Below are positions 1 to 49,166 of a stretch of 49,166 nucleotides of DNA, piece after piece. The translations under genes and the position numbers were made by a program. How positions within the stretch are numbered: position 1 is the first letter of the stretch; every line of letters begins with the position of its first letter. Below the pieces are notes generated by a model that searched no databases, had not been told where the DNA came from, and worked only from the letters and a program-made list of their open reading frames with translations. The DNA lies in contig CALUII010000010.1 of the NCBI GenBank assembly GCA_944320665.1, positions 1 to 49,166 on the forward strand, written 5' to 3'. The DNA comes from an uncultured Alistipes sp. Its GTDB lineage: Bacteria; Bacteroidota; Bacteroidia; Bacteroidales; Rikenellaceae.

Positions 1-414
1 CTCGGTGCCCGCGACACGCTGCGCCTGGAGAAGGGCTTCTGCCTCTACGGCAACGACATCGACGACACGACCTCGCCCATCGAGGCCGGCCTGGGATGGA
101 TCACGAAGTTCGTCGACGGAAAGGATTTCATCGACCGGGCCTACATGGAACGCCAAAAGGCTGAAGGCGTACAGCGCAAACTCGTCGGATTCAAGATGAT
201 CGACCGCGGCATTCCGCGCCACGGCTACAAGATCGCCTCGCCCGAAGGCAAGGAGATCGGCCACGTGACCTCGGGCACGATGTCTCCCTGCATGAAGGTC
301 GGTTTCGGCATGGGCTACGTCGAGACGGCCTATGCCAAGGCCGGTACGCAGATCGCTGTCATCGTACGCGACAAACTGCTCAAGGCCGAGGTGGTAAAGC
401 TGCCTTTCGTTTAA
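1..414 (+). CDS. gcvT: Aminomethyltransferase (glycine cleavage T protein), 3' end only
   Basis: C-terminal 137 residues of GcvT, which transfers the aminomethyl carbon of glycine to tetrahydrofolate in the cytoplasmic glycine cleavage system. The reading frame is open from base 1 and begins [20 protein letters not shown], the conserved block of this family. It continues through the SPIEAGLGW segment and the C-terminal barrel domain ([13 protein letters not shown]) to a TAA stop. The family is about 360 residues long, so roughly the first 60 percent lies outside the window. A strong hairpin follows the gene. Identity rests on the motifs; the missing N-terminus cannot be judged. Confidence 0.95.
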
Positions 415-445
415 TCGGAACCCGGCGGCACACCGCTGCAAAACG

Positions 446-488
446 AGACGGGCGGGACCTTGCATTGACTGCAGGGTTCCGCCCGTCT
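446..488 (+). terminator. Stem-loop downstream of gcvT
   Basis: Bases 446-459 pair with 475-488 (14 bp, one G-U pair) around a 15-nt loop. It sits between the end of gcvT and the convergent end of the MFS gene, so it could end transcripts from both sides. There is no clear T tract on either strand, so termination is inferred. Confidence 0.55.
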
Positions 489-558
489 GGCTTGCATTCC
501 GCATTGCGGCCGGCACGCAGCGCCTACCGCCTGCCTCCGGCTCATTGCGTCGGAGCGG

Positions 559-2166
559 CTACACCATATCGTCGCCGGCCTTGGCAAAGGTCACACTCAC
601 GGTCTTGTGGAAGGGAATGAAGCGCGACACAACGGCAATGACGAGCGACACCACGAAGAGCCACCCGAGGATCTCCTTCAGAGCGAGCAGCAGGCTCTGC
701 TGCTGCAGCGTATTATAGAGTCCGGTGACGGCCATCTGCTGAGCCTCGGCATAACCGTGGCCCCCGGCCAGCCCCGATTGCAGGGCGGCGTCGTACTTTG
801 CAGCCGCCAGCGGATCGACCATCGTGAAGTGCTCCGACAGCGTATTGAAGTAGTGCGTCTGACGGTGGTAGAGCACGTTGCTGTAGAACGACGTCGCCAG
901 GACGGGCGCCACCACCGAGCGCGACAGGATCAGAAAGAAGGCGTTGTTGATCAGGTAGCGCGGCTCGTCGAACTCCTCGACCACGAAGAGCGCAAAGGCG
1001 ATGATGAGCGTCAGCATGCCGACGCCGCGGATGAAGATTGGCAGGAAAAGGCTCTCGTAGGTGCTGTCGGGCGAGATGCCGAAGTAGAGCATCCCGAAGA
1101 AGATTGCGAAACACCCCATGCCTCCGGCGATGAGGAACCGGAAGCGCCACCGCTGCCAGCGGAACCACCAGAAGCAGATGAAGGCCCCGAGCACATACCC
1201 CGGCAGCAGGTAGATGTAGAGCGTATAGCTTCGCGTGGCATCGACCTGCAGGATGGAGGTCATGTAGTTCGTGAGCAGCGTCGTCGAGGTGCTGAAGAAC
1301 ATGACCAGCATCATGTAGAAGTAGCCCAGGATGGTCTTCGGCTGGAAGATCGGCTTCAGAAAGACGTAGGGCGTACGCGAATGGTACTGCGTCCAGAGGA
1401 AGAGCGAGATGAGCATCGGCGCCAGCACGATGTAAAGGCAGATGCGCGGTGACGCCAGCCAGTCGAGCACCTTGCCGTAGATGAGCACGTACATCAGCAT
1501 GAGGATGCCCGAAGCGATGACCATCATCTCGCGCAGGTGCAGCATGCGCAGCGGCACGCGGCGCAACGGCTGGTCGTGGCGAAAAAAGATCGCCACGCAG
1601 AGCAGCGAAATGGCCAGCAGAATCATCATGAAGTAGTACATGTACTTCCAGTCGTAGTGGTAGGCCAGCTGCGCCGTGATGATCATCGAGAGCTGTCCGA
1701 AACCGAAGACCAACGGATAGAAATAGGAGTAGAACTCGCTGCGGATGTCGTTCGGGCTGAAGACGTTCTTGATCCGGCGGATGCCCCAGAGCATCACGAA
1801 CCCCTTCAGGAATCCGATGATGAAACTGCAGACGATCAGCGTCTCGATCCCGTGCGAACGGGCACAGATCCAACTCAGGATGAACTGCAACGTCAGGTCC
1901 CCGAGCAGGGCCACCTTCGACGAGAGCAGATCGAGCACCTTGGGCACGATCGGATAGGCAAGCGCCATGCCGGCCGATGCAGCATAGTAGCCCATCGAGA
2001 TGTCCTCGGTATAGGTGCCGAGCGTGCCCGAGACTTCAAGCATGCTGCCCGTATAGGAGCCATTGAGCATCGTCACCGGCAGGATGACGGCAAAGAGCAC
2101 CACGACCGCCAGCCAATCGGGCACCCAGCGGCGTACGGGCAGTTCGAGTCGTTCGGCCGTAATCAT
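559..2166 (-). CDS. MFS drug-efflux permease, DHA2/EmrB-like
   Basis: Inner-membrane proton-driven exporter of 535 residues with about 14 hydrophobic segments. It starts with a short cytoplasmic stretch followed by the first helix (DWLAVVVLFAVILPVT). The length and 14-helix layout fit the DHA2 family that works with a periplasmic adaptor and a TolC-like channel. The start overlaps the stop of the adaptor gene by 4 bp (ATGA), implying translational coupling. It is the last gene of marR-tolC-hlyD-mfs. The substrate cannot be read from sequence; drugs, bile salts or fatty acids are typical for the family. Confidence 0.88.
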   Translation of the reverse strand: MITAERLELPVRRWVPDWLAVVVLFAVILPVTMLNGSYTGSMLEVSGTLGTYTEDISMGYYAASAGMALAYPIVPKVLDLLSSKVALLGDLTLQFILSWICARSHGIETLIVCSFIIGFLKGFVMLWGIRRIKNVFSPNDIRSEFYSYFYPLVFGFGQLSMIITAQLAYHYDWKYMYYFMMILLAISLLCVAIFFRHDQPLRRVPLRMLHLREMMVIASGILMLMYVLIYGKVLDWLASPRICLYIVLAPMLISLFLWTQYHSRTPYVFLKPIFQPKTILGYFYMMLVMFFSTSTTLLTNYMTSILQVDATRSYTLYIYLLPGYVLGAFICFWWFRWQRWRFRFLIAGGMGCFAIFFGMLYFGISPDSTYESLFLPIFIRGVGMLTLIIAFALFVVEEFDEPRYLINNAFFLILSRSVVAPVLATSFYSNVLYHRQTHYFNTLSEHFTMVDPLAAAKYDAALQSGLAGGHGYAEAQQMAVTGLYNTLQQQSLLLALKEILGWLFVVSLVIAVVSRFIPFHKTVSVTFAKAGDDMV

Positions 2167-3236
2167 CGCCGCAGTGCCTCCGTCACGACCATCATGCCGG
2201 CACGCAGCAGTGCCATATCCTCATCCGAGACGTCGACCAGGTCGATCCGCACGGGAATGCGCTGCTGCACCTTCACGAAGTTTCCGGCCGAATTGTCGGT
2301 CGGCACGAGCGAGTACTTCGAACCGGTCGCCTCGGAGATGGCCGTGACGCGTCCGCGGAAGCTGCGCCCCGGCAGGGCATCGACCCGCACGATCACCTCC
2401 TGCCCGATGTAGATGTGGGCGATCTGCGTCTCCTTGTAGTTGGCCGTAATCCACTTGTCGGAGCTGCGCACCATGTAGGAGATCGTCTGCCCGGCCTGTA
2501 CCAACTGACCGGGCTCGACCGTACGGCGCCCGATGTAGCCGTCGTAGGGGGCCGTGAGCGTCGTGTAGGAGAGATTCAGCCGCGCCATCTCCAGGTCGGC
2601 TTCACAACGCAGGATGTTGGCCTCGGCACCGACCGTGCGTTTGTTCGCCTCGGTGTACTGCGAACGCGCGGCGTTGCACTGCTCGACCAGGGCCCGATAA
2701 CGTGCCAAGGCCGCCTCGTAGGCCGCCTTGGCCTGTTCGTACTGCTGCTCGGGCACCGATTCGTCCTGCAGCAGGCGCTCGAAACGGCGGTAATCCTGCT
2801 CCAGTTGCCAGAGTTTGGCTTTGGCCTCGGCGATGTTGGCCTCCTGCACGGCGACGTTCGTCCGCGAGGTCTCGATGCCCGTATGGACAATATCCTCCGT
2901 ACCGCGGGCATCGAGCAGCGCCGCCTCGGCATCCTTCACCCGGATACGGTACTCGCTGTCGTCGAGCAGCAGCAGCGTGTCGCCCGCATGAACGAACTGA
3001 TGCTCCGTGAAGCGCACCTCGCGGATGTAACCCGAGACGCGGATGTTCAGCGGGGCGACATACTGATCGACAAAGGCGTCGTTCGTAATTTCGTAACGCA
3101 CATAGCGCCAGAAGTAGTCGGCCACAAACCACAGGCCCGATCCTGCGAGCAGGATGCAGACCGTATTGAGTACGATGTTGCGGAAACGGTGTTTCCGCAG
3201 ATGATGACGTTTTTCGTTCCAATCTCCCATAGACAC
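2163..3236 (-). CDS. HlyD/EmrA-family periplasmic adaptor
   Basis: Membrane-fusion protein of 357 residues linking the MFS pump to the outer-membrane channel. A basic N-terminus (about residues 1-18) precedes one transmembrane helix at about 20-42 (NIVLNTVCILLAGSGLWFVA). A lipoyl half-motif (VSGYIREVRFTE), a long Ala/Glu-rich coiled-coil hairpin (about 90-210), the second lipoyl half (TAPYDGYIGRRTVEPGQLV) and a beta-barrel domain follow. The family assignment is secure from this order. It lies 30 bp after tolC and overlaps the permease by 4 bp. Confidence 0.9.
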   Translation of the reverse strand: MSMGDWNEKRHHLRKHRFRNIVLNTVCILLAGSGLWFVADYFWRYVRYEITNDAFVDQYVAPLNIRVSGYIREVRFTEHQFVHAGDTLLLLDDSEYRIRVKDAEAALLDARGTEDIVHTGIETSRTNVAVQEANIAEAKAKLWQLEQDYRRFERLLQDESVPEQQYEQAKAAYEAALARYRALVEQCNAARSQYTEANKRTVGAEANILRCEADLEMARLNLSYTTLTAPYDGYIGRRTVEPGQLVQAGQTISYMVRSSDKWITANYKETQIAHIYIGQEVIVRVDALPGRSFRGRVTAISEATGSKYSLVPTDNSAGNFVKVQQRIPVRIDLVDVSDEDMALLRAGMMVVTEALRR

Positions 3237-3266
3237 AGACTCTCTCTCAGACTCAAAAAAAAGAAA

Positions 3267-4598
3267 TCACAAATTACCGCAAGCCTCCAGCAACTGATAG
3301 TAGGTGTAGATCACGCGCGTGCGGGCGGCCGTGAGCTGCAATTCGACGTTGAGCCGCACGCTGTTGGCATCGAGCAGGTCGGTCAGAATGGCCAGCTGAT
3401 TCAGATAGCGGTTCTGCATGATGCGGTAGTTCTCGTCCGCCTGACGGGCCGAGAGTTTCAGCGCTTCGACCTGCTTGACCGCCTCCTCGTGATGCAGGTA
3501 GGCTTCACGCACCCGCATGCGGATCCGCTGGCGTTCCTGCTCCTCGGCATTGAGCCGCAGGGCGACCAGTTGACGGCTCTCGCGCACCTTGTAGCGGCCC
3601 TTGTAGAGGGCAAAGAGCGGCACCGAGATCGAAAGTCCCACATTCCAGTTGTTGTTGTAGAGGTCCTCCATCGTGCGGGCGATGGGGCGGGCCAGCGCAT
3701 TCGACGCATAGAGCGAGACACTCGGCAACTGCTCGGACCGGGCCAGACGCACGTCGTTGCGGGCCAACTCGGTCTGCAGACGCAGGCTCTTCATGGCAGG
3801 GTCGTTGGCATAGGCCGTCGTGAGGTACTCCTCATAGGCAATGAGCGAGGCCGGCTGGTAGAGCAGCGTCGTATCGGGGCGCACGATCCGCATCTCGTCC
3901 TCCTCGCCCACGAGGATGTCGATCTGCTGCGAGGCCAGACGGATGCTGTTGCACGTCTCGTCGAGCGAGAGGCGGTCGTTCGTCAGCTGCATCTCGCTGC
4001 GCAGCACGTCGTTGTTGGTGATGAGTCCCTCGTCCTTCATGCGGCGGATGTCGTGCAGACGACGTTCCGACTCCTCGATGTTGCGTGTCAGCACCTCCTG
4101 CTGACGATAGAGGCTGAAGAGCTGCATGTAGTATTCGAGCAGCAGCAACTTCACTTCGCCGCGATCGTTCTCCGACTGCAGGGCAGCCAGCACGCGTTCC
4201 ATGTCGGCCTTGCGGATCGTGTGACGCAGCCGGCCGCCTTGGTAGATCGGCTGCACGAAATCGACGGCGTAGTTCTGCGACCAGTCCGGCGCCTCGGGCC
4301 GATAGGGCTGCGTCAATCCGCGACGAAAGACAATGGGTTGTCCGACAAATCCGCCCTGCAGTCCGACCTGCACATCGGGCAAACGGGCGGCACGGGCCCC
4401 CTGAAGCCGCTCCTGCGCCGCCGTCTCGTTCAGCGCGTCGGCCTGCAGCAGCAGGCTGTGCTGCACCCCGCGGTCGAAGAGCTCCCCGACCGAGAGGTAG
4501 AGCGTATCGGCCGGCTGCGCCTCGGCCCGCACGAGCCCCGCACACAACACCAAGGCGACCACCGCCCCTACTCTTCTATATACGTTCCAACACCTCAT
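3267..4598 (-). CDS. TolC-family outer-membrane efflux protein
   Basis: Outer-membrane channel subunit of about 443 residues. I chose the ATG at 4598 because it opens directly into a signal peptide (MRCWNVYRRVGAVVALVLCAG, then cleavage near AEA). The upstream in-frame codons only reflect overlap with marR. The mature part has the two long alpha-helical repeats of OEP proteins, with VDFVQPIYQGGRLR in the first half and ISVPLFALYKGRYKV in the second, and it ends in coiled coil. The start overlaps the end of marR by 23 bp. It forms the outer component of the efflux system with the next two genes. Confidence 0.9.
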   Translation of the reverse strand: MRCWNVYRRVGAVVALVLCAGLVRAEAQPADTLYLSVGELFDRGVQHSLLLQADALNETAAQERLQGARAARLPDVQVGLQGGFVGQPIVFRRGLTQPYRPEAPDWSQNYAVDFVQPIYQGGRLRHTIRKADMERVLAALQSENDRGEVKLLLLEYYMQLFSLYRQQEVLTRNIEESERRLHDIRRMKDEGLITNNDVLRSEMQLTNDRLSLDETCNSIRLASQQIDILVGEEDEMRIVRPDTTLLYQPASLIAYEEYLTTAYANDPAMKSLRLQTELARNDVRLARSEQLPSVSLYASNALARPIARTMEDLYNNNWNVGLSISVPLFALYKGRYKVRESRQLVALRLNAEEQERQRIRMRVREAYLHHEEAVKQVEALKLSARQADENYRIMQNRYLNQLAILTDLLDANSVRLNVELQLTAARTRVIYTYYQLLEACGNL

Positions 4599-5025
4599 AT
4601 ACCTCCTCCAGTCCGGATGCCAGACGCCGGATCTCGCCCACCCCCAGCACCTTCTCGGCCTGCGCATAGGCATCGTCGAGCAGGGGACGGAGCCGTCCCC
4701 AGTAGGCACGCCCTGCGGGCGTGAGGTAAACGAGTTTGTTGCGCCGGTCCGAGGGATCGGGCCGACGTTCGATGTATCCATCCAATTGCATGTGGTTCAG
4801 CAGGCTGCTCAGACAGGCTTTGCCCTTGGCCGTGCGTTCGGCCAGCATCTGCTGCGGAATACCCTCCTCCGTGGACAAGGTGCTCAATACCTGAAGCACC
4901 TCATACGTGGTGCGGACGCCGTGGTGGCGGAGGGTACGCAGGACACACTCGCGGAAGGCGATCCGTACCCGGACGATCTGCAACTGCAGATGGCGTAAAT
5001 CGGTACCTCCGTTCGTCATACTCAT
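4576..5025 (-). CDS. MarR-family transcriptional regulator
   Basis: Cytoplasmic winged-helix regulator of about 149 residues. The HTH is visible in the GIPQQMLAERTAKGKACLSSLL region, followed by the wing with the MarR signature DPSDRRNKLVYLTPAGRAY. A TTG at 5043 is in frame but lies within the promoter -7 element, so translation must begin at the ATG at 5025 or the one at 5019. It is the first gene of the efflux operon. Its promoter is overlapped by an inverted repeat suited to autorepression. The ligand is unknown. Confidence 0.9.
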   Translation of the reverse strand: MSMTNGGTDLRHLQLQIVRVRIAFRECVLRTLRHHGVRTTYEVLQVLSTLSTEEGIPQQMLAERTAKGKACLSSLLNHMQLDGYIERRPDPSDRRNKLVYLTPAGRAYWGRLRPLLDDAYAQAEKVLGVGEIRRLASGLEEVYEVLERI

Positions 5026-5040
5026 CCATGATTTCGGCCG

Positions 5041-5080
5041 CAAAGATAGCCATTCGCAACCGAACAGTCAAATTTTTGAC
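5041..5080 (-). promoter_or_regulatory. marR promoter with overlapping inverted-repeat operator
   Basis: On the minus strand TTTG (5072-5069), a 20-nt spacer and TATCTTTG (5048-5041) match the Bacteroidota housekeeping promoter. The inverted repeat GTCAAA-TT-TTTGAC (5067-5080) covers the -33 box. An MarR dimer bound there would block the polymerase. The promoter is read directly; the operator role is inferred. Confidence 0.72.
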
Positions 5081-5223
5081 CGATTTTCCCCATCCGGGCC
5101 CTCCGCACGCGCCGGGCAGCCCGCCCAAACGCAGCCTCCGTTCGGCCTGTGCGCAACAAGATCCGCCCTCCTTCATGCAACGAATTCCGCCAACGGCCGA
5201 TGCGGAAACCCGAAAAAAAACAA

Positions 5224-5231
5224 TAACTTTG
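5224..5231 (+). promoter_or_regulatory. -7 element of the AraC-family gene
   Basis: TAACTTTG matches the TAnnTTTG consensus and lies 47 nt before the start codon. No TTTG box was seen at the expected distance upstream, which would fit an activator-dependent promoter. Confidence 0.5.
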
Positions 5232-5278
5232 TTGTCGCGCGCGTTACATTCGCGCACATACCCCCACAAAAGAGACTC

Positions 5279-6175
5279 ATGGATGACATCCTGCACATCG
5301 ACCGCGTCAGCCAATACAACGACCTGATGGGCGTCGCGACGCTCCATCCGCTGGTGAGCGTGATCGACTTCGCCACCTGCGCCCCCTGCCGCCACGTACG
5401 GCTCGGCATGGGGTGCTACACCCTCTTCCTCAAGGAGGTCCAATGCGGCGAGCTGCTCTACGGCCGCAGCCGCTACGACTACCAGGAGGGGACGCTCGTC
5501 TTTCTGGCCCCGGGACAGGTGATCGGCATCGCGGACAACGGCCAGACCTTCCAACCCAAAGGATGGGCCCTGCTCTTTGACCCCGAACTGCTGCACGGTA
5601 CGGAACTCGGACGTCGGATCAAGGAGTACGGATTCTTCTCCTACGAGGTAAACGAAGCGCTGCACCTCTCCGAATCGGAGCGACGGACGGTCATCGACTG
5701 CCTGCGAAACATCCAGGCCGAACTGCACCACTCGCCCGACAGACACAGCCGCCCCCTGATCGTCTCGAACATCGAACTGCTGCTCAACTACTGCATGCGT
5801 TTCTATGAGCGCCAGTTCGCCATGCGCCACCCCGTCAACAGCGATCTGCTGGCCCGTTTCGAACGGCTGCTCGACGACTACTACCGCGGCGACCTGCCGC
5901 AACGACTCGGACTGCCGACCGTGCGCTACTTTGCCGAACAACTCCACCTCTCGCCCAACTACTTCGGCGATCTGATCCGCAAGGAGACGGGACGTACGGC
6001 TCAGGAACAGATCCAGCTCCACCTCATCGACCGGGCCAAGGAGCTGATCTGCGACACGGAACGCAGCGTGAGCGACATTGCCTACGAACTGGGCTTCCAG
6101 TATCCGCAGCACTTCAGCCGCCTCTTCAAGAAGGTCGTGGGCCAGACGCCCGTCGAATACCGCACACACGAATAA
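5279..6175 (+). CDS. AraC-family transcriptional regulator
   Basis: Regulator of 298 residues. The N-terminal half (about 1-180) is a cupin-like sensor region (GTLVFLAPGQVIGIADNG). The C-terminal 100 residues hold the two HTH motifs of AraC proteins: LSPNYFGDLIRKETG, and then SVSDIAYELGFQYPQHFSRL ending in GQTPVEYR. The ATG at 5279 begins MDDILHIDRV; upstream in-frame sequence belongs to the intergenic region. It is divergent from the efflux operon and only 30 bp before the YqaA-like gene, so it may control either side. The ligand is unknown. Confidence 0.9.
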   Translation: MDDILHIDRVSQYNDLMGVATLHPLVSVIDFATCAPCRHVRLGMGCYTLFLKEVQCGELLYGRSRYDYQEGTLVFLAPGQVIGIADNGQTFQPKGWALLFDPELLHGTELGRRIKEYGFFSYEVNEALHLSESERRTVIDCLRNIQAELHHSPDRHSRPLIVSNIELLLNYCMRFYERQFAMRHPVNSDLLARFERLLDDYYRGDLPQRLGLPTVRYFAEQLHLSPNYFGDLIRKETGRTAQEQIQLHLIDRAKELICDTERSVSDIAYELGFQYPQHFSRLFKKVVGQTPVEYRTHE

Positions 6176-6205
6176 ACCCGCCGCTCCACGGCACACACGC
6201 ACATC

Positions 6206-6652
6206 ATGGAGACGCTCACACAACTACTGCTCGATTGGGGCTACGGCGGCCTCTTTCTCGCGGCTTTTGCCGCGGGCAGCATCCTTCCGCTCGGGTCGGA
6301 GGTGCTCTTTATGCTGCTGCTGGGCATGGGCCTCAACCCCGTAGGATGCATCGTCGCCGCCACGGCCGGAAACACCCTCGGCGGCATGAGCTGCTACGCT
6401 ATCGGACGTCTCGGCAAAACGCAGTGGATCACGCGCCTGGGCGTCAGCGCCGAGAAGCTCGCCAAGGCACAACGCTTCCTGCACGGCCGCGGGGCGTTGA
6501 TGGGCTTTTTCGCCTTTCTGCCGGTTATCGGCGAAGCGATCGCCGTGGCCCTGGGACTGATGCGGGCCAACGTCTGGATCACGACGCTGGCCATGGGGCT
6601 CGGCAAACTGGCCCGATACACGGCCTTGTGGCTTCCCTACGCCTGTCTGTAA
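6206..6652 (+). CDS. YqaA-like DedA/SNARE-associated family membrane protein
   Basis: Small inner-membrane protein of 148 residues with about four hydrophobic segments. It shows the family pattern of an E in an early helix (LPLGSEVLFMLLL), a glycine-rich re-entrant stretch (TAGNTLGGMSCYAIGRLG) and a second conserved helix (FFAFLPVIGEAIAVALG). Related DedA proteins act in lipid-carrier flipping and membrane homeostasis; the role of the short YqaA branch is not established. It follows the AraC gene by 30 bp and may share its transcript. Confidence 0.8.
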   Translation: METLTQLLLDWGYGGLFLAAFAAGSILPLGSEVLFMLLLGMGLNPVGCIVAATAGNTLGGMSCYAIGRLGKTQWITRLGVSAEKLAKAQRFLHGRGALMGFFAFLPVIGEAIAVALGLMRANVWITTLAMGLGKLARYTALWLPYACL

Positions 6653-6698
6653 CCCCCTCGTCGCCCGAATTCTCAGGAGCTCTTTCATCGAAACTCCC

Positions 6699-7496
6699 AT
6701 GCACACCTCCATCGCCTCCACACCCCCACGCCCGCCCCACGACACCGCCGTCCGCCCCGGGCACATCACCTGGAATCCGTGGCACGGGTGCCACAAGATC
6801 AGCGAGGGATGCCGCCACTGCTACGTCTATCGTCAGGACACTCTCTTCGAACGCGACGCCGCCGTCGTGCACCGCACGGCCGCATTCAACCTGCCCGTAC
6901 GCCGCAGCCGCGACGGACGGTTCCAGATTCCGTCGGGCACCACCGTGCTGACCTGCTTCACCTCCGACCTGCTGCTTCCGGAGGCGGATGCCTGGCGTCC
7001 GGAGGTATGGGAGATGATGCGCCTGCGCCACGACCTGCACTTCGTCTTCTTCACCAAGCGAATCGACCGTTTGGCCTCCCTCCTTCCGCCCGACTGGGGC
7101 GAGGGGTACGACCACGTCACCATCGGCTGCACGGTCGAAACCCAGGCCATGGCCGACCGCCGGCTGCCGATCTTCGGCTCACTGCCCATACGACACAAGT
7201 GGGTGATCTGTGCCCCGCTGCTCGGACCGGTCGACCTCTCGGCATACCTCGACGGCTCCATCGAGGAGGTCACGGCCGGTGGCGAATCGGGATCCGAAGC
7301 CCGCATCTGCGACTTTGCATGGGTACTGGCCCTGCGCCGGCAGTGCATCGAGCACCGCACGCCCTTCACCTTCCATCAAACCGGCGCCCGGCTGCAAAAA
7401 GGGGGACGCGTCTACCGCATCCCCCGTTCGTTGCAACGTGAGCAGGCCCGTCGGGCCGGAATCGACTATATGCCCGCCGACCGTCCGGAACCATAA
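6699..7496 (+). CDS. DUF5131 (Gp37/Gp68-like) protein with a Cys cluster
   Basis: Protein of 265 residues beginning its domain at HITWNPWHGCHKISEGCRHC, with cysteines spaced C-x6-C-x2-C followed by Y, the hallmark of the DUF5131/Gp37-Gp68 family first named in phages. Other family blocks are LTCFTSDLL, FFTKRIDRL, VTIGCTVETQ and TAGGESGSEAR. The three-cysteine cluster resembles those that bind an iron-sulfur cluster, but the reaction is not known. There are no phage genes nearby, so it is a chromosomal family member. It converges on the ferritin gene with a 6-bp gap. Confidence 0.8.
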   Translation: MHTSIASTPPRPPHDTAVRPGHITWNPWHGCHKISEGCRHCYVYRQDTLFERDAAVVHRTAAFNLPVRRSRDGRFQIPSGTTVLTCFTSDLLLPEADAWRPEVWEMMRLRHDLHFVFFTKRIDRLASLLPPDWGEGYDHVTIGCTVETQAMADRRLPIFGSLPIRHKWVICAPLLGPVDLSAYLDGSIEEVTAGGESGSEARICDFAWVLALRRQCIEHRTPFTFHQTGARLQKGGRVYRIPRSLQREQARRAGIDYMPADRPEP

Positions 7497-7502
7497 CACC
7501 CG

Positions 7503-8027
7503 CTATTCGGCCTTTCCGGCCAGCGGAGCCGGCATCTTGTAGGCGCGCGTGGCCAGCTCCTTGTCGAGCATGTAGGTGCCGAACTTGTTGCCGTCGACCG
7601 CCTTCATGGCATCGATCATCTCCTGGGCAGCCTCCTCCTCCTCGACCTGCTCGTTGACAAACCAAACGAGCGTATTCGACGTCGCGAAGTCATTCTCTTC
7701 GGCCGCCAGACGGCACAGGTCGTTGAACATCGCGGTCACCTTTCGTTCGTGGGCCAGCGTATCCTCGAACGCAGCCAGCGGCGACTCCCACGTCGTCTTG
7801 ACGGCCCCGATCGGTGCCAGCGTCACCAGGCCGCCGCGCGACAGAAGGTAGTTGATCAGAATCTGCGCATGGTCCTGCTCCTCGCGGAACTGCACGGCGA
7901 ACCAGTTGGCCACCCCCTTGAGTCCCTTGGCCGAGGCGTCGACCGACATCGAAAGATAGAGATAAGCCGACCAGAATTCGGCATTGATCTGCGCATTGAG
8001 CGCATCCTGCAATTTTTGAGACAACAT
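7503..8027 (-). CDS. ftnA: Ferritin
   Basis: Iron-storage protein of 174 residues, normal for bacterial non-heme ferritin. The ferroxidase ligands are visible as E17 (NAEFWSAYLYL), E49/E50 and H53 (FREEQDHA), with further acidic residues in the second helix pair (VNEQVEEEEAAQEM). It oxidises ferrous iron and stores it in a 24-subunit cytoplasmic shell. It is monocistronic, with its own -7 element (TATCTTTG) about 37 nt upstream of the ATG. No Fur-like palindrome was recognised. Confidence 0.95.
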   Translation of the reverse strand: MLSQKLQDALNAQINAEFWSAYLYLSMSVDASAKGLKGVANWFAVQFREEQDHAQILINYLLSRGGLVTLAPIGAVKTTWESPLAAFEDTLAHERKVTAMFNDLCRLAAEENDFATSNTLVWFVNEQVEEEEAAQEMIDAMKAVDGNKFGTYMLDKELATRAYKMPAPLAGKAE

Positions 8028-8063
8028 AATACTTCGTATATTTTAGGTAAACCTTTTCCTCGA

Positions 8064-8071
8064 CAAAGATA
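8064..8071 (-). promoter_or_regulatory. -7 element of the ferritin gene
   Basis: TATCTTTG on the minus strand, giving a leader of about 30 nt before the ferritin ATG at 8027. The nearest TTTG lies 25 nt upstream, wider than the usual 19-21. Confidence 0.55.
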
Positions 8072-8206
8072 CGACCGTTTTGCGCGTTTTGTACCACAAA
8101 AACGGCAATCATCACCGACGCAACTTTCGTTCCGCGTCCGCATCGGCACCCCGTTCCGTGCCACCCGACCACACGCATCGGCATGCCCCGGCCGGCCGAT
8201 CACACT

Positions 8207-8242
8207 AAAAAAAGGTGGAGTGCTTCGTAAAAAGATGCACTC
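8207..8242 (-). terminator. Intrinsic terminator of the fabH operon
   Basis: On the minus strand GAGTGC and GCACTC (8242-8237 with 8223-8218) form a stem followed by CAC and seven T (8213-8207). A longer outer pairing is also possible (8215-8222 with 8258-8265). The 8028-8345 gap otherwise holds only the ferritin promoter and no recognisable gene. Confidence 0.7.
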
Positions 8243-8345
8243 AACCCTGTAAGTTGTCACTCCACAGGCACCCCGCATTCGGGTCCTCCACACAGAAGCT
8301 TTCTCTGCGCGGCCCACGCCTGCAACCTTGTGATTCAATCTTCCG

Positions 8346-9371
8346 CTAGGCCTTGGAACCGTCGTAGGCCCACTTCACATAGATCGAGCCCCACGTATAT
8401 CCACCCCCGAACGAGGAGAGAATCAGGTTGTCGCCCTTGCGCAACTCCTTCTCATAATCATACAGACAGGTCGGGATCGTTGCTGCGGTCGTATTGCCGT
8501 TGCGCTCGATGTTGATCATGCACTTCTCGCGCGGCAGTCCCATGCGGCGGGCCGTAGCGTCGATAATGCGCAGATTGGCCTGATGCGGCACCAGGAAGCG
8601 GATGTCATCGGCCGTCAGATTGTGGCGTTTCATCATCTCCACCGAAACATCGGCCATGTTCGACACCGCAGCCTTGAATACGGCCGGGCCATCCTGCGTG
8701 ATCGTATGCCAATTGTTCTCGAGCGTCTCCTTGCTTGCGGGATAGCGCGAACCGCCGGCCTTCATGTAGAGGTGCTGTTCGCCCGAACCGTCCGAGTGCA
8801 GGATGAAGTCGCGCACGCCCAGACCCTCCGTATTGGGTTCGAGCAGCACGGCAGCCGCACCGTCACCGAAAATCGGACAGGTATTGCGGTCGTGGTAGTC
8901 GACAATCGACGACATCTTGTCCGCACCGACGACGATCACCTTCTTGCTGTGGCCCGTCTCGATGAACTGAGCGCCCGTAGCCAATGCAAAGAGGAAGCCG
9001 CTGCAGGCGGCCGAAACGTCGTATGCAAATGCATTCTTGCAACCGGCCTGGTCGGCAATCAGGTTACCCGTCGAGGGGAAGAACATGTCGGGGGTCACCG
9101 TGGCGCAGATGACGATATCCACATCCATCGGATCGGTCTGCGTCTTGTCCAGGAGGTTGATGATGGCACGGGCTCCCATGTAGGAGGTACCCACGCCCTC
9201 GCCCTTCAGAATATGGCGCGTCTTGATTCCGATACGCGTCATGATCCACTCGTCCGAGGTGTCGACCATGTGGCTGAGTTCCTCGTTCGTGAGCAGATAA
9301 TCCGGCAGATATTGCCCCACGCCGGTGATGGCAGCAGTTATCTTTTTTTCCATCAGATCCTTAGTTTTCAT
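8346..9371 (-). CDS. fabH: Beta-ketoacyl-ACP synthase III
   Basis: Initiates fatty-acid synthesis by condensing an acyl-CoA with malonyl-ACP. The triad is complete: Cys in [11 protein letters not shown] (about residue 123), His in LVPHQAN (about 263) and Asn in NGNTTAAT (about 293). The 341-residue length is usual. The ATG at 9371 overlaps the plsX stop by 4 bp (ATGA), which favours it over the internal ATG at 9353. It is the last gene of DUF177-rpmF-plsX-fabH and is followed by an intrinsic terminator. Confidence 0.97.
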
Positions 9372-10318
9372 TGTTGAAACGCCATCCGCAATTTGCCGGA
9401 AAGATCGGCACGGGCGCAGCGCTCCGTCGTACGAATCATATTCTTAATAGCCAGAGGCGACGAGCAGCCGTGGCCGATCACCACCGGGGCATTGACGCCC
9501 AGAACGGGTGTACCGCCCACGTTTTCATAGTTCATCGAGGACCAGAACGGGTTGTCGGTGCAACCGAGCGCCTGGTTGATTCGGAACAGGCCTTCGGCCA
9601 TCTTGAGCAGGGTGTTCCCGACGAATCCGTCGCAGACGATTACGTCGGCCACCTTCCCCGTAAAGAGATACGAAGCCTCGATATTGCCCACAAAATGGTA
9701 GCGGCCCGAAGCCTTCATCAGCTCGTGAGCCGCTTTGGTCTGAGTATTTCCCTTGGCCTCCTCCTCGCCGATATTGAGCAGGGCGACGCGCGGCTGGTCA
9801 ATGCCCAGCACGGCCTCGGCATAGATCGAGCCGATCAGCGCATACTGTTCGAGTACCTCGGGTTTGCAATCCACGTTCAGGCCCACGTCGAGCAACAGGG
9901 CCGGGCGTCCGCTGATCGTCGGAACGACCGACGAGATCGTCGGACGAATCACCCCCTCGATCGGCTTCACGGCATACATCGAGCCCACCATCATGGCACC
10001 GGTCGAGCCGGCGCTTGCAAAGCCCTGCACCGCTCCGCGAGCCAGATAGCCGAAGCCGACCGTGATGCTCGAGTCGCTTTTGGTTTGAAAGGCCTTTGCC
10101 GGATGGTCGCCCATCTCGATGACCTGAGTCGTGTGTACGATTTCGAAACGTTCGGACGGACACCCTTCGGCCGCGAGTACGGCCTCGATCCGGGTCCGGT
10201 CGCCGAACAGGACGATACGGCTCTCCGCGTCCATCGTGTCGAGCGCCATCACGGCCCCCTTCACGGCGGCTTCGGGAGCGTAATCGCCGCCCATAGCATC
10301 CACACCAATCTTTAACAT
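9368..10318 (-). CDS. plsX: Phosphate acyltransferase PlsX
   Basis: Makes acyl-phosphate from acyl-ACP, the first step of phospholipid synthesis by the PlsX/PlsY route. The ATG at 10318 gives the canonical start [15 protein letters not shown]; a TTG eight codons earlier is less likely. Family blocks include [28 protein letters not shown] and [16 protein letters not shown]. The length of 316 residues is normal. It lies between rpmF and fabH, the conserved bacterial order that couples lipid synthesis with ribosomal protein L32. Confidence 0.97.
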
Positions 10319-10353
10319 ACCTGTGAGATTTGGGTTTACCAATCATTCAAAGG

Positions 10354-10390
10354 GGGGAGTGTGTCCACACTCGATCCGGACACACCCTCC
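10354..10390 (-). other. Hairpin between rpmF and plsX
   Basis: Bases 10354-10366 can pair with 10378-10390 (about 11 of 13 positions), leaving an 11-nt loop. There is no T tract. It lies in the 122-nt spacer inside the operon and could be an RNA-processing or stability element separating abundant L32 mRNA from plsX. The role is inferred. Confidence 0.4.
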
Positions 10391-10440
10391 TCTTACCCGC
10401 TAACGCAGCGACGCCTCCGGCGCCGCGCCATGCGACGCCA

Positions 10441-10623
10441 CTACTCGGCCTTCTTCTCGATGGCCAGCTTGCCGCGATAGAAGCCGCACTCCGGGCATAC
10501 ACGGTGGTAGAGCACCGCGGCACCACAGTTCGAGCAAGTTACAACCGTCGGAACGACTGCCTTGTAATGGGTTCTTCTCTTATCGCGTCGGGTCGACGAG
10601 ATTTTGTGTTTAGGATGTGCCAT
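10441..10623 (-). CDS. rpmF: 50S ribosomal protein L32
   Basis: 60 residues beginning MAHPKHKISSTRRDKRRTHY, the typical L32 start. Two CxxC pairs (CSNC about residue 35 and CPEC about 48) form a zinc ribbon, so this is the zinc-binding form. The basic N-terminus contacts 23S rRNA. It sits between the DUF177 gene and plsX, as in many bacteria. Confidence 0.97.
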   Translation of the reverse strand: MAHPKHKISSTRRDKRRTHYKAVVPTVVTCSNCGAAVLYHRVCPECGFYRGKLAIEKKAE

Positions 10624-10674
10624 TGTTCAATTGAATTTATTTGGTTCAACTTATCGAATTATTGTCCTGCCTTG

Positions 10675-11307
10675 TCATTTTTCCGTCTCGCAATCGGACC
10701 GGGAGGGGGTGGATGCCGAAGCCGGATGGTCGGGTTCCGCATCGCGAAGCAACTCCTCGCGCAGGGCGGCCAACTTGCCCCATTCGGCACTTTGGGCCTC
10801 GCGCTGCGCTTCATCGGGCTGCTCTTCGGCGCGCGCCTCCAGGGCAGCGAACTCCGCATCGGAGACGATGCGGAAGCGCGAGAGCATCTCCGGATTGCAC
10901 TCCCCGTCGGGATGGACGCGCTGATAGGGCAACGAAAGTACGATGCTTTCGTAGATATACTGAGCGAGAGGTAGCTCCGTCTCCGAAGGGGAGAGCCACA
11001 TCACCTCGCCGTCGTACTCCTCCGCCTCGTCCGAGAGGCGCACGAGCAGGTCGCCCTCGAAGTGCACGGGCACGTCGCAATCCTCCAGACAGCGGTCACA
11101 CGGCACGGTAACCGTACCGTCGATCGTCGTATGAAGCATCAACTGACGTTCGGCCCGTTCCAGGTCGACATGCACGCGGCACGCCGCGCGGCTGATCTCC
11201 GTATTTCCACAGGCTTCGAACAGGGTGCCATCGACCTCGAAATCGAAGCGGTGGAGCCCGTTTTTCAGCCCTTTGTAGGGGATCTCGTATCTCTTCGTCA
11301 CCTCCAT
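10675..11307 (-). CDS. DUF177/YceD-family protein
   Basis: Protein of 210 residues with the YceD core: TVTVPCDRCLEDCDVPVHFE, an acidic stretch (SDEAEEYDGE) and the block LPLAQYIYESIVLSLPYQRV. YceD homologues are encoded next to rpmF in most bacteria and have been linked to 23S rRNA maturation or accumulation. The CxxC pair could bind metal. The C-terminal 40 residues are Ala/Glu-rich and probably flexible. It is the first gene of the operon and has a consensus promoter 19 nt upstream of its ATG. Confidence 0.88.
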   Translation of the reverse strand: MEVTKRYEIPYKGLKNGLHRFDFEVDGTLFEACGNTEISRAACRVHVDLERAERQLMLHTTIDGTVTVPCDRCLEDCDVPVHFEGDLLVRLSDEAEEYDGEVMWLSPSETELPLAQYIYESIVLSLPYQRVHPDGECNPEMLSRFRIVSDAEFAALEARAEEQPDEAQREAQSAEWGKLAALREELLRDAEPDHPASASTPSRSDCETEK

Positions 11308-11325
11308 TTAGACGTATTTAATGCG

Positions 11326-11356
11326 CAAAGTTACAAAAAAATCGGACATGTGCAAA
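11326..11356 (-). promoter_or_regulatory. Promoter of the DUF177-rpmF-plsX-fabH operon
   Basis: On the minus strand TTTG (11356-11353), a 19-nt spacer and TAACTTTG (11333-11326), a full match to the Bacteroidota housekeeping consensus. The start codon is at 11307. Confidence 0.8.
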
Positions 11357-11513
11357 AAATCGGGCAAATTCCCGATTCCCGACTTTGCGCGCCGTCGTGA
11401 CGCAGCCGTCGTGACGCAACTGCGACACAACCCGCGCAGCGCTACGCGCCATGCCGCCACCGCACCTCATCACACCGGGCGGAACGGAAGCACCGCATGT
11501 CGCAAAAAATTCG

Positions 11514-11521
11514 TATCTTTG
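11514..11521 (+). promoter_or_regulatory. -7 element abutting the start codon of the 11528 gene
   Basis: TATCTTTG ends only 6 nt before the ATG at 11528. Transcription normally begins about 4-7 nt after this element, so the mRNA should have little or no leader. Confidence 0.6.
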
Positions 11522-11527
11522 CGCAAC

Positions 11528-11941
11528 ATGACTGACGAACGTCCATACAAGATCGAGGTCACCAGCTCATACGACGAGTTCTGGCGCTACAACGTTGCCC
11601 TCATGTGCGGCTGTTTCGACGCGGCCGACCAACGTACGGGCTTCGCCTCGACCGAGGATACGGTTGCCGAGGTGGGCGCACACCTCAAGACCCCACCGGC
11701 CGATTATCCGACACGCCGCCGCACACGGCTTGAAGCCCCGGCCTGCGACCACCTGATCCTCTATCTCTACGTGATCCCGCACACCCTGCCGGCCGGCAAC
11801 GACACGACCGAAACACGCCCCTTCAGCCTGCATCTGCACATAACGGCCCCCGACGGCACGGAATCGAAACAGACCTTCCGCATCAACCAATGGTCGGGAG
11901 CCAGCATCGAGTTGCGCATTCCGAACCAATCTGCGCGATAA
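11528..11941 (+). CDS. Conserved-looking small protein of unknown function
   Basis: 137 residues, start MTDERPYKIEVTSSYDEFWR. I do not recognise the family. There is no signal peptide or membrane segment, and the composition suggests a soluble cytoplasmic beta-rich domain (LILYLYVIPHTLP, FSLHLHITAPDG, FRINQWSGASIELRI). It has its own promoter element immediately before the ATG and is divergent from the DUF177 operon. Coding is supported by regular GC-rich third positions and the promoter position, not by homology. Confidence 0.6.
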   Translation: MTDERPYKIEVTSSYDEFWRYNVALMCGCFDAADQRTGFASTEDTVAEVGAHLKTPPADYPTRRRTRLEAPACDHLILYLYVIPHTLPAGNDTTETRPFSLHLHITAPDGTESKQTFRINQWSGASIELRIPNQSAR

Positions 11942-12092
11942 CAGCCCATCCGTCCCCGCGCCCGGCAAGCGGGCAGCACGATGCTCCACCCGACAGCGGC
12001 CCGGCCCCTGCATCCGGCGGGCACCGCCCGATCCTGCGCCGCAGGATACCCGGCTTCCCACGGCGGGCACCCTGCCAGCCCCCCTCCAGCCC

Positions 12093-12133
12093 AAAAAACA
12101 AGGCAGAAGCCCCCGCTTCGGAGAGCTTCTGCC
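12093..12133 (-). terminator. Intrinsic terminator of gapA
   Basis: On the minus strand a 9-bp stem GGCAGAAGC/GCTTCTGCC (12133-12125 with 12110-12102) is followed by TT, G and six T (12098-12093). Confidence 0.8.
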
Positions 12134-12164
12134 CGAAAAAAATGTCGTGCGGAATCGCGAACGA

Positions 12165-13282
<1,118 letters not shown>

Positions 13283-13357
13283 CAAAAAATAATAAATTTT
13301 TTTAATTATTCACCCTTTCGCCGTTTCTCCCCGTACGGGCGTCTCTTCTGCGCCCCG

Positions 13358-14110
13358 CTATTGTGCCTGCCGAGCCCGTTTGGCCATGGCCGAGGCGAAG
13401 ACAAAGTCGTTGAGCTCGCGGTTATCGGCCTGAAGGATGTTCTCCTTCGAACCCTCCCACCACTTGCGGCCTTCGTGGATGTATACAATTTTCTCGCCGA
13501 TCTCGAGCACCGAGTTCATGTCGTGCGTATTGATGATCGTCGTGATGTGGTACTCCTGCGTAATTTCGTGAATCAGGTTGTCGATCACCACCGACGTCTG
13601 CGGATCGAGGCCCGAGTTCGGTTCGTCGCAGAAGAGGTACTTGGGGTTGAGCACGATGGCGCGCGCTATGGCCACACGCTTGATCATGCCGCCCGACAAC
13701 TCGGCCGGATAGAGGCCGTTGGCGTTGTTCAGACGCACGCGCTGCAGACAGAAATTCACGCGGTCGCGTTTCTCGGACGCCGACTGGTTCGTGAAGAGGT
13801 CCAGCGGCAGACGCACATTCTCCTCGACGGTCGACGAGTCGAGCAGCGCCCCGCCCTGAAAGATCATGCCGATGTCCTTGCGGATGGCCTTGCGGTCGCG
13901 GAAGCCCAGCGACGTGAAGTCCGTCTGGTCGTACCACACGCGGCCCGAATCCACCTCGTGCAGTCCGACGAGGCTCTTCAGCAGCACGGTTTTGCCCGAA
14001 CCGCTGCGGCCGATGATGAGGTTGGTCTTGCCCGTCTCGAACTCGACCGAGATGTCGTCCAGCACGACCCGGCCGTCGAACGATTTGACGATGTGTTCGG
14101 CACGTATCAT
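13358..14110 (-). CDS. MlaF-like ABC transporter ATP-binding protein
   Basis: ATPase of 250 residues for a phospholipid-trafficking (Mla/Mce-type) transporter. The ATG at 14110 gives MIRAEHIVKSFDGRVVLDDI and overlaps the permease stop by 4 bp. Walker A is GRSGSGKT (about 37-44), the signature is LSGGMIKRVAIARAI, and Walker B is YLFCDEPNSGLDP; the H-loop histidine follows in INTHDM. Together with the MlaE-type permease this should energise lipid transport across the periplasm. No MlaD/Mce substrate-binding gene is adjacent. Confidence 0.88.
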   Translation of the reverse strand: MIRAEHIVKSFDGRVVLDDISVEFETGKTNLIIGRSGSGKTVLLKSLVGLHEVDSGRVWYDQTDFTSLGFRDRKAIRKDIGMIFQGGALLDSSTVEENVRLPLDLFTNQSASEKRDRVNFCLQRVRLNNANGLYPAELSGGMIKRVAIARAIVLNPKYLFCDEPNSGLDPQTSVVIDNLIHEITQEYHITTIINTHDMNSVLEIGEKIVYIHEGRKWWEGSKENILQADNRELNDFVFASAMAKRARQAQ

Positions 14111-14850
14111 ATGAGCAGGATTTGCGTAAGGATCAGGTTGAAGATCATGATGACGATCGAGCACGACACCACGGCCCGCGTCGAGGCGCGGCCCACCTCA
14201 AGCGAATTGCCGCGCGCATAGTAGCCGCAATAGGCCGACACCGAGGCGATGATGTAGGCGAAGACCGCCGTCTTGATGAGCGAGTAGACAATCGAGTAGG
14301 GCTTGAAGTCGGTCAGCAGCCCCTCGACGTAGTCATCCGGGATCATGATTCCCGTAGCGGCCGAGATCCCCCAGCCGCCCAGGATACCGATCAGGATCGA
14401 GAGAATCGTCAGGAAGGGGAAGAAGCAGACCGCCGCCACGATCTTCGGCAGAATGAGGTACGAGGCCGAATTGACGCCCATGATCTCCAGGGCGTCGATC
14501 TGTTCGGTGATGCGCATCGTGCCGATCTCCGAGGCGATGTTCGACCCCACCTTGCCGGCAAGGATCAGCGCCACGACCGTCGACGAGAATTCGAGAATCA
14601 TCGTCTCGCGCGTAGCATACCCCACGAGCGACCGCGGGATGAAGGGCGACTCGAGGTTGATGCACATCTGCAGCGTGATCACCGCACCGATGAAGACCGA
14701 GATGATGGCCGTCAGTCCTATGGAGTCGAGTCCGAGCGACTCCATCTCGCGGATGATCCGGCGGCGGTAGATGGCCCCCTTCTCCGGGCGGGAGAAGACC
14801 TTGCCCATCAGTATGAAATAACGCCCGATATGTTCAAAAATCTTCAGCAT
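14107..14850 (-). CDS. MlaE-like ABC transporter permease
   Basis: Inner-membrane permease of 247 residues, start MLKIFEHIGRYFILMGKVF (ATG at 14850). It has the MlaE family layout: an interfacial N-terminal helix, then about five membrane helices, with the conserved motif ILAGKVGSNIASEIGTMRITEQIDALE in the middle. The DUF4834 gene lies 69 nt upstream and the ATPase overlaps by 4 bp, so all three are probably cotranscribed. Confidence 0.88.
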   Translation of the reverse strand: MLKIFEHIGRYFILMGKVFSRPEKGAIYRRRIIREMESLGLDSIGLTAIISVFIGAVITLQMCINLESPFIPRSLVGYATRETMILEFSSTVVALILAGKVGSNIASEIGTMRITEQIDALEIMGVNSASYLILPKIVAAVCFFPFLTILSILIGILGGWGISAATGIMIPDDYVEGLLTDFKPYSIVYSLIKTAVFAYIIASVSAYCGYYARGNSLEVGRASTRAVVSCSIVIMIFNLILTQILLI

Positions 14851-14919
14851 GTGTGTGTATGAAACGGTCTCTTGTCTCTGCAGCCCCTCCACGTGCCGTC
14901 CGCTCCGCAGACGGCGGGA

Positions 14920-15345
14920 CTACTTTCCGGGGTCGTTTTTCGTCTCCTCGAACTCGACGTAGTCGCCCACGTGGTCAGCCACCCGTTTTTCGGGTGTTGC
15001 GGCCGTCTTGTGGACCTGGACCTCGCCCTCACGCGAGGCTCCCTCTCCACGGCGTCGTCCCCCGAAGGGATTGCCCCCGCCGAATGCGCCCCCCGCTTCG
15101 GAACCGGACTGCGCACCGAACTGCTCCTCCATCTGCCGTTGCAGGCGGCGGATCCGCCACCGGAAAAGGAACGAGACGACGACCGTCAGCACGATCATGC
15201 CCAGCACGAAGTAGAGTATGAAGACTGCGATGCCCCGGAGTACGGCCGGTGCGGCCACCGCAAGCAGAAGAATCAGGAGACAGGTCAGCGGATTGCGTCG
15301 TACGAAACCGACTGCTGCGTCGAGAAGTGCCGTCAGAAAATTCAT
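14920..15345 (-). CDS. DUF4834-like membrane protein
   Basis: 141 residues, ATG at 15345 (MNFLTALLDAAVGFVRRNPL). Two hydrophobic segments (about 17-37 and 38-60) are followed by a basic stretch and a long low-complexity tail rich in Gly, Arg and Glu that ends GDYVEFEETK. This layout and ending fit the Bacteroidota DUF4834 family, whose function is unknown. It has its own -7 element (TACCTTTG) and precedes the Mla-type genes, suggesting an envelope role. Confidence 0.7.
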   Translation of the reverse strand: MNFLTALLDAAVGFVRRNPLTCLLILLLAVAAPAVLRGIAVFILYFVLGMIVLTVVVSFLFRWRIRRLQRQMEEQFGAQSGSEAGGAFGGGNPFGGRRRGEGASREGEVQVHKTAATPEKRVADHVGDYVEFEETKNDPGK

Positions 15346-15369
15346 GATGCGTTTCGGATATTGCTTGTA

Positions 15370-15377
15370 CAAAGGTA
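15370..15377 (-). promoter_or_regulatory. -7 element upstream of the DUF4834 gene
   Basis: TACCTTTG on the minus strand, 24 nt upstream of the ATG at 15345. It is back-to-back with the purB -7 element 32 nt away. Confidence 0.6.
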
Positions 15378-15408
15378 GTAAATTTATGGGTATTCCAATT
15401 AAAAGTCG

Positions 15409-15416
15409 TAAATTTG
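15409..15416 (+). promoter_or_regulatory. -7 element of purB
   Basis: TAAATTTG, 30 nt upstream of the purB ATG at 15447. The best -33 candidate (TTTA, 22 nt upstream) is imperfect. Confidence 0.55.
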
Positions 15417-15446
15417 GTGCCGTTAAGTACAAAATTCACACCTTAT

Positions 15447-16793
15447 ATGTTAAACGAACTCACCGCCATATCTCCGGTCGACGGCCGTTACCGGAACAAA
15501 ACGGAAAAACTGGCCGATTATTTTTCGGAGCAGGCCCTGATCCGCTACCGCGTACGCGTCGAAGTGGAGTATTTCATCGCCCTGTGCGAGTTGCCGCTGC
15601 CCCAGCTGGCCGGCATCGACCACACGAAATTCGACGCCCTGCGCGGACTCTACCGCAACTTCTCGGCCGCCGATGCCGCCCGCGTCAAGGAGATCGAATC
15701 GGTCACGAACCACGATGTCAAGGCCGTCGAATACCTCATCAAGGAGAAGATGGATGCCCTCGGACTGGAGGCCTACAAGGAGTTCGTACACTTCGGCCTC
15801 ACGTCGCAGGACATCAACAACACGGCCATTCCCCTCTCGCTCAAGGAGGCCCTCACGGCCGTCTACTACCCCGCCGTCGAGGAGGTGCGCGACAAACTCG
15901 CCTCGCTGGCACACGAGTGGCACGACGTACCGATGCTCGCCCGTACGCACGGACAGCCCGCCTCTCCCACCAATCTGGGCAAGGAGTTCATGGTCTATGT
16001 CGAGCGCCTCGAGAAGCAACTGGGCCTGCTGCACGACCTGGCCGTGCCGGCCAAGTTCGGCGGCGCCACGGGCAACTTCAATGCCCATCACGCAGCCTAT
16101 CCCACGTACGACTGGGCGGCCTTTGCCGACCGCTTCGTGAACGAGGGGCTGGGACTCTGCCGCTCACGCTACACGACCCAGATCGAGCACTACGACAACC
16201 TGGCGGCCATCTTCGACAACCTGCGCCGCATTGACACGATCCTCACGGACCTCTGCCGCGACATGTGGATGTACATCTCCGAGGAGTACTTCAAGCAGCA
16301 GATCAAGGCCGGTGAGGTGGGTTCGAGCGCCATGCCCCACAAGGTCAACCCGATCGACTTCGAGAATGCCGAGGGGAACTTCGGCATCGCCGGCGCCATC
16401 TACGGCCACCTGTCGACGAAGCTCCCCGTGTCGCGCCTGCAGCGCGACCTCACCGACTCGACCGTCCTGCGCAACATCGGCGTGCCGATGGCCCACTCGC
16501 TCATCGGCCTGAAGTCGCTGATGAAGGGTCTGGGTAAGGTGCTGCTCAACCGCGAGGCACTCGACCGCGACCTGGACAACAACTGGGCCGTCGTGGCCGA
16601 AGGCATCCAGACGATCCTGCGCCGCGAGGGCTATCCGAAGCCCTACGAGGCGCTGAAGGCCCTGACGCGCACCAACACGCACATCACGGCCGAATCGATC
16701 GCCGCCTTCATCGAGACGCTCAACGTGTCGGACGGAGTGAAGGCCGAGCTGCGCGCCCTCACGCCCCACACCTATACGGGTATCTTCGGATAG
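15447..16793 (+). CDS. purB: Adenylosuccinate lyase
   Basis: Purine enzyme that cleaves SAICAR and adenylosuccinate to release fumarate. 448 residues; the ATG at 15447 gives MLNELTAISPVDGRYRNKTE, the canonical start of the long PurB form. The signature loop GSSAMPHKVNPIDFENAEGN is intact and contains the catalytic serine; the conserved TSQDINNTA and ARTHGQPA blocks hold the other active-site residues. It is monocistronic on the plus strand and followed by two hairpins. Confidence 0.97.
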   Translation: MLNELTAISPVDGRYRNKTEKLADYFSEQALIRYRVRVEVEYFIALCELPLPQLAGIDHTKFDALRGLYRNFSAADAARVKEIESVTNHDVKAVEYLIKEKMDALGLEAYKEFVHFGLTSQDINNTAIPLSLKEALTAVYYPAVEEVRDKLASLAHEWHDVPMLARTHGQPASPTNLGKEFMVYVERLEKQLGLLHDLAVPAKFGGATGNFNAHHAAYPTYDWAAFADRFVNEGLGLCRSRYTTQIEHYDNLAAIFDNLRRIDTILTDLCRDMWMYISEEYFKQQIKAGEVGSSAMPHKVNPIDFENAEGNFGIAGAIYGHLSTKLPVSRLQRDLTDSTVLRNIGVPMAHSLIGLKSLMKGLGKVLLNREALDRDLDNNWAVVAEGIQTILRREGYPKPYEALKALTRTNTHITAESIAAFIETLNVSDGVKAELRALTPHTYTGIFG

Positions 16794-16863
16794 CCCCCCG
16801 TACGGGCGAACCGGAACATGGGCTGCCTGCGGAGGGAGGCGGCACGAGGTACGGGCAACACCC

Positions 16864-16888
16864 GCAGGCGGACCGTCGATCCGCCTGC
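16864..16888 (+). terminator. purB: First hairpin downstream of purB
   Basis: Perfect 9-bp inverted repeat GCAGGCGGA/TCCGCCTGC with a 7-nt loop, 70 nt after the purB stop. There is no T tract. It may protect the mRNA end or act with the next hairpin. Confidence 0.5.
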
Positions 16889-16934
16889 TCAGTTGATCGC
16901 CCATTCGATAAATCACACAATGCGATGCAAACAT

Positions 16935-16973
16935 GCCGCCGATGGTTCTCCGACCATCGGCGGCTCGCATTTT
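16935..16973 (+). terminator. Second hairpin downstream of purB, abutting a sigma-54 promoter
   Basis: Perfect 11-bp stem (16935-16945 with 16954-16964), then TCGCA and four T (16970-16973). It resembles an intrinsic terminator for purB. The T run overlaps the upstream edge of the first sigma-54-type promoter. Confidence 0.6.
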
Positions 16974-16988
16974 GGCACAAGGCTTGCT
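16972..16988 (+). promoter_or_regulatory. Sigma-54-type promoter of RNA unit 1
   Basis: TTGGCAC-N5-TTGCT with GG at 16974-16975 and GC at 16986-16987, exactly 10 nt apart as RpoN promoters require. The predicted start is about 16998, where strong similarity to unit 2 begins. Confidence 0.72.
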
Positions 16989-16997
16989 CCTCTCGGG

Positions 16998-17123
16998 GCA
17001 ACTGATGTGTCAGAACCACACAGTGAGGTTTCTTCATTTATTAAGTTTGGGTTAGTAGTTTTGCGGAGACACCCGTCTCCGGAGGCGGCAGGCAATCGCG
17101 ACGATTCCCTGCCGTTTTTTTTT
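16998..17123 (+). ncRNA. Candidate structured small RNA, unit 1
   Basis: Predicted transcript of about 125 nt. Elements in order: a 5' hairpin (ACTG-A-TGT pairing with ACACAGT), a U-rich single strand containing TTTCTTCATTT, a hairpin GGAGAC-ACCC-GTCTCC (17065-17080), and a terminator stem (17086-17114 with one central mismatch) followed by nine T (17115-17123). Compared with unit 2, the differences in the stems keep pairing and the loop indels are of 1 or 2 nt, so no protein is conserved. It could act as a trans-acting sRNA or as the first of two tandem leaders for the downstream permease. Boundaries are predicted, not measured. Confidence 0.7.
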
Positions 17124-17141
17124 GCCCGCGTGCCGCATATT

Positions 17142-17158
17142 TTGGCACGGCTCTTGCT
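17142..17158 (+). promoter_or_regulatory. Sigma-54-type promoter of RNA unit 2
   Basis: TTGGCACG-GCTC-TTGCT, a full match to the RpoN consensus, with GG (17144-17145) and GC (17156-17157) 10 nt apart. Predicted start about 17168. Confidence 0.75.
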
Positions 17159-17167
17159 GCGTTTGAG

Positions 17168-17290
17168 GGCAACTGATGTGTCGAACCACACAGTGAGGTT
17201 TCTTCATTTATTTAAAGTTTGGGTTAATAGTTTCAGGAGGTCCCACGCCTCCGAGGCAGCAGGCAATCGCGACGATTCCCTGCTGTTTTT
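17168..17290 (+). ncRNA. Candidate structured small RNA, unit 2
   Basis: Predicted transcript of about 122 nt, paralogous to unit 1. The 5' hairpin is kept with a loop one base shorter. The second hairpin is GGAGGT-CCCAC-GCCTCC, where two base pairs differ from unit 1 yet still pair. The terminator stem (17257-17263 with 17279-17285) carries an A-T pair where unit 1 has G-C. Only five T (17286-17290) follow, so termination may be leakier than in unit 1 and could allow read-through into the permease that starts 98 nt downstream. Confidence 0.7.
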
Positions 17291-17387
17291 CGTTTGGTCC
17301 CGCCCGGACTTCGCTTTTCCCCTGCCCACCACACACTCCGGCACGAAAACTGCGCAACGAAACCCCGTAAAATCAACACCACGGACC

Positions 17388-18884
17388 ATGCCCACACACC
17401 ACCGACACATCACCACCGGGCAACTCGCCTTGATGACCGCCGCCGCCATCATCAGCCTGCGCGGCCTGCCGATGATGGCTCAGGAGGAGCTCACCATGTT
17501 CTTCTACATCCTCTTTGCCACTCTCCTTTTTCTGCTCCCCGCAGCCCTCGTCAGCGCCGAACTCGGCAGCGCCTTCCCCGCTCGGAGCGGCGGCGTATAC
17601 ACCTGGGTCCGTCAGGCCTTCAACCCTCAGATGGGCTTCACGGCCATCTTCCTGCAGTGGATCCAGAACGTCGTCTGGTATCCCACCGTTCTGGCCTTCG
17701 CCGCCGCCTCGCTCGCCTACGCCGTCGGACGCCCCGAATGGGCACACAACGGACTCTACGTCGGACTTACGTCGATCGCACTCTACGGAGTGGCTACGTG
17801 GCTCACGCTGCGCGGCACGTCGCTCCTCTCGACAATCACCAGCCGCGGTTTCCTCCTGGGCACCCTGCTGCCCGGCAGCGCCATCATCCTGATCGCCCTC
17901 GTGTGGCTCGTCGGCGGCAATCCGATCGAATTCGACGACCTTCCCGGGAACCTCTCGCAACTCGTCCACGTCGACAACGTGCAGCACGCCCACCCGCGCC
18001 TCTTCCCGCACATCACGGGAATGAGCGACATCGCCTTCCTGGCAGGCATTCTGCTGCTCTTCGCCGGCGTCGAGGTGCACGCCGTCCACGCCCCCGAGCT
18101 GAAGAACCCCCAGCGGCAGTTCCCGCGGGCCATGTTCCTCGCCGCGCTCATCTCCTTCACGCTCTTCACGCTGGGTGCCCTGGCCGTCGCCGTGATCACC
18201 CCTTACGACCGCATCGACCTGCAGTCGGGCCTCTTCACCACGTTCCGCATCGCCTTCGACCACTACGGCATCGAATGGCTCACCAACGTCATGGGGCTGC
18301 TCACGGCCTTCGGCACACTGGCCGGCATCCTGTCGTGGATCTCGGGTCCAAGCCGCGGCCTGCTCTGGACTGCCCAGGAGGGGTTGCTGCCGCGCTTCCT
18401 CCAGCGAACAAACCGCCGGGGCGTGCAGCGAAACATCCTGCTCGTGCAATTCGGCCTCGTCGCGCTGCTGTCGTCGTGCTACCTCTTCATGCAGAACGTC
18501 AACGTCGCCTTCTTCCTGCTGAGCGCCCTCACCATCGGACTCTACCTGATCATGTACCTGATGATGTACGCCGCCGCCATCCGCCTGCGCTACACACAAC
18601 CCGACCTGCCGCGCAGCTACCGCGTGCCGGGCGGACGCATCGGCCTGTGGATCATTGCCGGCGGCGGCTTTCTGGCCGTGCTCTTCTCCCTGGTAGTCAC
18701 CTTCTTCCCGCCGTCGCAACTTCCCGTGGGCAGCCCCACGACCTACACGCTCCTGGTCGCAGCCGGCACGCTGCTCTTCGTGAGCATCCCGCTGGTAATC
18801 AGCCGCGTCATGATGCGGCGGATGCACGACCGCATCCCCACCCGTCCGCTACCCGCCGATACGGAGCAGCCGGCCGAAGAGTAA
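17388..18884 (+). CDS. APC-superfamily amino-acid permease/antiporter, GadC-like
   Basis: Inner-membrane transporter of 498 residues with about 12 helices. The ATG at 17388 gives MPTHHRHITTGQLALMTAAA. Family features are the early glycine/proline-rich helix (SLRGLPMMAQEEL), SAELGSAFPARSGGVYTWV, and a central FAGVEVHAVHAPELKNPQRQ block typical of the glutamate:GABA-antiporter branch. The substrate is probably an acidic amino acid or its decarboxylation product, but no decarboxylase is adjacent. I see no housekeeping promoter in the 97 nt upstream; the nearest are the two sigma-54-type promoters. Confidence 0.85.
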   Translation: MPTHHRHITTGQLALMTAAAIISLRGLPMMAQEELTMFFYILFATLLFLLPAALVSAELGSAFPARSGGVYTWVRQAFNPQMGFTAIFLQWIQNVVWYPTVLAFAAASLAYAVGRPEWAHNGLYVGLTSIALYGVATWLTLRGTSLLSTITSRGFLLGTLLPGSAIILIALVWLVGGNPIEFDDLPGNLSQLVHVDNVQHAHPRLFPHITGMSDIAFLAGILLLFAGVEVHAVHAPELKNPQRQFPRAMFLAALISFTLFTLGALAVAVITPYDRIDLQSGLFTTFRIAFDHYGIEWLTNVMGLLTAFGTLAGILSWISGPSRGLLWTAQEGLLPRFLQRTNRRGVQRNILLVQFGLVALLSSCYLFMQNVNVAFFLLSALTIGLYLIMYLMMYAAAIRLRYTQPDLPRSYRVPGGRIGLWIIAGGGFLAVLFSLVVTFFPPSQLPVGSPTTYTLLVAAGTLLFVSIPLVISRVMMRRMHDRIPTRPLPADTEQPAEE

Positions 18885-18922
18885 CACCCGCTCCCGCCTG
18901 CCGTCGCACCGGAAAGACAGAC

Positions 18923-18969
18923 CGGGCGGAATGTCCGAGGGATTCGCCCCCCCCGAGACATTCCGCCCG
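18923..18969. terminator. Hairpin between the convergent permease and PepSY array
   Basis: Perfect 13-bp inverted repeat (18923-18935 with 18957-18969), 21-nt loop, no T tract on either strand. Its position between converging genes suggests a bidirectional terminator. Confidence 0.55.
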
Positions 18970-19009
18970 ATCTCCACACCGAGGAGCGGATCTCCCCCCC
19001 CCTCGGCCG

Positions 19010-19495
19010 TCAATCGTCGTAATCGACCAGCGCCTCGTGCTTCGTGTCGAACTTGAGTTCGACCGAATTGTTCAGCTCCACCTCCCAGAGACGAGCCGTG
19101 CGCTTGAGTTCGCGCAGCGTTGTGCCGGCAAAATTGCGGTCGACAAACTCGCGGATCGAGACAGGCACCAACTCGGCCGGAACCGGCAACTGGCGGCTCT
19201 TCACCTCGAACCACTCGCCGTTGCCGCGGAAGGAGACCTGGCTGCCGTCGGCAAAGAGCACCGTATAGGTAATCCGCAACTCGTCCAACTCCTTGCGGAC
19301 CACGACGGCCGACTCGTCGGGATAGTAGGTTGCCAGGAAACTTTGCGCCTCGGCGGGCAGTTCGTGTGCCGGCACGCTCTTCTTGTACTCCACGGCCCAG
19401 GCCGCAGCCAACAGGCCCCCGAGCACCACGACCGCCAGCAGACTCCACATCCACCAGGTCGGTCGGCGACCCGATTTTTTCGTTGCGTCAGTCAT
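19010..19495 (-). CDS. PepSY-like protein with N-terminal membrane anchor
   Basis: 161 residues, ATG at 19495 (MTDATKKSGRRPTWWMWSLL). Unlike its three neighbours it has an uncleaved-looking transmembrane segment at about 14-36. The outside part holds two PepSY-like half repeats: LPAEAQSFLATYYPDE with YTVLFADGSQVSFRGNGEWF, then FVDRNFAGTTLRELKRTARL with WEVELNNSVELKFD. PepSY-like domains (PF11396 type) are extracytoplasmic and are thought to bind or inhibit peptidases or sense envelope state; the role here is unknown. The start overlaps the upstream paralogue by 8 bp. Confidence 0.8.
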   Translation of the reverse strand: MTDATKKSGRRPTWWMWSLLAVVVLGGLLAAAWAVEYKKSVPAHELPAEAQSFLATYYPDESAVVVRKELDELRITYTVLFADGSQVSFRGNGEWFEVKSRQLPVPAELVPVSIREFVDRNFAGTTLRELKRTARLWEVELNNSVELKFDTKHEALVDYDD

Positions 19496-19931
19496 CGTAT
19501 CCAATCACATTGAATTTCGTATCGAACTTGATCTCCAGCCCGTTCGAGAGCTCCACCTCCCACGTGTAGGCATTGCGCTCGATCTTGCGCACGTACTGCC
19601 CCGGATAGTTGCTCCCGGCCACAAAATCGGCAATGGGTTTCGGCACGATCGAGGCCGGAACGGCGTTGTAGCGGCACTCGACGCTCGACCATTCGCCGTC
19701 GGTCCGGAAATCGACCTCCGTACGATCCGTATAGGTCACCTCGTACTCCGAGCCCACGAACTTCGGATCCTCCACGGCAAAGGCCAGCGTGAGCTCCTTG
19801 AAATGGGCCGCCAGGAACTCCTGCGCCTTGGCCGGCAACTGGTTGAGTTCGATCGGGCGTTCGCGTCCGTCGGCCTGGGCCGACGCAATACCTGCACACA
19901 GCAGGACAACGGCAAAAAGAAGCTTTTTCAT
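19488..19931 (-). CDS. Periplasmic PepSY-like protein
   Basis: 147 residues, ATG at 19931 (MKKLLFAVVLLCAGIASAQA), a cleavable signal peptide ending near AQA. It has two PepSY-like half repeats (LPAKAQEFLAAHFKEL/YEVTYTDRTEVDFRTDGEWS and FVAGSNYPGQYVRKIER/WEVELSNGLEIKFD). The second half closely matches the neighbouring paralogue, pointing to local duplication. It is the third gene of the four-gene array. Confidence 0.82.
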   Translation of the reverse strand: MKKLLFAVVLLCAGIASAQADGRERPIELNQLPAKAQEFLAAHFKELTLAFAVEDPKFVGSEYEVTYTDRTEVDFRTDGEWSSVECRYNAVPASIVPKPIADFVAGSNYPGQYVRKIERNAYTWEVELSNGLEIKFDTKFNVIGYDD

Positions 19932-19987
19932 AGTCAAATCGTTTTTAAGGTTTATTCAATCGTTTTTTCACGTGCACCGCCCGCCAC

Positions 19988-20437
19988 TCAGCGCGTGCGG
20001 TCTTCGCGGATAAAGGTTCCGTCGGACGAATAGATCAGATCGATTCCGTTGTTGAGCGAGACATCGAAACCACCCAGTTCACGCTCGACCTTGTAGGCCA
20101 CGGCATCGGGATAATTCTCGGCCATGTGCACCTCGATGGCCGGCAGCAGGATGCCGTCGGGCAGCACACCGTAGGGACAATCGATGCTCTCCCAGACGCC
20201 CCCCTCGTTGAATTTCAACTCCGTGGCATCGCTCAGCAACACCTTGTACTCCGTGCGGCCGTCGTCCTTCTCGCGCTCGGCATAGACCACCGTACGATTC
20301 GGGAAGTAGGTCTCGACGAACGACTGTGCCGTCTCGGGCAGCGAACTGTACCGGATCGACTTCTCGTCATCGCTGCATGCACTCCAGACGAAGAGGCTCA
20401 GCAGCATACTCATCAGTAAAAAGGCTCGTTTTTTCAT
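19988..20437 (-). CDS. PepSY-like lipoprotein
   Basis: 149 residues. The signal peptide ends in a lipobox (SLFVWSACSDDEKS): the acylated Cys is at about 21 and is followed by S-D-D-E, which in Bacteroidota favours surface export. The domain contains LPETAQSFVETYFPNR, YKVLLSDATELKFNEGGVWE and a second half (HMAENYPDAVAYKVEREL). It is the only lipoprotein of the array and its last strand ends in a basic tail (REDRTR). Confidence 0.82.
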   Translation of the reverse strand: MKKRAFLLMSMLLSLFVWSACSDDEKSIRYSSLPETAQSFVETYFPNRTVVYAEREKDDGRTEYKVLLSDATELKFNEGGVWESIDCPYGVLPDGILLPAIEVHMAENYPDAVAYKVERELGGFDVSLNNGIDLIYSSDGTFIREDRTR

Positions 20438-20518
20438 CGTTTTTCTCCTCCATTTTTTTCAGATTAAACATACACACGTGCACCGCCGGTCCTCCGCTCC
20501 GACCGCGCGAACTGCGGG

Positions 20519-20959
20519 TCAATCGATGTCGATCAACTTCAGTTCGGCATCGAACTTCAGCGTGATGCGATTCGACAACTGCACCTCGTATCCGCGGCGT
20601 TCGGCCCGTTCGATCTTCATCACGGGCACGTCGCGGTACAACTCCCCTACCTTCTGTCGGATTGCCTCGGGAATCAGATCGTCCGGCACCGCGACACTGC
20701 GGCAGGCTATTTCGACCCAATCGCCCCGACGGTCAAACTCGAGCTTCGTCCCGTCGGTCAGCACCATCTCGTAGCGCGTCTCGAACCACTCGCTGTCGAC
20801 CTTCGCCAGCGCGACCTTCATCTCGGAGAAGTAGGTCCGGAGCAGACTTTGTGCCCGCGCGGGCATCTGCCCCGGGTCGATGGCGCGATCCCGATCGGCA
20901 CGCGCCGTCGAGACGCCGCACAGGAACAGGGCCAGACAAAGAATCATCCATTTTTTCAT
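20519..20959 (-). CDS. Periplasmic PepSY-like protein, first of the array
   Basis: 146 residues with a cleavable signal peptide (MKKWMILCLALFLCGVSTARA). Half repeats are visible as MPARAQSLLRTYFSEM/YEMVLTDGTKLEFDRRGDWV and KVGELYRDVPVMKIERAERR/YEVQLSNRITLKFD. It lies directly behind a promoter whose upstream element is nearly identical to that of the two-component operon, so it is a likely direct target of the response regulator at 22461-23147. Confidence 0.82.
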   Translation of the reverse strand: MKKWMILCLALFLCGVSTARADRDRAIDPGQMPARAQSLLRTYFSEMKVALAKVDSEWFETRYEMVLTDGTKLEFDRRGDWVEIACRSVAVPDDLIPEAIRQKVGELYRDVPVMKIERAERRGYEVQLSNRITLKFDAELKLIDID

Positions 20960-21014
20960 CTCACAACTTCTTTTTCAGGAGCCGGTTGGCTCGTCGGTTT
21001 CTTATTGTACAGTA

Positions 21015-21050
21015 CAAAGGTCGGACCCAATTCTGAAAGGAATGTGAAAT
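21015..21050 (-). promoter_or_regulatory. PepSY-array promoter with response-regulator-type operator
   Basis: A -7-like GACCTTTG (21022-21015) lies 11 nt downstream of a 21-bp element at 21030-21050 that contains TTTCA twice (21049-21045 and 21038-21034 on the minus strand) with an 11-bp period. The element matches 18 of 21 bases with the one at 23217-23237. Confidence 0.68.
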
Positions 21051-21064
21051 TTCCGCCCCCATGC

Positions 21065-21101
21065 AAAAAAAGAGGAGAAAACCTGCGTTCTCCCCTCCTC
21101 T
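21065..21101 (-). terminator. Intrinsic terminator after the histidine kinase gene
   Basis: On the minus strand GAGGA and GAGAAC pair with GTTTTC and TCCTC around a 4-nt loop (3-nt bulge), followed by seven T (21071-21065). It separates the two-component operon from the PepSY promoter. Confidence 0.7.
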
Positions 21102-21174
21102 ACCTCGGCGCTTCGCGACGAGCCCCGCGCACAGGAGGCTTCCTGCCGCCCCTGCGCACACCTCCGGATGCCAC

Positions 21175-22446
21175 TCACGGCCAACGGACCGTGAAACGAT
21201 GTCGGCCCGACTCGTAGCGATACGCCACCTCCAGCGCATAGCGCTCGGCCACCGCATGGACCAGAGCCAGGCCCAGTCCCGTTGATCCTTCGGCCGAAGA
21301 TTCACGATGGAACCGGTCGAAGAGGTGTTTCGTATCGAGCGGGCGGTCGCCGTCGTTCTCCACGCAGAGGCTACGTCCTTCAATCCGGATGCAGATCGAG
21401 CCCCCTTCGGGCGTATGACGGTAGGCGTTACGCAACAGATTGGTCACCAACACCGAGGCCAGCGATTCGTTCATCCGCACGACAAAGCGCCCGGGCAACT
21501 CCATCCGCACCTGCAGACGACGCGTGGCAAAAACCTCATCGTACAAGGCCTGCTCATCGCGCAACATCGCCACCAGATCGACCTCCGAACAGTCGGGAAA
21601 TTGATCGTTCTCGATCTTCGTGAGCAACAGCAACGTCTTGTTGAGCCGCACGAGACGGTTCAACGTCTGCTTCATCTGCATCACCTCCCCCATCTGCTCC
21701 TCGGTCAGCTCCGTGTGGTTGAGCAGCCAATCCATCCGCCCGCCCAGCACGGCCAACGGAGTCTGCAACTCGTGCGAAGCATTGCCGATGAACTGATTCT
21801 GCCGTTCGAAGACCTCCTCCGAACGGTTCACGGCCTGCTGCGCCGCAACGTGCAGCCGCCGGAATTCGGTCACGGCCGTCTCGGTCGGAACGAAACGCAT
21901 GCGGCTGCCGGGCGTATAGCGGTCGAGCCAGCGCAACAGCTCGTAGAGCGGCCGCATGCTGCGATGCAGCACCCAGAGCGTCACACCGACGATCGTCACG
22001 AGCAGCAGCATGTAGAGCAGTACGATCCACCCGAGGATCGTGCGCAACAGATCCTCACGCTCGAATGTCGGGGTAGCCACGCGCAATTCATAATAGGCTC
22101 CGCCGTCGTCGCGGAAGAGCATCACCAACACACGGGCCGGCTCCGTCTCACGCTTCTCGGGGATGTAGACCTCGGCATCGTAGTAGTCCAGCCGCGGACG
22201 AAGCGAAACATACTCGGCATCGACCGGTGTGATCGTATAACTGTTATTCGACCCGGAGTTGGGCTGCGGCAGCGGCTCGCCCGCCAGCATGCGGACGATG
22301 ATCCCCTCGGCATAATCCTCGAGGGCATCATCCGTCTCGTCGTTGATCTCGTCGACGAGCGTGAAGTAGAAGAGCCCGGCCCACAGCGCGAGCAGCGGCA
22401 GCAGGATCAGCGACAAACGCAGCGCTATGCGTGTAATGAGTTTCAT
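21175..22446 (-). CDS. Sensor histidine kinase (OmpR-type partner)
   Basis: 423 residues. Two transmembrane helices (about 9-30 and 138-160) bracket a periplasmic sensor of about 105 residues with no recognised fold. A HAMP-like segment follows (SMRPLYELLRWLDRY). The H-box is NASHELQTPLAVL with the phosphorylated H225; the ATPase has the N-box NLLRNAYRHTPEGG and the G2 box GSTGLGLALV. A short acidic G1 (CVENDGDRPL) is present. It lies 14 nt after the response regulator gene. The signal is unknown; envelope stress or a metal/peptide cue would fit its PepSY targets. Confidence 0.93.
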   Translation of the reverse strand: MKLITRIALRLSLILLPLLALWAGLFYFTLVDEINDETDDALEDYAEGIIVRMLAGEPLPQPNSGSNNSYTITPVDAEYVSLRPRLDYYDAEVYIPEKRETEPARVLVMLFRDDGGAYYELRVATPTFEREDLLRTILGWIVLLYMLLLVTIVGVTLWVLHRSMRPLYELLRWLDRYTPGSRMRFVPTETAVTEFRRLHVAAQQAVNRSEEVFERQNQFIGNASHELQTPLAVLGGRMDWLLNHTELTEEQMGEVMQMKQTLNRLVRLNKTLLLLTKIENDQFPDCSEVDLVAMLRDEQALYDEVFATRRLQVRMELPGRFVVRMNESLASVLVTNLLRNAYRHTPEGGSICIRIEGRSLCVENDGDRPLDTKHLFDRFHRESSAEGSTGLGLALVHAVAERYALEVAYRYESGRHRFTVRWP

Positions 22447-22460
22447 CGTGCAGGACGGGT

Positions 22461-23147
22461 TCAGGCCCGGGCGGCGGGCACAAGCAGTTTGTAACCGAAA
22501 CCGTAGACGGCGCGGATCTCGATCGTCGCGCCGGCATCGGAGAGTTTGCGGCGCAGGTTCTTCATCTGCGCATAGACGAACTGGAAGTTGTCCGCCTGGT
22601 CGACGTGGTCGCCCCAGACGGCCTCTGCCAGCACGGCCTTGTCGACCAGATAGCCGGGACGCTGCATGAAATAGGCCAGGATATCAAACTCCTTGCGCAG
22701 CAGCGGCAACTCGACGCCGGCAACCTCGACGCGTCGTTTTTCGGGATCGAGGCTCACGTTCCCCCACGTAAATTCACGCTGCCCGTCGCGTCCGCGGCGG
22801 GCCACGCTCCGGATGCGCGCCGAAAGTTCCATCAGATGGAACGGTTTGGGCAGATAGTCGTCCGCTCCCAACTCCAGACCGAGCACCTTGTCCTCGAGGG
22901 CATCCTTGGCCGAGAGGATAATCACGCGTTCGGTCCGTCGCTGCGCCTTGAGCGATTCGAGCAGTTTGAGTCCGTTGCCGTCGGGCAACATGATGTCGAG
23001 CAGAACACAGTCATAGGCATAACTCCCGAGACGGGACTCGGCTTCGGCATAGGTCGAAGCCGTCTCGACGACGTGCTGTTCGTTCACCAGCGTCCGCGTC
23101 ATCAACTCCCGGAGCGAGGGTTCATCCTCCACAATCAGAATCTTCAT
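22461..23147 (-). CDS. OmpR/PhoB-family response regulator
   Basis: 228 residues. Receiver domain with D51 as phosphoacceptor (CVLLDIMLPDGNG), S79 in ILSAKD and K101 (YLPKPFHLME). The C-terminal winged helix ends DNFQFVYAQMKNLRRKL and VYGFGYKLL. It is the first gene of the pair. Its own promoter carries the TTTCA-N6-TTTCA element also found before the PepSY array, consistent with autoregulation. Confidence 0.95.
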   Translation of the reverse strand: MKILIVEDEPSLRELMTRTLVNEQHVVETASTYAEAESRLGSYAYDCVLLDIMLPDGNGLKLLESLKAQRRTERVIILSAKDALEDKVLGLELGADDYLPKPFHLMELSARIRSVARRGRDGQREFTWGNVSLDPEKRRVEVAGVELPLLRKEFDILAYFMQRPGYLVDKAVLAEAVWGDHVDQADNFQFVYAQMKNLRRKLSDAGATIEIRAVYGFGYKLLVPAARA

Positions 23148-23200
23148 GGTCTATCGGTCGGCTTTACGGCACACTGCGCATACGGCAGGCACCGATGATA

Positions 23201-23237
23201 CAAATTTACGCATCGTATTCTGAAAAGAAAATGAAAT
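23201..23237 (-). promoter_or_regulatory. Two-component operon promoter and operator
   Basis: -7 element TAAATTTG (23208-23201) with the 21-bp repeat element at 23217-23237 (TTTCA at 23236-23232 and 23225-23221 on the minus strand, 11-bp period) over the -33 region. The predicted leader before the ATG at 23147 is about 47 nt. Confidence 0.68.
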
Positions 23238-23308
23238 CGGACGGATTTTCACCCAGCTCTTCCCTCCGCCCGAGGCACGCGCCACGGCGGCTTCCGCCCC
23301 ACCACCAT

Positions 23309-23345
23309 AAAAAAAATGGGCGTCCCCTTCGGCAAGGGGACGCCC
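23309..23345 (-). terminator. Intrinsic terminator of the S41 protease gene
   Basis: On the minus strand a perfect 12-bp stem (23345-23334 with 23329-23318), 4-nt loop, then A-free spacing of two bases and eight T (23316-23309). Confidence 0.85.
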
Positions 23346-23375
23346 ACACATAGGGCATCGTATCGAGCGACGAAA

Positions 23376-25226
23376 CTACTTGATGTCGCTGCGATCGATA
23401 AGAGCATCCTGCAGCATCGGCGCCTTCTTGAAGTCGAGCTGCAGCTGAGCATTGCGCGACGAGGGTGCCAGACCGTTCATCGACATCATACCCGAAGCAT
23501 AGGTCGGCTTCTGACCGTTGATGATCCAGGCCAGGATGTACTGGAACATGATCTCATTCTCATTACCGAAATCCCAGATTGCGAACTCGATATCGCGCGG
23601 CAGAGCCACATCGGGATAGAAACCGTCAGCATAGCCGCTCTCGTGGTTGCAGTTGTAGGCACGGAACGTGATCGGGTAGAACTCGTAGGTAGCCATACCG
23701 GCCGTCGTCTGCATCACCTCCATACCCACATTCTTACCGTGCGTACGCTGGCCGACCAGACGTACATCGACGCCCAGACCGCGCAGGCCGTTAACCAGCA
23801 TCTCGCTGGCCGACGCCGTGTCGATCGTACCGACCACATAAACACGATTCAGGCCCAGGGCATAGTTCAATGCATCGGCAATCGGCTCGTAGATACCGTT
23901 GCCATCGGGCACCTTCGAGTTACCGATGCGGTACTCACCCGACATGCCATCGGCCATACGCTCGGCATTGTACTCCATGGCGGTGTAGATCTGATCCTTG
24001 AACTGCTCACCCACGATCAGCGTGGCCAGCAGCGTACTCGACATCACGTAGCCACCGCCGTTGTAACGCAGGTCGACAACCAGCTCGTCGATATTGGCAG
24101 CCTTGAACTCCTTGAAGATCTCGATCATCTCGTCATCGTAGTCACCGATGAACTGTGCATAGGCAAAGTAACCGATCTTGCGGCCATCCGACAGCTCGAT
24201 GATCTTGTGGCTGAAGTAGGGCGAATCCTCGTAGCTTGCAGCCGTCAGTTCGTACTCGGGACCGTTGTTGTCGATCTTCAGCTCGCCGTTGACAACCGAC
24301 AAGACGGCCGTACCGACCTTCACCGTACCCGAACCGATAGTCAACTGATTCGACAGCGACTTGTAGTTGAACGACGTGATGGTCGTACCGTTGATGCGGT
24401 TGATGTAGGTACCACGCGTAATACCGGCCTCAGCCGCCGGCGAACCGGGATAAACGGCCAACGGAGCAATACCCACGTTGTTGCTCTCGTCCAGATAGGT
24501 GGCACGCAGGTCATAGAATCCCAGACCATTGAGTGTCGTTTTGGCACGGGTCGTGGCACGCGACGGCAGGAGGCTTCCGGCTACCTGCTGGATATTCGAG
24601 AAGTACTCACGCTCGTCCGTGTCTTCCCACGAGAAGGTATCCGAGTTGTATACACGTGCGTAACCGCCGTCCTCGATATTGACCGGACGGCCATCCTCTC
24701 CCTCGAACTTGTTGACTCCGTCGAGACCCAACTGCAGGAAGTCCGTAGCACCGATCTGCAACGAAGGATCCATGTTAAGCTGACGATACTCCTCATTCCA
24801 GAGATACATCTCGGCCATCTTATCATTGATCCAGGCATTCAGCGTCATAACCTGGACACCGCCACCCAGCTGATTCACCTCGGTGAGCGGAGTAGCCGAA
24901 TAGCCCTTGACCGAAAGCGTAATCGTTGCCGTACGGGCATTGTCCTCGGCATTGGACTCTACGGTCACATTGACCGTATTGGAGCCGGCCTCACCGGTCT
25001 TCTTGTCGAACGACACCCACGACTTGTTCGCCGAAATCGTCCACGAAGCCTTTGCGTCGAATGTAATGTTGAACGCACCACCCGCATTGGCAACATCCGT
25101 CTTCTCTTCACAATCCTTCGAGTTGACGCCCGACTCCGCTACCGGTGTCGGCTCATCGCTGTTGCTGCAGGCAGCAAAGCCAACGGCCATCATTGCGAAC
25201 GCAATGACATAAAACAACTTCTTCAT
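23376..25226 (-). CDS. S41-family peptidase lipoprotein with BACON-like domain
   Basis: 616 residues. Signal peptide and lipobox (MAVGFAACSNSDEP), with acidic residues after the Cys suggesting surface exposure. A BACON-like beta domain follows (about 38-110, ASWTISANKSWVSFDKKTGE). Next come an S41 N-terminal helical region, a PDZ-like part (GIAPLAVYPGSPAAEAGI) and the tail-specific protease core (ELVVDLRYNGGGYV). The nucleophile is most likely the Ser in DTASASEM. It cleaves proteins in the envelope or outside; the substrate is unknown. It ends the large lipoprotein cluster. Confidence 0.9.
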   Translation of the reverse strand: MKKLFYVIAFAMMAVGFAACSNSDEPTPVAESGVNSKDCEEKTDVANAGGAFNITFDAKASWTISANKSWVSFDKKTGEAGSNTVNVTVESNAEDNARTATITLSVKGYSATPLTEVNQLGGGVQVMTLNAWINDKMAEMYLWNEEYRQLNMDPSLQIGATDFLQLGLDGVNKFEGEDGRPVNIEDGGYARVYNSDTFSWEDTDEREYFSNIQQVAGSLLPSRATTRAKTTLNGLGFYDLRATYLDESNNVGIAPLAVYPGSPAAEAGITRGTYINRINGTTITSFNYKSLSNQLTIGSGTVKVGTAVLSVVNGELKIDNNGPEYELTAASYEDSPYFSHKIIELSDGRKIGYFAYAQFIGDYDDEMIEIFKEFKAANIDELVVDLRYNGGGYVMSSTLLATLIVGEQFKDQIYTAMEYNAERMADGMSGEYRIGNSKVPDGNGIYEPIADALNYALGLNRVYVVGTIDTASASEMLVNGLRGLGVDVRLVGQRTHGKNVGMEVMQTTAGMATYEFYPITFRAYNCNHESGYADGFYPDVALPRDIEFAIWDFGNENEIMFQYILAWIINGQKPTYASGMMSMNGLAPSSRNAQLQLDFKKAPMLQDALIDRSDIK

Positions 25227-25256
25227 AAAAAATTATCTGTGTTTAAATTAAGGGTT

Positions 25257-27422
25257 TCACTCTTTCGGGTCAACGCCTCCCTCGGTGCCATCTCCACCGC
25301 CTTCACCCTCGCCTTCGCCAGGATTGGGCAATGATCCGGCCGGAGCCTCCAGCAAGATAGCCTCTTTCTTCACATCGTTGTAGCGGCCGTCGTTACTACG
25401 GCAAACAAGCAGAACATAATATTGGGTTGCTCCGCCGATAAATGCACGCATTTCACCAGTCGTCCAAGGCGAGGTTCCCGACTTATACCAATCCGTTGCA
25501 ACATTCTCCTGCTTCTTGGCAGCGAGGATCAAGGCCGAGGCATTCGACGAGTTGTAGATAGCGGCGTCAACCACATAAACCCACATCTCCTTGCAGTCGC
25601 TGTTCGGCGTAATATTCAGGTTGAAATCCATAAAAGTAGAAACCTGAGCACCGGAACCCGTCTGGCCGATCGTATAATTACCCAACTCCCAGGTAGCATT
25701 TGCCGTACCGGTCAAATCATAGGCCGAGGTCTTATACTCCGTCGTCGACAACTGCGTGAACTTGCCATCCTTATCCATCATGATAACAAAATAGCAGTAC
25801 TCCGTGCTTGCCGACAGATCAGCCTCCTGCGGCAGACGCTGACGCGTCAACTGATCGGGCGTCGTCACTGCCGTCGGCGAGTAACCGCTCAACATACGCG
25901 AGAGAATATTCTCGGGCTTGCCCATGTAATCACGACGGTAGTCGGATTTCGAGATGTTGATGTAACGGATCTCAGCGACGTTGGTCAGATCACTCGTAAT
26001 CTGGAACTGAGCCTTCTCCTCGGGATACGAAGTTTTCAACTGCGTCAATTCGATGGTTACGGGCGAATCCAACTCATAATCGGGGGTCGTAGCCGACACC
26101 TTGACGGGAGCACCGTAATGGCCTTCGGCATCCATGGCCAGTGTACAGAAGACGTAAGCCGTATTGGCACTCAATTCGGTAAATTCAATCGTCTGCGTGC
26201 CGTTGGTTTCGATACCGCTGACCAGCATGGCTGCAGCCAGCTTGGCATCCGTAGCATACTGCGAATCAACGGTTGCCTGAGTGAATCGTGCATAGCGATA
26301 CGAAGCAGCCGTCTCATTCGGCGTGAAGGTCACCTTGGCGCTCTGCACCGTCAGAGCATCTACGGTCATCGAGACCGAAGCACTGCCCGTAAGGTCAAGC
26401 GGCAGGGTCTTGAACGAGGTCGTCATCAGGTCGTCGGTCGTCAGCGCAGCCAACTCGTCCGTGTCGTTCTCCTCGTCGGCATCCTGAGCCACCCACCAAA
26501 TCACGTACTCCGTATCGGGAGCCAGAACCAGACCGGCCAACAGATCGGTAGCCGAAAGTTTGTTCTCGATCGGATCCGTACGCTTGGTCTCCGAACCACT
26601 CTGAATAGCAGAAATGATATCGGCAGCATCGGTCGGATTCGAAGCCTCATAAACACCTGCATAATATACGGCGCTCATGCTCTTGTCCATGGTGATCGTC
26701 ACCTTGGCGTCGAGATCCGAAATCTCGGAAACCGTAACCTTCACGGCCAGCGCCTTCGTCGTGAACTCCGACGTAGCGTGTTCGCCCACGAGGTCGCCGT
26801 AAACGCCATAAGCCTCGATCGTATAGGTCGTAGCGTCGCTCAGGTTATCGACCGTAACAGTCGTAGCACCCTCTTCGGCCACGGCCACCTCCGAAAATTC
26901 GGCGGGAGCCTCCGTACCCTTCGCATATACAGCATAACGATACGTCGTTGCATCACCCGTATGCGACAGTTTGAAGGAAACCTGAGTGGCCGAAGCCGTC
27001 ACATCAGCGATGGTCAGTACCGGAGCAACGGCCGGGACATCCAACGTCTTAACATACTCACGTACCGTACCGCTGCGCTGATCGCCGTAGTAGGCACGGG
27101 CCACGATGGCATACTCCGTACTGGGGGTCAGGCCATCGACCGTAATGGTTTCGGAGGGCTCACCGCTCTCCACGCGGGTCAGGTCATAGGTACCCGACTC
27201 ATAATCGGTACGCAACATGCAGCCGTACTCATACGCATCGGCATTGGCAGGCGTCAATTTGAAGGAAATGCTCTCCATGTTCGCAGCCACTTCCGAAATC
27301 GTAATCGTAGGCGGTTCCTGAGGTTGCGTATTCACGGGATCTTCCTTGTCATCGCAAGCTGCGAACATTCCGGCGCAGCACACCAGTGTCAGCAACCAGA
27401 AAAACTTGCTTAATTTCTTCAT
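25257..27422 (-). CDS. Surface lipoprotein with repeated fibronectin-III-like domains
   Basis: 721 residues. Lipobox LVCCAGMFAACDDKED: Cys about 23 followed by D-D-K-E-D, a strong surface-export signal. The rest is a chain of about six beta-sandwich modules of roughly 100 residues with Fn3-like signatures (VDGLTPSTEYAIVARAYYGD, LSDATTYTIEAYGVYGD, LAPDTEYVIWWVAQD, LSANTAYVFCTLAMD). The C-terminus is a Gly/Glu low-complexity tail. There is no enzymatic motif; a binding or scaffold role is inferred. It lies 30 nt before the S41 gene. Confidence 0.8.
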   Translation of the reverse strand: MKKLSKFFWLLTLVCCAGMFAACDDKEDPVNTQPQEPPTITISEVAANMESISFKLTPANADAYEYGCMLRTDYESGTYDLTRVESGEPSETITVDGLTPSTEYAIVARAYYGDQRSGTVREYVKTLDVPAVAPVLTIADVTASATQVSFKLSHTGDATTYRYAVYAKGTEAPAEFSEVAVAEEGATTVTVDNLSDATTYTIEAYGVYGDLVGEHATSEFTTKALAVKVTVSEISDLDAKVTITMDKSMSAVYYAGVYEASNPTDAADIISAIQSGSETKRTDPIENKLSATDLLAGLVLAPDTEYVIWWVAQDADEENDTDELAALTTDDLMTTSFKTLPLDLTGSASVSMTVDALTVQSAKVTFTPNETAASYRYARFTQATVDSQYATDAKLAAAMLVSGIETNGTQTIEFTELSANTAYVFCTLAMDAEGHYGAPVKVSATTPDYELDSPVTIELTQLKTSYPEEKAQFQITSDLTNVAEIRYINISKSDYRRDYMGKPENILSRMLSGYSPTAVTTPDQLTRQRLPQEADLSASTEYCYFVIMMDKDGKFTQLSTTEYKTSAYDLTGTANATWELGNYTIGQTGSGAQVSTFMDFNLNITPNSDCKEMWVYVVDAAIYNSSNASALILAAKKQENVATDWYKSGTSPWTTGEMRAFIGGATQYYVLLVCRSNDGRYNDVKKEAILLEAPAGSLPNPGEGEGEGGGDGTEGGVDPKE

Positions 27423-27466
27423 GATCAGAAAGTTCTGTTCGTTAAAAAACGTTTGATCTTTTCGGA

Positions 27467-27502
27467 AAGAAGCTGCTCCGACAGGGTCGGAAGCAGCTTC
27501 TT
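27467..27502 (-). terminator. Terminator-like hairpin between the two Fn3-like genes
   Basis: A stem of about 15 bp with one bulged base (27467-27481 with 27487-27502) on the minus strand, followed by TCCGAAAA and TC-rich sequence rather than a clean T tract. It lies 45 nt before the next start codon, so it may attenuate rather than end the transcript. Confidence 0.6.
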
Positions 27503-27533
27503 AACCTATTTGAGCGTATTCGACGTACGAAAA

Positions 27534-29672
27534 TTATTTCGCACGAATGATCACATTCTTCGAGTCCGTATAACCCTGCAGGGGTTTAGCCACCTTGCGC
27601 TGCGTGTTGGCAGCCTGCATTTTTGCGGCGAGCTTCGACAGAAGGGCCTGAGCCTCTACCGATTGAGCCTGCTGCGACAGATCCACTACCTCATGCGTGT
27701 CGTAGTCCAGACGCAGAACAGCCAGCGGGCTGACATACGGGGTATTCGTCTCGGGGTTCGTAGCACCGTAACCGATAGCCAGGGCCAGCATATCGTCGTA
27801 GATAGCCGTAGGACCAAGGCTGATAGCTACACCGGCGTTATCCATACCGGCCTCACCGAGTACATACTCACTCCATGCTACATATTTCTCCTCCATCGGG
27901 GCATCTACACCGGCATCAAGCAGGGCACAAGCCTCGCTCTCAGAGCAGATGCAGAAGTACATCTGCGTTACATCCTCGTTAGGCACGAAGCGAACTTGCC
28001 ACTTCATGTTGTCCCAATCAGCAACGGACTGCTCCATATCGAACGATACGGCAGGCGTATCACCACCCAAATTATCAGAGGTCGTGAAGTTGATGTACTG
28101 AACGTCTACAAAGTTACCATCCCACGTCTCAGCCATGCAGAGATGCGTGTAGCTCTTGTTAGGCTCCATACCGGTGAACGTGAAGTGGTTCCAGTCATCC
28201 TCAGCAATCCAGGTCGTGTTCTGCGTGAAGATGTTACCGTTGCTCATCAGGTATTCACGAGCCTTCTCACGATATTTGGGATCGGTCAGATCGTCCGTAG
28301 TCTCCTGACCAGTTACAGGGTCATAATAGACAGCACCGCGCTCGAGGGCAACAAAGAACCAGCAAGCGATCTCATCCGACGGCTTGTAGTTAATCGTAGC
28401 CTGCGTCTTGGCAACATTACCCAGCGTAGCTTCGAAGAGCGAAGGATCCTGATCGAAAGTACCGATCGACTTCGTGGTGCAAACCTCATGTTCTTTCATC
28501 TCAAGAATATCTGACTGGTCGTTACGAGCCGTCAGGTAAATCGTATAGTGTGTATCGGGCTCACCGTACTGGATCTGCTCGAACTCCGTGGGACCAACGA
28601 CCCAACCACCATTCTGCACCAAGTCTTCGGCATTGGAAGGCAGACCTGCACTATTGGGTTTCAGGCAGTAATAGGCATTCACCGTAGTCGCCGTATCAAA
28701 TTCCACACGGAACTGAAGAACGTGAGCCGAGCAACGCTCAAAGGTAAACTTGTAGTCGGGCAGCGGCTTGGTCGGATCTTTCTCAAGTACGGTGTAGGTA
28801 TCCATAAACAGTTTGGGATTGGCCTTCAGGTTACCGTCACGAGCAACGGCAATCGTCGTAATCTCCCACGTCGGATCGGGATTGAAGCCCCAATCAAGAG
28901 CATAGTCGTAATACTCACCCGAAATCGGCTCAAGCGAGAACGACGAAATGACATTAGCCAACGTCTGCTCGTTGAACTGCTCCTGAGCAAGGTACTCCTT
29001 CACGTGCGACCCCGGCAACACCATAAGGTTGTAGTAGGGGCAATCGTCATTCGGGATTGCAATAGCTCGCGTGTAGCGGTGGTTCACCTGGTTCTTCAGC
29101 TCCACTTCAGGATTACCGATCAACTCACCGGGATCAGCCGTTTTGATCGGCAGGTAGGTGAACTCCGACGGGTTGTTACCATCAGCCGAGAGGCAACCCC
29201 AAACCATTACATAATACTCAGTATCGGGGAATACATAGCCCTGGAAAATCGTCATATCCGACGAGAAATCACGGGGCGTACTCTCACCGTCGATAGCTCC
29301 TTCCCACGAGGCAGCACCCGAGCCATTGGTTGCAAACATCGTCTGCTGAGCCCACTGCTCGAACGTCAGTTCCGGATTCGTCTTCTGAGCCTCCCAGAGG
29401 TCATTCAGGGCGCGGTCCTTCATGACCAGCTCCACACGATAGGCAGGGCACTCGGCACCCGGGATAACCTGCCACTCCATCTTCTGCAGATCGGCAGCCA
29501 CGAACTTGATCGAAGCACCTTCCGGCGTCTGTGCCTCAGCGAGCTGAGGTTGATCGAAAGGCTCTTCACCACCCGTGCCCGGGCCGGGTGTCGGTTCATC
29601 ATTTTTGCTGCACGCAACGCTCAATGCGGCACAAGCCAGCAGAGCGGGGAGCCACTTAAAAATTCGTTTCAT
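27534..29672 (-). CDS. Large lipoprotein with Fn3-like repeats, unknown function
   Basis: 712 residues. Lipobox LACAALSVACSKNDEP with acidic residues after the Cys. Repeated beta modules carry Fn3-type turns (FPDTEYYVMVWGCLSADGN, EPDTHYTIYLTARND, EPNKSYTHLCMAETWDGNF). No catalytic motif is visible and the family is not recognised beyond the repeats. It is of similar size and architecture to the neighbour at 25257-27422, though the sequences are well diverged. It belongs to the surface cluster led by the TlpA-like gene. Confidence 0.75.
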   Translation of the reverse strand: MKRIFKWLPALLACAALSVACSKNDEPTPGPGTGGEEPFDQPQLAEAQTPEGASIKFVAADLQKMEWQVIPGAECPAYRVELVMKDRALNDLWEAQKTNPELTFEQWAQQTMFATNGSGAASWEGAIDGESTPRDFSSDMTIFQGYVFPDTEYYVMVWGCLSADGNNPSEFTYLPIKTADPGELIGNPEVELKNQVNHRYTRAIAIPNDDCPYYNLMVLPGSHVKEYLAQEQFNEQTLANVISSFSLEPISGEYYDYALDWGFNPDPTWEITTIAVARDGNLKANPKLFMDTYTVLEKDPTKPLPDYKFTFERCSAHVLQFRVEFDTATTVNAYYCLKPNSAGLPSNAEDLVQNGGWVVGPTEFEQIQYGEPDTHYTIYLTARNDQSDILEMKEHEVCTTKSIGTFDQDPSLFEATLGNVAKTQATINYKPSDEIACWFFVALERGAVYYDPVTGQETTDDLTDPKYREKAREYLMSNGNIFTQNTTWIAEDDWNHFTFTGMEPNKSYTHLCMAETWDGNFVDVQYINFTTSDNLGGDTPAVSFDMEQSVADWDNMKWQVRFVPNEDVTQMYFCICSESEACALLDAGVDAPMEEKYVAWSEYVLGEAGMDNAGVAISLGPTAIYDDMLALAIGYGATNPETNTPYVSPLAVLRLDYDTHEVVDLSQQAQSVEAQALLSKLAAKMQAANTQRKVAKPLQGYTDSKNVIIRAK

Positions 29673-29747
29673 AGTACAAATTTTTTGGTTAAGAATGTAA
29701 AAAGAAAGTTAGTTAGTTTGTGTTTATTTGTGTTTTGAAACCTGGTG

Positions 29748-30836
29748 TTACTCTTCGTTCAATTTGTAGTCACACATACCGTTCTTGGCCTCGCACTCGC
29801 TCACGTTGTTGATGTAGCCGGAAGCATCCGTCACGTAGGCCACAATATTCATGTTATCCACATTCCATGCGGGATCGATCGTCAGCGAACCGGTCCACGT
29901 CTTCTCGACATCCACCTCAAGGACACCCAGATCATCACCGGCCAACGACTTCGTCAACAACGAACGTACCACGTCGTTGTGCACATAATCGTCGATCGTC
30001 AGACCACCATCTTTCTGCGGTGCGACAAGACCGTTCTCCACAGCCACCACGGCAACACGATACTCACCGCCGGCATTCGAAGTCACACCTACCGTAATAT
30101 TCAGACTGCCTGCCGACTCATCATACTGGCTCTCGATGCGGATACCGCACGTTGCCGGATAGCTGTTGCGGGAATTGTTGTATGCCTGGGCACCAGCTAC
30201 GGAAACATTGTTGGATTCAGGAGTATCGCGCAAGTCCACAATAACTGCCGGAAGGTTGCTCGTTGTTCCGGGGAACAGCGTCTCCAACAGCGCCGTTGCA
30301 GGCGTCTTGAAGGGGTCGGAACCACCCGACATATCCGCATGGAATGCCAATGCAATAATGCGGTCGGGGCGGTTCTGCTGCAACATGGCAATTGCACGCG
30401 AGGCCGTGGGGCAGAACGTACAATAGGTACTGGTTACGTCCATGAAGCAGACGCGACGGAAGTACTTTTCAGCCACGGGGGCGGTTGCCGTCACGGTGAC
30501 AGGAGCCGAAGTCTGCGACTCGAAGGTGGCCGTGAAGGTGTATTCGCCCTGCGTTTGAGTGGAGAACGCATTGCCGCTGATCTCGGACTGCTCACCCGAA
30601 GGAGTCGTCACGGTAATTTTCATATTCGGACGCGACGAAACATCCATGCCGTTGTACTTCACCGTAAAGATAACCTGATCTGCACCGTTGGCCGTAATGG
30701 AAGTTCTGTTGGGCGTCAGCACAACCGCCGACGACGTCGTCGGTTCATCAGTCGACGAACTGCCCGAGCAACCGCTCAGCCCCAGCAGGGGCAGAGCGAA
30801 TGCACAGAGACACAAGATATTTTTCAAACGTTTCAT
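29748..30836 (-). CDS. Omp28-like thioredoxin-fold lipoprotein (CTFC)
   Basis: 362 residues, ATG at 30836 (MKRLKNILCLCAFALP). Lipobox LLGLSGCSGSSSTDEP. An N-terminal beta domain (about 40-125) is followed by a thioredoxin-like domain with C-T-F-C in MDVTSTYCTFCPTAS. A conserved SYPATCG cysteine follows, and the protein ends CDYKLNEE. The order matches Omp28-related proteins of Bacteroidota, named from a Porphyromonas gingivalis surface protein. It is the third of three paralogues in a row. Redox activity is inferred from CxxC and not proven for the family. Confidence 0.85.
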   Translation of the reverse strand: MKRLKNILCLCAFALPLLGLSGCSGSSSTDEPTTSSAVVLTPNRTSITANGADQVIFTVKYNGMDVSSRPNMKITVTTPSGEQSEISGNAFSTQTQGEYTFTATFESQTSAPVTVTATAPVAEKYFRRVCFMDVTSTYCTFCPTASRAIAMLQQNRPDRIIALAFHADMSGGSDPFKTPATALLETLFPGTTSNLPAVIVDLRDTPESNNVSVAGAQAYNNSRNSYPATCGIRIESQYDESAGSLNITVGVTSNAGGEYRVAVVAVENGLVAPQKDGGLTIDDYVHNDVVRSLLTKSLAGDDLGVLEVDVEKTWTGSLTIDPAWNVDNMNIVAYVTDASGYINNVSECEAKNGMCDYKLNEE

Positions 30837-30848
30837 ATATTCCAAAAA

Positions 30849-31952
30849 CTATTCATTATACGCATAATCGATCGACTCGTTGATGCCGCAGGTAGCTGCG
30901 TTGCAGCCCACGAAGTCTGCACCGTTCGTCGTATCGAGCACGCAGACAACCAAACGCATGTTGTCGGCATTCCAATCCTCGCTGAGCGTCATCGAATAGG
31001 GCTTCGAAGCCTCGGCGTCCTTCTCGATGGTGTTCAGACGGTCACCGATCAGCTGCGTAGACAATGCGGCACGCACCACGTTGTCGTGCACATAATCCGC
31101 ACTGGCACCCTCCTGCGGGTAGACGATTCCGTCCTCCACAAGGAAGGCAAGAATACGGTACTCGTTCGTCACCGACGCCTTGACCGTCACGTTAGCAGAT
31201 AACCGGCGCGTTGCTGCGTCGTAGCTCGACTCGATCTTGATGCCGCACGTGGCAGGATACTTGGCCAACGTATTTTCAATGTTGGCAATGGTCGTCTTTT
31301 CGGTCGTCGTGCCGTAGCAGCTTGTGTTCGGATTCAAATCCAGATAAAAAGCGGGCAGACCATTCTGGAACAACACATTGATCATATAATCCATCGTAAC
31401 GGCAACGGTCATGGGATCCTGAATACCCGAAAAATCCGTATGGAACGTTGCAACGACCAGACGCTCCTTGTACTGCTGGTCCAAACCTTTCAGTACGGCA
31501 TTCATCTGCGGACAGTTGTGGCATCCGATCGACGTAAAGTACTGACCGAAAATCTTGCGATAGAAGACCTCCTCCACCTTCTCGGCAGCGGTCACCGTAA
31601 CCGTAATCTGGCTCTCCGATTTCAGATTTTGGCCTCCCGTATAGTAGCGAGCCTCGAAGACGTAAGTGCCCTCTTCACGCGAACCGAACAGCCACGAAGA
31701 CTGACGCTCGCTGACGGCCTCACCGTTTTTCTCAATCAGATAGAGCGTCGCGCCACTCTTACTTACATCCTGATTGCCATACGTAACCGAGAAGGTCACA
31801 CGATCGACGCCATTGGCCGAAATCGTAGTCTTATCGGCCGACAGACGCAACACGCCATCCGAAGCGGCCGGATCATCACCGCTGTTGCCCGAGCAGCTCA
31901 TCAGAGCGCCGCCAAGAGCAAACAGCATCATGATATTCAATAATTTCTTCAT
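30849..31952 (-). CDS. Omp28-like thioredoxin-fold lipoprotein (CHNC)
   Basis: 367 residues. Lipobox LGGALMSCSGNSGDDP. A beta-sandwich N-domain (SADKTTISANGVDRVTFSV, a motif shared with both paralogues) leads to the CxxC motif FTSIGCHNCPQM. The conserved KYPATCG and a C-terminal DYAYNE end follow. It starts 15 nt after the preceding paralogue's stop. Together with its neighbours it suggests repeated duplication of one ancestral gene. Confidence 0.85.
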   Translation of the reverse strand: MKKLLNIMMLFALGGALMSCSGNSGDDPAASDGVLRLSADKTTISANGVDRVTFSVTYGNQDVSKSGATLYLIEKNGEAVSERQSSWLFGSREEGTYVFEARYYTGGQNLKSESQITVTVTAAEKVEEVFYRKIFGQYFTSIGCHNCPQMNAVLKGLDQQYKERLVVATFHTDFSGIQDPMTVAVTMDYMINVLFQNGLPAFYLDLNPNTSCYGTTTEKTTIANIENTLAKYPATCGIKIESSYDAATRRLSANVTVKASVTNEYRILAFLVEDGIVYPQEGASADYVHDNVVRAALSTQLIGDRLNTIEKDAEASKPYSMTLSEDWNADNMRLVVCVLDTTNGADFVGCNAATCGINESIDYAYNE

Positions 31953-31967
31953 TTTCCCTCAATCAAA

Positions 31968-33062
31968 TTACTCGTTAAGAATGTAATCAACCGAACCTCC
32001 GTCCAAAGCGCAGGAAGCCGTATTGTTCACATAGAAGTTGTCCCCATCCATAGCCAATGCAAATGCTACGACACGCATCTGCGAACGGTCATATCCATCG
32101 TACTTGGCATCCGAAAGGTTGAACTGCATGTCAAGCGAAACCTCGTCGCCGGCATCCATCTTGCCGTCACCGACAAAGCCACCATTGATGTTGCTGATAA
32201 GCAGTACAATGTTGTTATGTACATACGAAGCATCGGCACCCGACTGTGCTGCATCACCCGTAGCAGGCTGGCCATCCAGTACAACGGCTGCACCGATCGA
32301 ATAGGTGTTGGCCTTATCAGCTGCGACCGAGATCGACGCCGTGGCCATCTTCGTAGCCTGGTCGTAAACCGACGAAACCTTCACGCCGCACGTAGCAGGA
32401 TACTCCTGCAACGAACGATTGATCTGCGTTACAATCGGGCCCGACGAGGCACCACCAAGCATCGTTCGCATATCGACAATGGCCGAAGGATAGCCCTGAA
32501 CAGAGAACTGACTGGCCAGCGAATTAGCCGCATCAATGGTGAAGGGATCTTTCGTTCCGCTATAATCCGTGTGGAAAGCCAGCAGTTGAAGGCGATCCGG
32601 ATACTGGGCCGACAGCGTCTTCAGCGTAGACGACATATTCGGACAATTGATGCAACCCGTGCTGGTCATCTGCGAAATCATAACGTGACGGAAATACTTC
32701 TCATAGAGCCCGCGGTTTTTCACAGTGACCGTCACCTCGTTGGAATAGATACCCTGATAACGAGCCTGGAAAACCACCGTTTCATTCATCGTCGACGTAT
32801 ACTGCATGCCGTCGAGGAAGGTCTCCGTAGCCGGAATCAGGATACGAACGCCCTGAACACCCGTAAGATCCTGGCCGTTGTCGCCCATTACCTTAAACTG
32901 CACGGCATCTTCGCCATTGGCTTCGATGCTCTCCTTATCGACCGACAGCGTAATGGCCGTTACCTTCGTATCGGTCGGCTCGTCGGTACTGCTGCCACTG
33001 CAGGCTACGAAAGCCATCGGTGCACATACGGCAAACGCCGCTGCAAAAAGAATCTTTTTCAT
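31968..33062 (-). CDS. Omp28-like thioredoxin-fold lipoprotein (CINC)
   Basis: 364 residues from the ATG at 33062 (MKKILFAAAFAVCAPMAF); an upstream ATG at 33086 would add eight residues before the signal peptide and is less likely. Lipobox MAFVACSGSSTDEP. It has the shared N-domain motif (SIEANGEDAVQFKV), CxxC in MTSTGCINCPNM, then EYPATCG and the C-terminal DYILNE. It is the first of the three paralogues after the DUF6029 gene; a long inverted repeat lies in the gap. Confidence 0.85.
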   Translation of the reverse strand: MKKILFAAAFAVCAPMAFVACSGSSTDEPTDTKVTAITLSVDKESIEANGEDAVQFKVMGDNGQDLTGVQGVRILIPATETFLDGMQYTSTMNETVVFQARYQGIYSNEVTVTVKNRGLYEKYFRHVMISQMTSTGCINCPNMSSTLKTLSAQYPDRLQLLAFHTDYSGTKDPFTIDAANSLASQFSVQGYPSAIVDMRTMLGGASSGPIVTQINRSLQEYPATCGVKVSSVYDQATKMATASISVAADKANTYSIGAAVVLDGQPATGDAAQSGADASYVHNNIVLLISNINGGFVGDGKMDAGDEVSLDMQFNLSDAKYDGYDRSQMRVVAFALAMDGDNFYVNNTASCALDGGSVDYILNE

Positions 33063-33107
33063 CGAACTATTCATTGTATTACTCATTTGTTAACACCCGT
33101 TCACACA

Positions 33108-33159
33108 AGTATTTTATGCATCCTTTCACCTAATAAAACGGGAGAATGCATAAAATACT
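33108..33159. repeat. Perfect 14-bp inverted repeat between DUF6029 and Omp28-like genes
   Basis: AGTATTTTATGCAT (33108-33121) and its exact complement (33146-33159) are separated by 24 nt. It is A/T-rich in a GC-rich genome and lies in the 120-nt spacer inside the cluster. It could be a protein-binding site or an mRNA processing hairpin; it is too small to be called a mobile element. Confidence 0.7.
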
Positions 33160-33182
33160 GCATGATCGGCATTGTGTTTGCT

Positions 33183-34820
33183 TTAGAACGAGATCGTCAT
33201 CGCAAAGTTGGCACCCGTATATGCGGGCTGGATTCGGCAAACGCCTCCCGAGCAAACATAACCCTCGCGGTTTCGGCCGTAGCTGAGCTGCAGACGCGTA
33301 CGCGAGTGTGCATAGCTGACACCGGCACTGTAATAGTGAAGCTTCGTGCTGCCGTTGTTGTACATGTCGCTGACGAAGATGCTCCACTTCGGTGCGAACG
33401 AGGCCTCGAGCAGACCGGCCATCCAGTCCTTCTCACCCTCCTTCGAGGTCAGGTACTGCAACTCAAGACGCAACGAGAACGACGGCGTGAACTTATAGAG
33501 GAAGTCACCCACGATGATGTGTGCCAACTCCGTCTTGTCCGACGTACCATAAGTCGTATTACGCTCCTGCATCGAGTAGAGGAGGTTCATCTTAAAGTCG
33601 CGCGTCCACTGCTTCTCGATATCGGCACTAAAGTCGCGGAACAGCATGTGGCGGGTCTTGAAGACGCTGCCGTTGCCCTGCAGACCGTAGTAGGTCGAGA
33701 AGTTGGCATGCAACTTCAATCCACGACGACCGCCAAGCCACGTACCACGCTTCACATTATAGTAAATGTCCGCCTGGCCACCCAGCTCGCCCGGAACACC
33801 CAGACCGTTGTCACCGCCCATCGGCGTATAGGGGTGCAGGTTCGTCAGCAGGTAGGTATACTGCAGCGTCATGGCCGGAATGTAATTGAAGACGTTGGTC
33901 GTGCTCGTACTGTTACGGGTTCCCCACGAGTACATCCACTCCAGACGTCGGCCACTCAGGAAGATACCCAAACCGTTGTTGCTGTAGCCCAACTCGACCA
34001 ACTGGGCGTTACCGTGACGGCCGACAAAAGCACCCTCGATGTTGGGATCGGTATTGCTGTAGTAGTTGATGCCGTTATCCACATACTCGAACTTGGCCAT
34101 GAATCCGCCCACCTCGTAGTTGATGCGGCCCGAATAACCCGTAGCATTGGGCGACATGTCCTCACCCATCAGCGCCTGCGAGAGTTTCTCGTAGTGGTTG
34201 AGCACCGAACCTTCGAGCAGCAGCGTCGAGTTCTTCGCACCGTACATCTCCGAGATATTGAGGCTCAGGTCAAGTCCGCGGTACTGCACGCCGGTATCGT
34301 ACTCCATACCGAGGCGGGGAGTACCCCAGATTGCCTTGACTGCCAGATAGTTCTTGAAGTTGTAGGTAAATCGGGCACCCATCAGGGCATTGTTCAGACC
34401 CAGGGCACGATCCTCCCACGTACGGAACAACAGACCGCTACCGAACTGATCGTAGAACGAACCGGCCGTTACCGAGAACGACTCGTCCACCCACGAAGCA
34501 TAGATATTGGTCAGTTTCGTACCCGAGAAATCGGTCGGGTAACCGTAGAGCACCGGGAGATAGCTCTCCAACTGCACACCGGCCGTAAATTTCTCACGGA
34601 CGTAGTCGACCTTCAGATAGTTGTTCGAACCGAAGCGGTCGTTGGGCACATTGTAATTGGGCACCGCGTCGTCGGCGACATAGTAGATCGTGTTCGTCTC
34701 AAAACTACCAGTGAGGAAACCCTTCTTGTCGTCTCCGTCGTTAGCGCTATCGCTCTGAGCGAAGGCGGCACCTGCAACCAGCGTAAAAGCTGCAAGGGGA
34801 AGCAGTTTAACAAAATTCAT
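33183..34820 (-). CDS. DUF6029-like outer-membrane beta-barrel protein
   Basis: 545 residues with a signal peptide (MNFVKLLPLAAFTLVAGAAFA). The mature protein is rich in alternating aromatic strands (YASWVDESFSVTAGSFYDQF, RFTYNFKNYLAVKAIWG) and ends in a typical barrel C-terminus (GANFAMTISF, final Phe). The pattern and its pairing with TlpA and Omp28 genes fit the DUF6029 family. Its role is unknown; a pore or assembly partner for the surface lipoproteins is a reasonable guess. It starts 8 nt after the TlpA-like gene. Confidence 0.82.
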   Translation of the reverse strand: MNFVKLLPLAAFTLVAGAAFAQSDSANDGDDKKGFLTGSFETNTIYYVADDAVPNYNVPNDRFGSNNYLKVDYVREKFTAGVQLESYLPVLYGYPTDFSGTKLTNIYASWVDESFSVTAGSFYDQFGSGLLFRTWEDRALGLNNALMGARFTYNFKNYLAVKAIWGTPRLGMEYDTGVQYRGLDLSLNISEMYGAKNSTLLLEGSVLNHYEKLSQALMGEDMSPNATGYSGRINYEVGGFMAKFEYVDNGINYYSNTDPNIEGAFVGRHGNAQLVELGYSNNGLGIFLSGRRLEWMYSWGTRNSTSTTNVFNYIPAMTLQYTYLLTNLHPYTPMGGDNGLGVPGELGGQADIYYNVKRGTWLGGRRGLKLHANFSTYYGLQGNGSVFKTRHMLFRDFSADIEKQWTRDFKMNLLYSMQERNTTYGTSDKTELAHIIVGDFLYKFTPSFSLRLELQYLTSKEGEKDWMAGLLEASFAPKWSIFVSDMYNNGSTKLHYYSAGVSYAHSRTRLQLSYGRNREGYVCSGGVCRIQPAYTGANFAMTISF

Positions 34821-34828
34821 GAGTCGTA

Positions 34829-35326
34829 CTATTTCTGAAGTTTCAAAATCTGCTGGAAGAGTTCAGCCTCGCCGCCGGGGTTGTAACCCGTGTGCGAATA
34901 AACAATGCTACCCGTTGCGTCAACAACGAAGACCTGCGGAACGAGGTTTACGTTCAAGGCACGCTTGAAGTCCTGGTTCTTGTCGTAGAGCACCGTGAAG
35001 TCGGACCATCCGTAACCGCTGGCCATAGCCTTTGCCTTGGAGGCCGAACGGCTGTCGTCGATCGAAACGGCGATCACGCGGAAATCGGCCTGATCGAGCC
35101 AGTCGATGAGCTGATCGTTTACGGCGTTGAGCTCACGGATGCAGGGTTTGCAGGTCGTGGACCAGAACGAGATGATCATCGGGGTCTTGCCGTCGATCAG
35201 CGATGCGGTCTGAATCAGTTCGCCCTTACCATTTTCGATTTTAACATTAGGCAGCTTCGTCTGAGCCGATGCGAGGGTGGCGAAACCGGCGATTGCGACG
35301 AGCGTCAGTAAAAGTTTTTTCATCAT
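34829..35326 (-). CDS. TlpA-like periplasmic thioredoxin
   Basis: 166 residues (ATG at 35326; the next ATG at 35323 is equally possible). Signal peptide MKKLLLTLVAIAGFATLASA, then a TlpA/ResA thioredoxin fold with the active site CKPC (C59, C62) in SFWSTTCKPCIREL. The cis-proline follows in LVPQVFVVD. Such proteins reduce or rearrange disulfides in the periplasm. It leads the cluster with DUF6029 and three CxxC surface lipoproteins, and has a full consensus promoter. Confidence 0.92.
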   Translation of the reverse strand: MMKKLLLTLVAIAGFATLASAQTKLPNVKIENGKGELIQTASLIDGKTPMIISFWSTTCKPCIRELNAVNDQLIDWLDQADFRVIAVSIDDSRSASKAKAMASGYGWSDFTVLYDKNQDFKRALNVNLVPQVFVVDATGSIVYSHTGYNPGGEAELFQQILKLQK

Positions 35327-35367
35327 AAACAAGCAGTATTTAAGTGTAAAAGTATATTATCAGCTAA

Positions 35368-35399
35368 CAAATATAAGAATCAACAGCCGAAGTAACAAA
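35368..35399 (-). promoter_or_regulatory. Promoter of the TlpA-DUF6029-Omp28 cluster
   Basis: On the minus strand TTTG (35399-35396), 20-nt spacer, TATATTTG (35375-35368). The leader to the ATG at 35326 is about 35 nt. Confidence 0.8.
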
Positions 35400-35454
35400 T
35401 AATTTCAAAGAAAAATTCTAAGATTTTAATGAACCGGGGCTGCCGGCCGGCAGG

Positions 35455-35475
35455 AAAAACGGGCCCGAGAGGGCC
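35455..35475 (-). terminator. Short terminator-like hairpin upstream of the TlpA promoter
   Basis: On the minus strand GGCCC-TCTC-GGGCC followed by C, G and five T (35459-35455). It would end a transcript coming from the 35.5-35.8 kb region. Confidence 0.5.
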
Positions 35476-35928
35476 GGAACAACGCACGCGGGAGCCGCTC
35501 GAAAACAGATCTAAAATCCTTATAATCAATCAGTAGAAAAATCATCGTCTGAAATTCGACGAGGCGACGCCCCGCCTGAGGAATCGATCCTGAGAGGCAA
35601 TTCGCAAAATATGTTTGCTAAATTTTTCTTTGAGAAGCGATCAACCGCCCCAACGCCCCCTGCAACTGGGCTATAGTTACCAAAAAAGCGACAAAAAGCC
35701 CCCATTTACAACGCCTCGACAGATCCTCCAGGTAACATTTCGAAACCTGTCGACAGGCCGTCTGCCAAATGAACGGCTGCCGAACAACAAATATACCTAT
35801 ATATAAATGATCTGTCCATAGAGTTCGCATGTGTTTTTATTCAACTGGCGATCAACACATTGTTACACGATGTACAAGTTTTTATACAAAATCGTAATTA
35901 CCCGCCTTTCACCGCATCATCCACCGGC
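35460..35928. other. Intergenic stretch without a recognised gene
   Basis: Between the TlpA promoter and the exonuclease gene I see no convincing coding region. It holds a -7-like TATATTTG on the minus strand (35795-35788), a perfect 12-bp palindrome CCTGTCGACAGG (35746-35757) and the hairpin at 35455-35475. A 70-codon minus-strand frame (35618-35830) resembles nothing I know. A noncoding transcript of about 320 nt is possible. Confidence 0.4.
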
Positions 35929-36423
35929 TTACAAAATTCGGAGAGCGATCTGCGCACAAGCCTCGGCATCGGCCAGGGCATGGTGGTGGTGCTCCAGATG
36001 GTAGCCGCACGCCGCCGCCACGGTCTGCAACTGATGGTTGGGCAATCGACGTCCGAAGATACGCCGCGAAGCCCGGCACGTGCAATAAAACCGGTAATCG
36101 GGCCATGGCATACCAAACAACTCGTAACAGGCCCGCAGACACCCCTCGTCAAACGACGAATTGTGGGCAACGAGCGGCAATCCCTCGATACGAGGCGCCA
36201 CCTCACGCCACACCGTTGCGAAATCCGGTGCCGACTCCGTATCGACGGCCGTCATACCGTGCACCTGCGTGCAGAAGCGGCTGTAGTAGTTCGGATAGGG
36301 GCGGATCAATCGATAGAGCGAATCGACTACCGCTCCATCACGTACGACCACCACTCCAACCGAACAGACGCTGGTTCGTTCGCGGTTGGCGGTCTCGAAA
36401 TCAATGGCAGCAAAACTTTCCAT
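35929..36423 (-). CDS. DnaQ-like 3'-5' exonuclease (DEDDh)
   Basis: 164 residues. All DEDDh residues are visible: Asp and Glu in FAAIDFETAN (residues 8 and 10), Asp in AHNSSFDEG, and His and Asp in HHHALADAEA. The domain is free-standing, without polymerase or helicase parts, as in exonuclease-type DnaQ paralogues of Bacteroidota. Start at 36423 is preferred to 36435 because the upstream ATG overlaps the -7 element TATGTTTG. The likely role is trimming DNA or RNA 3' ends. Confidence 0.88.
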   Translation of the reverse strand: MESFAAIDFETANRERTSVCSVGVVVVRDGAVVDSLYRLIRPYPNYYSRFCTQVHGMTAVDTESAPDFATVWREVAPRIEGLPLVAHNSSFDEGCLRACYELFGMPWPDYRFYCTCRASRRIFGRRLPNHQLQTVAAACGYHLEHHHHALADAEACAQIALRIL

Positions 36424-36428
36424 AGCAG

Positions 36429-36436
36429 CAAACATA
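36429..36436 (-). promoter_or_regulatory. -7 element abutting the exonuclease start codon
   Basis: TATGTTTG on the minus strand followed by 5 nt (CTGCT) and the ATG at 36423. This predicts a leaderless or near-leaderless mRNA. Confidence 0.55.
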
Positions 36437-36476
36437 AAAAAAAGAAGCGGATCTCCCTCTCCACGAGGGAACCCGC
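36436..36476 (-). terminator. Intrinsic terminator of the small Cys-rich lipoprotein
   Basis: On the minus strand GCGG...TCCCTC (GAGGGA partner)...CCGC forms an imperfect hairpin followed by TTC and eight T (36443-36436). It directly abuts the next gene's -7 element. Confidence 0.75.
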
Positions 36477-36502
36477 CTACACATGGTGTGAGCTACCGGT
36501 AA

Positions 36503-36727
36503 TTATTTTACCTCGGCAGCAGCCTCAACCGGAGCCTCAGCAGCAACCGAATCGCACTGAGCAGCGCACTCGGTCGTGCAGCTGTCGCACTGAGCAGCGC
36601 ACTCGGCCGTAGCCTCAGTCGTCGTAGCCTCGGCCTCAGCCTCAGCGGCCTTGTTGGCAGCGTTACCACCGCAGCTTACCATAGCAACGGCAGCTGCAAC
36701 CATTACAAAAGACAGAATTTTTTTCAT
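36503..36727 (-). CDS. Small Ala/Glu/Cys-rich lipoprotein
   Basis: 74 residues from the ATG at 36727 (MKKILSFVMVAAAVAMVSC), lipobox Cys about 19 followed by GGNAANK. The mature peptide is low-complexity Ala/Glu/Thr with an 11-residue repeat containing ECAAQCDS twice. Five cysteines are spaced C-x3-C-x2-C-x3-C-x3-C. The 22-bp DNA repeat (36552-36573 and 36585-36606, 33-bp period) shows recent duplication. The cysteines could bind metal or form disulfides. It has its own -7 element and terminator. No family recognised. Confidence 0.75.
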   Translation of the reverse strand: MKKILSFVMVAAAVAMVSCGGNAANKAAEAEAEATTTEATAECAAQCDSCTTECAAQCDSVAAEAPVEAAAEVK

Positions 36728-36765
36728 CGTTTCAATCATTTAAGATTAAACATCTATCGTGGCCG

Positions 36766-36796
36766 CAAAATTACTGATTCGGTGGGAAAATGCAAG
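36766..36796 (-). promoter_or_regulatory. Promoter of the small Cys-rich lipoprotein
   Basis: On the minus strand CTTG (36796-36793), 19-nt spacer, TAATTTTG (36773-36766). Confidence 0.6.
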
Positions 36797-36823
36797 AAAA
36801 AAAACAATTTTTATTCAAAAAGT

Positions 36824-37303
36824 TCACGACTTTTTCAACAGATCGGCCAAAGTAAGCATTTCGCTGCGCGGAAAAGCCTTCGGAAAGGTCCCGCGAATAC
36901 GCCCCATGAGTATGATGGCCTCCTCCACGGTGACGCAATCGCCGACCGTAACCGTAAAGTAGGGGGCATTGTAGGCGATGTAGACCGACGTTTCGGGATA
37001 GGTCTGCGCGAAGAGTTCGCGTGCAGCCTCCGCCTCGGCACGGGCGTTCTGACCGTTATCGAAGAAGATGCAGACCCTGTACCCCTTGAAGCGCCACTCG
37101 CCGCGCTCGCCCGCGGCCGCACGTCGGACCGCTTCGGCGGCCGAGGCATGTTCGACCACCGTAACCCGGGCTCTGTTGGCGTCTCCCGGTGCCGGGTCGG
37201 CAAGACGGTCCCGGTATTCGGAGAGGCTCTGCGCACGACCATTCAGGCTGCAGCACGACCACACGGCTGCCAAAAAGATTGTCAGAAGGATTCCTTTGTT
37301 CAT
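36824..37303 (-). CDS. SPOR-domain periplasmic protein
   Basis: 159 residues from the ATG at 37303, which overlaps the upstream stop by 4 bp. A signal peptide (MNKGILLTIFLAAVWSCCSL) is followed by a linker and a SPOR-like domain (about 75-150): GYRVCIFFDNGQNARAEAEA, PETSVYIAYNAPYFTVTVGD, and MGRIRGTFPKAF. SPOR domains bind denuded peptidoglycan at division sites. It is last in the run lolC/E-like, menG, LEA-type, SPOR. Confidence 0.82.
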   Translation of the reverse strand: MNKGILLTIFLAAVWSCCSLNGRAQSLSEYRDRLADPAPGDANRARVTVVEHASAAEAVRRAAAGERGEWRFKGYRVCIFFDNGQNARAEAEAARELFAQTYPETSVYIAYNAPYFTVTVGDCVTVEEAIILMGRIRGTFPKAFPRSEMLTLADLLKKS

Positions 37304-37836
37304 AGATCGAGGTATTGATTCAATTGCTCGCACGTCAAGCCAAAGATACGAAGAAATTCGGACAACGGCATCCGTTCCTCACGAATATGCACGGCAGCGG
37401 CCCCGCCATGCCCCTTGAGCCGGAACGAGACCTCGATTCCCTCGGGCTGACAACGGGTCACCCGACGCGACAGGGCATAGAGCGCCAACGGATCCTCCAC
37501 ACGGAAGCGCCACCGCGTGACGACCGATTCGACGCTGCGGCGCGGCACTTCGACCCCCTCACGCAGCGAGATCGACCCGACATACGCATCGGCATACCAC
37601 AGATCGAGACCCGCCTCACGGAGCTGGATGCCGAACCGGTTGTCGTTGCGGATCCGCAACGTGAGATCGGCGCCGGAGAGGCCGTGCAACCGCACCTGTT
37701 CGACGGATTCGATACGGATTCGTTCGCCGGCCCGTTCGGCCGCCCGGCGGCACGAGGTCATCGCTCCACAGAGCACGACGGCCAGCAGCATGCACCACGT
37801 CGTGCGGCGGAAGATACGCAGAGTCATGCCGTTCAT
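37300..37836 (-). CDS. LEA type-2-like lipoprotein
   Basis: 178 residues. Signal peptide with lipobox (VVLCGAMTSCRRAAER). The mature domain has the LEA-2/WHy pattern of a beta-sandwich with NDNRFGIQLREAGLDLWY and VGSISLREGVEVPRRS, as in small Bacteroidota envelope proteins. Arg residues follow the Cys instead of acidic ones, so periplasmic retention is more likely than surface display. Start overlaps the menG stop by 4 bp. Function is unknown. Confidence 0.7.
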   Translation of the reverse strand: MNGMTLRIFRRTTWCMLLAVVLCGAMTSCRRAAERAGERIRIESVEQVRLHGLSGADLTLRIRNDNRFGIQLREAGLDLWYADAYVGSISLREGVEVPRRSVESVVTRWRFRVEDPLALYALSRRVTRCQPEGIEVSFRLKGHGGAAAVHIREERMPLSEFLRIFGLTCEQLNQYLDL

Positions 37837-38549
37837 CGTTCACCTATGTATATATGCGCAATACCGAAACTCTGACTGCGTGCCGTGCAGTTACGGAAAC
37901 CCGCGGCGGCCATCCGCTCGAGGAACCGCTCCGGCGCCGGGAACTCCGCAATCGAGGCAGGCAGGTATTCGTAAGCCTTCGGATCGTGCGAGACGGCCCC
38001 GCCCACACGCGGCAGGATGCGCCGGTTCCAGAAGCCGTAAAAAGCCCGGGCCAGGGGGTTGCGCGGCGTCGAAAACTCCAGCACGACGATTCGCCCGCCC
38101 GGACGCAACGTACGTGCAATCTCACGCAGTCCGGCATCCAGATCGCCGAAATTGCGAACGCCGAAGGCCACCGTTGCCACGTCGATCGCTCCGGCCGTAA
38201 CGCCCAGGTGTTCGGCATCGCCCACGTCGAGTACCACGCGTCCGTCGAGGCCGGCGGCCGTCACCTTGCGGCGGGCTATTTCGAGCATGCCGTCCGACAG
38301 ATCGACACCGAGCACCTGCGTACCGCGGATGTGTCGGGCCAGATCGATGGCCAGGTCGCCGGTTCCGGTGGCCACGTCGAGAATACGGTGCGGTGCCATG
38401 CGCCGCACGAGGCGCACGACGCGCCGACGCCACAGCCGGTCGATATTGAACGACAGCGTGTGGTTCAGCAGGTCGTAGGTCGGGGCGATGCGGTCGAACA
38501 TTTCGCGCACCTCCTCCTTCTTGGATTGTTGTGTATTGTAAGGTTTCAT
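37833..38549 (-). CDS. menG: Demethylmenaquinone methyltransferase (MenG/UbiE)
   Basis: 238 residues, SAM-dependent methyltransferase completing menaquinone. Motif I is DVATGTGDLAIDLA (about 58-71); the UbiE/COQ5 signatures FGVRNFGDLDAGL and the N-terminal MFDRIAPTYDLLNHTLSFNID are intact. It overlaps the upstream permease gene and the downstream LEA-type gene by 4 bp each. As Bacteroidota use menaquinone, MenG rather than ubiquinone synthesis is meant. Confidence 0.96.
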   Translation of the reverse strand: MKPYNTQQSKKEEVREMFDRIAPTYDLLNHTLSFNIDRLWRRRVVRLVRRMAPHRILDVATGTGDLAIDLARHIRGTQVLGVDLSDGMLEIARRKVTAAGLDGRVVLDVGDAEHLGVTAGAIDVATVAFGVRNFGDLDAGLREIARTLRPGGRIVVLEFSTPRNPLARAFYGFWNRRILPRVGGAVSHDPKAYEYLPASIAEFPAPERFLERMAAAGFRNCTARSQSFGIAHIYIGER

Positions 38550-39793
38550 GCTTCGTAACGAATGGTTTCACTCGGTTTGACCGTTGCCACGACCCGGGCC
38601 GGCAGCAGCAGCAACAGCACAACGGCAGCCACCACACCGGCATTGAGCAGCAACCACCACCCCCAGCCGACGGAGACCGGCACCTCGGAGAGCATATAGG
38701 CCGAGGCGTCGAGCCGAAGCAGGTGGAAGTGCTGCTGCACGAAGCAGCAGCCCAAACCGACGACATTGCCCCAGGCCACACCGCGCAGCGTGATGAAGAG
38801 CGCCTGCCAGAGGAAGATCCGCTGCACGGCTCCGTTGCCCATGCCGAGGGCCTTCAGCAGGCCGATCATGCGCGTACGTTCGAGCACCAGGATCATGAGT
38901 GCCGAGGCCATATTGAAGAAGGCCACGACGAGCATCACCACCACGATGACCGCCGCATTCACGTCGTGGGCCTTCAGCCAGTCGAACACGCTGGGATAGA
39001 GCTCCCTGACACTGCTCGCCACCAGATTCTGATCCACCTCCGGAAGTTCATAGAGGAGCTCATACGAGAGATGTTGCGCCACCTCGTCCACCCGGTCGAA
39101 ATCGGTCACGCGGATCTCGTATCCCGAGACCTCGGCCGGGCTCCATCCGGCCAACCGCTGCACGTTGCGCAGATCGGTCAGCACCATCCGCTCCTCCATC
39201 TCGTCCATCCCCGAGGCATAGAGACCCACGATGCGGAAGCGGTCGCGCCGCAGCCCCTCGTCGGGATCGACAAAAAGCATCTCGATGCGATCCTCCACGC
39301 CCACCGCCAGCCGATCGGCCAGCACCCGCGAGAGGAGCACCTCCTTGTTCCGGAGCGAGTCATCGACCCGGGGCAGGCGTCCCTCGACCAGCGCCTCCTC
39401 GAAAAACGTCCAGTCGTAGGTCGGATCAACCCCCTTGAGCACCACGCCCTGCACGGCATCGGGGCACTTCACCACCCCCTCGCGCACGGCATAGGGCCAG
39501 CATGCGCTCACTCCATCCGTAGTCCGGATCGCCGACTCGAGAGCCCCATCACGCACCACGGCAACGGGCGTAGCTGCCTGCGTGCCGCGCACGTCGGTCA
39601 CCTCGATGTGGGCCATGAAGCCCGTCATGCGGCGCGTGATCTCACGCTTGAAGCCCATGACGACAGCCAGCGCGAGGATCATCGCCGCAACGCCCAACGC
39701 CACGGAGAGCTCCGCAATGCGCACCATCACCCCGCGCCGTCGTCCATCGACGGGCCGGGCCGTGCGGCGGGCTATGAAGTATTCGAGTCTCAT
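38546..39793 (-). CDS. FtsX-like ABC permease, LolC/LolE type
   Basis: 415 residues from the ATG at 39793 (MRLEYFIARRTARPVDG); upstream in-frame sequence is noncoding. One N-terminal helix (about 23-47), a large MacB-like periplasmic domain (about 50-280) and three C-terminal helices (about 280-410, with MIGLLKALGMGNGAVQRIFL) give the LolC/E layout. It probably extracts outer-membrane lipoproteins from the inner membrane; the ATPase partner is encoded elsewhere. It heads the run with menG. Confidence 0.85.
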   Translation of the reverse strand: MRLEYFIARRTARPVDGRRRGVMVRIAELSVALGVAAMILALAVVMGFKREITRRMTGFMAHIEVTDVRGTQAATPVAVVRDGALESAIRTTDGVSACWPYAVREGVVKCPDAVQGVVLKGVDPTYDWTFFEEALVEGRLPRVDDSLRNKEVLLSRVLADRLAVGVEDRIEMLFVDPDEGLRRDRFRIVGLYASGMDEMEERMVLTDLRNVQRLAGWSPAEVSGYEIRVTDFDRVDEVAQHLSYELLYELPEVDQNLVASSVRELYPSVFDWLKAHDVNAAVIVVVMLVVAFFNMASALMILVLERTRMIGLLKALGMGNGAVQRIFLWQALFITLRGVAWGNVVGLGCCFVQQHFHLLRLDASAYMLSEVPVSVGWGWWLLLNAGVVAAVVLLLLLPARVVATVKPSETIRYEA

Positions 39794-39952
39794 GCAGGTA
39801 GCGTGTCGTATGCAACGGCCGGGCCGTGCGAAACGTCTCCGAAAACACTGCAAAGTAACGCATTTTTTTCGGTTTTCGTCTCCCCGCACCCCACAAAGCC
39901 TCCGGGGCGAAATAATATAAAGCGGAATTTTTCCGTTTTCGGGTAAAATAGC

Positions 39953-39960
39953 TATTTTTG
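39953..39960 (+). promoter_or_regulatory. -7 element of the SDR-led operon
   Basis: TATTTTTG, 29 nt upstream of the ATG at 39990; no clear TTTG box was seen upstream. Confidence 0.5.
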
Positions 39961-39989
39961 TGGACTACAAAAAAACGAACAACCGCATC

Positions 39990-40739
39990 ATGGGAAAACT
40001 GGCACTGATCACCGGCGCAACCTCGGGCATCGGCCGCGCCGCCGCCCTGCGCCTCGCAGACATCGGATACGACATCGTGGCAACGGGACGCCGCGCCGAC
40101 CGACTCGACGCACTCAAGCGTGAAATCGAACAGAAAGGCGTGCTCTGCACCACGCTCGTCTTCGACGTGCGCGACGAGGCCGCCTGCCACGCCCACCTCG
40201 ACTCGCTCGAACGGGTGGATCTGCTCCTCAACAATGCCGGTCTGGCCGCCGGCCTCGAACACATCGATTGCGGCGACACGGCTGACTGGGACGCCATGAT
40301 CGACACCAACGTCAAGGGACTGCTCTACGTCACCCGCATCATCGCCCCGAAGATGGTGGCGGCCCACAGCGGCCACATCATCAACATCGGCTCGATCGCC
40401 GGCACGGAGCCCTACGAAAACGGTGCCGTATACTGCGCCTCGAAACACGCCGTGCACGCCATCTCGCAGTCGATGCGCGCCGACCTGCTCTCGAGCGGCA
40501 TCAAGGTGAGCGAGATCCGCCCCGGCATGGTCGAAACGGAGTTCTCGCTGGTGCGTTTCCACGGCGACCAGGCCCGCGCCGACAAAACCTACGAGGGCGT
40601 CACCCCCCTCACGGGCGACGACATCGCCGAAGCCATCGTCTGGATGGTGCAGCTGCCGGCCCACATGAACGTGAACGACATCGTGCTCATGCCCGCACAG
40701 CAGGCCGGAGCCTACTACACGTTCCGCAACCACAAATAA
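39990..40739 (+). CDS. Short-chain dehydrogenase/reductase, YdfG-like
   Basis: 249 residues. Classical SDR: TGATSGIGR (8-16) for NAD(P) binding, NNAG (81-84), S135 and YCASK with catalytic Y148 and K152. The two Arg after the second strand (ATGRRADRL) suggest NADP preference. It resembles the YdfG family that reduces 3-hydroxy acids, but the substrate is uncertain. A GTG at 39960 overlaps the promoter, so the ATG at 39990 is chosen. It opens a five-gene plus-strand run. Confidence 0.9.
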   Translation: MGKLALITGATSGIGRAAALRLADIGYDIVATGRRADRLDALKREIEQKGVLCTTLVFDVRDEAACHAHLDSLERVDLLLNNAGLAAGLEHIDCGDTADWDAMIDTNVKGLLYVTRIIAPKMVAAHSGHIINIGSIAGTEPYENGAVYCASKHAVHAISQSMRADLLSSGIKVSEIRPGMVETEFSLVRFHGDQARADKTYEGVTPLTGDDIAEAIVWMVQLPAHMNVNDIVLMPAQQAGAYYTFRNHK

Positions 40740-40755
40740 AAAAACGCTTATTACC

Positions 40756-41538
40756 ATGTTGACAACCACACCGCTTTACGCCCTCCTGCTTCAGGTCGGC
40801 TACTATACGGGCACCACGTCGCAGCACGCCTCGGCCGGATACTCGGCCGCCACGATGGGGATGTTCTTTCTGATCATCCTGATCGGCGTGGTGGGCTTCA
40901 TCGTGCAGGCCCGCCTGCAGTCCGTCTTCAAGAAATATTCGAAGGTCACCTTCGCCGGCGGAATGACCGGCGCCGAAGTCGCCGAGAAGATGCTCCGCGA
41001 CCACAACATCCACAACGTCCGCGTGACGCACGTCGCGGGCCAGCTGACCGACCACTTCAATCCGCAGACGATGACCGTCAACCTGAGTGACGCGGTCTAC
41101 AGCTCGAACAGCGTGGCCGCCGCTGCGGTCGCCGCACACGAGTGCGGACACGCCGTGCAGCACGCCGAGGGATACACGCCGCTGGTGCTGCGTTCGCGAC
41201 TGGTGCCGATCGTCAACTTCTCGTCGCAGATGGCCATGTGGGTGATCCTCATCGGACTGGGCATCCTGGCCGCCACGCAGAACGAGGTGCTCTGCTGGAT
41301 CGGCGTCGGCATGATCGCCATGTCGGCCCTCTTCTCGATCGTCACCCTGCCCGTCGAATACAACGCCTCGGCCCGCGCGCTGGCCTGGCTCGAATCGAGC
41401 GGCACGATCGCAGGCGTGCAGGTCACACAGGCCCGCGAGGCCCTCAGTTGGGCCGCACGCACCTATCTGGTCGCCGCACTGAGTGCCATCGCCTCGCTGC
41501 TCTACTACGTCTTTATGATTCTGGGCCGACGCGAATAA
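40756..41538 (+). CDS. YugP-like zinc metallopeptidase, membrane bound
   Basis: 260 residues with a membrane segment at about 33-50 (MGMFFLIILIGVVGFIVQA), a zinc site HECGHA (about residues 131-136) and two or three C-terminal helices. Family blocks VNLSDAVYSSNSVAAAAVAA and LPVEYNASARAL are present. The YugP/DUF zinc protease family is widespread but its substrates are unknown. It lies 16 nt after the SDR gene. Confidence 0.88.
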   Translation: MLTTTPLYALLLQVGYYTGTTSQHASAGYSAATMGMFFLIILIGVVGFIVQARLQSVFKKYSKVTFAGGMTGAEVAEKMLRDHNIHNVRVTHVAGQLTDHFNPQTMTVNLSDAVYSSNSVAAAAVAAHECGHAVQHAEGYTPLVLRSRLVPIVNFSSQMAMWVILIGLGILAATQNEVLCWIGVGMIAMSALFSIVTLPVEYNASARALAWLESSGTIAGVQVTQAREALSWAARTYLVAALSAIASLLYYVFMILGRRE

Positions 41539-41563
41539 CCGGCGCGACGCACACTTCGGAAGC

Positions 41564-43186
41564 ATGAAGGAGAAAAAGGAGGAGAAAGAGTACATCCATC
41601 GCACGTGGCTGGCCGTCACGGCCCTGATTGTCGTGCTCTGCGGCGTGAGCCTGATCCCGCCGCAGACCATCGGCGGCATCACGTTCCGACGAGCCAACAT
41701 ACTCTCGGATCTGATCGAATTCGACGACCGCACGGCGACAGACGCTCCGGCAGCCACGCAAATCGCGCTTGACGAGGAGGAGTTCCACGTCGACCTGGAC
41801 CGCGTGGCGCAGCAGGTAGCCCGGCAGACAGCCGCCATCGAGACACCCGACACGCTCACGCCTCCCGTGCAGACCTGTTTCGAATGGCGGATCGGTCCCA
41901 CCGATACGCTGCCGGCCCACTACACCCCGCGTCAGCCGGCCGAGGTGATCGAACCGCTGCAGCCGATCGAGGATTTCGACACGACGGGATACGGCCCGCT
42001 GCATGCGTTCTACGGCAAACTGCTCGACGGACGCCCCGTGCGCATCGCCGTCCTGGGTGACTCGTTCATCGAGGGCGATATCCTCACGGCCGACCTGCGC
42101 GAAACCCTGCAGGAGGCCTACGGCGGTACGGGATGCGGATTTGCTCCGGTCGCCTCGCCCCTCACGGGATTCCGCCGCACGGTGAAGACCACCTCCAAGG
42201 GTTGGACCTCCTACAACATCATGCAATACAAGACCACACCCGAGCCGCTGCGCCACGACTTCTATGTCTCGGGCTGGGTGTGCCGCCCCGAGGCGGGGGC
42301 ACAGACCCGCTGGGAGGGAACGCAGGCACGTCGCCACCTCGATCCGTGCGACGGGGCACGCATCCTCTTCCTGAGCCGCGGACGCAGCCGCGCCGAGGTC
42401 TCGGTGAACGACTCGCTGCACCGCAGTTTCACGATCGAAGGAGCCGACGAACTGCGACAGATCGAGATCTCGGGCCTCCCGATCCATTCGCTCACCTTCC
42501 GCGTGGCCGAAGGGGCCGAGGGCATGGTGGGCTACGGCGCCCTGCTGGGCCGCAGCGGCATCGCCGTGGACAACTACTCGGTCCGCAGCAACAACGGACA
42601 GGCCATGTTCCGCACCAATCCGGCCCTCAACGCCCAGGCCAACGCCATGCTCGGATACGACCTCGTGATCCTGCAGTACGGCCTCAACATCATGCAGCAG
42701 GGCATACACAACTACACAAACTACGGCGCACAGATCGGCAAGATGATCGCTTACGTACGCGAATGCTTCCCGACGGCCGCGGTGCTCGTTCTGGGCGTCA
42801 GCGACCGGTCGGTACGTACGGACCGCGGCTTCGAACCGATGGATGCCGTACCGCACATGACGGCCTGCCAGCGTGCCGCCGCACGCAGGGAACAGGCCGC
42901 CTTCTGGGATACGTCGGCCGCCATGGCCGCACTCGGCGGCATGGAACAGTTCGTGACCAACGGCTGGGCCGGAAAGGACTACACCCACATCAACTTCGCG
43001 GGCGGCCGCCAGGTGGCCCTGGCCCTGGCCAATGCCCTAAACGACGGCATGCGGCGCGAGGCCCGCGACCGGGACGACCGGCTGCGCCGCCAGGAACGGG
43101 CCCGCAACGTGGCCGACAGCCTGCGCGAAGCCGTACGGCTGCAACTGCTGCAACCCGCCGTCGACCCGCTCACGATGGAGGAATAA
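41564..43186 (+). CDS. SGNH-hydrolase-like protein, partner of MBOAT
   Basis: 540 residues. An N-terminal membrane anchor (about 13-32, TWLAVTALIVVLCGVSLIP) is followed by a variable linker and an SGNH domain: block I GDSFIEGD (about 159), a central LVILQYGLNIMQQG (block III region) and block V DYTHIN, giving Ser, Asp and His. Between blocks I and III is an inserted beta domain (about 230-340). The C-terminus is Arg-rich coiled coil. Periplasmic SGNH proteins next to MBOAT genes take part in O-acylation of glycans, which fits here. Confidence 0.82.
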   Translation: MKEKKEEKEYIHRTWLAVTALIVVLCGVSLIPPQTIGGITFRRANILSDLIEFDDRTATDAPAATQIALDEEEFHVDLDRVAQQVARQTAAIETPDTLTPPVQTCFEWRIGPTDTLPAHYTPRQPAEVIEPLQPIEDFDTTGYGPLHAFYGKLLDGRPVRIAVLGDSFIEGDILTADLRETLQEAYGGTGCGFAPVASPLTGFRRTVKTTSKGWTSYNIMQYKTTPEPLRHDFYVSGWVCRPEAGAQTRWEGTQARRHLDPCDGARILFLSRGRSRAEVSVNDSLHRSFTIEGADELRQIEISGLPIHSLTFRVAEGAEGMVGYGALLGRSGIAVDNYSVRSNNGQAMFRTNPALNAQANAMLGYDLVILQYGLNIMQQGIHNYTNYGAQIGKMIAYVRECFPTAAVLVLGVSDRSVRTDRGFEPMDAVPHMTACQRAAARREQAAFWDTSAAMAALGGMEQFVTNGWAGKDYTHINFAGGRQVALALANALNDGMRREARDRDDRLRRQERARNVADSLREAVRLQLLQPAVDPLTMEE

Positions 43187-43198
43187 TCGGAGAGATTC

Positions 43199-44710
43199 AT
43201 GTACCGCATGATGATGTCGCACGTGAGCGAGATAGTAGACAAGGCGCTGGGACTGCTGGCCTACGACGCACAACAACCGCTGATCTTCAGCAGCGGATTG
43301 TTCCTCTTCCTCTTCGCCGGATTTCTGCTCTTCTACACGCTGCTGCGCCGCGACACGTCGGCCCGCATCGTCTACGTCATCCTCTTCTCGCTCTACTTCT
43401 ACTACAAGTCGAGCGGCATCTACTTCCTGCTGCTGGTCTTCGCCGCCACGAGCGACTACTGGATCTCCCAGGCACTCTACCGCACACAAAGACCCTGGGC
43501 CCGACGGTTGTGGGTGACGCTGAGCGTCGCCGTAAACCTCGGCATGCTGGGATACTTCAAGTACACGAACTTCCTGATCGAGCTCTCGAACCAACTCTTC
43601 GGCGCGGGATTCCTCCAGTTCCAGAACATCTTCCTGCCGGTCGGCATCTCGTTCTTCGTCTTCCAGTCGCTGAGCTACACGATCGACATCTACCGCCGGC
43701 AACTCACGCCGCTCGACCGCTGGACCGACTACCTCTTCTACCTGTCGTTCTTCCCGCAGCTGGTCGCCGGCCCCATCGTCCGCGCCAAGGACTTCATCCC
43801 GCAGATCCGACGCCCGCTGCACGTCTCGCGCCGGATGTTCGGCACGGGGGTCTTCCTGATCCTCACGGGCCTCTTCAAAAAGGCGATCATCTCGGACTAC
43901 ATCTCACTCAACTTCGTGGACCGCGTCTTCGACGAACCGCTCCTCTACTCGGGATTCGAATGCCTGGCCGGCATCTACGGCTACGCCCTGCAGATCTACT
44001 GCGACTTCTCGGGCTATTCGGACATGGCCATCGGCATCGCCCTGCTGCTCGGATTCCACTTCCCGAAGAACTTCGACTCGCCCTACAAGGCGGCCACCAT
44101 CACCGAATTCTGGCACCGGTGGCACATCTCGCTCTCGACCTGGCTGCGCGACTACCTCTACATCCCGCTCGGCGGCAACCGCAAGGGACGCGTGCGTACC
44201 TACATCAACCTGCTGCTGACGATGCTCCTCGGCGGTCTGTGGCACGGCGCCGCCGTACGCTTCGTGCTGTGGGGTGCCCTGCACGGCGTGGCCCTCGCCC
44301 TCCACAAACTGTGGCTCCGCTTCGTTCCGCATGCCAAGGCCACGGGCGCCCAGATGTCGTGGGGATGGCGCATTGTCGGCATCCTCTTCACGTTCCACCT
44401 CGTCTGCCTCGGATGGCTGATGTTCCGTGCCGAGTCGATGCAGACCGTCTCGCTCATGCTTCACCAGATCTTCCACAACTTCAACTGGGCCGTGGCCCCG
44501 CAGGTCATCGAGGGATATCTGGGCGTCTTCCTGCTCATGGGCGTGGGGTATGTACTGCACCTGCTGCCCGAGTCGGCCGATCGCATGGCGCAGCGCATCG
44601 TCGAGGCCTCGCCGCTGGTGGTACAGGTACTGATGGCCGCCGTGATGATCTGGTGCGTGATGCAGATCAAATCGTCGGACATCCAACCCTTCATCTACTT
44701 CCAATTCTGA
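43199..44710 (+). CDS. MBOAT-family O-acyltransferase (AlgI/DltB type)
   Basis: 503 residues and about 11 hydrophobic segments. MBOAT signatures are present: FFPQLVAGPIVRAKDFIPQI, ITEFWHRWHISLSTWLRDYL, and the catalytic-His region GGLWHGAAVRFVLWGALHG. The enzyme moves an acyl group across the inner membrane to a periplasmic acceptor. It starts 12 nt after the SGNH gene and ends 12 nt before the PAP2 gene. The acceptor (capsule, LPS or another glycan) is not visible because no glycosyltransferases are nearby. Confidence 0.92.
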   Translation: MYRMMMSHVSEIVDKALGLLAYDAQQPLIFSSGLFLFLFAGFLLFYTLLRRDTSARIVYVILFSLYFYYKSSGIYFLLLVFAATSDYWISQALYRTQRPWARRLWVTLSVAVNLGMLGYFKYTNFLIELSNQLFGAGFLQFQNIFLPVGISFFVFQSLSYTIDIYRRQLTPLDRWTDYLFYLSFFPQLVAGPIVRAKDFIPQIRRPLHVSRRMFGTGVFLILTGLFKKAIISDYISLNFVDRVFDEPLLYSGFECLAGIYGYALQIYCDFSGYSDMAIGIALLLGFHFPKNFDSPYKAATITEFWHRWHISLSTWLRDYLYIPLGGNRKGRVRTYINLLLTMLLGGLWHGAAVRFVLWGALHGVALALHKLWLRFVPHAKATGAQMSWGWRIVGILFTFHLVCLGWLMFRAESMQTVSLMLHQIFHNFNWAVAPQVIEGYLGVFLLMGVGYVLHLLPESADRMAQRIVEASPLVVQVLMAAVMIWCVMQIKSSDIQPFIYFQF

Positions 44711-44722
44711 CGCCCCCCCCTT

Positions 44723-45397
44723 ATGCACTACGACTGCGACCACGGGCTCTTCCTGGCCCTCAATTTCGACGGCGGCCCCACAATGGACCGGTTGATGACC
44801 TTCGTCTCGGGCCCCATCGTACAGGCGCTGCTCGGCGTCGTGATCCTCTGGATCGTCGGACGCCGCGCCGGCTGGCGCAACCTGCTGCTCTTCGTGGCCT
44901 GCGCCGCCCTGGCCCTCGCACTGGGCGACCTGCTGGCCGGCATATTCAAACATTCGGGCCCGCTGAAACACCTCTGGCCCGACTTTCCGCCCCGCCTGCG
45001 CCCGATGTTCACCCCCGCACTCGAAGGGCTGGATCTTCCGGCCGATTCGCTCATCGCCCTGCGCCGGGCCTATGCACCGGGCCCCTGGGCCGTACACGTG
45101 CCCGCAGGCGCCGTCGCCGGACTCTATGGCACGGTATCGTCCCATGCGGCCGTCATCACGGCACTGGCCGCACTCGCCATACCGGTGATCCGACGCCGGT
45201 GGTTCACCATCACGATGTGCGCCGCAGTACTGCTCGTCTGCTACTCGCGCATCTACCTGGCCAAGCACTTCCCCATCGACCTGCTGCTGGGTGCGGGCGT
45301 GGGTTTGGTGACCGGATGGGGATTCTATCTGGTTTACCGCACCCTGAGCCGCCGGTTCGGCAGACGGACTCACGACGGCATGGCGAATGGGCGCTGA
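44723..45397 (+). CDS. PAP2-family membrane phosphatase
   Basis: 224 residues with about five or six helices. The motifs are C1 KHSGPLKHLWPDFPPRLRP, C2 SSHAA (in place of PSGH) and C3 SRIYLAKHFPID, with the nucleophile and general acid histidines present. Such enzymes dephosphorylate lipid phosphates such as undecaprenyl diphosphate, lipid A or phosphatidyl lipids. It is last in the SDR-YugP-SGNH-MBOAT-PAP2 run, so recycling of a lipid carrier in glycan modification is a plausible role. Confidence 0.85.
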   Translation: MHYDCDHGLFLALNFDGGPTMDRLMTFVSGPIVQALLGVVILWIVGRRAGWRNLLLFVACAALALALGDLLAGIFKHSGPLKHLWPDFPPRLRPMFTPALEGLDLPADSLIALRRAYAPGPWAVHVPAGAVAGLYGTVSSHAAVITALAALAIPVIRRRWFTITMCAAVLLVCYSRIYLAKHFPIDLLLGAGVGLVTGWGFYLVYRTLSRRFGRRTHDGMANGR

Positions 45398-45425
45398 GCC
45401 TCCGTCCTTCCCTTCCTGAAACAGC

Positions 45426-45466
45426 ATCGGACCGATCCTCCCCCAAGGGGAAGGAATCGGTCCGAT
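45426..45466. terminator. Bidirectional hairpin between PAP2 and nuclease genes
   Basis: ATCGGACCGAT (45426-45436) pairs perfectly with 45456-45466, with further pairing of the CCTCCCC/GGGGAAGG inner part. Downstream is TGTCATTTT on the plus strand. The genes on both sides converge here. Confidence 0.7.
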
Positions 45467-45546
45467 TGTCATTTTGCGGCGCCGGCACCCGCATCTGAGT
45501 GCCCGCCAACGGATCCGGGAGAGGCGTGCTCGCCCCAGCAGAGGGA

Positions 45547-47583
45547 TCAATAACCCCAATCGGCCGGATCGTAGGAGGCCTTGACCTCGTCGGGCACCTC
45601 GGGGAAGAAGGTGAAACCGGTCAGTTCCTCGATCTCGTGCACGGACTTCATGTAGGCACGCGACAACGACGGCGACGTCGAACCGCTCACGGGATCGACC
45701 TCGGCGTGGGTAAACCAGAAGCCCACGGCCATCAGTTCCGACGGATCACACTCCTGGATGGCCTTGCCCGTGTTGCCGCTGCGCGTACGCAGCACCAGTT
45801 TGTAGTAGTGCGTCGGCACGATGCACGGCTTCGTGCGTCCCTCGATGTAGTACCGCACGCCCTGCGACGTGTAGGTCGCATCCTGTGCCACGGTCTGCTC
45901 GTTCTCGAAGTAGGCTCCCGAAACGCAATAGAGCGTATCGGAGCAGACGTAGTAGTCCTGGATACGGATCTCGGCATCGCCCCACAATTTGTTGAAGGCC
46001 GCTCCGCTCTGCGGCGCCACGTTGCTCGAATAGAAGGTCTGGGCATTGAGCTCGGTACCGGTACCGCCGCGGTAGTTCGACATCAGCATGTGGCCGCGGG
46101 TCCACTGCGTATCGGTCGCCGCGGTGTAGAGCGAAACGTACTCGATGCCGTCGATCGGATACATGATGGCCTGCTGCGCGTCGGTCATGTAGGGATCCGG
46201 AGCCCAGACGTTCGTACGCCCGCGTCCCTCCTCGTAGCAGTCATGCTGCGGATGGGCAATCCAGAGCGGGCAGTGGCGCCGCGTGTCGTAGCAGTAGGTG
46301 TAGTTGCGCAGGTACTGATGCGAGGTGACCGTCTCGGCCCAATGCGTGTGGACCACATAGTCGCCCGCCGACATCGCCTCGGCCGGCAACTCGGGCCATC
46401 GGTAGTTGCGCGACACAAAGAGCACCTCCTGACCGCCGCCCCCCGTCGTGAGGCACAGGTCATCGAAGTTGATGCCGTAGTTCTGTTTCGGCCCGTCGGG
46501 CTTCATGCGGATCCAGAGCGTCGTACACCCCTCGGGCAGGGTGAAACCGGTCGAAATCGTGGCCCAGCGGTTGTAGGTCGGCGCGCCGTCGTACGTAATC
46601 GCAGCCCACGAGCGGCCGTCGTTACTCAACTCGATGGCACAGTCGGCCGTCGTGAACGAAGCGCTCATCGTGAGGGTATAGTCGCGCACGTCGGCCGGCA
46701 GCGCAATGTGCTCAACCTGGAAGAAGGGGGCATCGGCCCCATCGTAGTAGAGGCGCAGGTAGTTCTCGCCCGAGCCGACCGATGCCGACCCGAAGTTGTC
46801 GTTGCGAGCCTGCACGTATGCTCCGTCGTAGGTCACCGCGGCCGCCCCTTCGCCCTGAGGATCGGGCCACGTGGTGGCATCCTTGTTGACCCAGACGTAA
46901 TCCGTCAGGGGCGTCTTGTCGAAATCGTCGGCATAGATGATCCGCTCCTCGACCACGGGGGCCGAACGCACCACCTCGACCGTGCGGCTGACGGCGTCGT
47001 CGCCCTCACCGGCCGTGACGGTAAGTTTCAGAGTCTCACCCTCGGCCGCGTCGGTAATACGGATCTCACCGTCGCCCTCGCCCGCTGCGGGCTCGAAGGT
47101 CAGCCCCTCGTCGCCCGAGGCCTGCCACGACGCATTGCACGTCACGACAAGACGGTTCTCCGCCCCGGGCTCGAAGAGCAGCCGCTCCGGTGTGACCGAA
47201 AGTTCGATACCCGCCTCCGGCTCGCCCTGACGCGTGATCTTCACCCGGCGCTCGAATTGCACGGGGTTGCCGGCGCCAATGACCAGTTCGGCCGTCTTGC
47301 CCCGCTCCAGATCGAGGATCCGGATCACGGCCGGGCCGTTGCCCGACGTCGGCTCGAAACGCAGCGTCGGCTCGTTCGAATGGGCCTGCCAGATCAGGTT
47401 GGTCTCGACGGCGAGGACATTCACATCGGACAGTGCCTCGTTGTAGAGCAGCGCCTCGGGTTCAACGGTAAGGTAGGGCGTGTTGTCCGGCTCCTCGGAC
47501 TTGCTGCACGAGAGGAGCAGACCGCCTGCGCCCGCAATCAGAAATAACAGGAGGCGTTGCACGTGAGATGAAAGATGTTTCAT
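45547..47583 (-). CDS. Secreted DNA/RNA non-specific endonuclease lipoprotein
   Basis: 678 residues from the ATG at 47583. Lipobox LLLSCSKSEEPDN with acidic residues after the Cys indicates surface display. Two or three BACON-like beta domains (about 30-205) and a jelly-roll-like region (about 210-385) precede an EndoG/NucA-type nuclease (about 395-660). The active-site motif is TRGHM in place of the usual DRGHM, followed by FYSSNVAPQSGAAFNKLW with the metal-binding Asn. It probably degrades extracellular DNA or RNA for nutrition or defence; the Asp-to-Thr change could affect activity. Confidence 0.85.
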   Translation of the reverse strand: MKHLSSHVQRLLLFLIAGAGGLLLSCSKSEEPDNTPYLTVEPEALLYNEALSDVNVLAVETNLIWQAHSNEPTLRFEPTSGNGPAVIRILDLERGKTAELVIGAGNPVQFERRVKITRQGEPEAGIELSVTPERLLFEPGAENRLVVTCNASWQASGDEGLTFEPAAGEGDGEIRITDAAEGETLKLTVTAGEGDDAVSRTVEVVRSAPVVEERIIYADDFDKTPLTDYVWVNKDATTWPDPQGEGAAAVTYDGAYVQARNDNFGSASVGSGENYLRLYYDGADAPFFQVEHIALPADVRDYTLTMSASFTTADCAIELSNDGRSWAAITYDGAPTYNRWATISTGFTLPEGCTTLWIRMKPDGPKQNYGINFDDLCLTTGGGGQEVLFVSRNYRWPELPAEAMSAGDYVVHTHWAETVTSHQYLRNYTYCYDTRRHCPLWIAHPQHDCYEEGRGRTNVWAPDPYMTDAQQAIMYPIDGIEYVSLYTAATDTQWTRGHMLMSNYRGGTGTELNAQTFYSSNVAPQSGAAFNKLWGDAEIRIQDYYVCSDTLYCVSGAYFENEQTVAQDATYTSQGVRYYIEGRTKPCIVPTHYYKLVLRTRSGNTGKAIQECDPSELMAVGFWFTHAEVDPVSGSTSPSLSRAYMKSVHEIEELTGFTFFPEVPDEVKASYDPADWGY

Positions 47584-47588
47584 AGGCA

Positions 47589-47621
47589 CAAAGTATTTTT
47601 TTTTGGGGTTTTATGTTCAAA
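47589..47621 (-). promoter_or_regulatory. Candidate promoter of the nuclease gene, near-leaderless
   Basis: On the minus strand TTTG (47621-47618), about 21-22 nt, then TACTTTG (47595-47589), one base shorter than the consensus -7 element. Only 5 nt separate it from the ATG at 47583. Confidence 0.45.
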
Positions 47622-47716
47622 TATATCTAATTTATGATACAAATCCAAGAAACAAATGCAAAAACTGCCTCCTTTGCCCACCCCACCCCGCAAAACGCCG
47701 AAAACCAATAACGCGT

Positions 47717-47747
47717 TTTGAATTTCGGGGCGCTTTTCGTACCTTTG
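47717..47747 (+). promoter_or_regulatory. lysS: lysS promoter
   Basis: TTTG (47717-47720), 19-nt spacer, TACCTTTG (47740-47747), a full match to the Bacteroidota consensus; leader of about 30 nt to the ATG at 47785. Confidence 0.82.
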
Positions 47748-47784
47748 CGCACATACGAATCATCTACGTTAACGAAGATTACTT

Positions 47785-49166
47785 ATGACTACCGAACTCA
47801 GTGAACAGGAGCAATTGAGACGTCAATCGCTCACCGCACTCCGGGAGCTGGGCATCAACCCCTACCCCGCCGAAAAATACGACGTAACTGCCACCACACG
47901 CGAAATCGTCGAAAAATACGACGAATCTCAGGGCAACTACCAGGAGGTGCGCATCGCCGGCCGCATCATGTCGCGCCGCATCATGGGCAGCGCCTCCTTC
48001 TTCGAACTGCAGGACCACACGGGCCGCATCCAGGTCTACATCCGTCGCGACGACATCTGCCCCGAAGGCGACGCAACGCTCTATAACACCGTCTTCAAGA
48101 AACTGCTCGACATCGGCGACATCGTCGGCGTCGAGGGCTTTGCCTTCATCACCAAGACAGGCGAACGCTCCGTACACTGCCGCCGCCTCACGCTGCTCTC
48201 GAAGTCGCTGCGCCCGCTGCCCGTCGTCAAGGAGAAGGACGGTCAGACGTTCGACGCCTTCACCGATCCCGAAATCCGCTACCGCCAGCGCTACGTGGAT
48301 CTGATCGTCAATCCCCAGGTGCGCGACGTCTTCGTCAAGCGCACGCGCATCATTCAGGCCATGCGCGACTTCTTCAACGAGCACGGCTATATCGAGGTCG
48401 AGACCCCCATTCTGCAGCCTATCCCGGGCGGCGCGGCGGCGCGTCCCTTCATCACGCACCACAACTCGCTCGACATGGATCTCTACCTGCGTATCGCCAC
48501 GGAGCTCTACCTCAAGAAGCTGATCGTCGGCGGATTCGACGGCGTGTATGAGATCGGCCGCAACTTCCGCAACGAGGGCATGGACCGCACGCACAATCCG
48601 GAATTCACCTGCATGGAGATCTACGTGGCATACAAGGACTACCGCTGGATGATGGAGTTCACCGAGCAGATGCTCGAACGGATCACCACCACCGTCAACG
48701 GCTCGTCCGAGGTGGAGATCGAGGGCCGCAAGATCTCGTTCAAGGCACCGTTCCGCCGCCTGACCATGACCGACGCCATCCGCGAAAAGACCGGATACGA
48801 CATCACGGGCCAGAGCGAAGAGCAGCTGCGCGAGGCCTGCAAGCGGCTCAACGTCGAAACGGACGAGACCATGGGCAAGGGCAAACTGATCGACGCCATC
48901 TTCGGCCAGTACTGCGAGGGCGACCTGATCCAACCGACGTTCGTCTGCGACTACCCGATCGAAATGTCGCCCCTGTGCAAACGCCACCGCAACAATCCGG
49001 ATCTCACGGAGCGTTTCGAACTCTTCGTCAACGGCAAGGAGCTCTGCAACGCCTACTCCGAGCTGAACGATCCGATCGACCAGCTGGCACGTTTCCAGGA
49101 GCAGCTGCGCCTCTCGGAGAAGGGCGACGACGAGGCGATGTTCATCGACATGGACTTCGTCCGCGC
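47785..49166 (+). CDS. lysS: Lysyl-tRNA synthetase, class II, 5' part
   Basis: First about 460 codons, cut by the window end; the full enzyme is about 500-580 residues. The ATG at 47785 gives [20 protein letters not shown]. The N-terminal OB-fold anticodon-binding domain ([20 protein letters not shown]) is followed by the class II core: motif 1 ([20 protein letters not shown]), motif 2 ([20 protein letters not shown]) and the lysine-site region ([13 protein letters not shown]). It charges tRNA-Lys. It has its own consensus promoter and is divergent from the nuclease gene. Confidence 0.97.

Follow-up and report, generated by a model that had tools for sequence, protein, structure and literature searches.

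Tandem putative sigma-54-driven small RNA genes of Rikenellaceae share a conserved core that may pair before SusC-type start codons

In enterobacteria, the alternative sigma factor sigmaE drives transcription of RybB and MicA, small RNAs that repress the mRNAs of outer-membrane proteins. In Bacteroides, FopS is described as repressing translation of susC-like mRNAs near their start codons; it has a single-stranded 5' stretch and a terminator, is made from sigma-ABfr promoters, responds to bile salts, and binds RbpB, as does GibS (passages of PMC11697453). GibS pairs at start codons by means of a long unstructured 5' part, according to the account in PMC7366714. The logic of RybB and sigmaE is mentioned in PMC2680268, and PMC9723704 describes for Flavobacterium psychrophilum a sigma-54 motif that precedes chaperone, protease, gliding, and exported-protein genes as well as the putative RNA Rfp36.

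The 49-kb window (the whole stretch of DNA analysed here) contains two head-to-tail units spaced 170-172 nt apart, in keeping with the period of about 170 bp given in the initial annotation. In each unit, a TGGCAC-N5-TTGCT box is followed in the 5' to 3' direction by two hairpins with an open stretch between them and then by a third hairpin bearing a T tract. The box had been assigned to each unit beforehand, and the two boxes, TGGCACAAGGCTTGCT and TGGCACGGCTCTTGCT, were indeed the only exact matches to TGGCACNNNNNTTGCW in the window, where 26 matches with up to two mismatches occurred versus 20.9 expected. The whole 1.84-Mb genome holds three exact matches, two being these boxes and the third lying inside long open frames. 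Searches of this genome, one of them with the covariance model R1 described below, revealed no copy of the unit beyond these two. Indels of 1 and 2 nt between the copies had been attributed to loops; both are real, but the 2-nt indel sits in the conserved core, where copy 2 has GTTAATAG in place of the GTTAGTAG of copy 1, and its T/A stretch is 2 nt longer. The base-pair changes listed for the two copies could be read from the predicted folds of both.

The reading we favor, with moderate confidence, is that these are tandem sigma-54-driven sRNA genes whose core acts as an antisense repressor of SusC-type translation. It goes beyond the initial annotation, in which no function was proposed. The locus would carry a pair of genes encoding the same small noncoding RNA, ~123 nt long. 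Sigma-54 RNA polymerase, with opening by an NtrC-type activator, would initiate at ~16998 and ~17169, and its product would form a 5' hairpin and, after ~37 nt of open core, a small hairpin followed by an intrinsic terminator. As the antisense seed, the core would pair through its AAGTTTGGGTTAGTAG half with leader sequence immediately preceding the target's start codon, and its TTTCTTCAT half would perhaps add pairing at the start codon itself. The main targets would be mRNAs of SusC-type TonB-linked outer-membrane transporters, whose translation initiation would be blocked by seed pairing, as with FopS and GibS in Bacteroides. We infer that both copies are transcribed and that the RNA represses, and likewise the activator and the signal involved.

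By computation, the units belong to a gene family with a conserved promoter, covarying helices, and an invariant core, and RpoN and activators are present. The alignment of homologues, A1, from which R1 was built, was assembled after leaving out two duplicate loci and four loci with core copies in odd contexts (L039, L040, L042, and L043). From the 38 loci kept, L035 and both copies of L026 were then dropped to give 35 sequences, and the start of L036 was set by hand. One further locus, consisting of a 3' half, had no sigma-54 box when the loci were gathered. The consensus structure has three helices with 23 pairs, and two-sided changes were observed in 19 of these (3/4 pairs in helix 1, 4/4 in helix 2, and 12/15 in helix 3). 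In A1, 95.4% of cells were paired, compared to 43-60% when the partners were slid as a control, and 138 cells carried two-sided changes, compared to 2-18 in the slid control. None of 500 shuffles of A1 reached the observed covariation score and five reached the number of further pair types, counts that are not a probability since the sequences are related. Pairing is retained in the homologous copies, on which the structured RNA proposed in the initial annotation depended.

The folding energies of the two copies were low relative to shuffled sequences (z -3.36 with 1/200 as low, and z -2.13 with 7/200). The fold without the terminator was unremarkable in both (z -1.25 and -0.19), and the evidence for the other helices is therefore their covariation rather than their energy. 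The helix 1 stretch of copy 1 is paired otherwise in the single-sequence fold. A simple terminator scan of the window listed neither terminator, which we read as owing to the mismatch inside the stem. Among 98 downstream regions, a GNRA-type loop over four pairs and a C.C mismatch was found in 43 of 75 hairpins, a rough count, as the hairpin script picked up some second-hairpin loops as well. The core of ~37 nt that separates helices 1 and 2 is nearly invariant among the 35 sequences while the remainder of the RNA is variable. The T/A run in the middle of the core varies in length, including between the two window copies, and the core may therefore consist of two modules.

Table 1 Features of the two sRNA units in the window
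Feature	Position	Strand	Basis
Sigma-54 -24/-12 promoter, copy 1, TGGCAC-N5-TTGCT	16973..16988	+	Exact match; box conserved in homologous loci
sRNA copy 1, putative transcript	16998..17121	+	R1 match 16998-17120, 105.7 bits, copy 1 being among the 35 sequences that built R1; start (16998) placed from the -12 element
Helix 1, copy 1 (5' hairpin, bulged A)	17002..17023	+	By eye from alignment
Conserved core (proposed seed), copy 1	17026..17062	+	Near-invariant in 35 aligned sequences; SusC-start pairing
Helix 2, copy 1	17064..17081	+	Predicted fold; all four modelled pairs with two-sided change
Terminator hairpin and T tract, copy 1	17084..17123	+	Predicted fold; helix 3 covariation
Sigma-54 -24/-12 promoter, copy 2, TGGCAC-N5-TTGCT	17143..17158	+	Exact match
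sRNA copy 2, putative transcript	17169..17291	+	R1 match 17169-17291, 103.4 bits, copy 2 also being among the 35 sequences that built R1
Helix 1, copy 2	17173..17193	+	By eye from alignment
Conserved core (proposed seed), copy 2	17196..17233	+	Alignment; SusC-start pairing z -2.74
Helix 2, copy 2	17236..17252	+	Predicted fold, alignment
Terminator hairpin and T tract, copy 2	17253..17290	+	Predicted fold, alignment

The -24/-12 box, with its GG and GC 10 nt apart, was then sought within at most 120 nt upstream of the core in 103 non-redundant loci, all with an intact core. A box with up to two mismatches preceded the core in 98 of these, compared to ~8 for dinucleotide shuffles and 13 of 101 for the stretch further upstream; with up to one mismatch, the counts were 86, 0.65, and 7, respectively. 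Boxes with 0, 1, 2, 3, and 4 mismatches occurred at 47, 39, 12, 4, and 1 loci, whereas the controls gave 0, 0.65, and 7 (shuffles) and 2, 5, and 6 of 101 (further upstream) for 0, 1, and 2 mismatches. Among the 98 loci with up to two mismatches, the distance from the start of the box to the core is 29 to 120 nt, with 50-61 the commonest, and because of this range the RNA would start almost at the core in a few loci and after a longer leader in others. Since the distance from start to core varies, and helix 1 is lost, replaced, or different in many odd loci among the homologues, the minimal unit is the promoter, core, small hairpin, and terminator.

RpoN, whose absence the initial annotation had held to count against its proposal, is encoded once in the window's own genome. 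The rpoN gene was found in 255 of 268 Rikenellaceae genomes and in 109 of the 110 good ones; being nearly universal in the family, its presence was uninformative as a test of the sigma-54 reading. Enhancer-binding proteins, which the annotation had suggested seeking, are represented in the same genome by three proteins with a strong match to PF00158 (sigma-54 interaction domain), two having a receiver domain and two a Fis-type helix-turn-helix; three other PF00158 matches were weak. The proposal of an RpoN-controlled sRNA pair thus accords with a promoter box kept at 98 of 103 loci, with the covarying helices, and with a genome that encodes RpoN and activators. Genome-wide, 51 sites had at most one mismatch versus 61 for a control pattern, and for this reason no sigma-54 regulon was drawn. 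Two one-mismatch boxes in the window's own genome, L244 (G000:C14:19926-19941) and L245 (G000:C14:22414-22429), are found 44 and 130 nt upstream of open frames of secreted or lipoprotein-like type; they may be due to chance, since long open frames cover them and the number of sites is at the control level. Immediately upstream of promoter 1 in the window is a perfect 12-bp inverted repeat (16935-16964). Several relatives have unrelated hairpins, some with T runs, at the matching position, and the repeat is therefore probably the terminator of the upstream gene rather than an activator site.

By BLAST, the unit was found in 36 of 61 genomes, these being 36 of the 37 from the window's genus (its own included) and none of the 24 from other families. 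The initial annotation had suggested searching other Rikenellaceae with a covariance model, and R1, under stricter filters that lose weak matches, did match 237 of 268 such genomes (103 of 110 good ones), representing 21 of 22 genera. In nearly all genera, genomes carry the RNA gene in one to five copies. The core pattern TTTATTTAAGTTTGGGTTAGTA, with up to three mismatches, was present in 236 of the 268 genomes. Among 393 genomes across the order, searched with the same filters and the same rough E-values, the strong R1 matches were the five Rikenellaceae members. The core pattern was found in 43 of this sample, and the 38 outside Rikenellaceae all had exactly three mismatches, a level also reached by a reversed control pattern. 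A scan of named genomes gave at least 119 matching stretches; among the 80 titles listed, 79 are Alistipes, Tidjanibacter, or Rikenellaceae, and the remaining one is given only as a Bacteroidales bacterium. In genus g43 (G243-G250), rpoN is present in 8/8 genomes and an R1 match in only 1/8, a loss or divergence of the RNA gene in this genus.

The genes neighboring the RNA differ between species and none dominates, the commonest cluster, which includes the purB-like gene of the window, being found at 14 loci of 108 entries. In the window itself, a row of four small secreted-protein-like genes (164, 149, 149, and 146 aa), paralogous in appearance by eye, lies on the minus strand at 19010-20959, adjoined by a response regulator and sensor kinase pair on the same strand at 21175-23147.

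Some loci have more than one unit or part of one; L105 and L112 each have two exact core matches, and other loci have a second, weaker R1 match nearby. In some species such weaker sRNA-like copies lie close to the locus, and this, together with the 3' half of the sRNA in two viral contigs, could indicate a repeated or mobile element conserved as DNA and without RNA function. We give this very little weight, given the presence of one to five copies in genomes of almost every genus, the two-sided pair changes, and the conserved promoter. The two viral contigs, identical in sequence around the sRNA 3' half, carry the second part of the core, the hairpin, and the terminator (L220:2892-3017 and L221:2191-2316; R1 64 bits). 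In some Alistipes (L138:2500-3400, L112:200-1500, and L123:2350-6500), the sRNA is followed by repeated units of ~300 nt having the same kind of terminator, and an inverted copy of a GTAGTTT(T)AGG... stretch flanks the terminator in, for example, L011 and L012. The ~300-nt units resemble a palindromic element that has the sRNA 3' half as its basis and is spreading. Perfect 22-nt copies of the core were also observed outside canonical sRNA genes in L040 (G017), L043 (G022), L042 (G025), and L039 (G029). One lies antisense in a gene leader, one follows an ABC-transporter-like gene, one a tRNA-like sequence, and one is part of an sRNA-like unit that lacks a recognisable sigma-54 box. The gene with the leader we take to be DUF3276-like, and the ABC-transporter-like and tRNA-like names are likewise our assumptions, made by eye.

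The reverse complement of the core, AAACTACTAACCCAAACTTAAATAAATGAAGAAACC, resembles a Bacteroidales translation start. As it reads AAATAAATGAAGAAACC, the minus strand might be the one that matters, either by beginning a leader peptide (Met-Lys-Lys-Pro) or by being an mRNA leader, and one genome does have a perfect 22-nt core copy in the leader of the presumed DUF3276-like gene (L040). The residues after MKKP differ, however, and several loci have an immediate stop; the orientation of the T tracts and sigma-54 boxes favors the plus strand, and indels separate the copies. We thus consider a role for the minus strand highly improbable.

The antisense reading was examined with start regions of SusC-type genes, taken as TIGR04056 proteins of five genomes (G000, G007, G023, G177, and G204). 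Of 60 loci, 55 were scored (four were without a start and one was at an edge), and 52 remained after removal of near-duplicates. The mean duplex energy of the core with the 55 regions was -15.95 versus -13.00 (sd 0.86) for shuffled cores, with 0/200 mononucleotide shuffles as low, and nine regions reached -20 or better versus 1.26 with shuffled cores. When dinucleotide shuffles were used with the 52 regions, the consensus core gave z -2.15 (8/300 as good), window copy 1 gave z -3.56 (0/100), and copy 2 had 1/100 shuffles as good. The pairing of the consensus core under dinucleotide shuffles, at z -2.0 to -2.15, is modest; FopS consensus, used as a positive control on the same regions, gave z -3.1 (0/100). 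With the control regions, the core gave z +0.5 for -120 to -50 and z -1.4 (9/150) for a stretch of SusC coding sequence, and the reversed core gave z -0.4. A first SusC set (28 scored of 30) compared to shuffled start regions had a mean z of only -0.57, and pairing was unremarkable at the eight SusC-like starts in the genome that contains the window (-9 to -20 kcal/mol).

The signal could be located within the RNA. Among nine 30-nt windows along copy 1, only those at +36 and +48 stood out (z -2.9 and -3.6; 0/40 each), and those from +12 and +24 had no SusC-pairing signal (4/40 and 10/40). The 3' half of the core gave z -1.93 (11/200) with the SusC regions and z -2.23 with the leader alone, whereas the 5' half, which would lie over the start codon, had no signal (z -0.89; 39/200). 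The evidence for pairing, modest as it is, accordingly lies just before the start codon, with no signal at the start codon itself. Only 2 of the 52 SusC genes start with ATGAAGAAA.

Starts of other genes were also considered. An antisense to all start regions was rejected as a description of the core: 511 regions gave -13.62 versus -13.52 (sd 0.53) for 30 mononucleotide-shuffled cores, the start-region profile did not favor the core (p 0.18), and 451 regions gave z -0.91 with dinucleotide shuffles (4/40). Among the 511 were sRNA loci in minus-strand reading, which made up the three top rows; the set of 451 excludes them. The shift in pairing energy of the consensus core was 1.57 for SusC regions, 0.96 for other ATGAA starts (n=136), and 0.28 kcal/mol for other starts (n=451); for copy 1, the corresponding shifts were 2.77, 1.01, and 0.43 kcal/mol. 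Regions at -18 kcal/mol or better made up 15/52 of the SusC set versus 37/451 of other starts (Fisher p 6e-5), a comparison for which the shuffles are the fairer test since the choice of start differs between the sets.

Relative to shuffles, pairing was also somewhat stronger at ATGAA starts of other genes (z -1.97 and -2.04), as might be expected if this were a sigma-54-driven antisense sRNA with main targets other than SusC, such as a regulator or an MFS transporter of the inner membrane. We consider this unlikely, though it is the most serious competitor to SusC-type targets. Of 20 near-antisense sites fetched, five are located 2-5 nt upstream of the ATG in one family of MFS transporters, and others abut other ATGs. 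Four of the five look like close relatives by their first residues, while the fifth is in genome G016 (L053), in a homologue only 47% identical. At these MFS starts (L053-L056 and L058, some Alistipes), the reverse complement of the core is present with 2-3 mismatches in 22. The MFS protein was found in 113 of 121 genomes, from which 30 loci were fetched; nine were without a usable frame (L093 of the window's own genome included), six were read in another frame, and 15 were readable. Nine of the readable starts paired with z -2 or lower relative to shuffled start regions, but eight of these nine are close relatives (86-100% identity), and among six more distant readable starts only one paired well. 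The MFS transporter was therefore rejected as a general target, good pairing falling mostly within a close clade; for the species of that clade it is not rejected. The largest pairing shift was that of the SusC regions rather than other starts.

CrcZ, which titrates Hfq/Crc, offers a different model for an invariant core. The core could be a protein-binding site by which the RNA titrates an RNA-binding protein. Near invariance over 37 nt exceeds what a single seed needs, half of the core is without a pairing signal, and by the rough count given above the terminator repeatedly has a GNRA-type loop over a C.C mismatch; moreover, FopS and GibS themselves bind RbpB (passages of PMC11697453). Titration nevertheless appears improbable to us, as no repeated short motif is visible in the core and pairing with SusC starts confined to the core would be unexpected under it. 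An antisense seed for SusC-type mRNAs remains our preferred reading of the core.

The initial annotation had not recognised the units as a described family, and our Rfam search agrees: no family exceeded its cut-off for the window units, and lax thresholds gave only matches far below cut-off. No report of the RNA was found in the open-licence literature, as covered by the best-ranked papers for broad queries and with most subscription papers lying outside, and Alistipes is absent from the main text of PMC11697453, PMC7366714, and PMC10994844. The FopS model RF04319 (cut-off 56 bits) had no match to the window at E<=10 or to four loci of two other genera at E<=5, and the GibS model RF04182 (cut-off 115 bits) had no match to the window. 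Outside Rikenellaceae, 12 genomes had weak R1 matches (30-47 bits) versus ~4 expected from the rough E-values. Among 13 such loci examined, two are FopS over the Rfam cut-off (62.4 and 60.3 bits, both from one genus), one scored 44.1 bits (E 7e-4) and one 29 bits (E 0.57) with the FopS model, and one was a weak GibS match (31.8 bits; E 0.38); the remaining loci had only weak, partly overlapping matches to other families. Direct alignment of FopS consensus with the core was not significant (local p 0.06 and 0.16; semi-global 0.19 and 0.34). A 76-nt FopS-like query had two weak partial matches to phages, and the FopS-like pattern occurred in viral contigs as one stretch, scored by neither Rfam (E<=1) nor R1.

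If the antisense reading is correct, sigma-54 in gut Bacteroidales would gain a strongly conserved output and, possibly, a direct link to the transporters for glycan uptake. The anti-SusC seed of Bacteroidaceae would, by suggestion, be part of a wider regulatory class with different promoters. Simple reporter tests are within reach, given how sharply the seed, promoter, and candidate target class are defined. More tentatively, and as a less likely reading, sigma-54 in Rikenellaceae might serve as sigmaE does in enterobacteria, an envelope or nutrient signal acting through an NtrC-type activator and the sRNA to shut off translation of the whole SusC family of importers at once, with the sRNA an ancient relative of FopS and GibS captured by a sigma-54 promoter. 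Were this true, one anti-SusC seed class would span Bacteroidales under at least three promoter types.

Qrr has an unstructured conserved pairing region, as is proposed for the Alistipes RNA. The Qrr RNAs of Vibrio, in several similar copies, are likewise associated with sigma-54 and an NtrC-type activator, but they need Hfq, serve quorum sensing, and belong to another phylum (described in PMC2680268). A further difference, assuming that a Qrr model is present in Rfam, is that the Alistipes RNA lacks a match over any Rfam cut-off. Qrr and GlmY are analogues of the Alistipes RNA in promoter class only. By analogy, if sigma-54 put a brake on SusC importers through this RNA, the logic would be that of sigmaE and RybB, while RybB and MicA are driven by sigmaE and are unrelated in sequence. 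Rfp36 of F. psychrophilum is from the same phylum and is a putative regulatory RNA with a predicted sigma-54 promoter; it differs in class (as presented in PMC9723704).

The closest likenesses are to FopS and GibS. FopS (RF04319) has a single-stranded seed and then a terminator with a GTGA-type loop, a layout also predicted for the Alistipes RNA, and pairing with susC-like starts was measured for FopS and computed for the Alistipes RNA (passages of PMC11697453). The FopS seed and the proposed seed of the Alistipes RNA both contain UUCAU and a U-rich/GGUUA part, and FopS-like sequence, too, is found in phage DNA. FopS is, however, ~65-70 nt in length with the seed at its 5' end, has 14 copies in B. 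thetaiotaomicron, and uses sigma-ABfr promoters (passages of PMC11697453), whereas the Alistipes RNA is ~123 nt, has a 5' hairpin first (in the window and A1), an extra hairpin after the seed, and a sigma-54 box, and is present in one to five copies. GibS (RF04182), of similar size at ~145 nt, has a terminator and a long unstructured conserved part pairing at starts, as proposed for the Alistipes RNA, but has two seeds (R1/R2), a 5'-end seed, and the promoter motif PM2, and is responsive to GlcNAc (described in PMC7366714). By the evidence here, the Alistipes RNA would work like FopS and GibS without being filed as a member, and it is read as a sigma-54-controlled relative or analogue of these RNAs that stands outside the FopS Rfam family.

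Follow-up and report, generated by a model that had tools for sequence, protein, structure and literature searches.

Sigma-54 promoters are known to drive short, terminated sRNAs, sometimes present in several copies, such as the Qrr sRNAs of Vibrio and GlmY of enterobacteria. In Flavobacterium psychrophilum, the passages covered of one study report that sigma-54 drives chaperone and envelope-stress genes, with -24/-12 promoters listed for GroESL, DnaK, Lon, HtpG, ClpB, Skp, lipoproteins and a putative RNA, Rfp36 (PMC9723704). The FopS sRNAs of B. thetaiotaomicron are described, in the parts covered of their source, as using a 5' seed to pair with PUL mRNAs, susC among them, at their start region and to block translation, a block that is counteracted by RbpB, an RRM-1 protein (PMC11697453).

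Neither a paper devoted to the sRNAs of Alistipes nor a report of the RNA described below was found in the literature searched, with most subscription papers lying outside its coverage. Alistipes is a common gut genus. Its reads have been counted in small-RNA sequencing of stool, the RNAs being unnamed in the passages of that source that were covered (PMC6749105). The window analyzed here, which is the whole stretch of 49,166 bases from an uncultured Alistipes sp., carries two head-to-tail units, with a period of 170, of a sigma-54-type RNA that we name RNA-A. The units and their neighbors are as follows.

15414 to 16793, + strand: adenylosuccinate lyase gene (purB), upstream neighbor (protein domain scan)
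16973 to 16988, + strand: unit 1 -24/-12 promoter, TGGCACAAGGCTTGCT (sequence, conservation in relatives)
16998 to 17123, + strand: unit 1 predicted RNA (-12 element used to place the 5' end, T tract to place the 3' end)
17006 to 17022, + strand: unit 1 5' hairpin P1 (UGUGU/ACACA), proposed from relatives
17026 to 17058, + strand: unit 1 core AGGTTTCTTCATTTATTAAGTTTGGGTTAGTAG, nearly invariant, proposed target-pairing region (alignment of copies)
17064 to 17081, + strand: unit 1 GGAG hairpin P2 (fold, copy-by-copy stem check)
17082 to 17123, + strand: unit 1 terminator hairpin and T tract (fold, RNAalifold)
17143 to 17158, + strand: unit 2 -24/-12 promoter, TGGCACGGCTCTTGCT (sequence, conservation in relatives)
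17168 to 17290, + strand: unit 2 predicted RNA (fold, model match)
17177 to 17192, + strand: unit 2 5' hairpin P1 (UGUGU/ACACA), proposed from relatives
17196 to 17230, + strand: unit 2 core (alignment of copies)
17236 to 17252, + strand: unit 2 GGAG hairpin P2 (GGAGGU/GCCUCC) (fold)
17254 to 17290, + strand: unit 2 terminator hairpin and T tract (fold, RNAalifold)
17388 to 18884, + strand: amino acid permease gene (AA_permease_2), downstream neighbor (Pfam; context only)

The sequence-only reading of this region had described two tandem units with a period of about 170, each headed by TGGCAC-N5-TTGC with GG and GC 10 nt apart. Both units are present at an exact spacing of 170 and both carry the motif with this geometry; the stem changes listed between them, A-U to G-C and C-G to U-G in the GGAG hairpin and G-C to A-U in the terminator, were all found as well. 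In the core of unit 2, GGGTTAATAG replaces the GGGTTAGTAG of unit 1 and one extra A precedes AAGTTT. The same reading had held that the copies share no reading frame, and this extends to the relatives: they differ by 0-3 nt in the T-run of the core, because of which RNA-A is considered non-coding and a coding origin was ruled out for want of a common frame. No tRNA or tmRNA was found in the 49,166-base window.

An open frame (ORF 16818-18884) runs across both units, and the permease most likely starts at ATG 17388, on the same strand and ~97 bp from the end of unit 2. While this position could suggest that RNA-A is a cis-acting leader or attenuator of the downstream permease, both units end in terminators and the permease-region ORF cluster was found in only one of the 38 other loci compared, that of the closest relative (L032), which makes such a role highly improbable. 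Over all 39 loci, the neighbors of RNA-A fall into several sets and differ between many lineages; the purB cluster is near RNA-A in nine of them (the window and eight of the 38 others). Some context is shared, yet no neighbor is common to most RNA-A loci.

Folding gave -44.5 kcal/mol for unit 1 (z of -4.1 versus shuffles) and -39.5 kcal/mol for unit 2 (z of -2.7). RNA-A is laid out as a 5' hairpin, a nearly invariant core of ~34 nt, the GGAG hairpin and a terminator. At least 143 distinct copies were collected, a number that is reached after removing 6 contig-edge copies and exact duplicates and that includes the core-like, promoterless L067-L070 and the viral L251; the copies share descent and counts over them are not independent. 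Among these, 126 combine a T tract with a promoter-derived start (within 250 nt); 120 of the 126 are under 190 nt, and 56 of the 120 are non-redundant. The alignment (A1) comprises 37 of the 56, as the remaining 19 have long leaders or no GGAG hairpin. Within this alignment the core AGGTTTCTTCATTTATTTAAGTTTGGGTTAG hardly varies save in the length of its T-run, and RNAalifold predicts 15 pairs in the terminator, with double compensatory changes, one or more per pair, in 13 of them. Covariation extends to the inner stem beneath the loop, and the loop is GNRA-type in most relatives. The terminator hairpin and T tract that had been read in each unit were folded by both ViennaRNA and RNAalifold, with pairing kept in homologues. 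A simple terminator scan of the window listed neither RNA-A terminator, seemingly because it wants an unbroken stem and an internal mismatch is present here.

P1 is absent from the minimum-energy folds of both window units, and RNAalifold left the two upstream hairpins unplaced in the alignment of length-variable sequences. When each copy was inspected on its own, a 5' stem of at least 5 pairs was found in 44 of 47 non-redundant units, with 37 distinct stems, compared to 18.9 in shuffles that preserved base composition only. A stem after the core was found in 46 of 48 units, which is weak evidence because shuffles of the same kind already give 37.4. L134 is without the 5' hairpin and L137 and L248 are without the GGAG hairpin; core and terminator are kept in all three. 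A covariance model (R1) matched unit 1 at 16997-17121 with 104.6 bits and unit 2 at 17168-17292 with 94.6 bits, the copies of both units being themselves part of the model.

The exact motif TGGCAC-N5-TTGC occurs at only 2 sites in the 49,166 bases, both of which are RNA-A promoters. With one mismatch allowed, 6 sites (the two of RNA-A included) were found versus 3.3 expected; the motif alone is therefore weak and it is its conservation that carries weight. In 120 of the 143 copies listed, the -24/-12 score was at least 9/12, compared to 3.4 copies expected from shuffles that preserved base composition only. Scoring covered the 110 nt upstream of the core TTCATTT, with TGGCACGN4TTGCW as the pattern and its GG and second G kept fixed; some of the 120 matches are distant from TTCATTT, by as much as 109 nt. 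A few copies (e.g., L207 and L229) carry housekeeping, sigma-ABfr-like boxes (TTTG-N19-TAnnTTTG), which suggests a switch of promoter class in some lineages. Upstream of the -24 element, AAATTGTGC/GCACAATTT was found in 10 of 114 non-redundant upstream regions, with 0.1 expected from shuffles; this is a possible activator site.

The host genome encodes an RpoN for which a domain scan found all three of the activator, core-binding and DNA-binding domains. It also gave six Sigma54_activat matches, three of them strong and thus candidates for enhancer-binding proteins (EBPs). Two of these three, scanned whole, carry Sigma54_activat and a Fis-type HTH, one of them together with a receiver domain, while the third is recognized by its Sigma54_activat domain match alone. 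No Sigma54_activat match was found on the contig that carries the window. The sequence-only reading had proposed checking the genome for rpoN and an EBP; rpoN is there, with all three domains, as are the EBP candidates. Its central claim of an RpoN-type promoter on a structured, terminated RNA is supported by the promoter scores (120/143), by the covarying terminator (13 of 15 pairs) and by rpoN with the activator candidates. The marks of the sigma-54-dependent kind of sRNA, namely a GG-N10-GC promoter and encoded RpoN and EBP candidates, were both found, and by promoter and genome content RNA-A is a putative sigma-54-dependent sRNA. We consider it very likely, judging from sequence, that RNA-A is an RNA gene with a sigma-54-type promoter, the transcription of which is predicted.

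A BLAST search with unit 1 across 61 genomes found RNA-A in 36 of 37 genomes of the same genus (71-99% complete), with 1-2 matches per genome and usually one copy, and in none of 24 genomes of other families. The sole genus miss, G011, is 78% complete and carries a loose RNA-A 3' half (L262). A core scan of GTDB contigs gave at least 119 stretches; the titles among the 80 matches listed were Alistipes, Tidjanibacter, Rikenellaceae and one "Bacteroidales bacterium". Tandem copies were also found in L066 (170 apart), L135 (359) and L141 (566). The search for relatives of both units and the covariance model, which had been suggested as checks, thus show a conserved RNA gene of the Rikenellaceae. 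What had been taken for a local sRNA pair is instead a family-wide RNA, with mostly one copy per genome.

Copies that resemble the core and have no good -24/-12 element were seen in L067 (G029:C19), L068 (G017:C12), L069 (G025:C143) and L070 (G022:C6). That of L069 is found directly after a tRNA-Gly gene and that of L067 is followed by a terminator-like hairpin. On a viral IMG/VR contig (48 kb), L251:5589-5611 (- strand) has the core with a terminator-like 3' part.

Some copies of the RNA-A gene in relatives have repeats downstream. An inverted copy of the GGAG-hairpin arm is found just past the terminator in 43 of 141 units, with 0 expected from shuffled arms (shuffles that preserved base composition only), and the inverted arm and the hairpin arm covary between species. 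In 19 of 126, the sRNA 3' half recurs within 4 kb downstream. In L156 (L156:2512-5016), the repeated block measures 124 nt, has its start within the core at TTTGGGTTAG and is 100% identical in the two copies. A palindrome of ~200 nt with GTTAGTAG ends comes next, and the repeats flank a gene for a small exported protein. The 3' half, from GTTTGGGTTAGTAG onward, was found in a genome of another family (L320, G171:C1:109179-109307) and loose in G011 (L262, G011:C4), in both cases resembling the L054/L060 group, which suggests that the RNA-A 3' half may move. With repeats in about one third of copies, RNA-A would represent an sRNA gene with a 3' half that is moved by mobile elements. An integron cassette array was considered as the source of the repeats and discarded, as no integron integrase (TIGR02249) was over cut-off in the 23 genus genomes searched.

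These repeats could indicate that the core is kept as a site that mobile elements use at the DNA or RNA level, with the sRNA gene docking palindromic cassettes and regulation being minor. tRNA genes are docking sites of integrating elements. The core copies after tRNA-Gly (L069) and in the viral contig (L251), the block that begins inside the core in L156, the inverted arms, the second 3' halves and the 3' halves without a full core in L320 and G011 would all be consistent with such a site. However, it leaves the -24/-12 element and the RNA-level covariation unexplained, 98 of 141 units have no inverted copy, including both window units, where no inverted arm was found, and the genus genomes searched for integron integrase had none over cut-off. 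We therefore regard this as an unlikely explanation.

A second RNA of the genus, RNA-B, is found in 33 of 37 genus genomes, with one marginal match among the 24 others; examples are L072:1477-1618 (+) and, in the host genome, L131 (G000:C41:3604-3672). It has a conserved GAAGTTTTAAGGTTCATTTTAGGTTAGTAGTTTTAGGTTGG and a variable 3' domain, and no Rfam match was found in the five loci scanned. RNA-B is similar to RNA-A in having GGTTAGTAGTTTTAGG, the TTCATTT element, an unpaired 5' part and a structured 3' end. It differs from RNA-A in its 3' structure and in its promoter, which is of sigma-ABfr type in 30 of 30 copies examined.

The reading of RNA-A that we prefer is that each unit would be an independent gene for a trans-acting sRNA of ~125 nt, transcribed by RpoN RNA polymerase with an enhancer-binding protein, in which the nearly invariant core AGGUUUCUUCAUUUAUUUAAGUUUGGGUUAGUAG would be presented between the 5' hairpin and the 3' hairpin plus terminator. 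By analogy with FopS, UUUCUUCAU of the core would base-pair with AUGAAGAAA, which encodes the Met-Lys-Lys start in many mRNAs for exported proteins and lipoproteins, and this pairing would block translation initiation; sigma-54 signals would thereby lower the exported-protein load. Repression of Met-Lys-Lys exported proteins would depend on the UUCUUCAU part of the core.

The complement of the core contains AAATAAATGAAGAAAC / AAATAAATGAAGAAA, which are start-region-like. Among 832 mechanical genes near sRNA loci, for which the start was taken as the first ATG of a mechanical ORF and not from annotation, ATGAAGAAA of the core complement is the 4th of 548 first 9-mers. All ten genes that start with it were signal-peptide-like by a simple hydrophobicity rule, compared to 228 of 832 overall. 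In the window, two lipoprotein-like genes have ATGAAGAAA starts, at 27422 and 31952 on the minus strand. Pairing in start-codon register showed a weak excess (47 versus 29 at 9 or more and 9 versus 3.5 at 12 or more), part of which is what any Lys-Lys start would give. RNAduplex energies over the 832 start regions did not stand out from those of eight dinucleotide-shuffled cores. In the 37 genus genomes, the 12-mer pattern AAACTACTAACW..ATG gave 10 rows versus 14 in a reversed control. A target search with AAACTACTAACC..ATG in 37 genomes was abandoned; it returned mostly RNA-A and RNA-B genes and reversed core-like copies, with the exception of one match in G047 (other family), one in G011 that is the loose 3' half L262, and three lying at 1.0-2.3 kb from an RNA-A copy (G002, G021 and G022).

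The near invariance over ~34 nt exceeds what a pairing seed needs, so another constraint on the core is possible. One such constraint would be a protein, with RNA-A acting as a sponge or scaffold and not on mRNAs. Along with the length of the invariant stretch, the negative or weak mRNA pairing tests are consistent with this, as is RNA-B, which also has GGTTAGTAGTTTTAGG and aligns with the core at 11/1000 versus dinucleotide shuffles (uncorrected, one of 28 pairs compared, with ends chosen by eye). However, the internal spacing of the core shifts by 0-3 nt, the complement AAATAAATGAAGAAA resembles a start region, and a candidate protein was not identified; protein binding in place of mRNA pairing therefore seems improbable to us.

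Another possibility concerns the targets. A GH5-type gene (L053:6180-7314, identified by Pfam on the L053 protein) adjoins RNA-A in L053 and L065 and is a candidate target by RNAduplex: its start carries AAACUACUAACACUAUACCAUUAUG and forms a duplex of -22.1 kcal/mol with the core in both loci, and the gene for a similar-looking protein in L220 reaches -20.7 kcal/mol. Taken with the FopS precedent, these duplexes could indicate that RNA-A is a FopS-like sRNA for polysaccharide use, which would repress susC or glycoside hydrolase mRNAs instead of responding to general envelope stress. Against this, the gene covers two or three species only and the 12-mer before ATG was below its control in the 37 genus genomes; we find a role restricted to polysaccharide use quite unlikely.

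Small exported-protein genes near some copies share a 5' UTR with AACTTAAATA, which is complementary to 10 nt of the core. This UTR was set aside as a target; it sits in a palindrome in several copies. In seven loci (L050, L061, L064, L156, L172, L186 and L191), small exported proteins that look unrelated have a common 5' UTR with a GTTTAACTTAAATA-like stretch, and in at least four of the seven this stretch is one arm of a palindrome.

Weighing these results, we lean slightly towards our explanation taken whole, namely a sigma-54-controlled, FopS-like sRNA aimed at exported-protein start codons, in which transcription, targets, repression and signal are all predictions. The FopS-like mechanism as such, drawn by analogy, is put forward tentatively. 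A more far-reaching reading would follow the logic of sigma-E and RybB in E. coli: sigma-54, responding to envelope or protein-folding stress, would drive one conserved sRNA with a core that fits the Met-Lys-Lys start of exported proteins as a class, and this sRNA would silence them without an RRM protein; its gene would also dock palindromic cassettes, by which its 3' half is exchanged or duplicated. We consider this combination rather doubtful. Our best guess for the signal is envelope or protein-folding stress, because the -24/-12 promoters of F. psychrophilum, in the passages covered, include those of protein quality control and envelope-stress genes (PMC9723704). RNA-A may open a little-studied control circuit of common gut microbes, and it could provide a direct handle on the role of RpoN in gut Bacteroidota.

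With respect to known families, the window matched no Rfam 15 family at gathering score. With matches up to E of 10 admitted, the region 16800-17500 gave just two, both far under their cut-offs, and none to RF04319 (FopS). Bacteroidales-1 RNA (RF01693) had no match in the host genome at E up to 1 under the stricter filters of the 61-genome search. The earlier statement that RNA-A belongs to no described family thus stands for Rfam 15 and is weakened where distant kinship is concerned, since weak matches point to possible FopS kin. In a sample of 393 genomes of the order, searched with stricter filters and E-values per genome, R1 matched 10 genomes at E of 0.001 or below. Five of these belong to the same family (host included) and have E-values of 1.5e-12 or lower; the other five lie outside the family, with values between 1e-6 and 9e-4. 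The latter include L323 (7e-4) and L324 (9e-4), which could be due to chance, as the E-values are per genome and 393 genomes were searched. L322 has a perfect upstream -24/-12 element, TGGCACGGTAATTGCA, with a score of 12, and L323, from another family, matched RF04319 (BTncRNA_FopS) with 44.1 bits against a gathering score of 56.

When 5' parts were aligned and compared with dinucleotide shuffles (uncorrected per-pair figures over 28 pairs compared, with ends chosen by eye), the core gave 1/1000 with L324 and 1/1000 with L321, and FopS gave 3/1000 with L324 and 0/1000 with L323. The core compared directly with FopS was not significant (133/1000), nor was the core with L322 (275/1000), L323 (187/1000) or L326 (259/1000). 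A distant relationship between RNA-A and FopS is plausible but unproven.

Compared to Qrr and GlmY, RNA-A belongs to another phylum, has no Rfam match and has no Sigma54_activat match on its own contig; it shares with them a sigma-54 promoter, a short terminated sRNA and, sometimes, multiple copies. Rfp36 of F. psychrophilum is likewise a putative regulatory RNA of the Bacteroidota with a -24/-12 promoter, a likeness drawn from one table row and not from sequence (PMC9723704, Table 2A, in the part of the source covered). FopS and RNA-A are both short, belong to bacteria of one taxonomic order, and both have a conserved unpaired 5' region with UUCAU followed by a terminator hairpin; the unpaired 5' seed and intrinsic terminator of FopS are thus present in RNA-A, with extra hairpins in most copies. 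FopS has also been reported in phage, in the passages covered (PMC11697453), and the RNA-A core was found in one viral contig. By comparison, FopS has sigma-ABfr promoters, 12-15 copies per genome and RbpB (RRM-1) as a protein partner, whereas RNA-A has a sigma-54-type promoter in 120 of the 143 copies listed, 1-2 copies per genome, no match to RF04319 and no RRM protein found in its genus (PF00076 in 0 of 37 genus genomes, which are 71-99% complete, versus 16 of 24 other-family genomes). Because of the absent Rfam match, the other promoter class, the copy number and the lack of an RRM protein, RNA-A is not a member of FopS by the tests made, although its mode of action may be similar. If FopS-like, it would act without an RbpB-type protein, given the RRM count of the genus, and could therefore serve as a handle on FopS-type regulation in genomes where no RRM protein is found.
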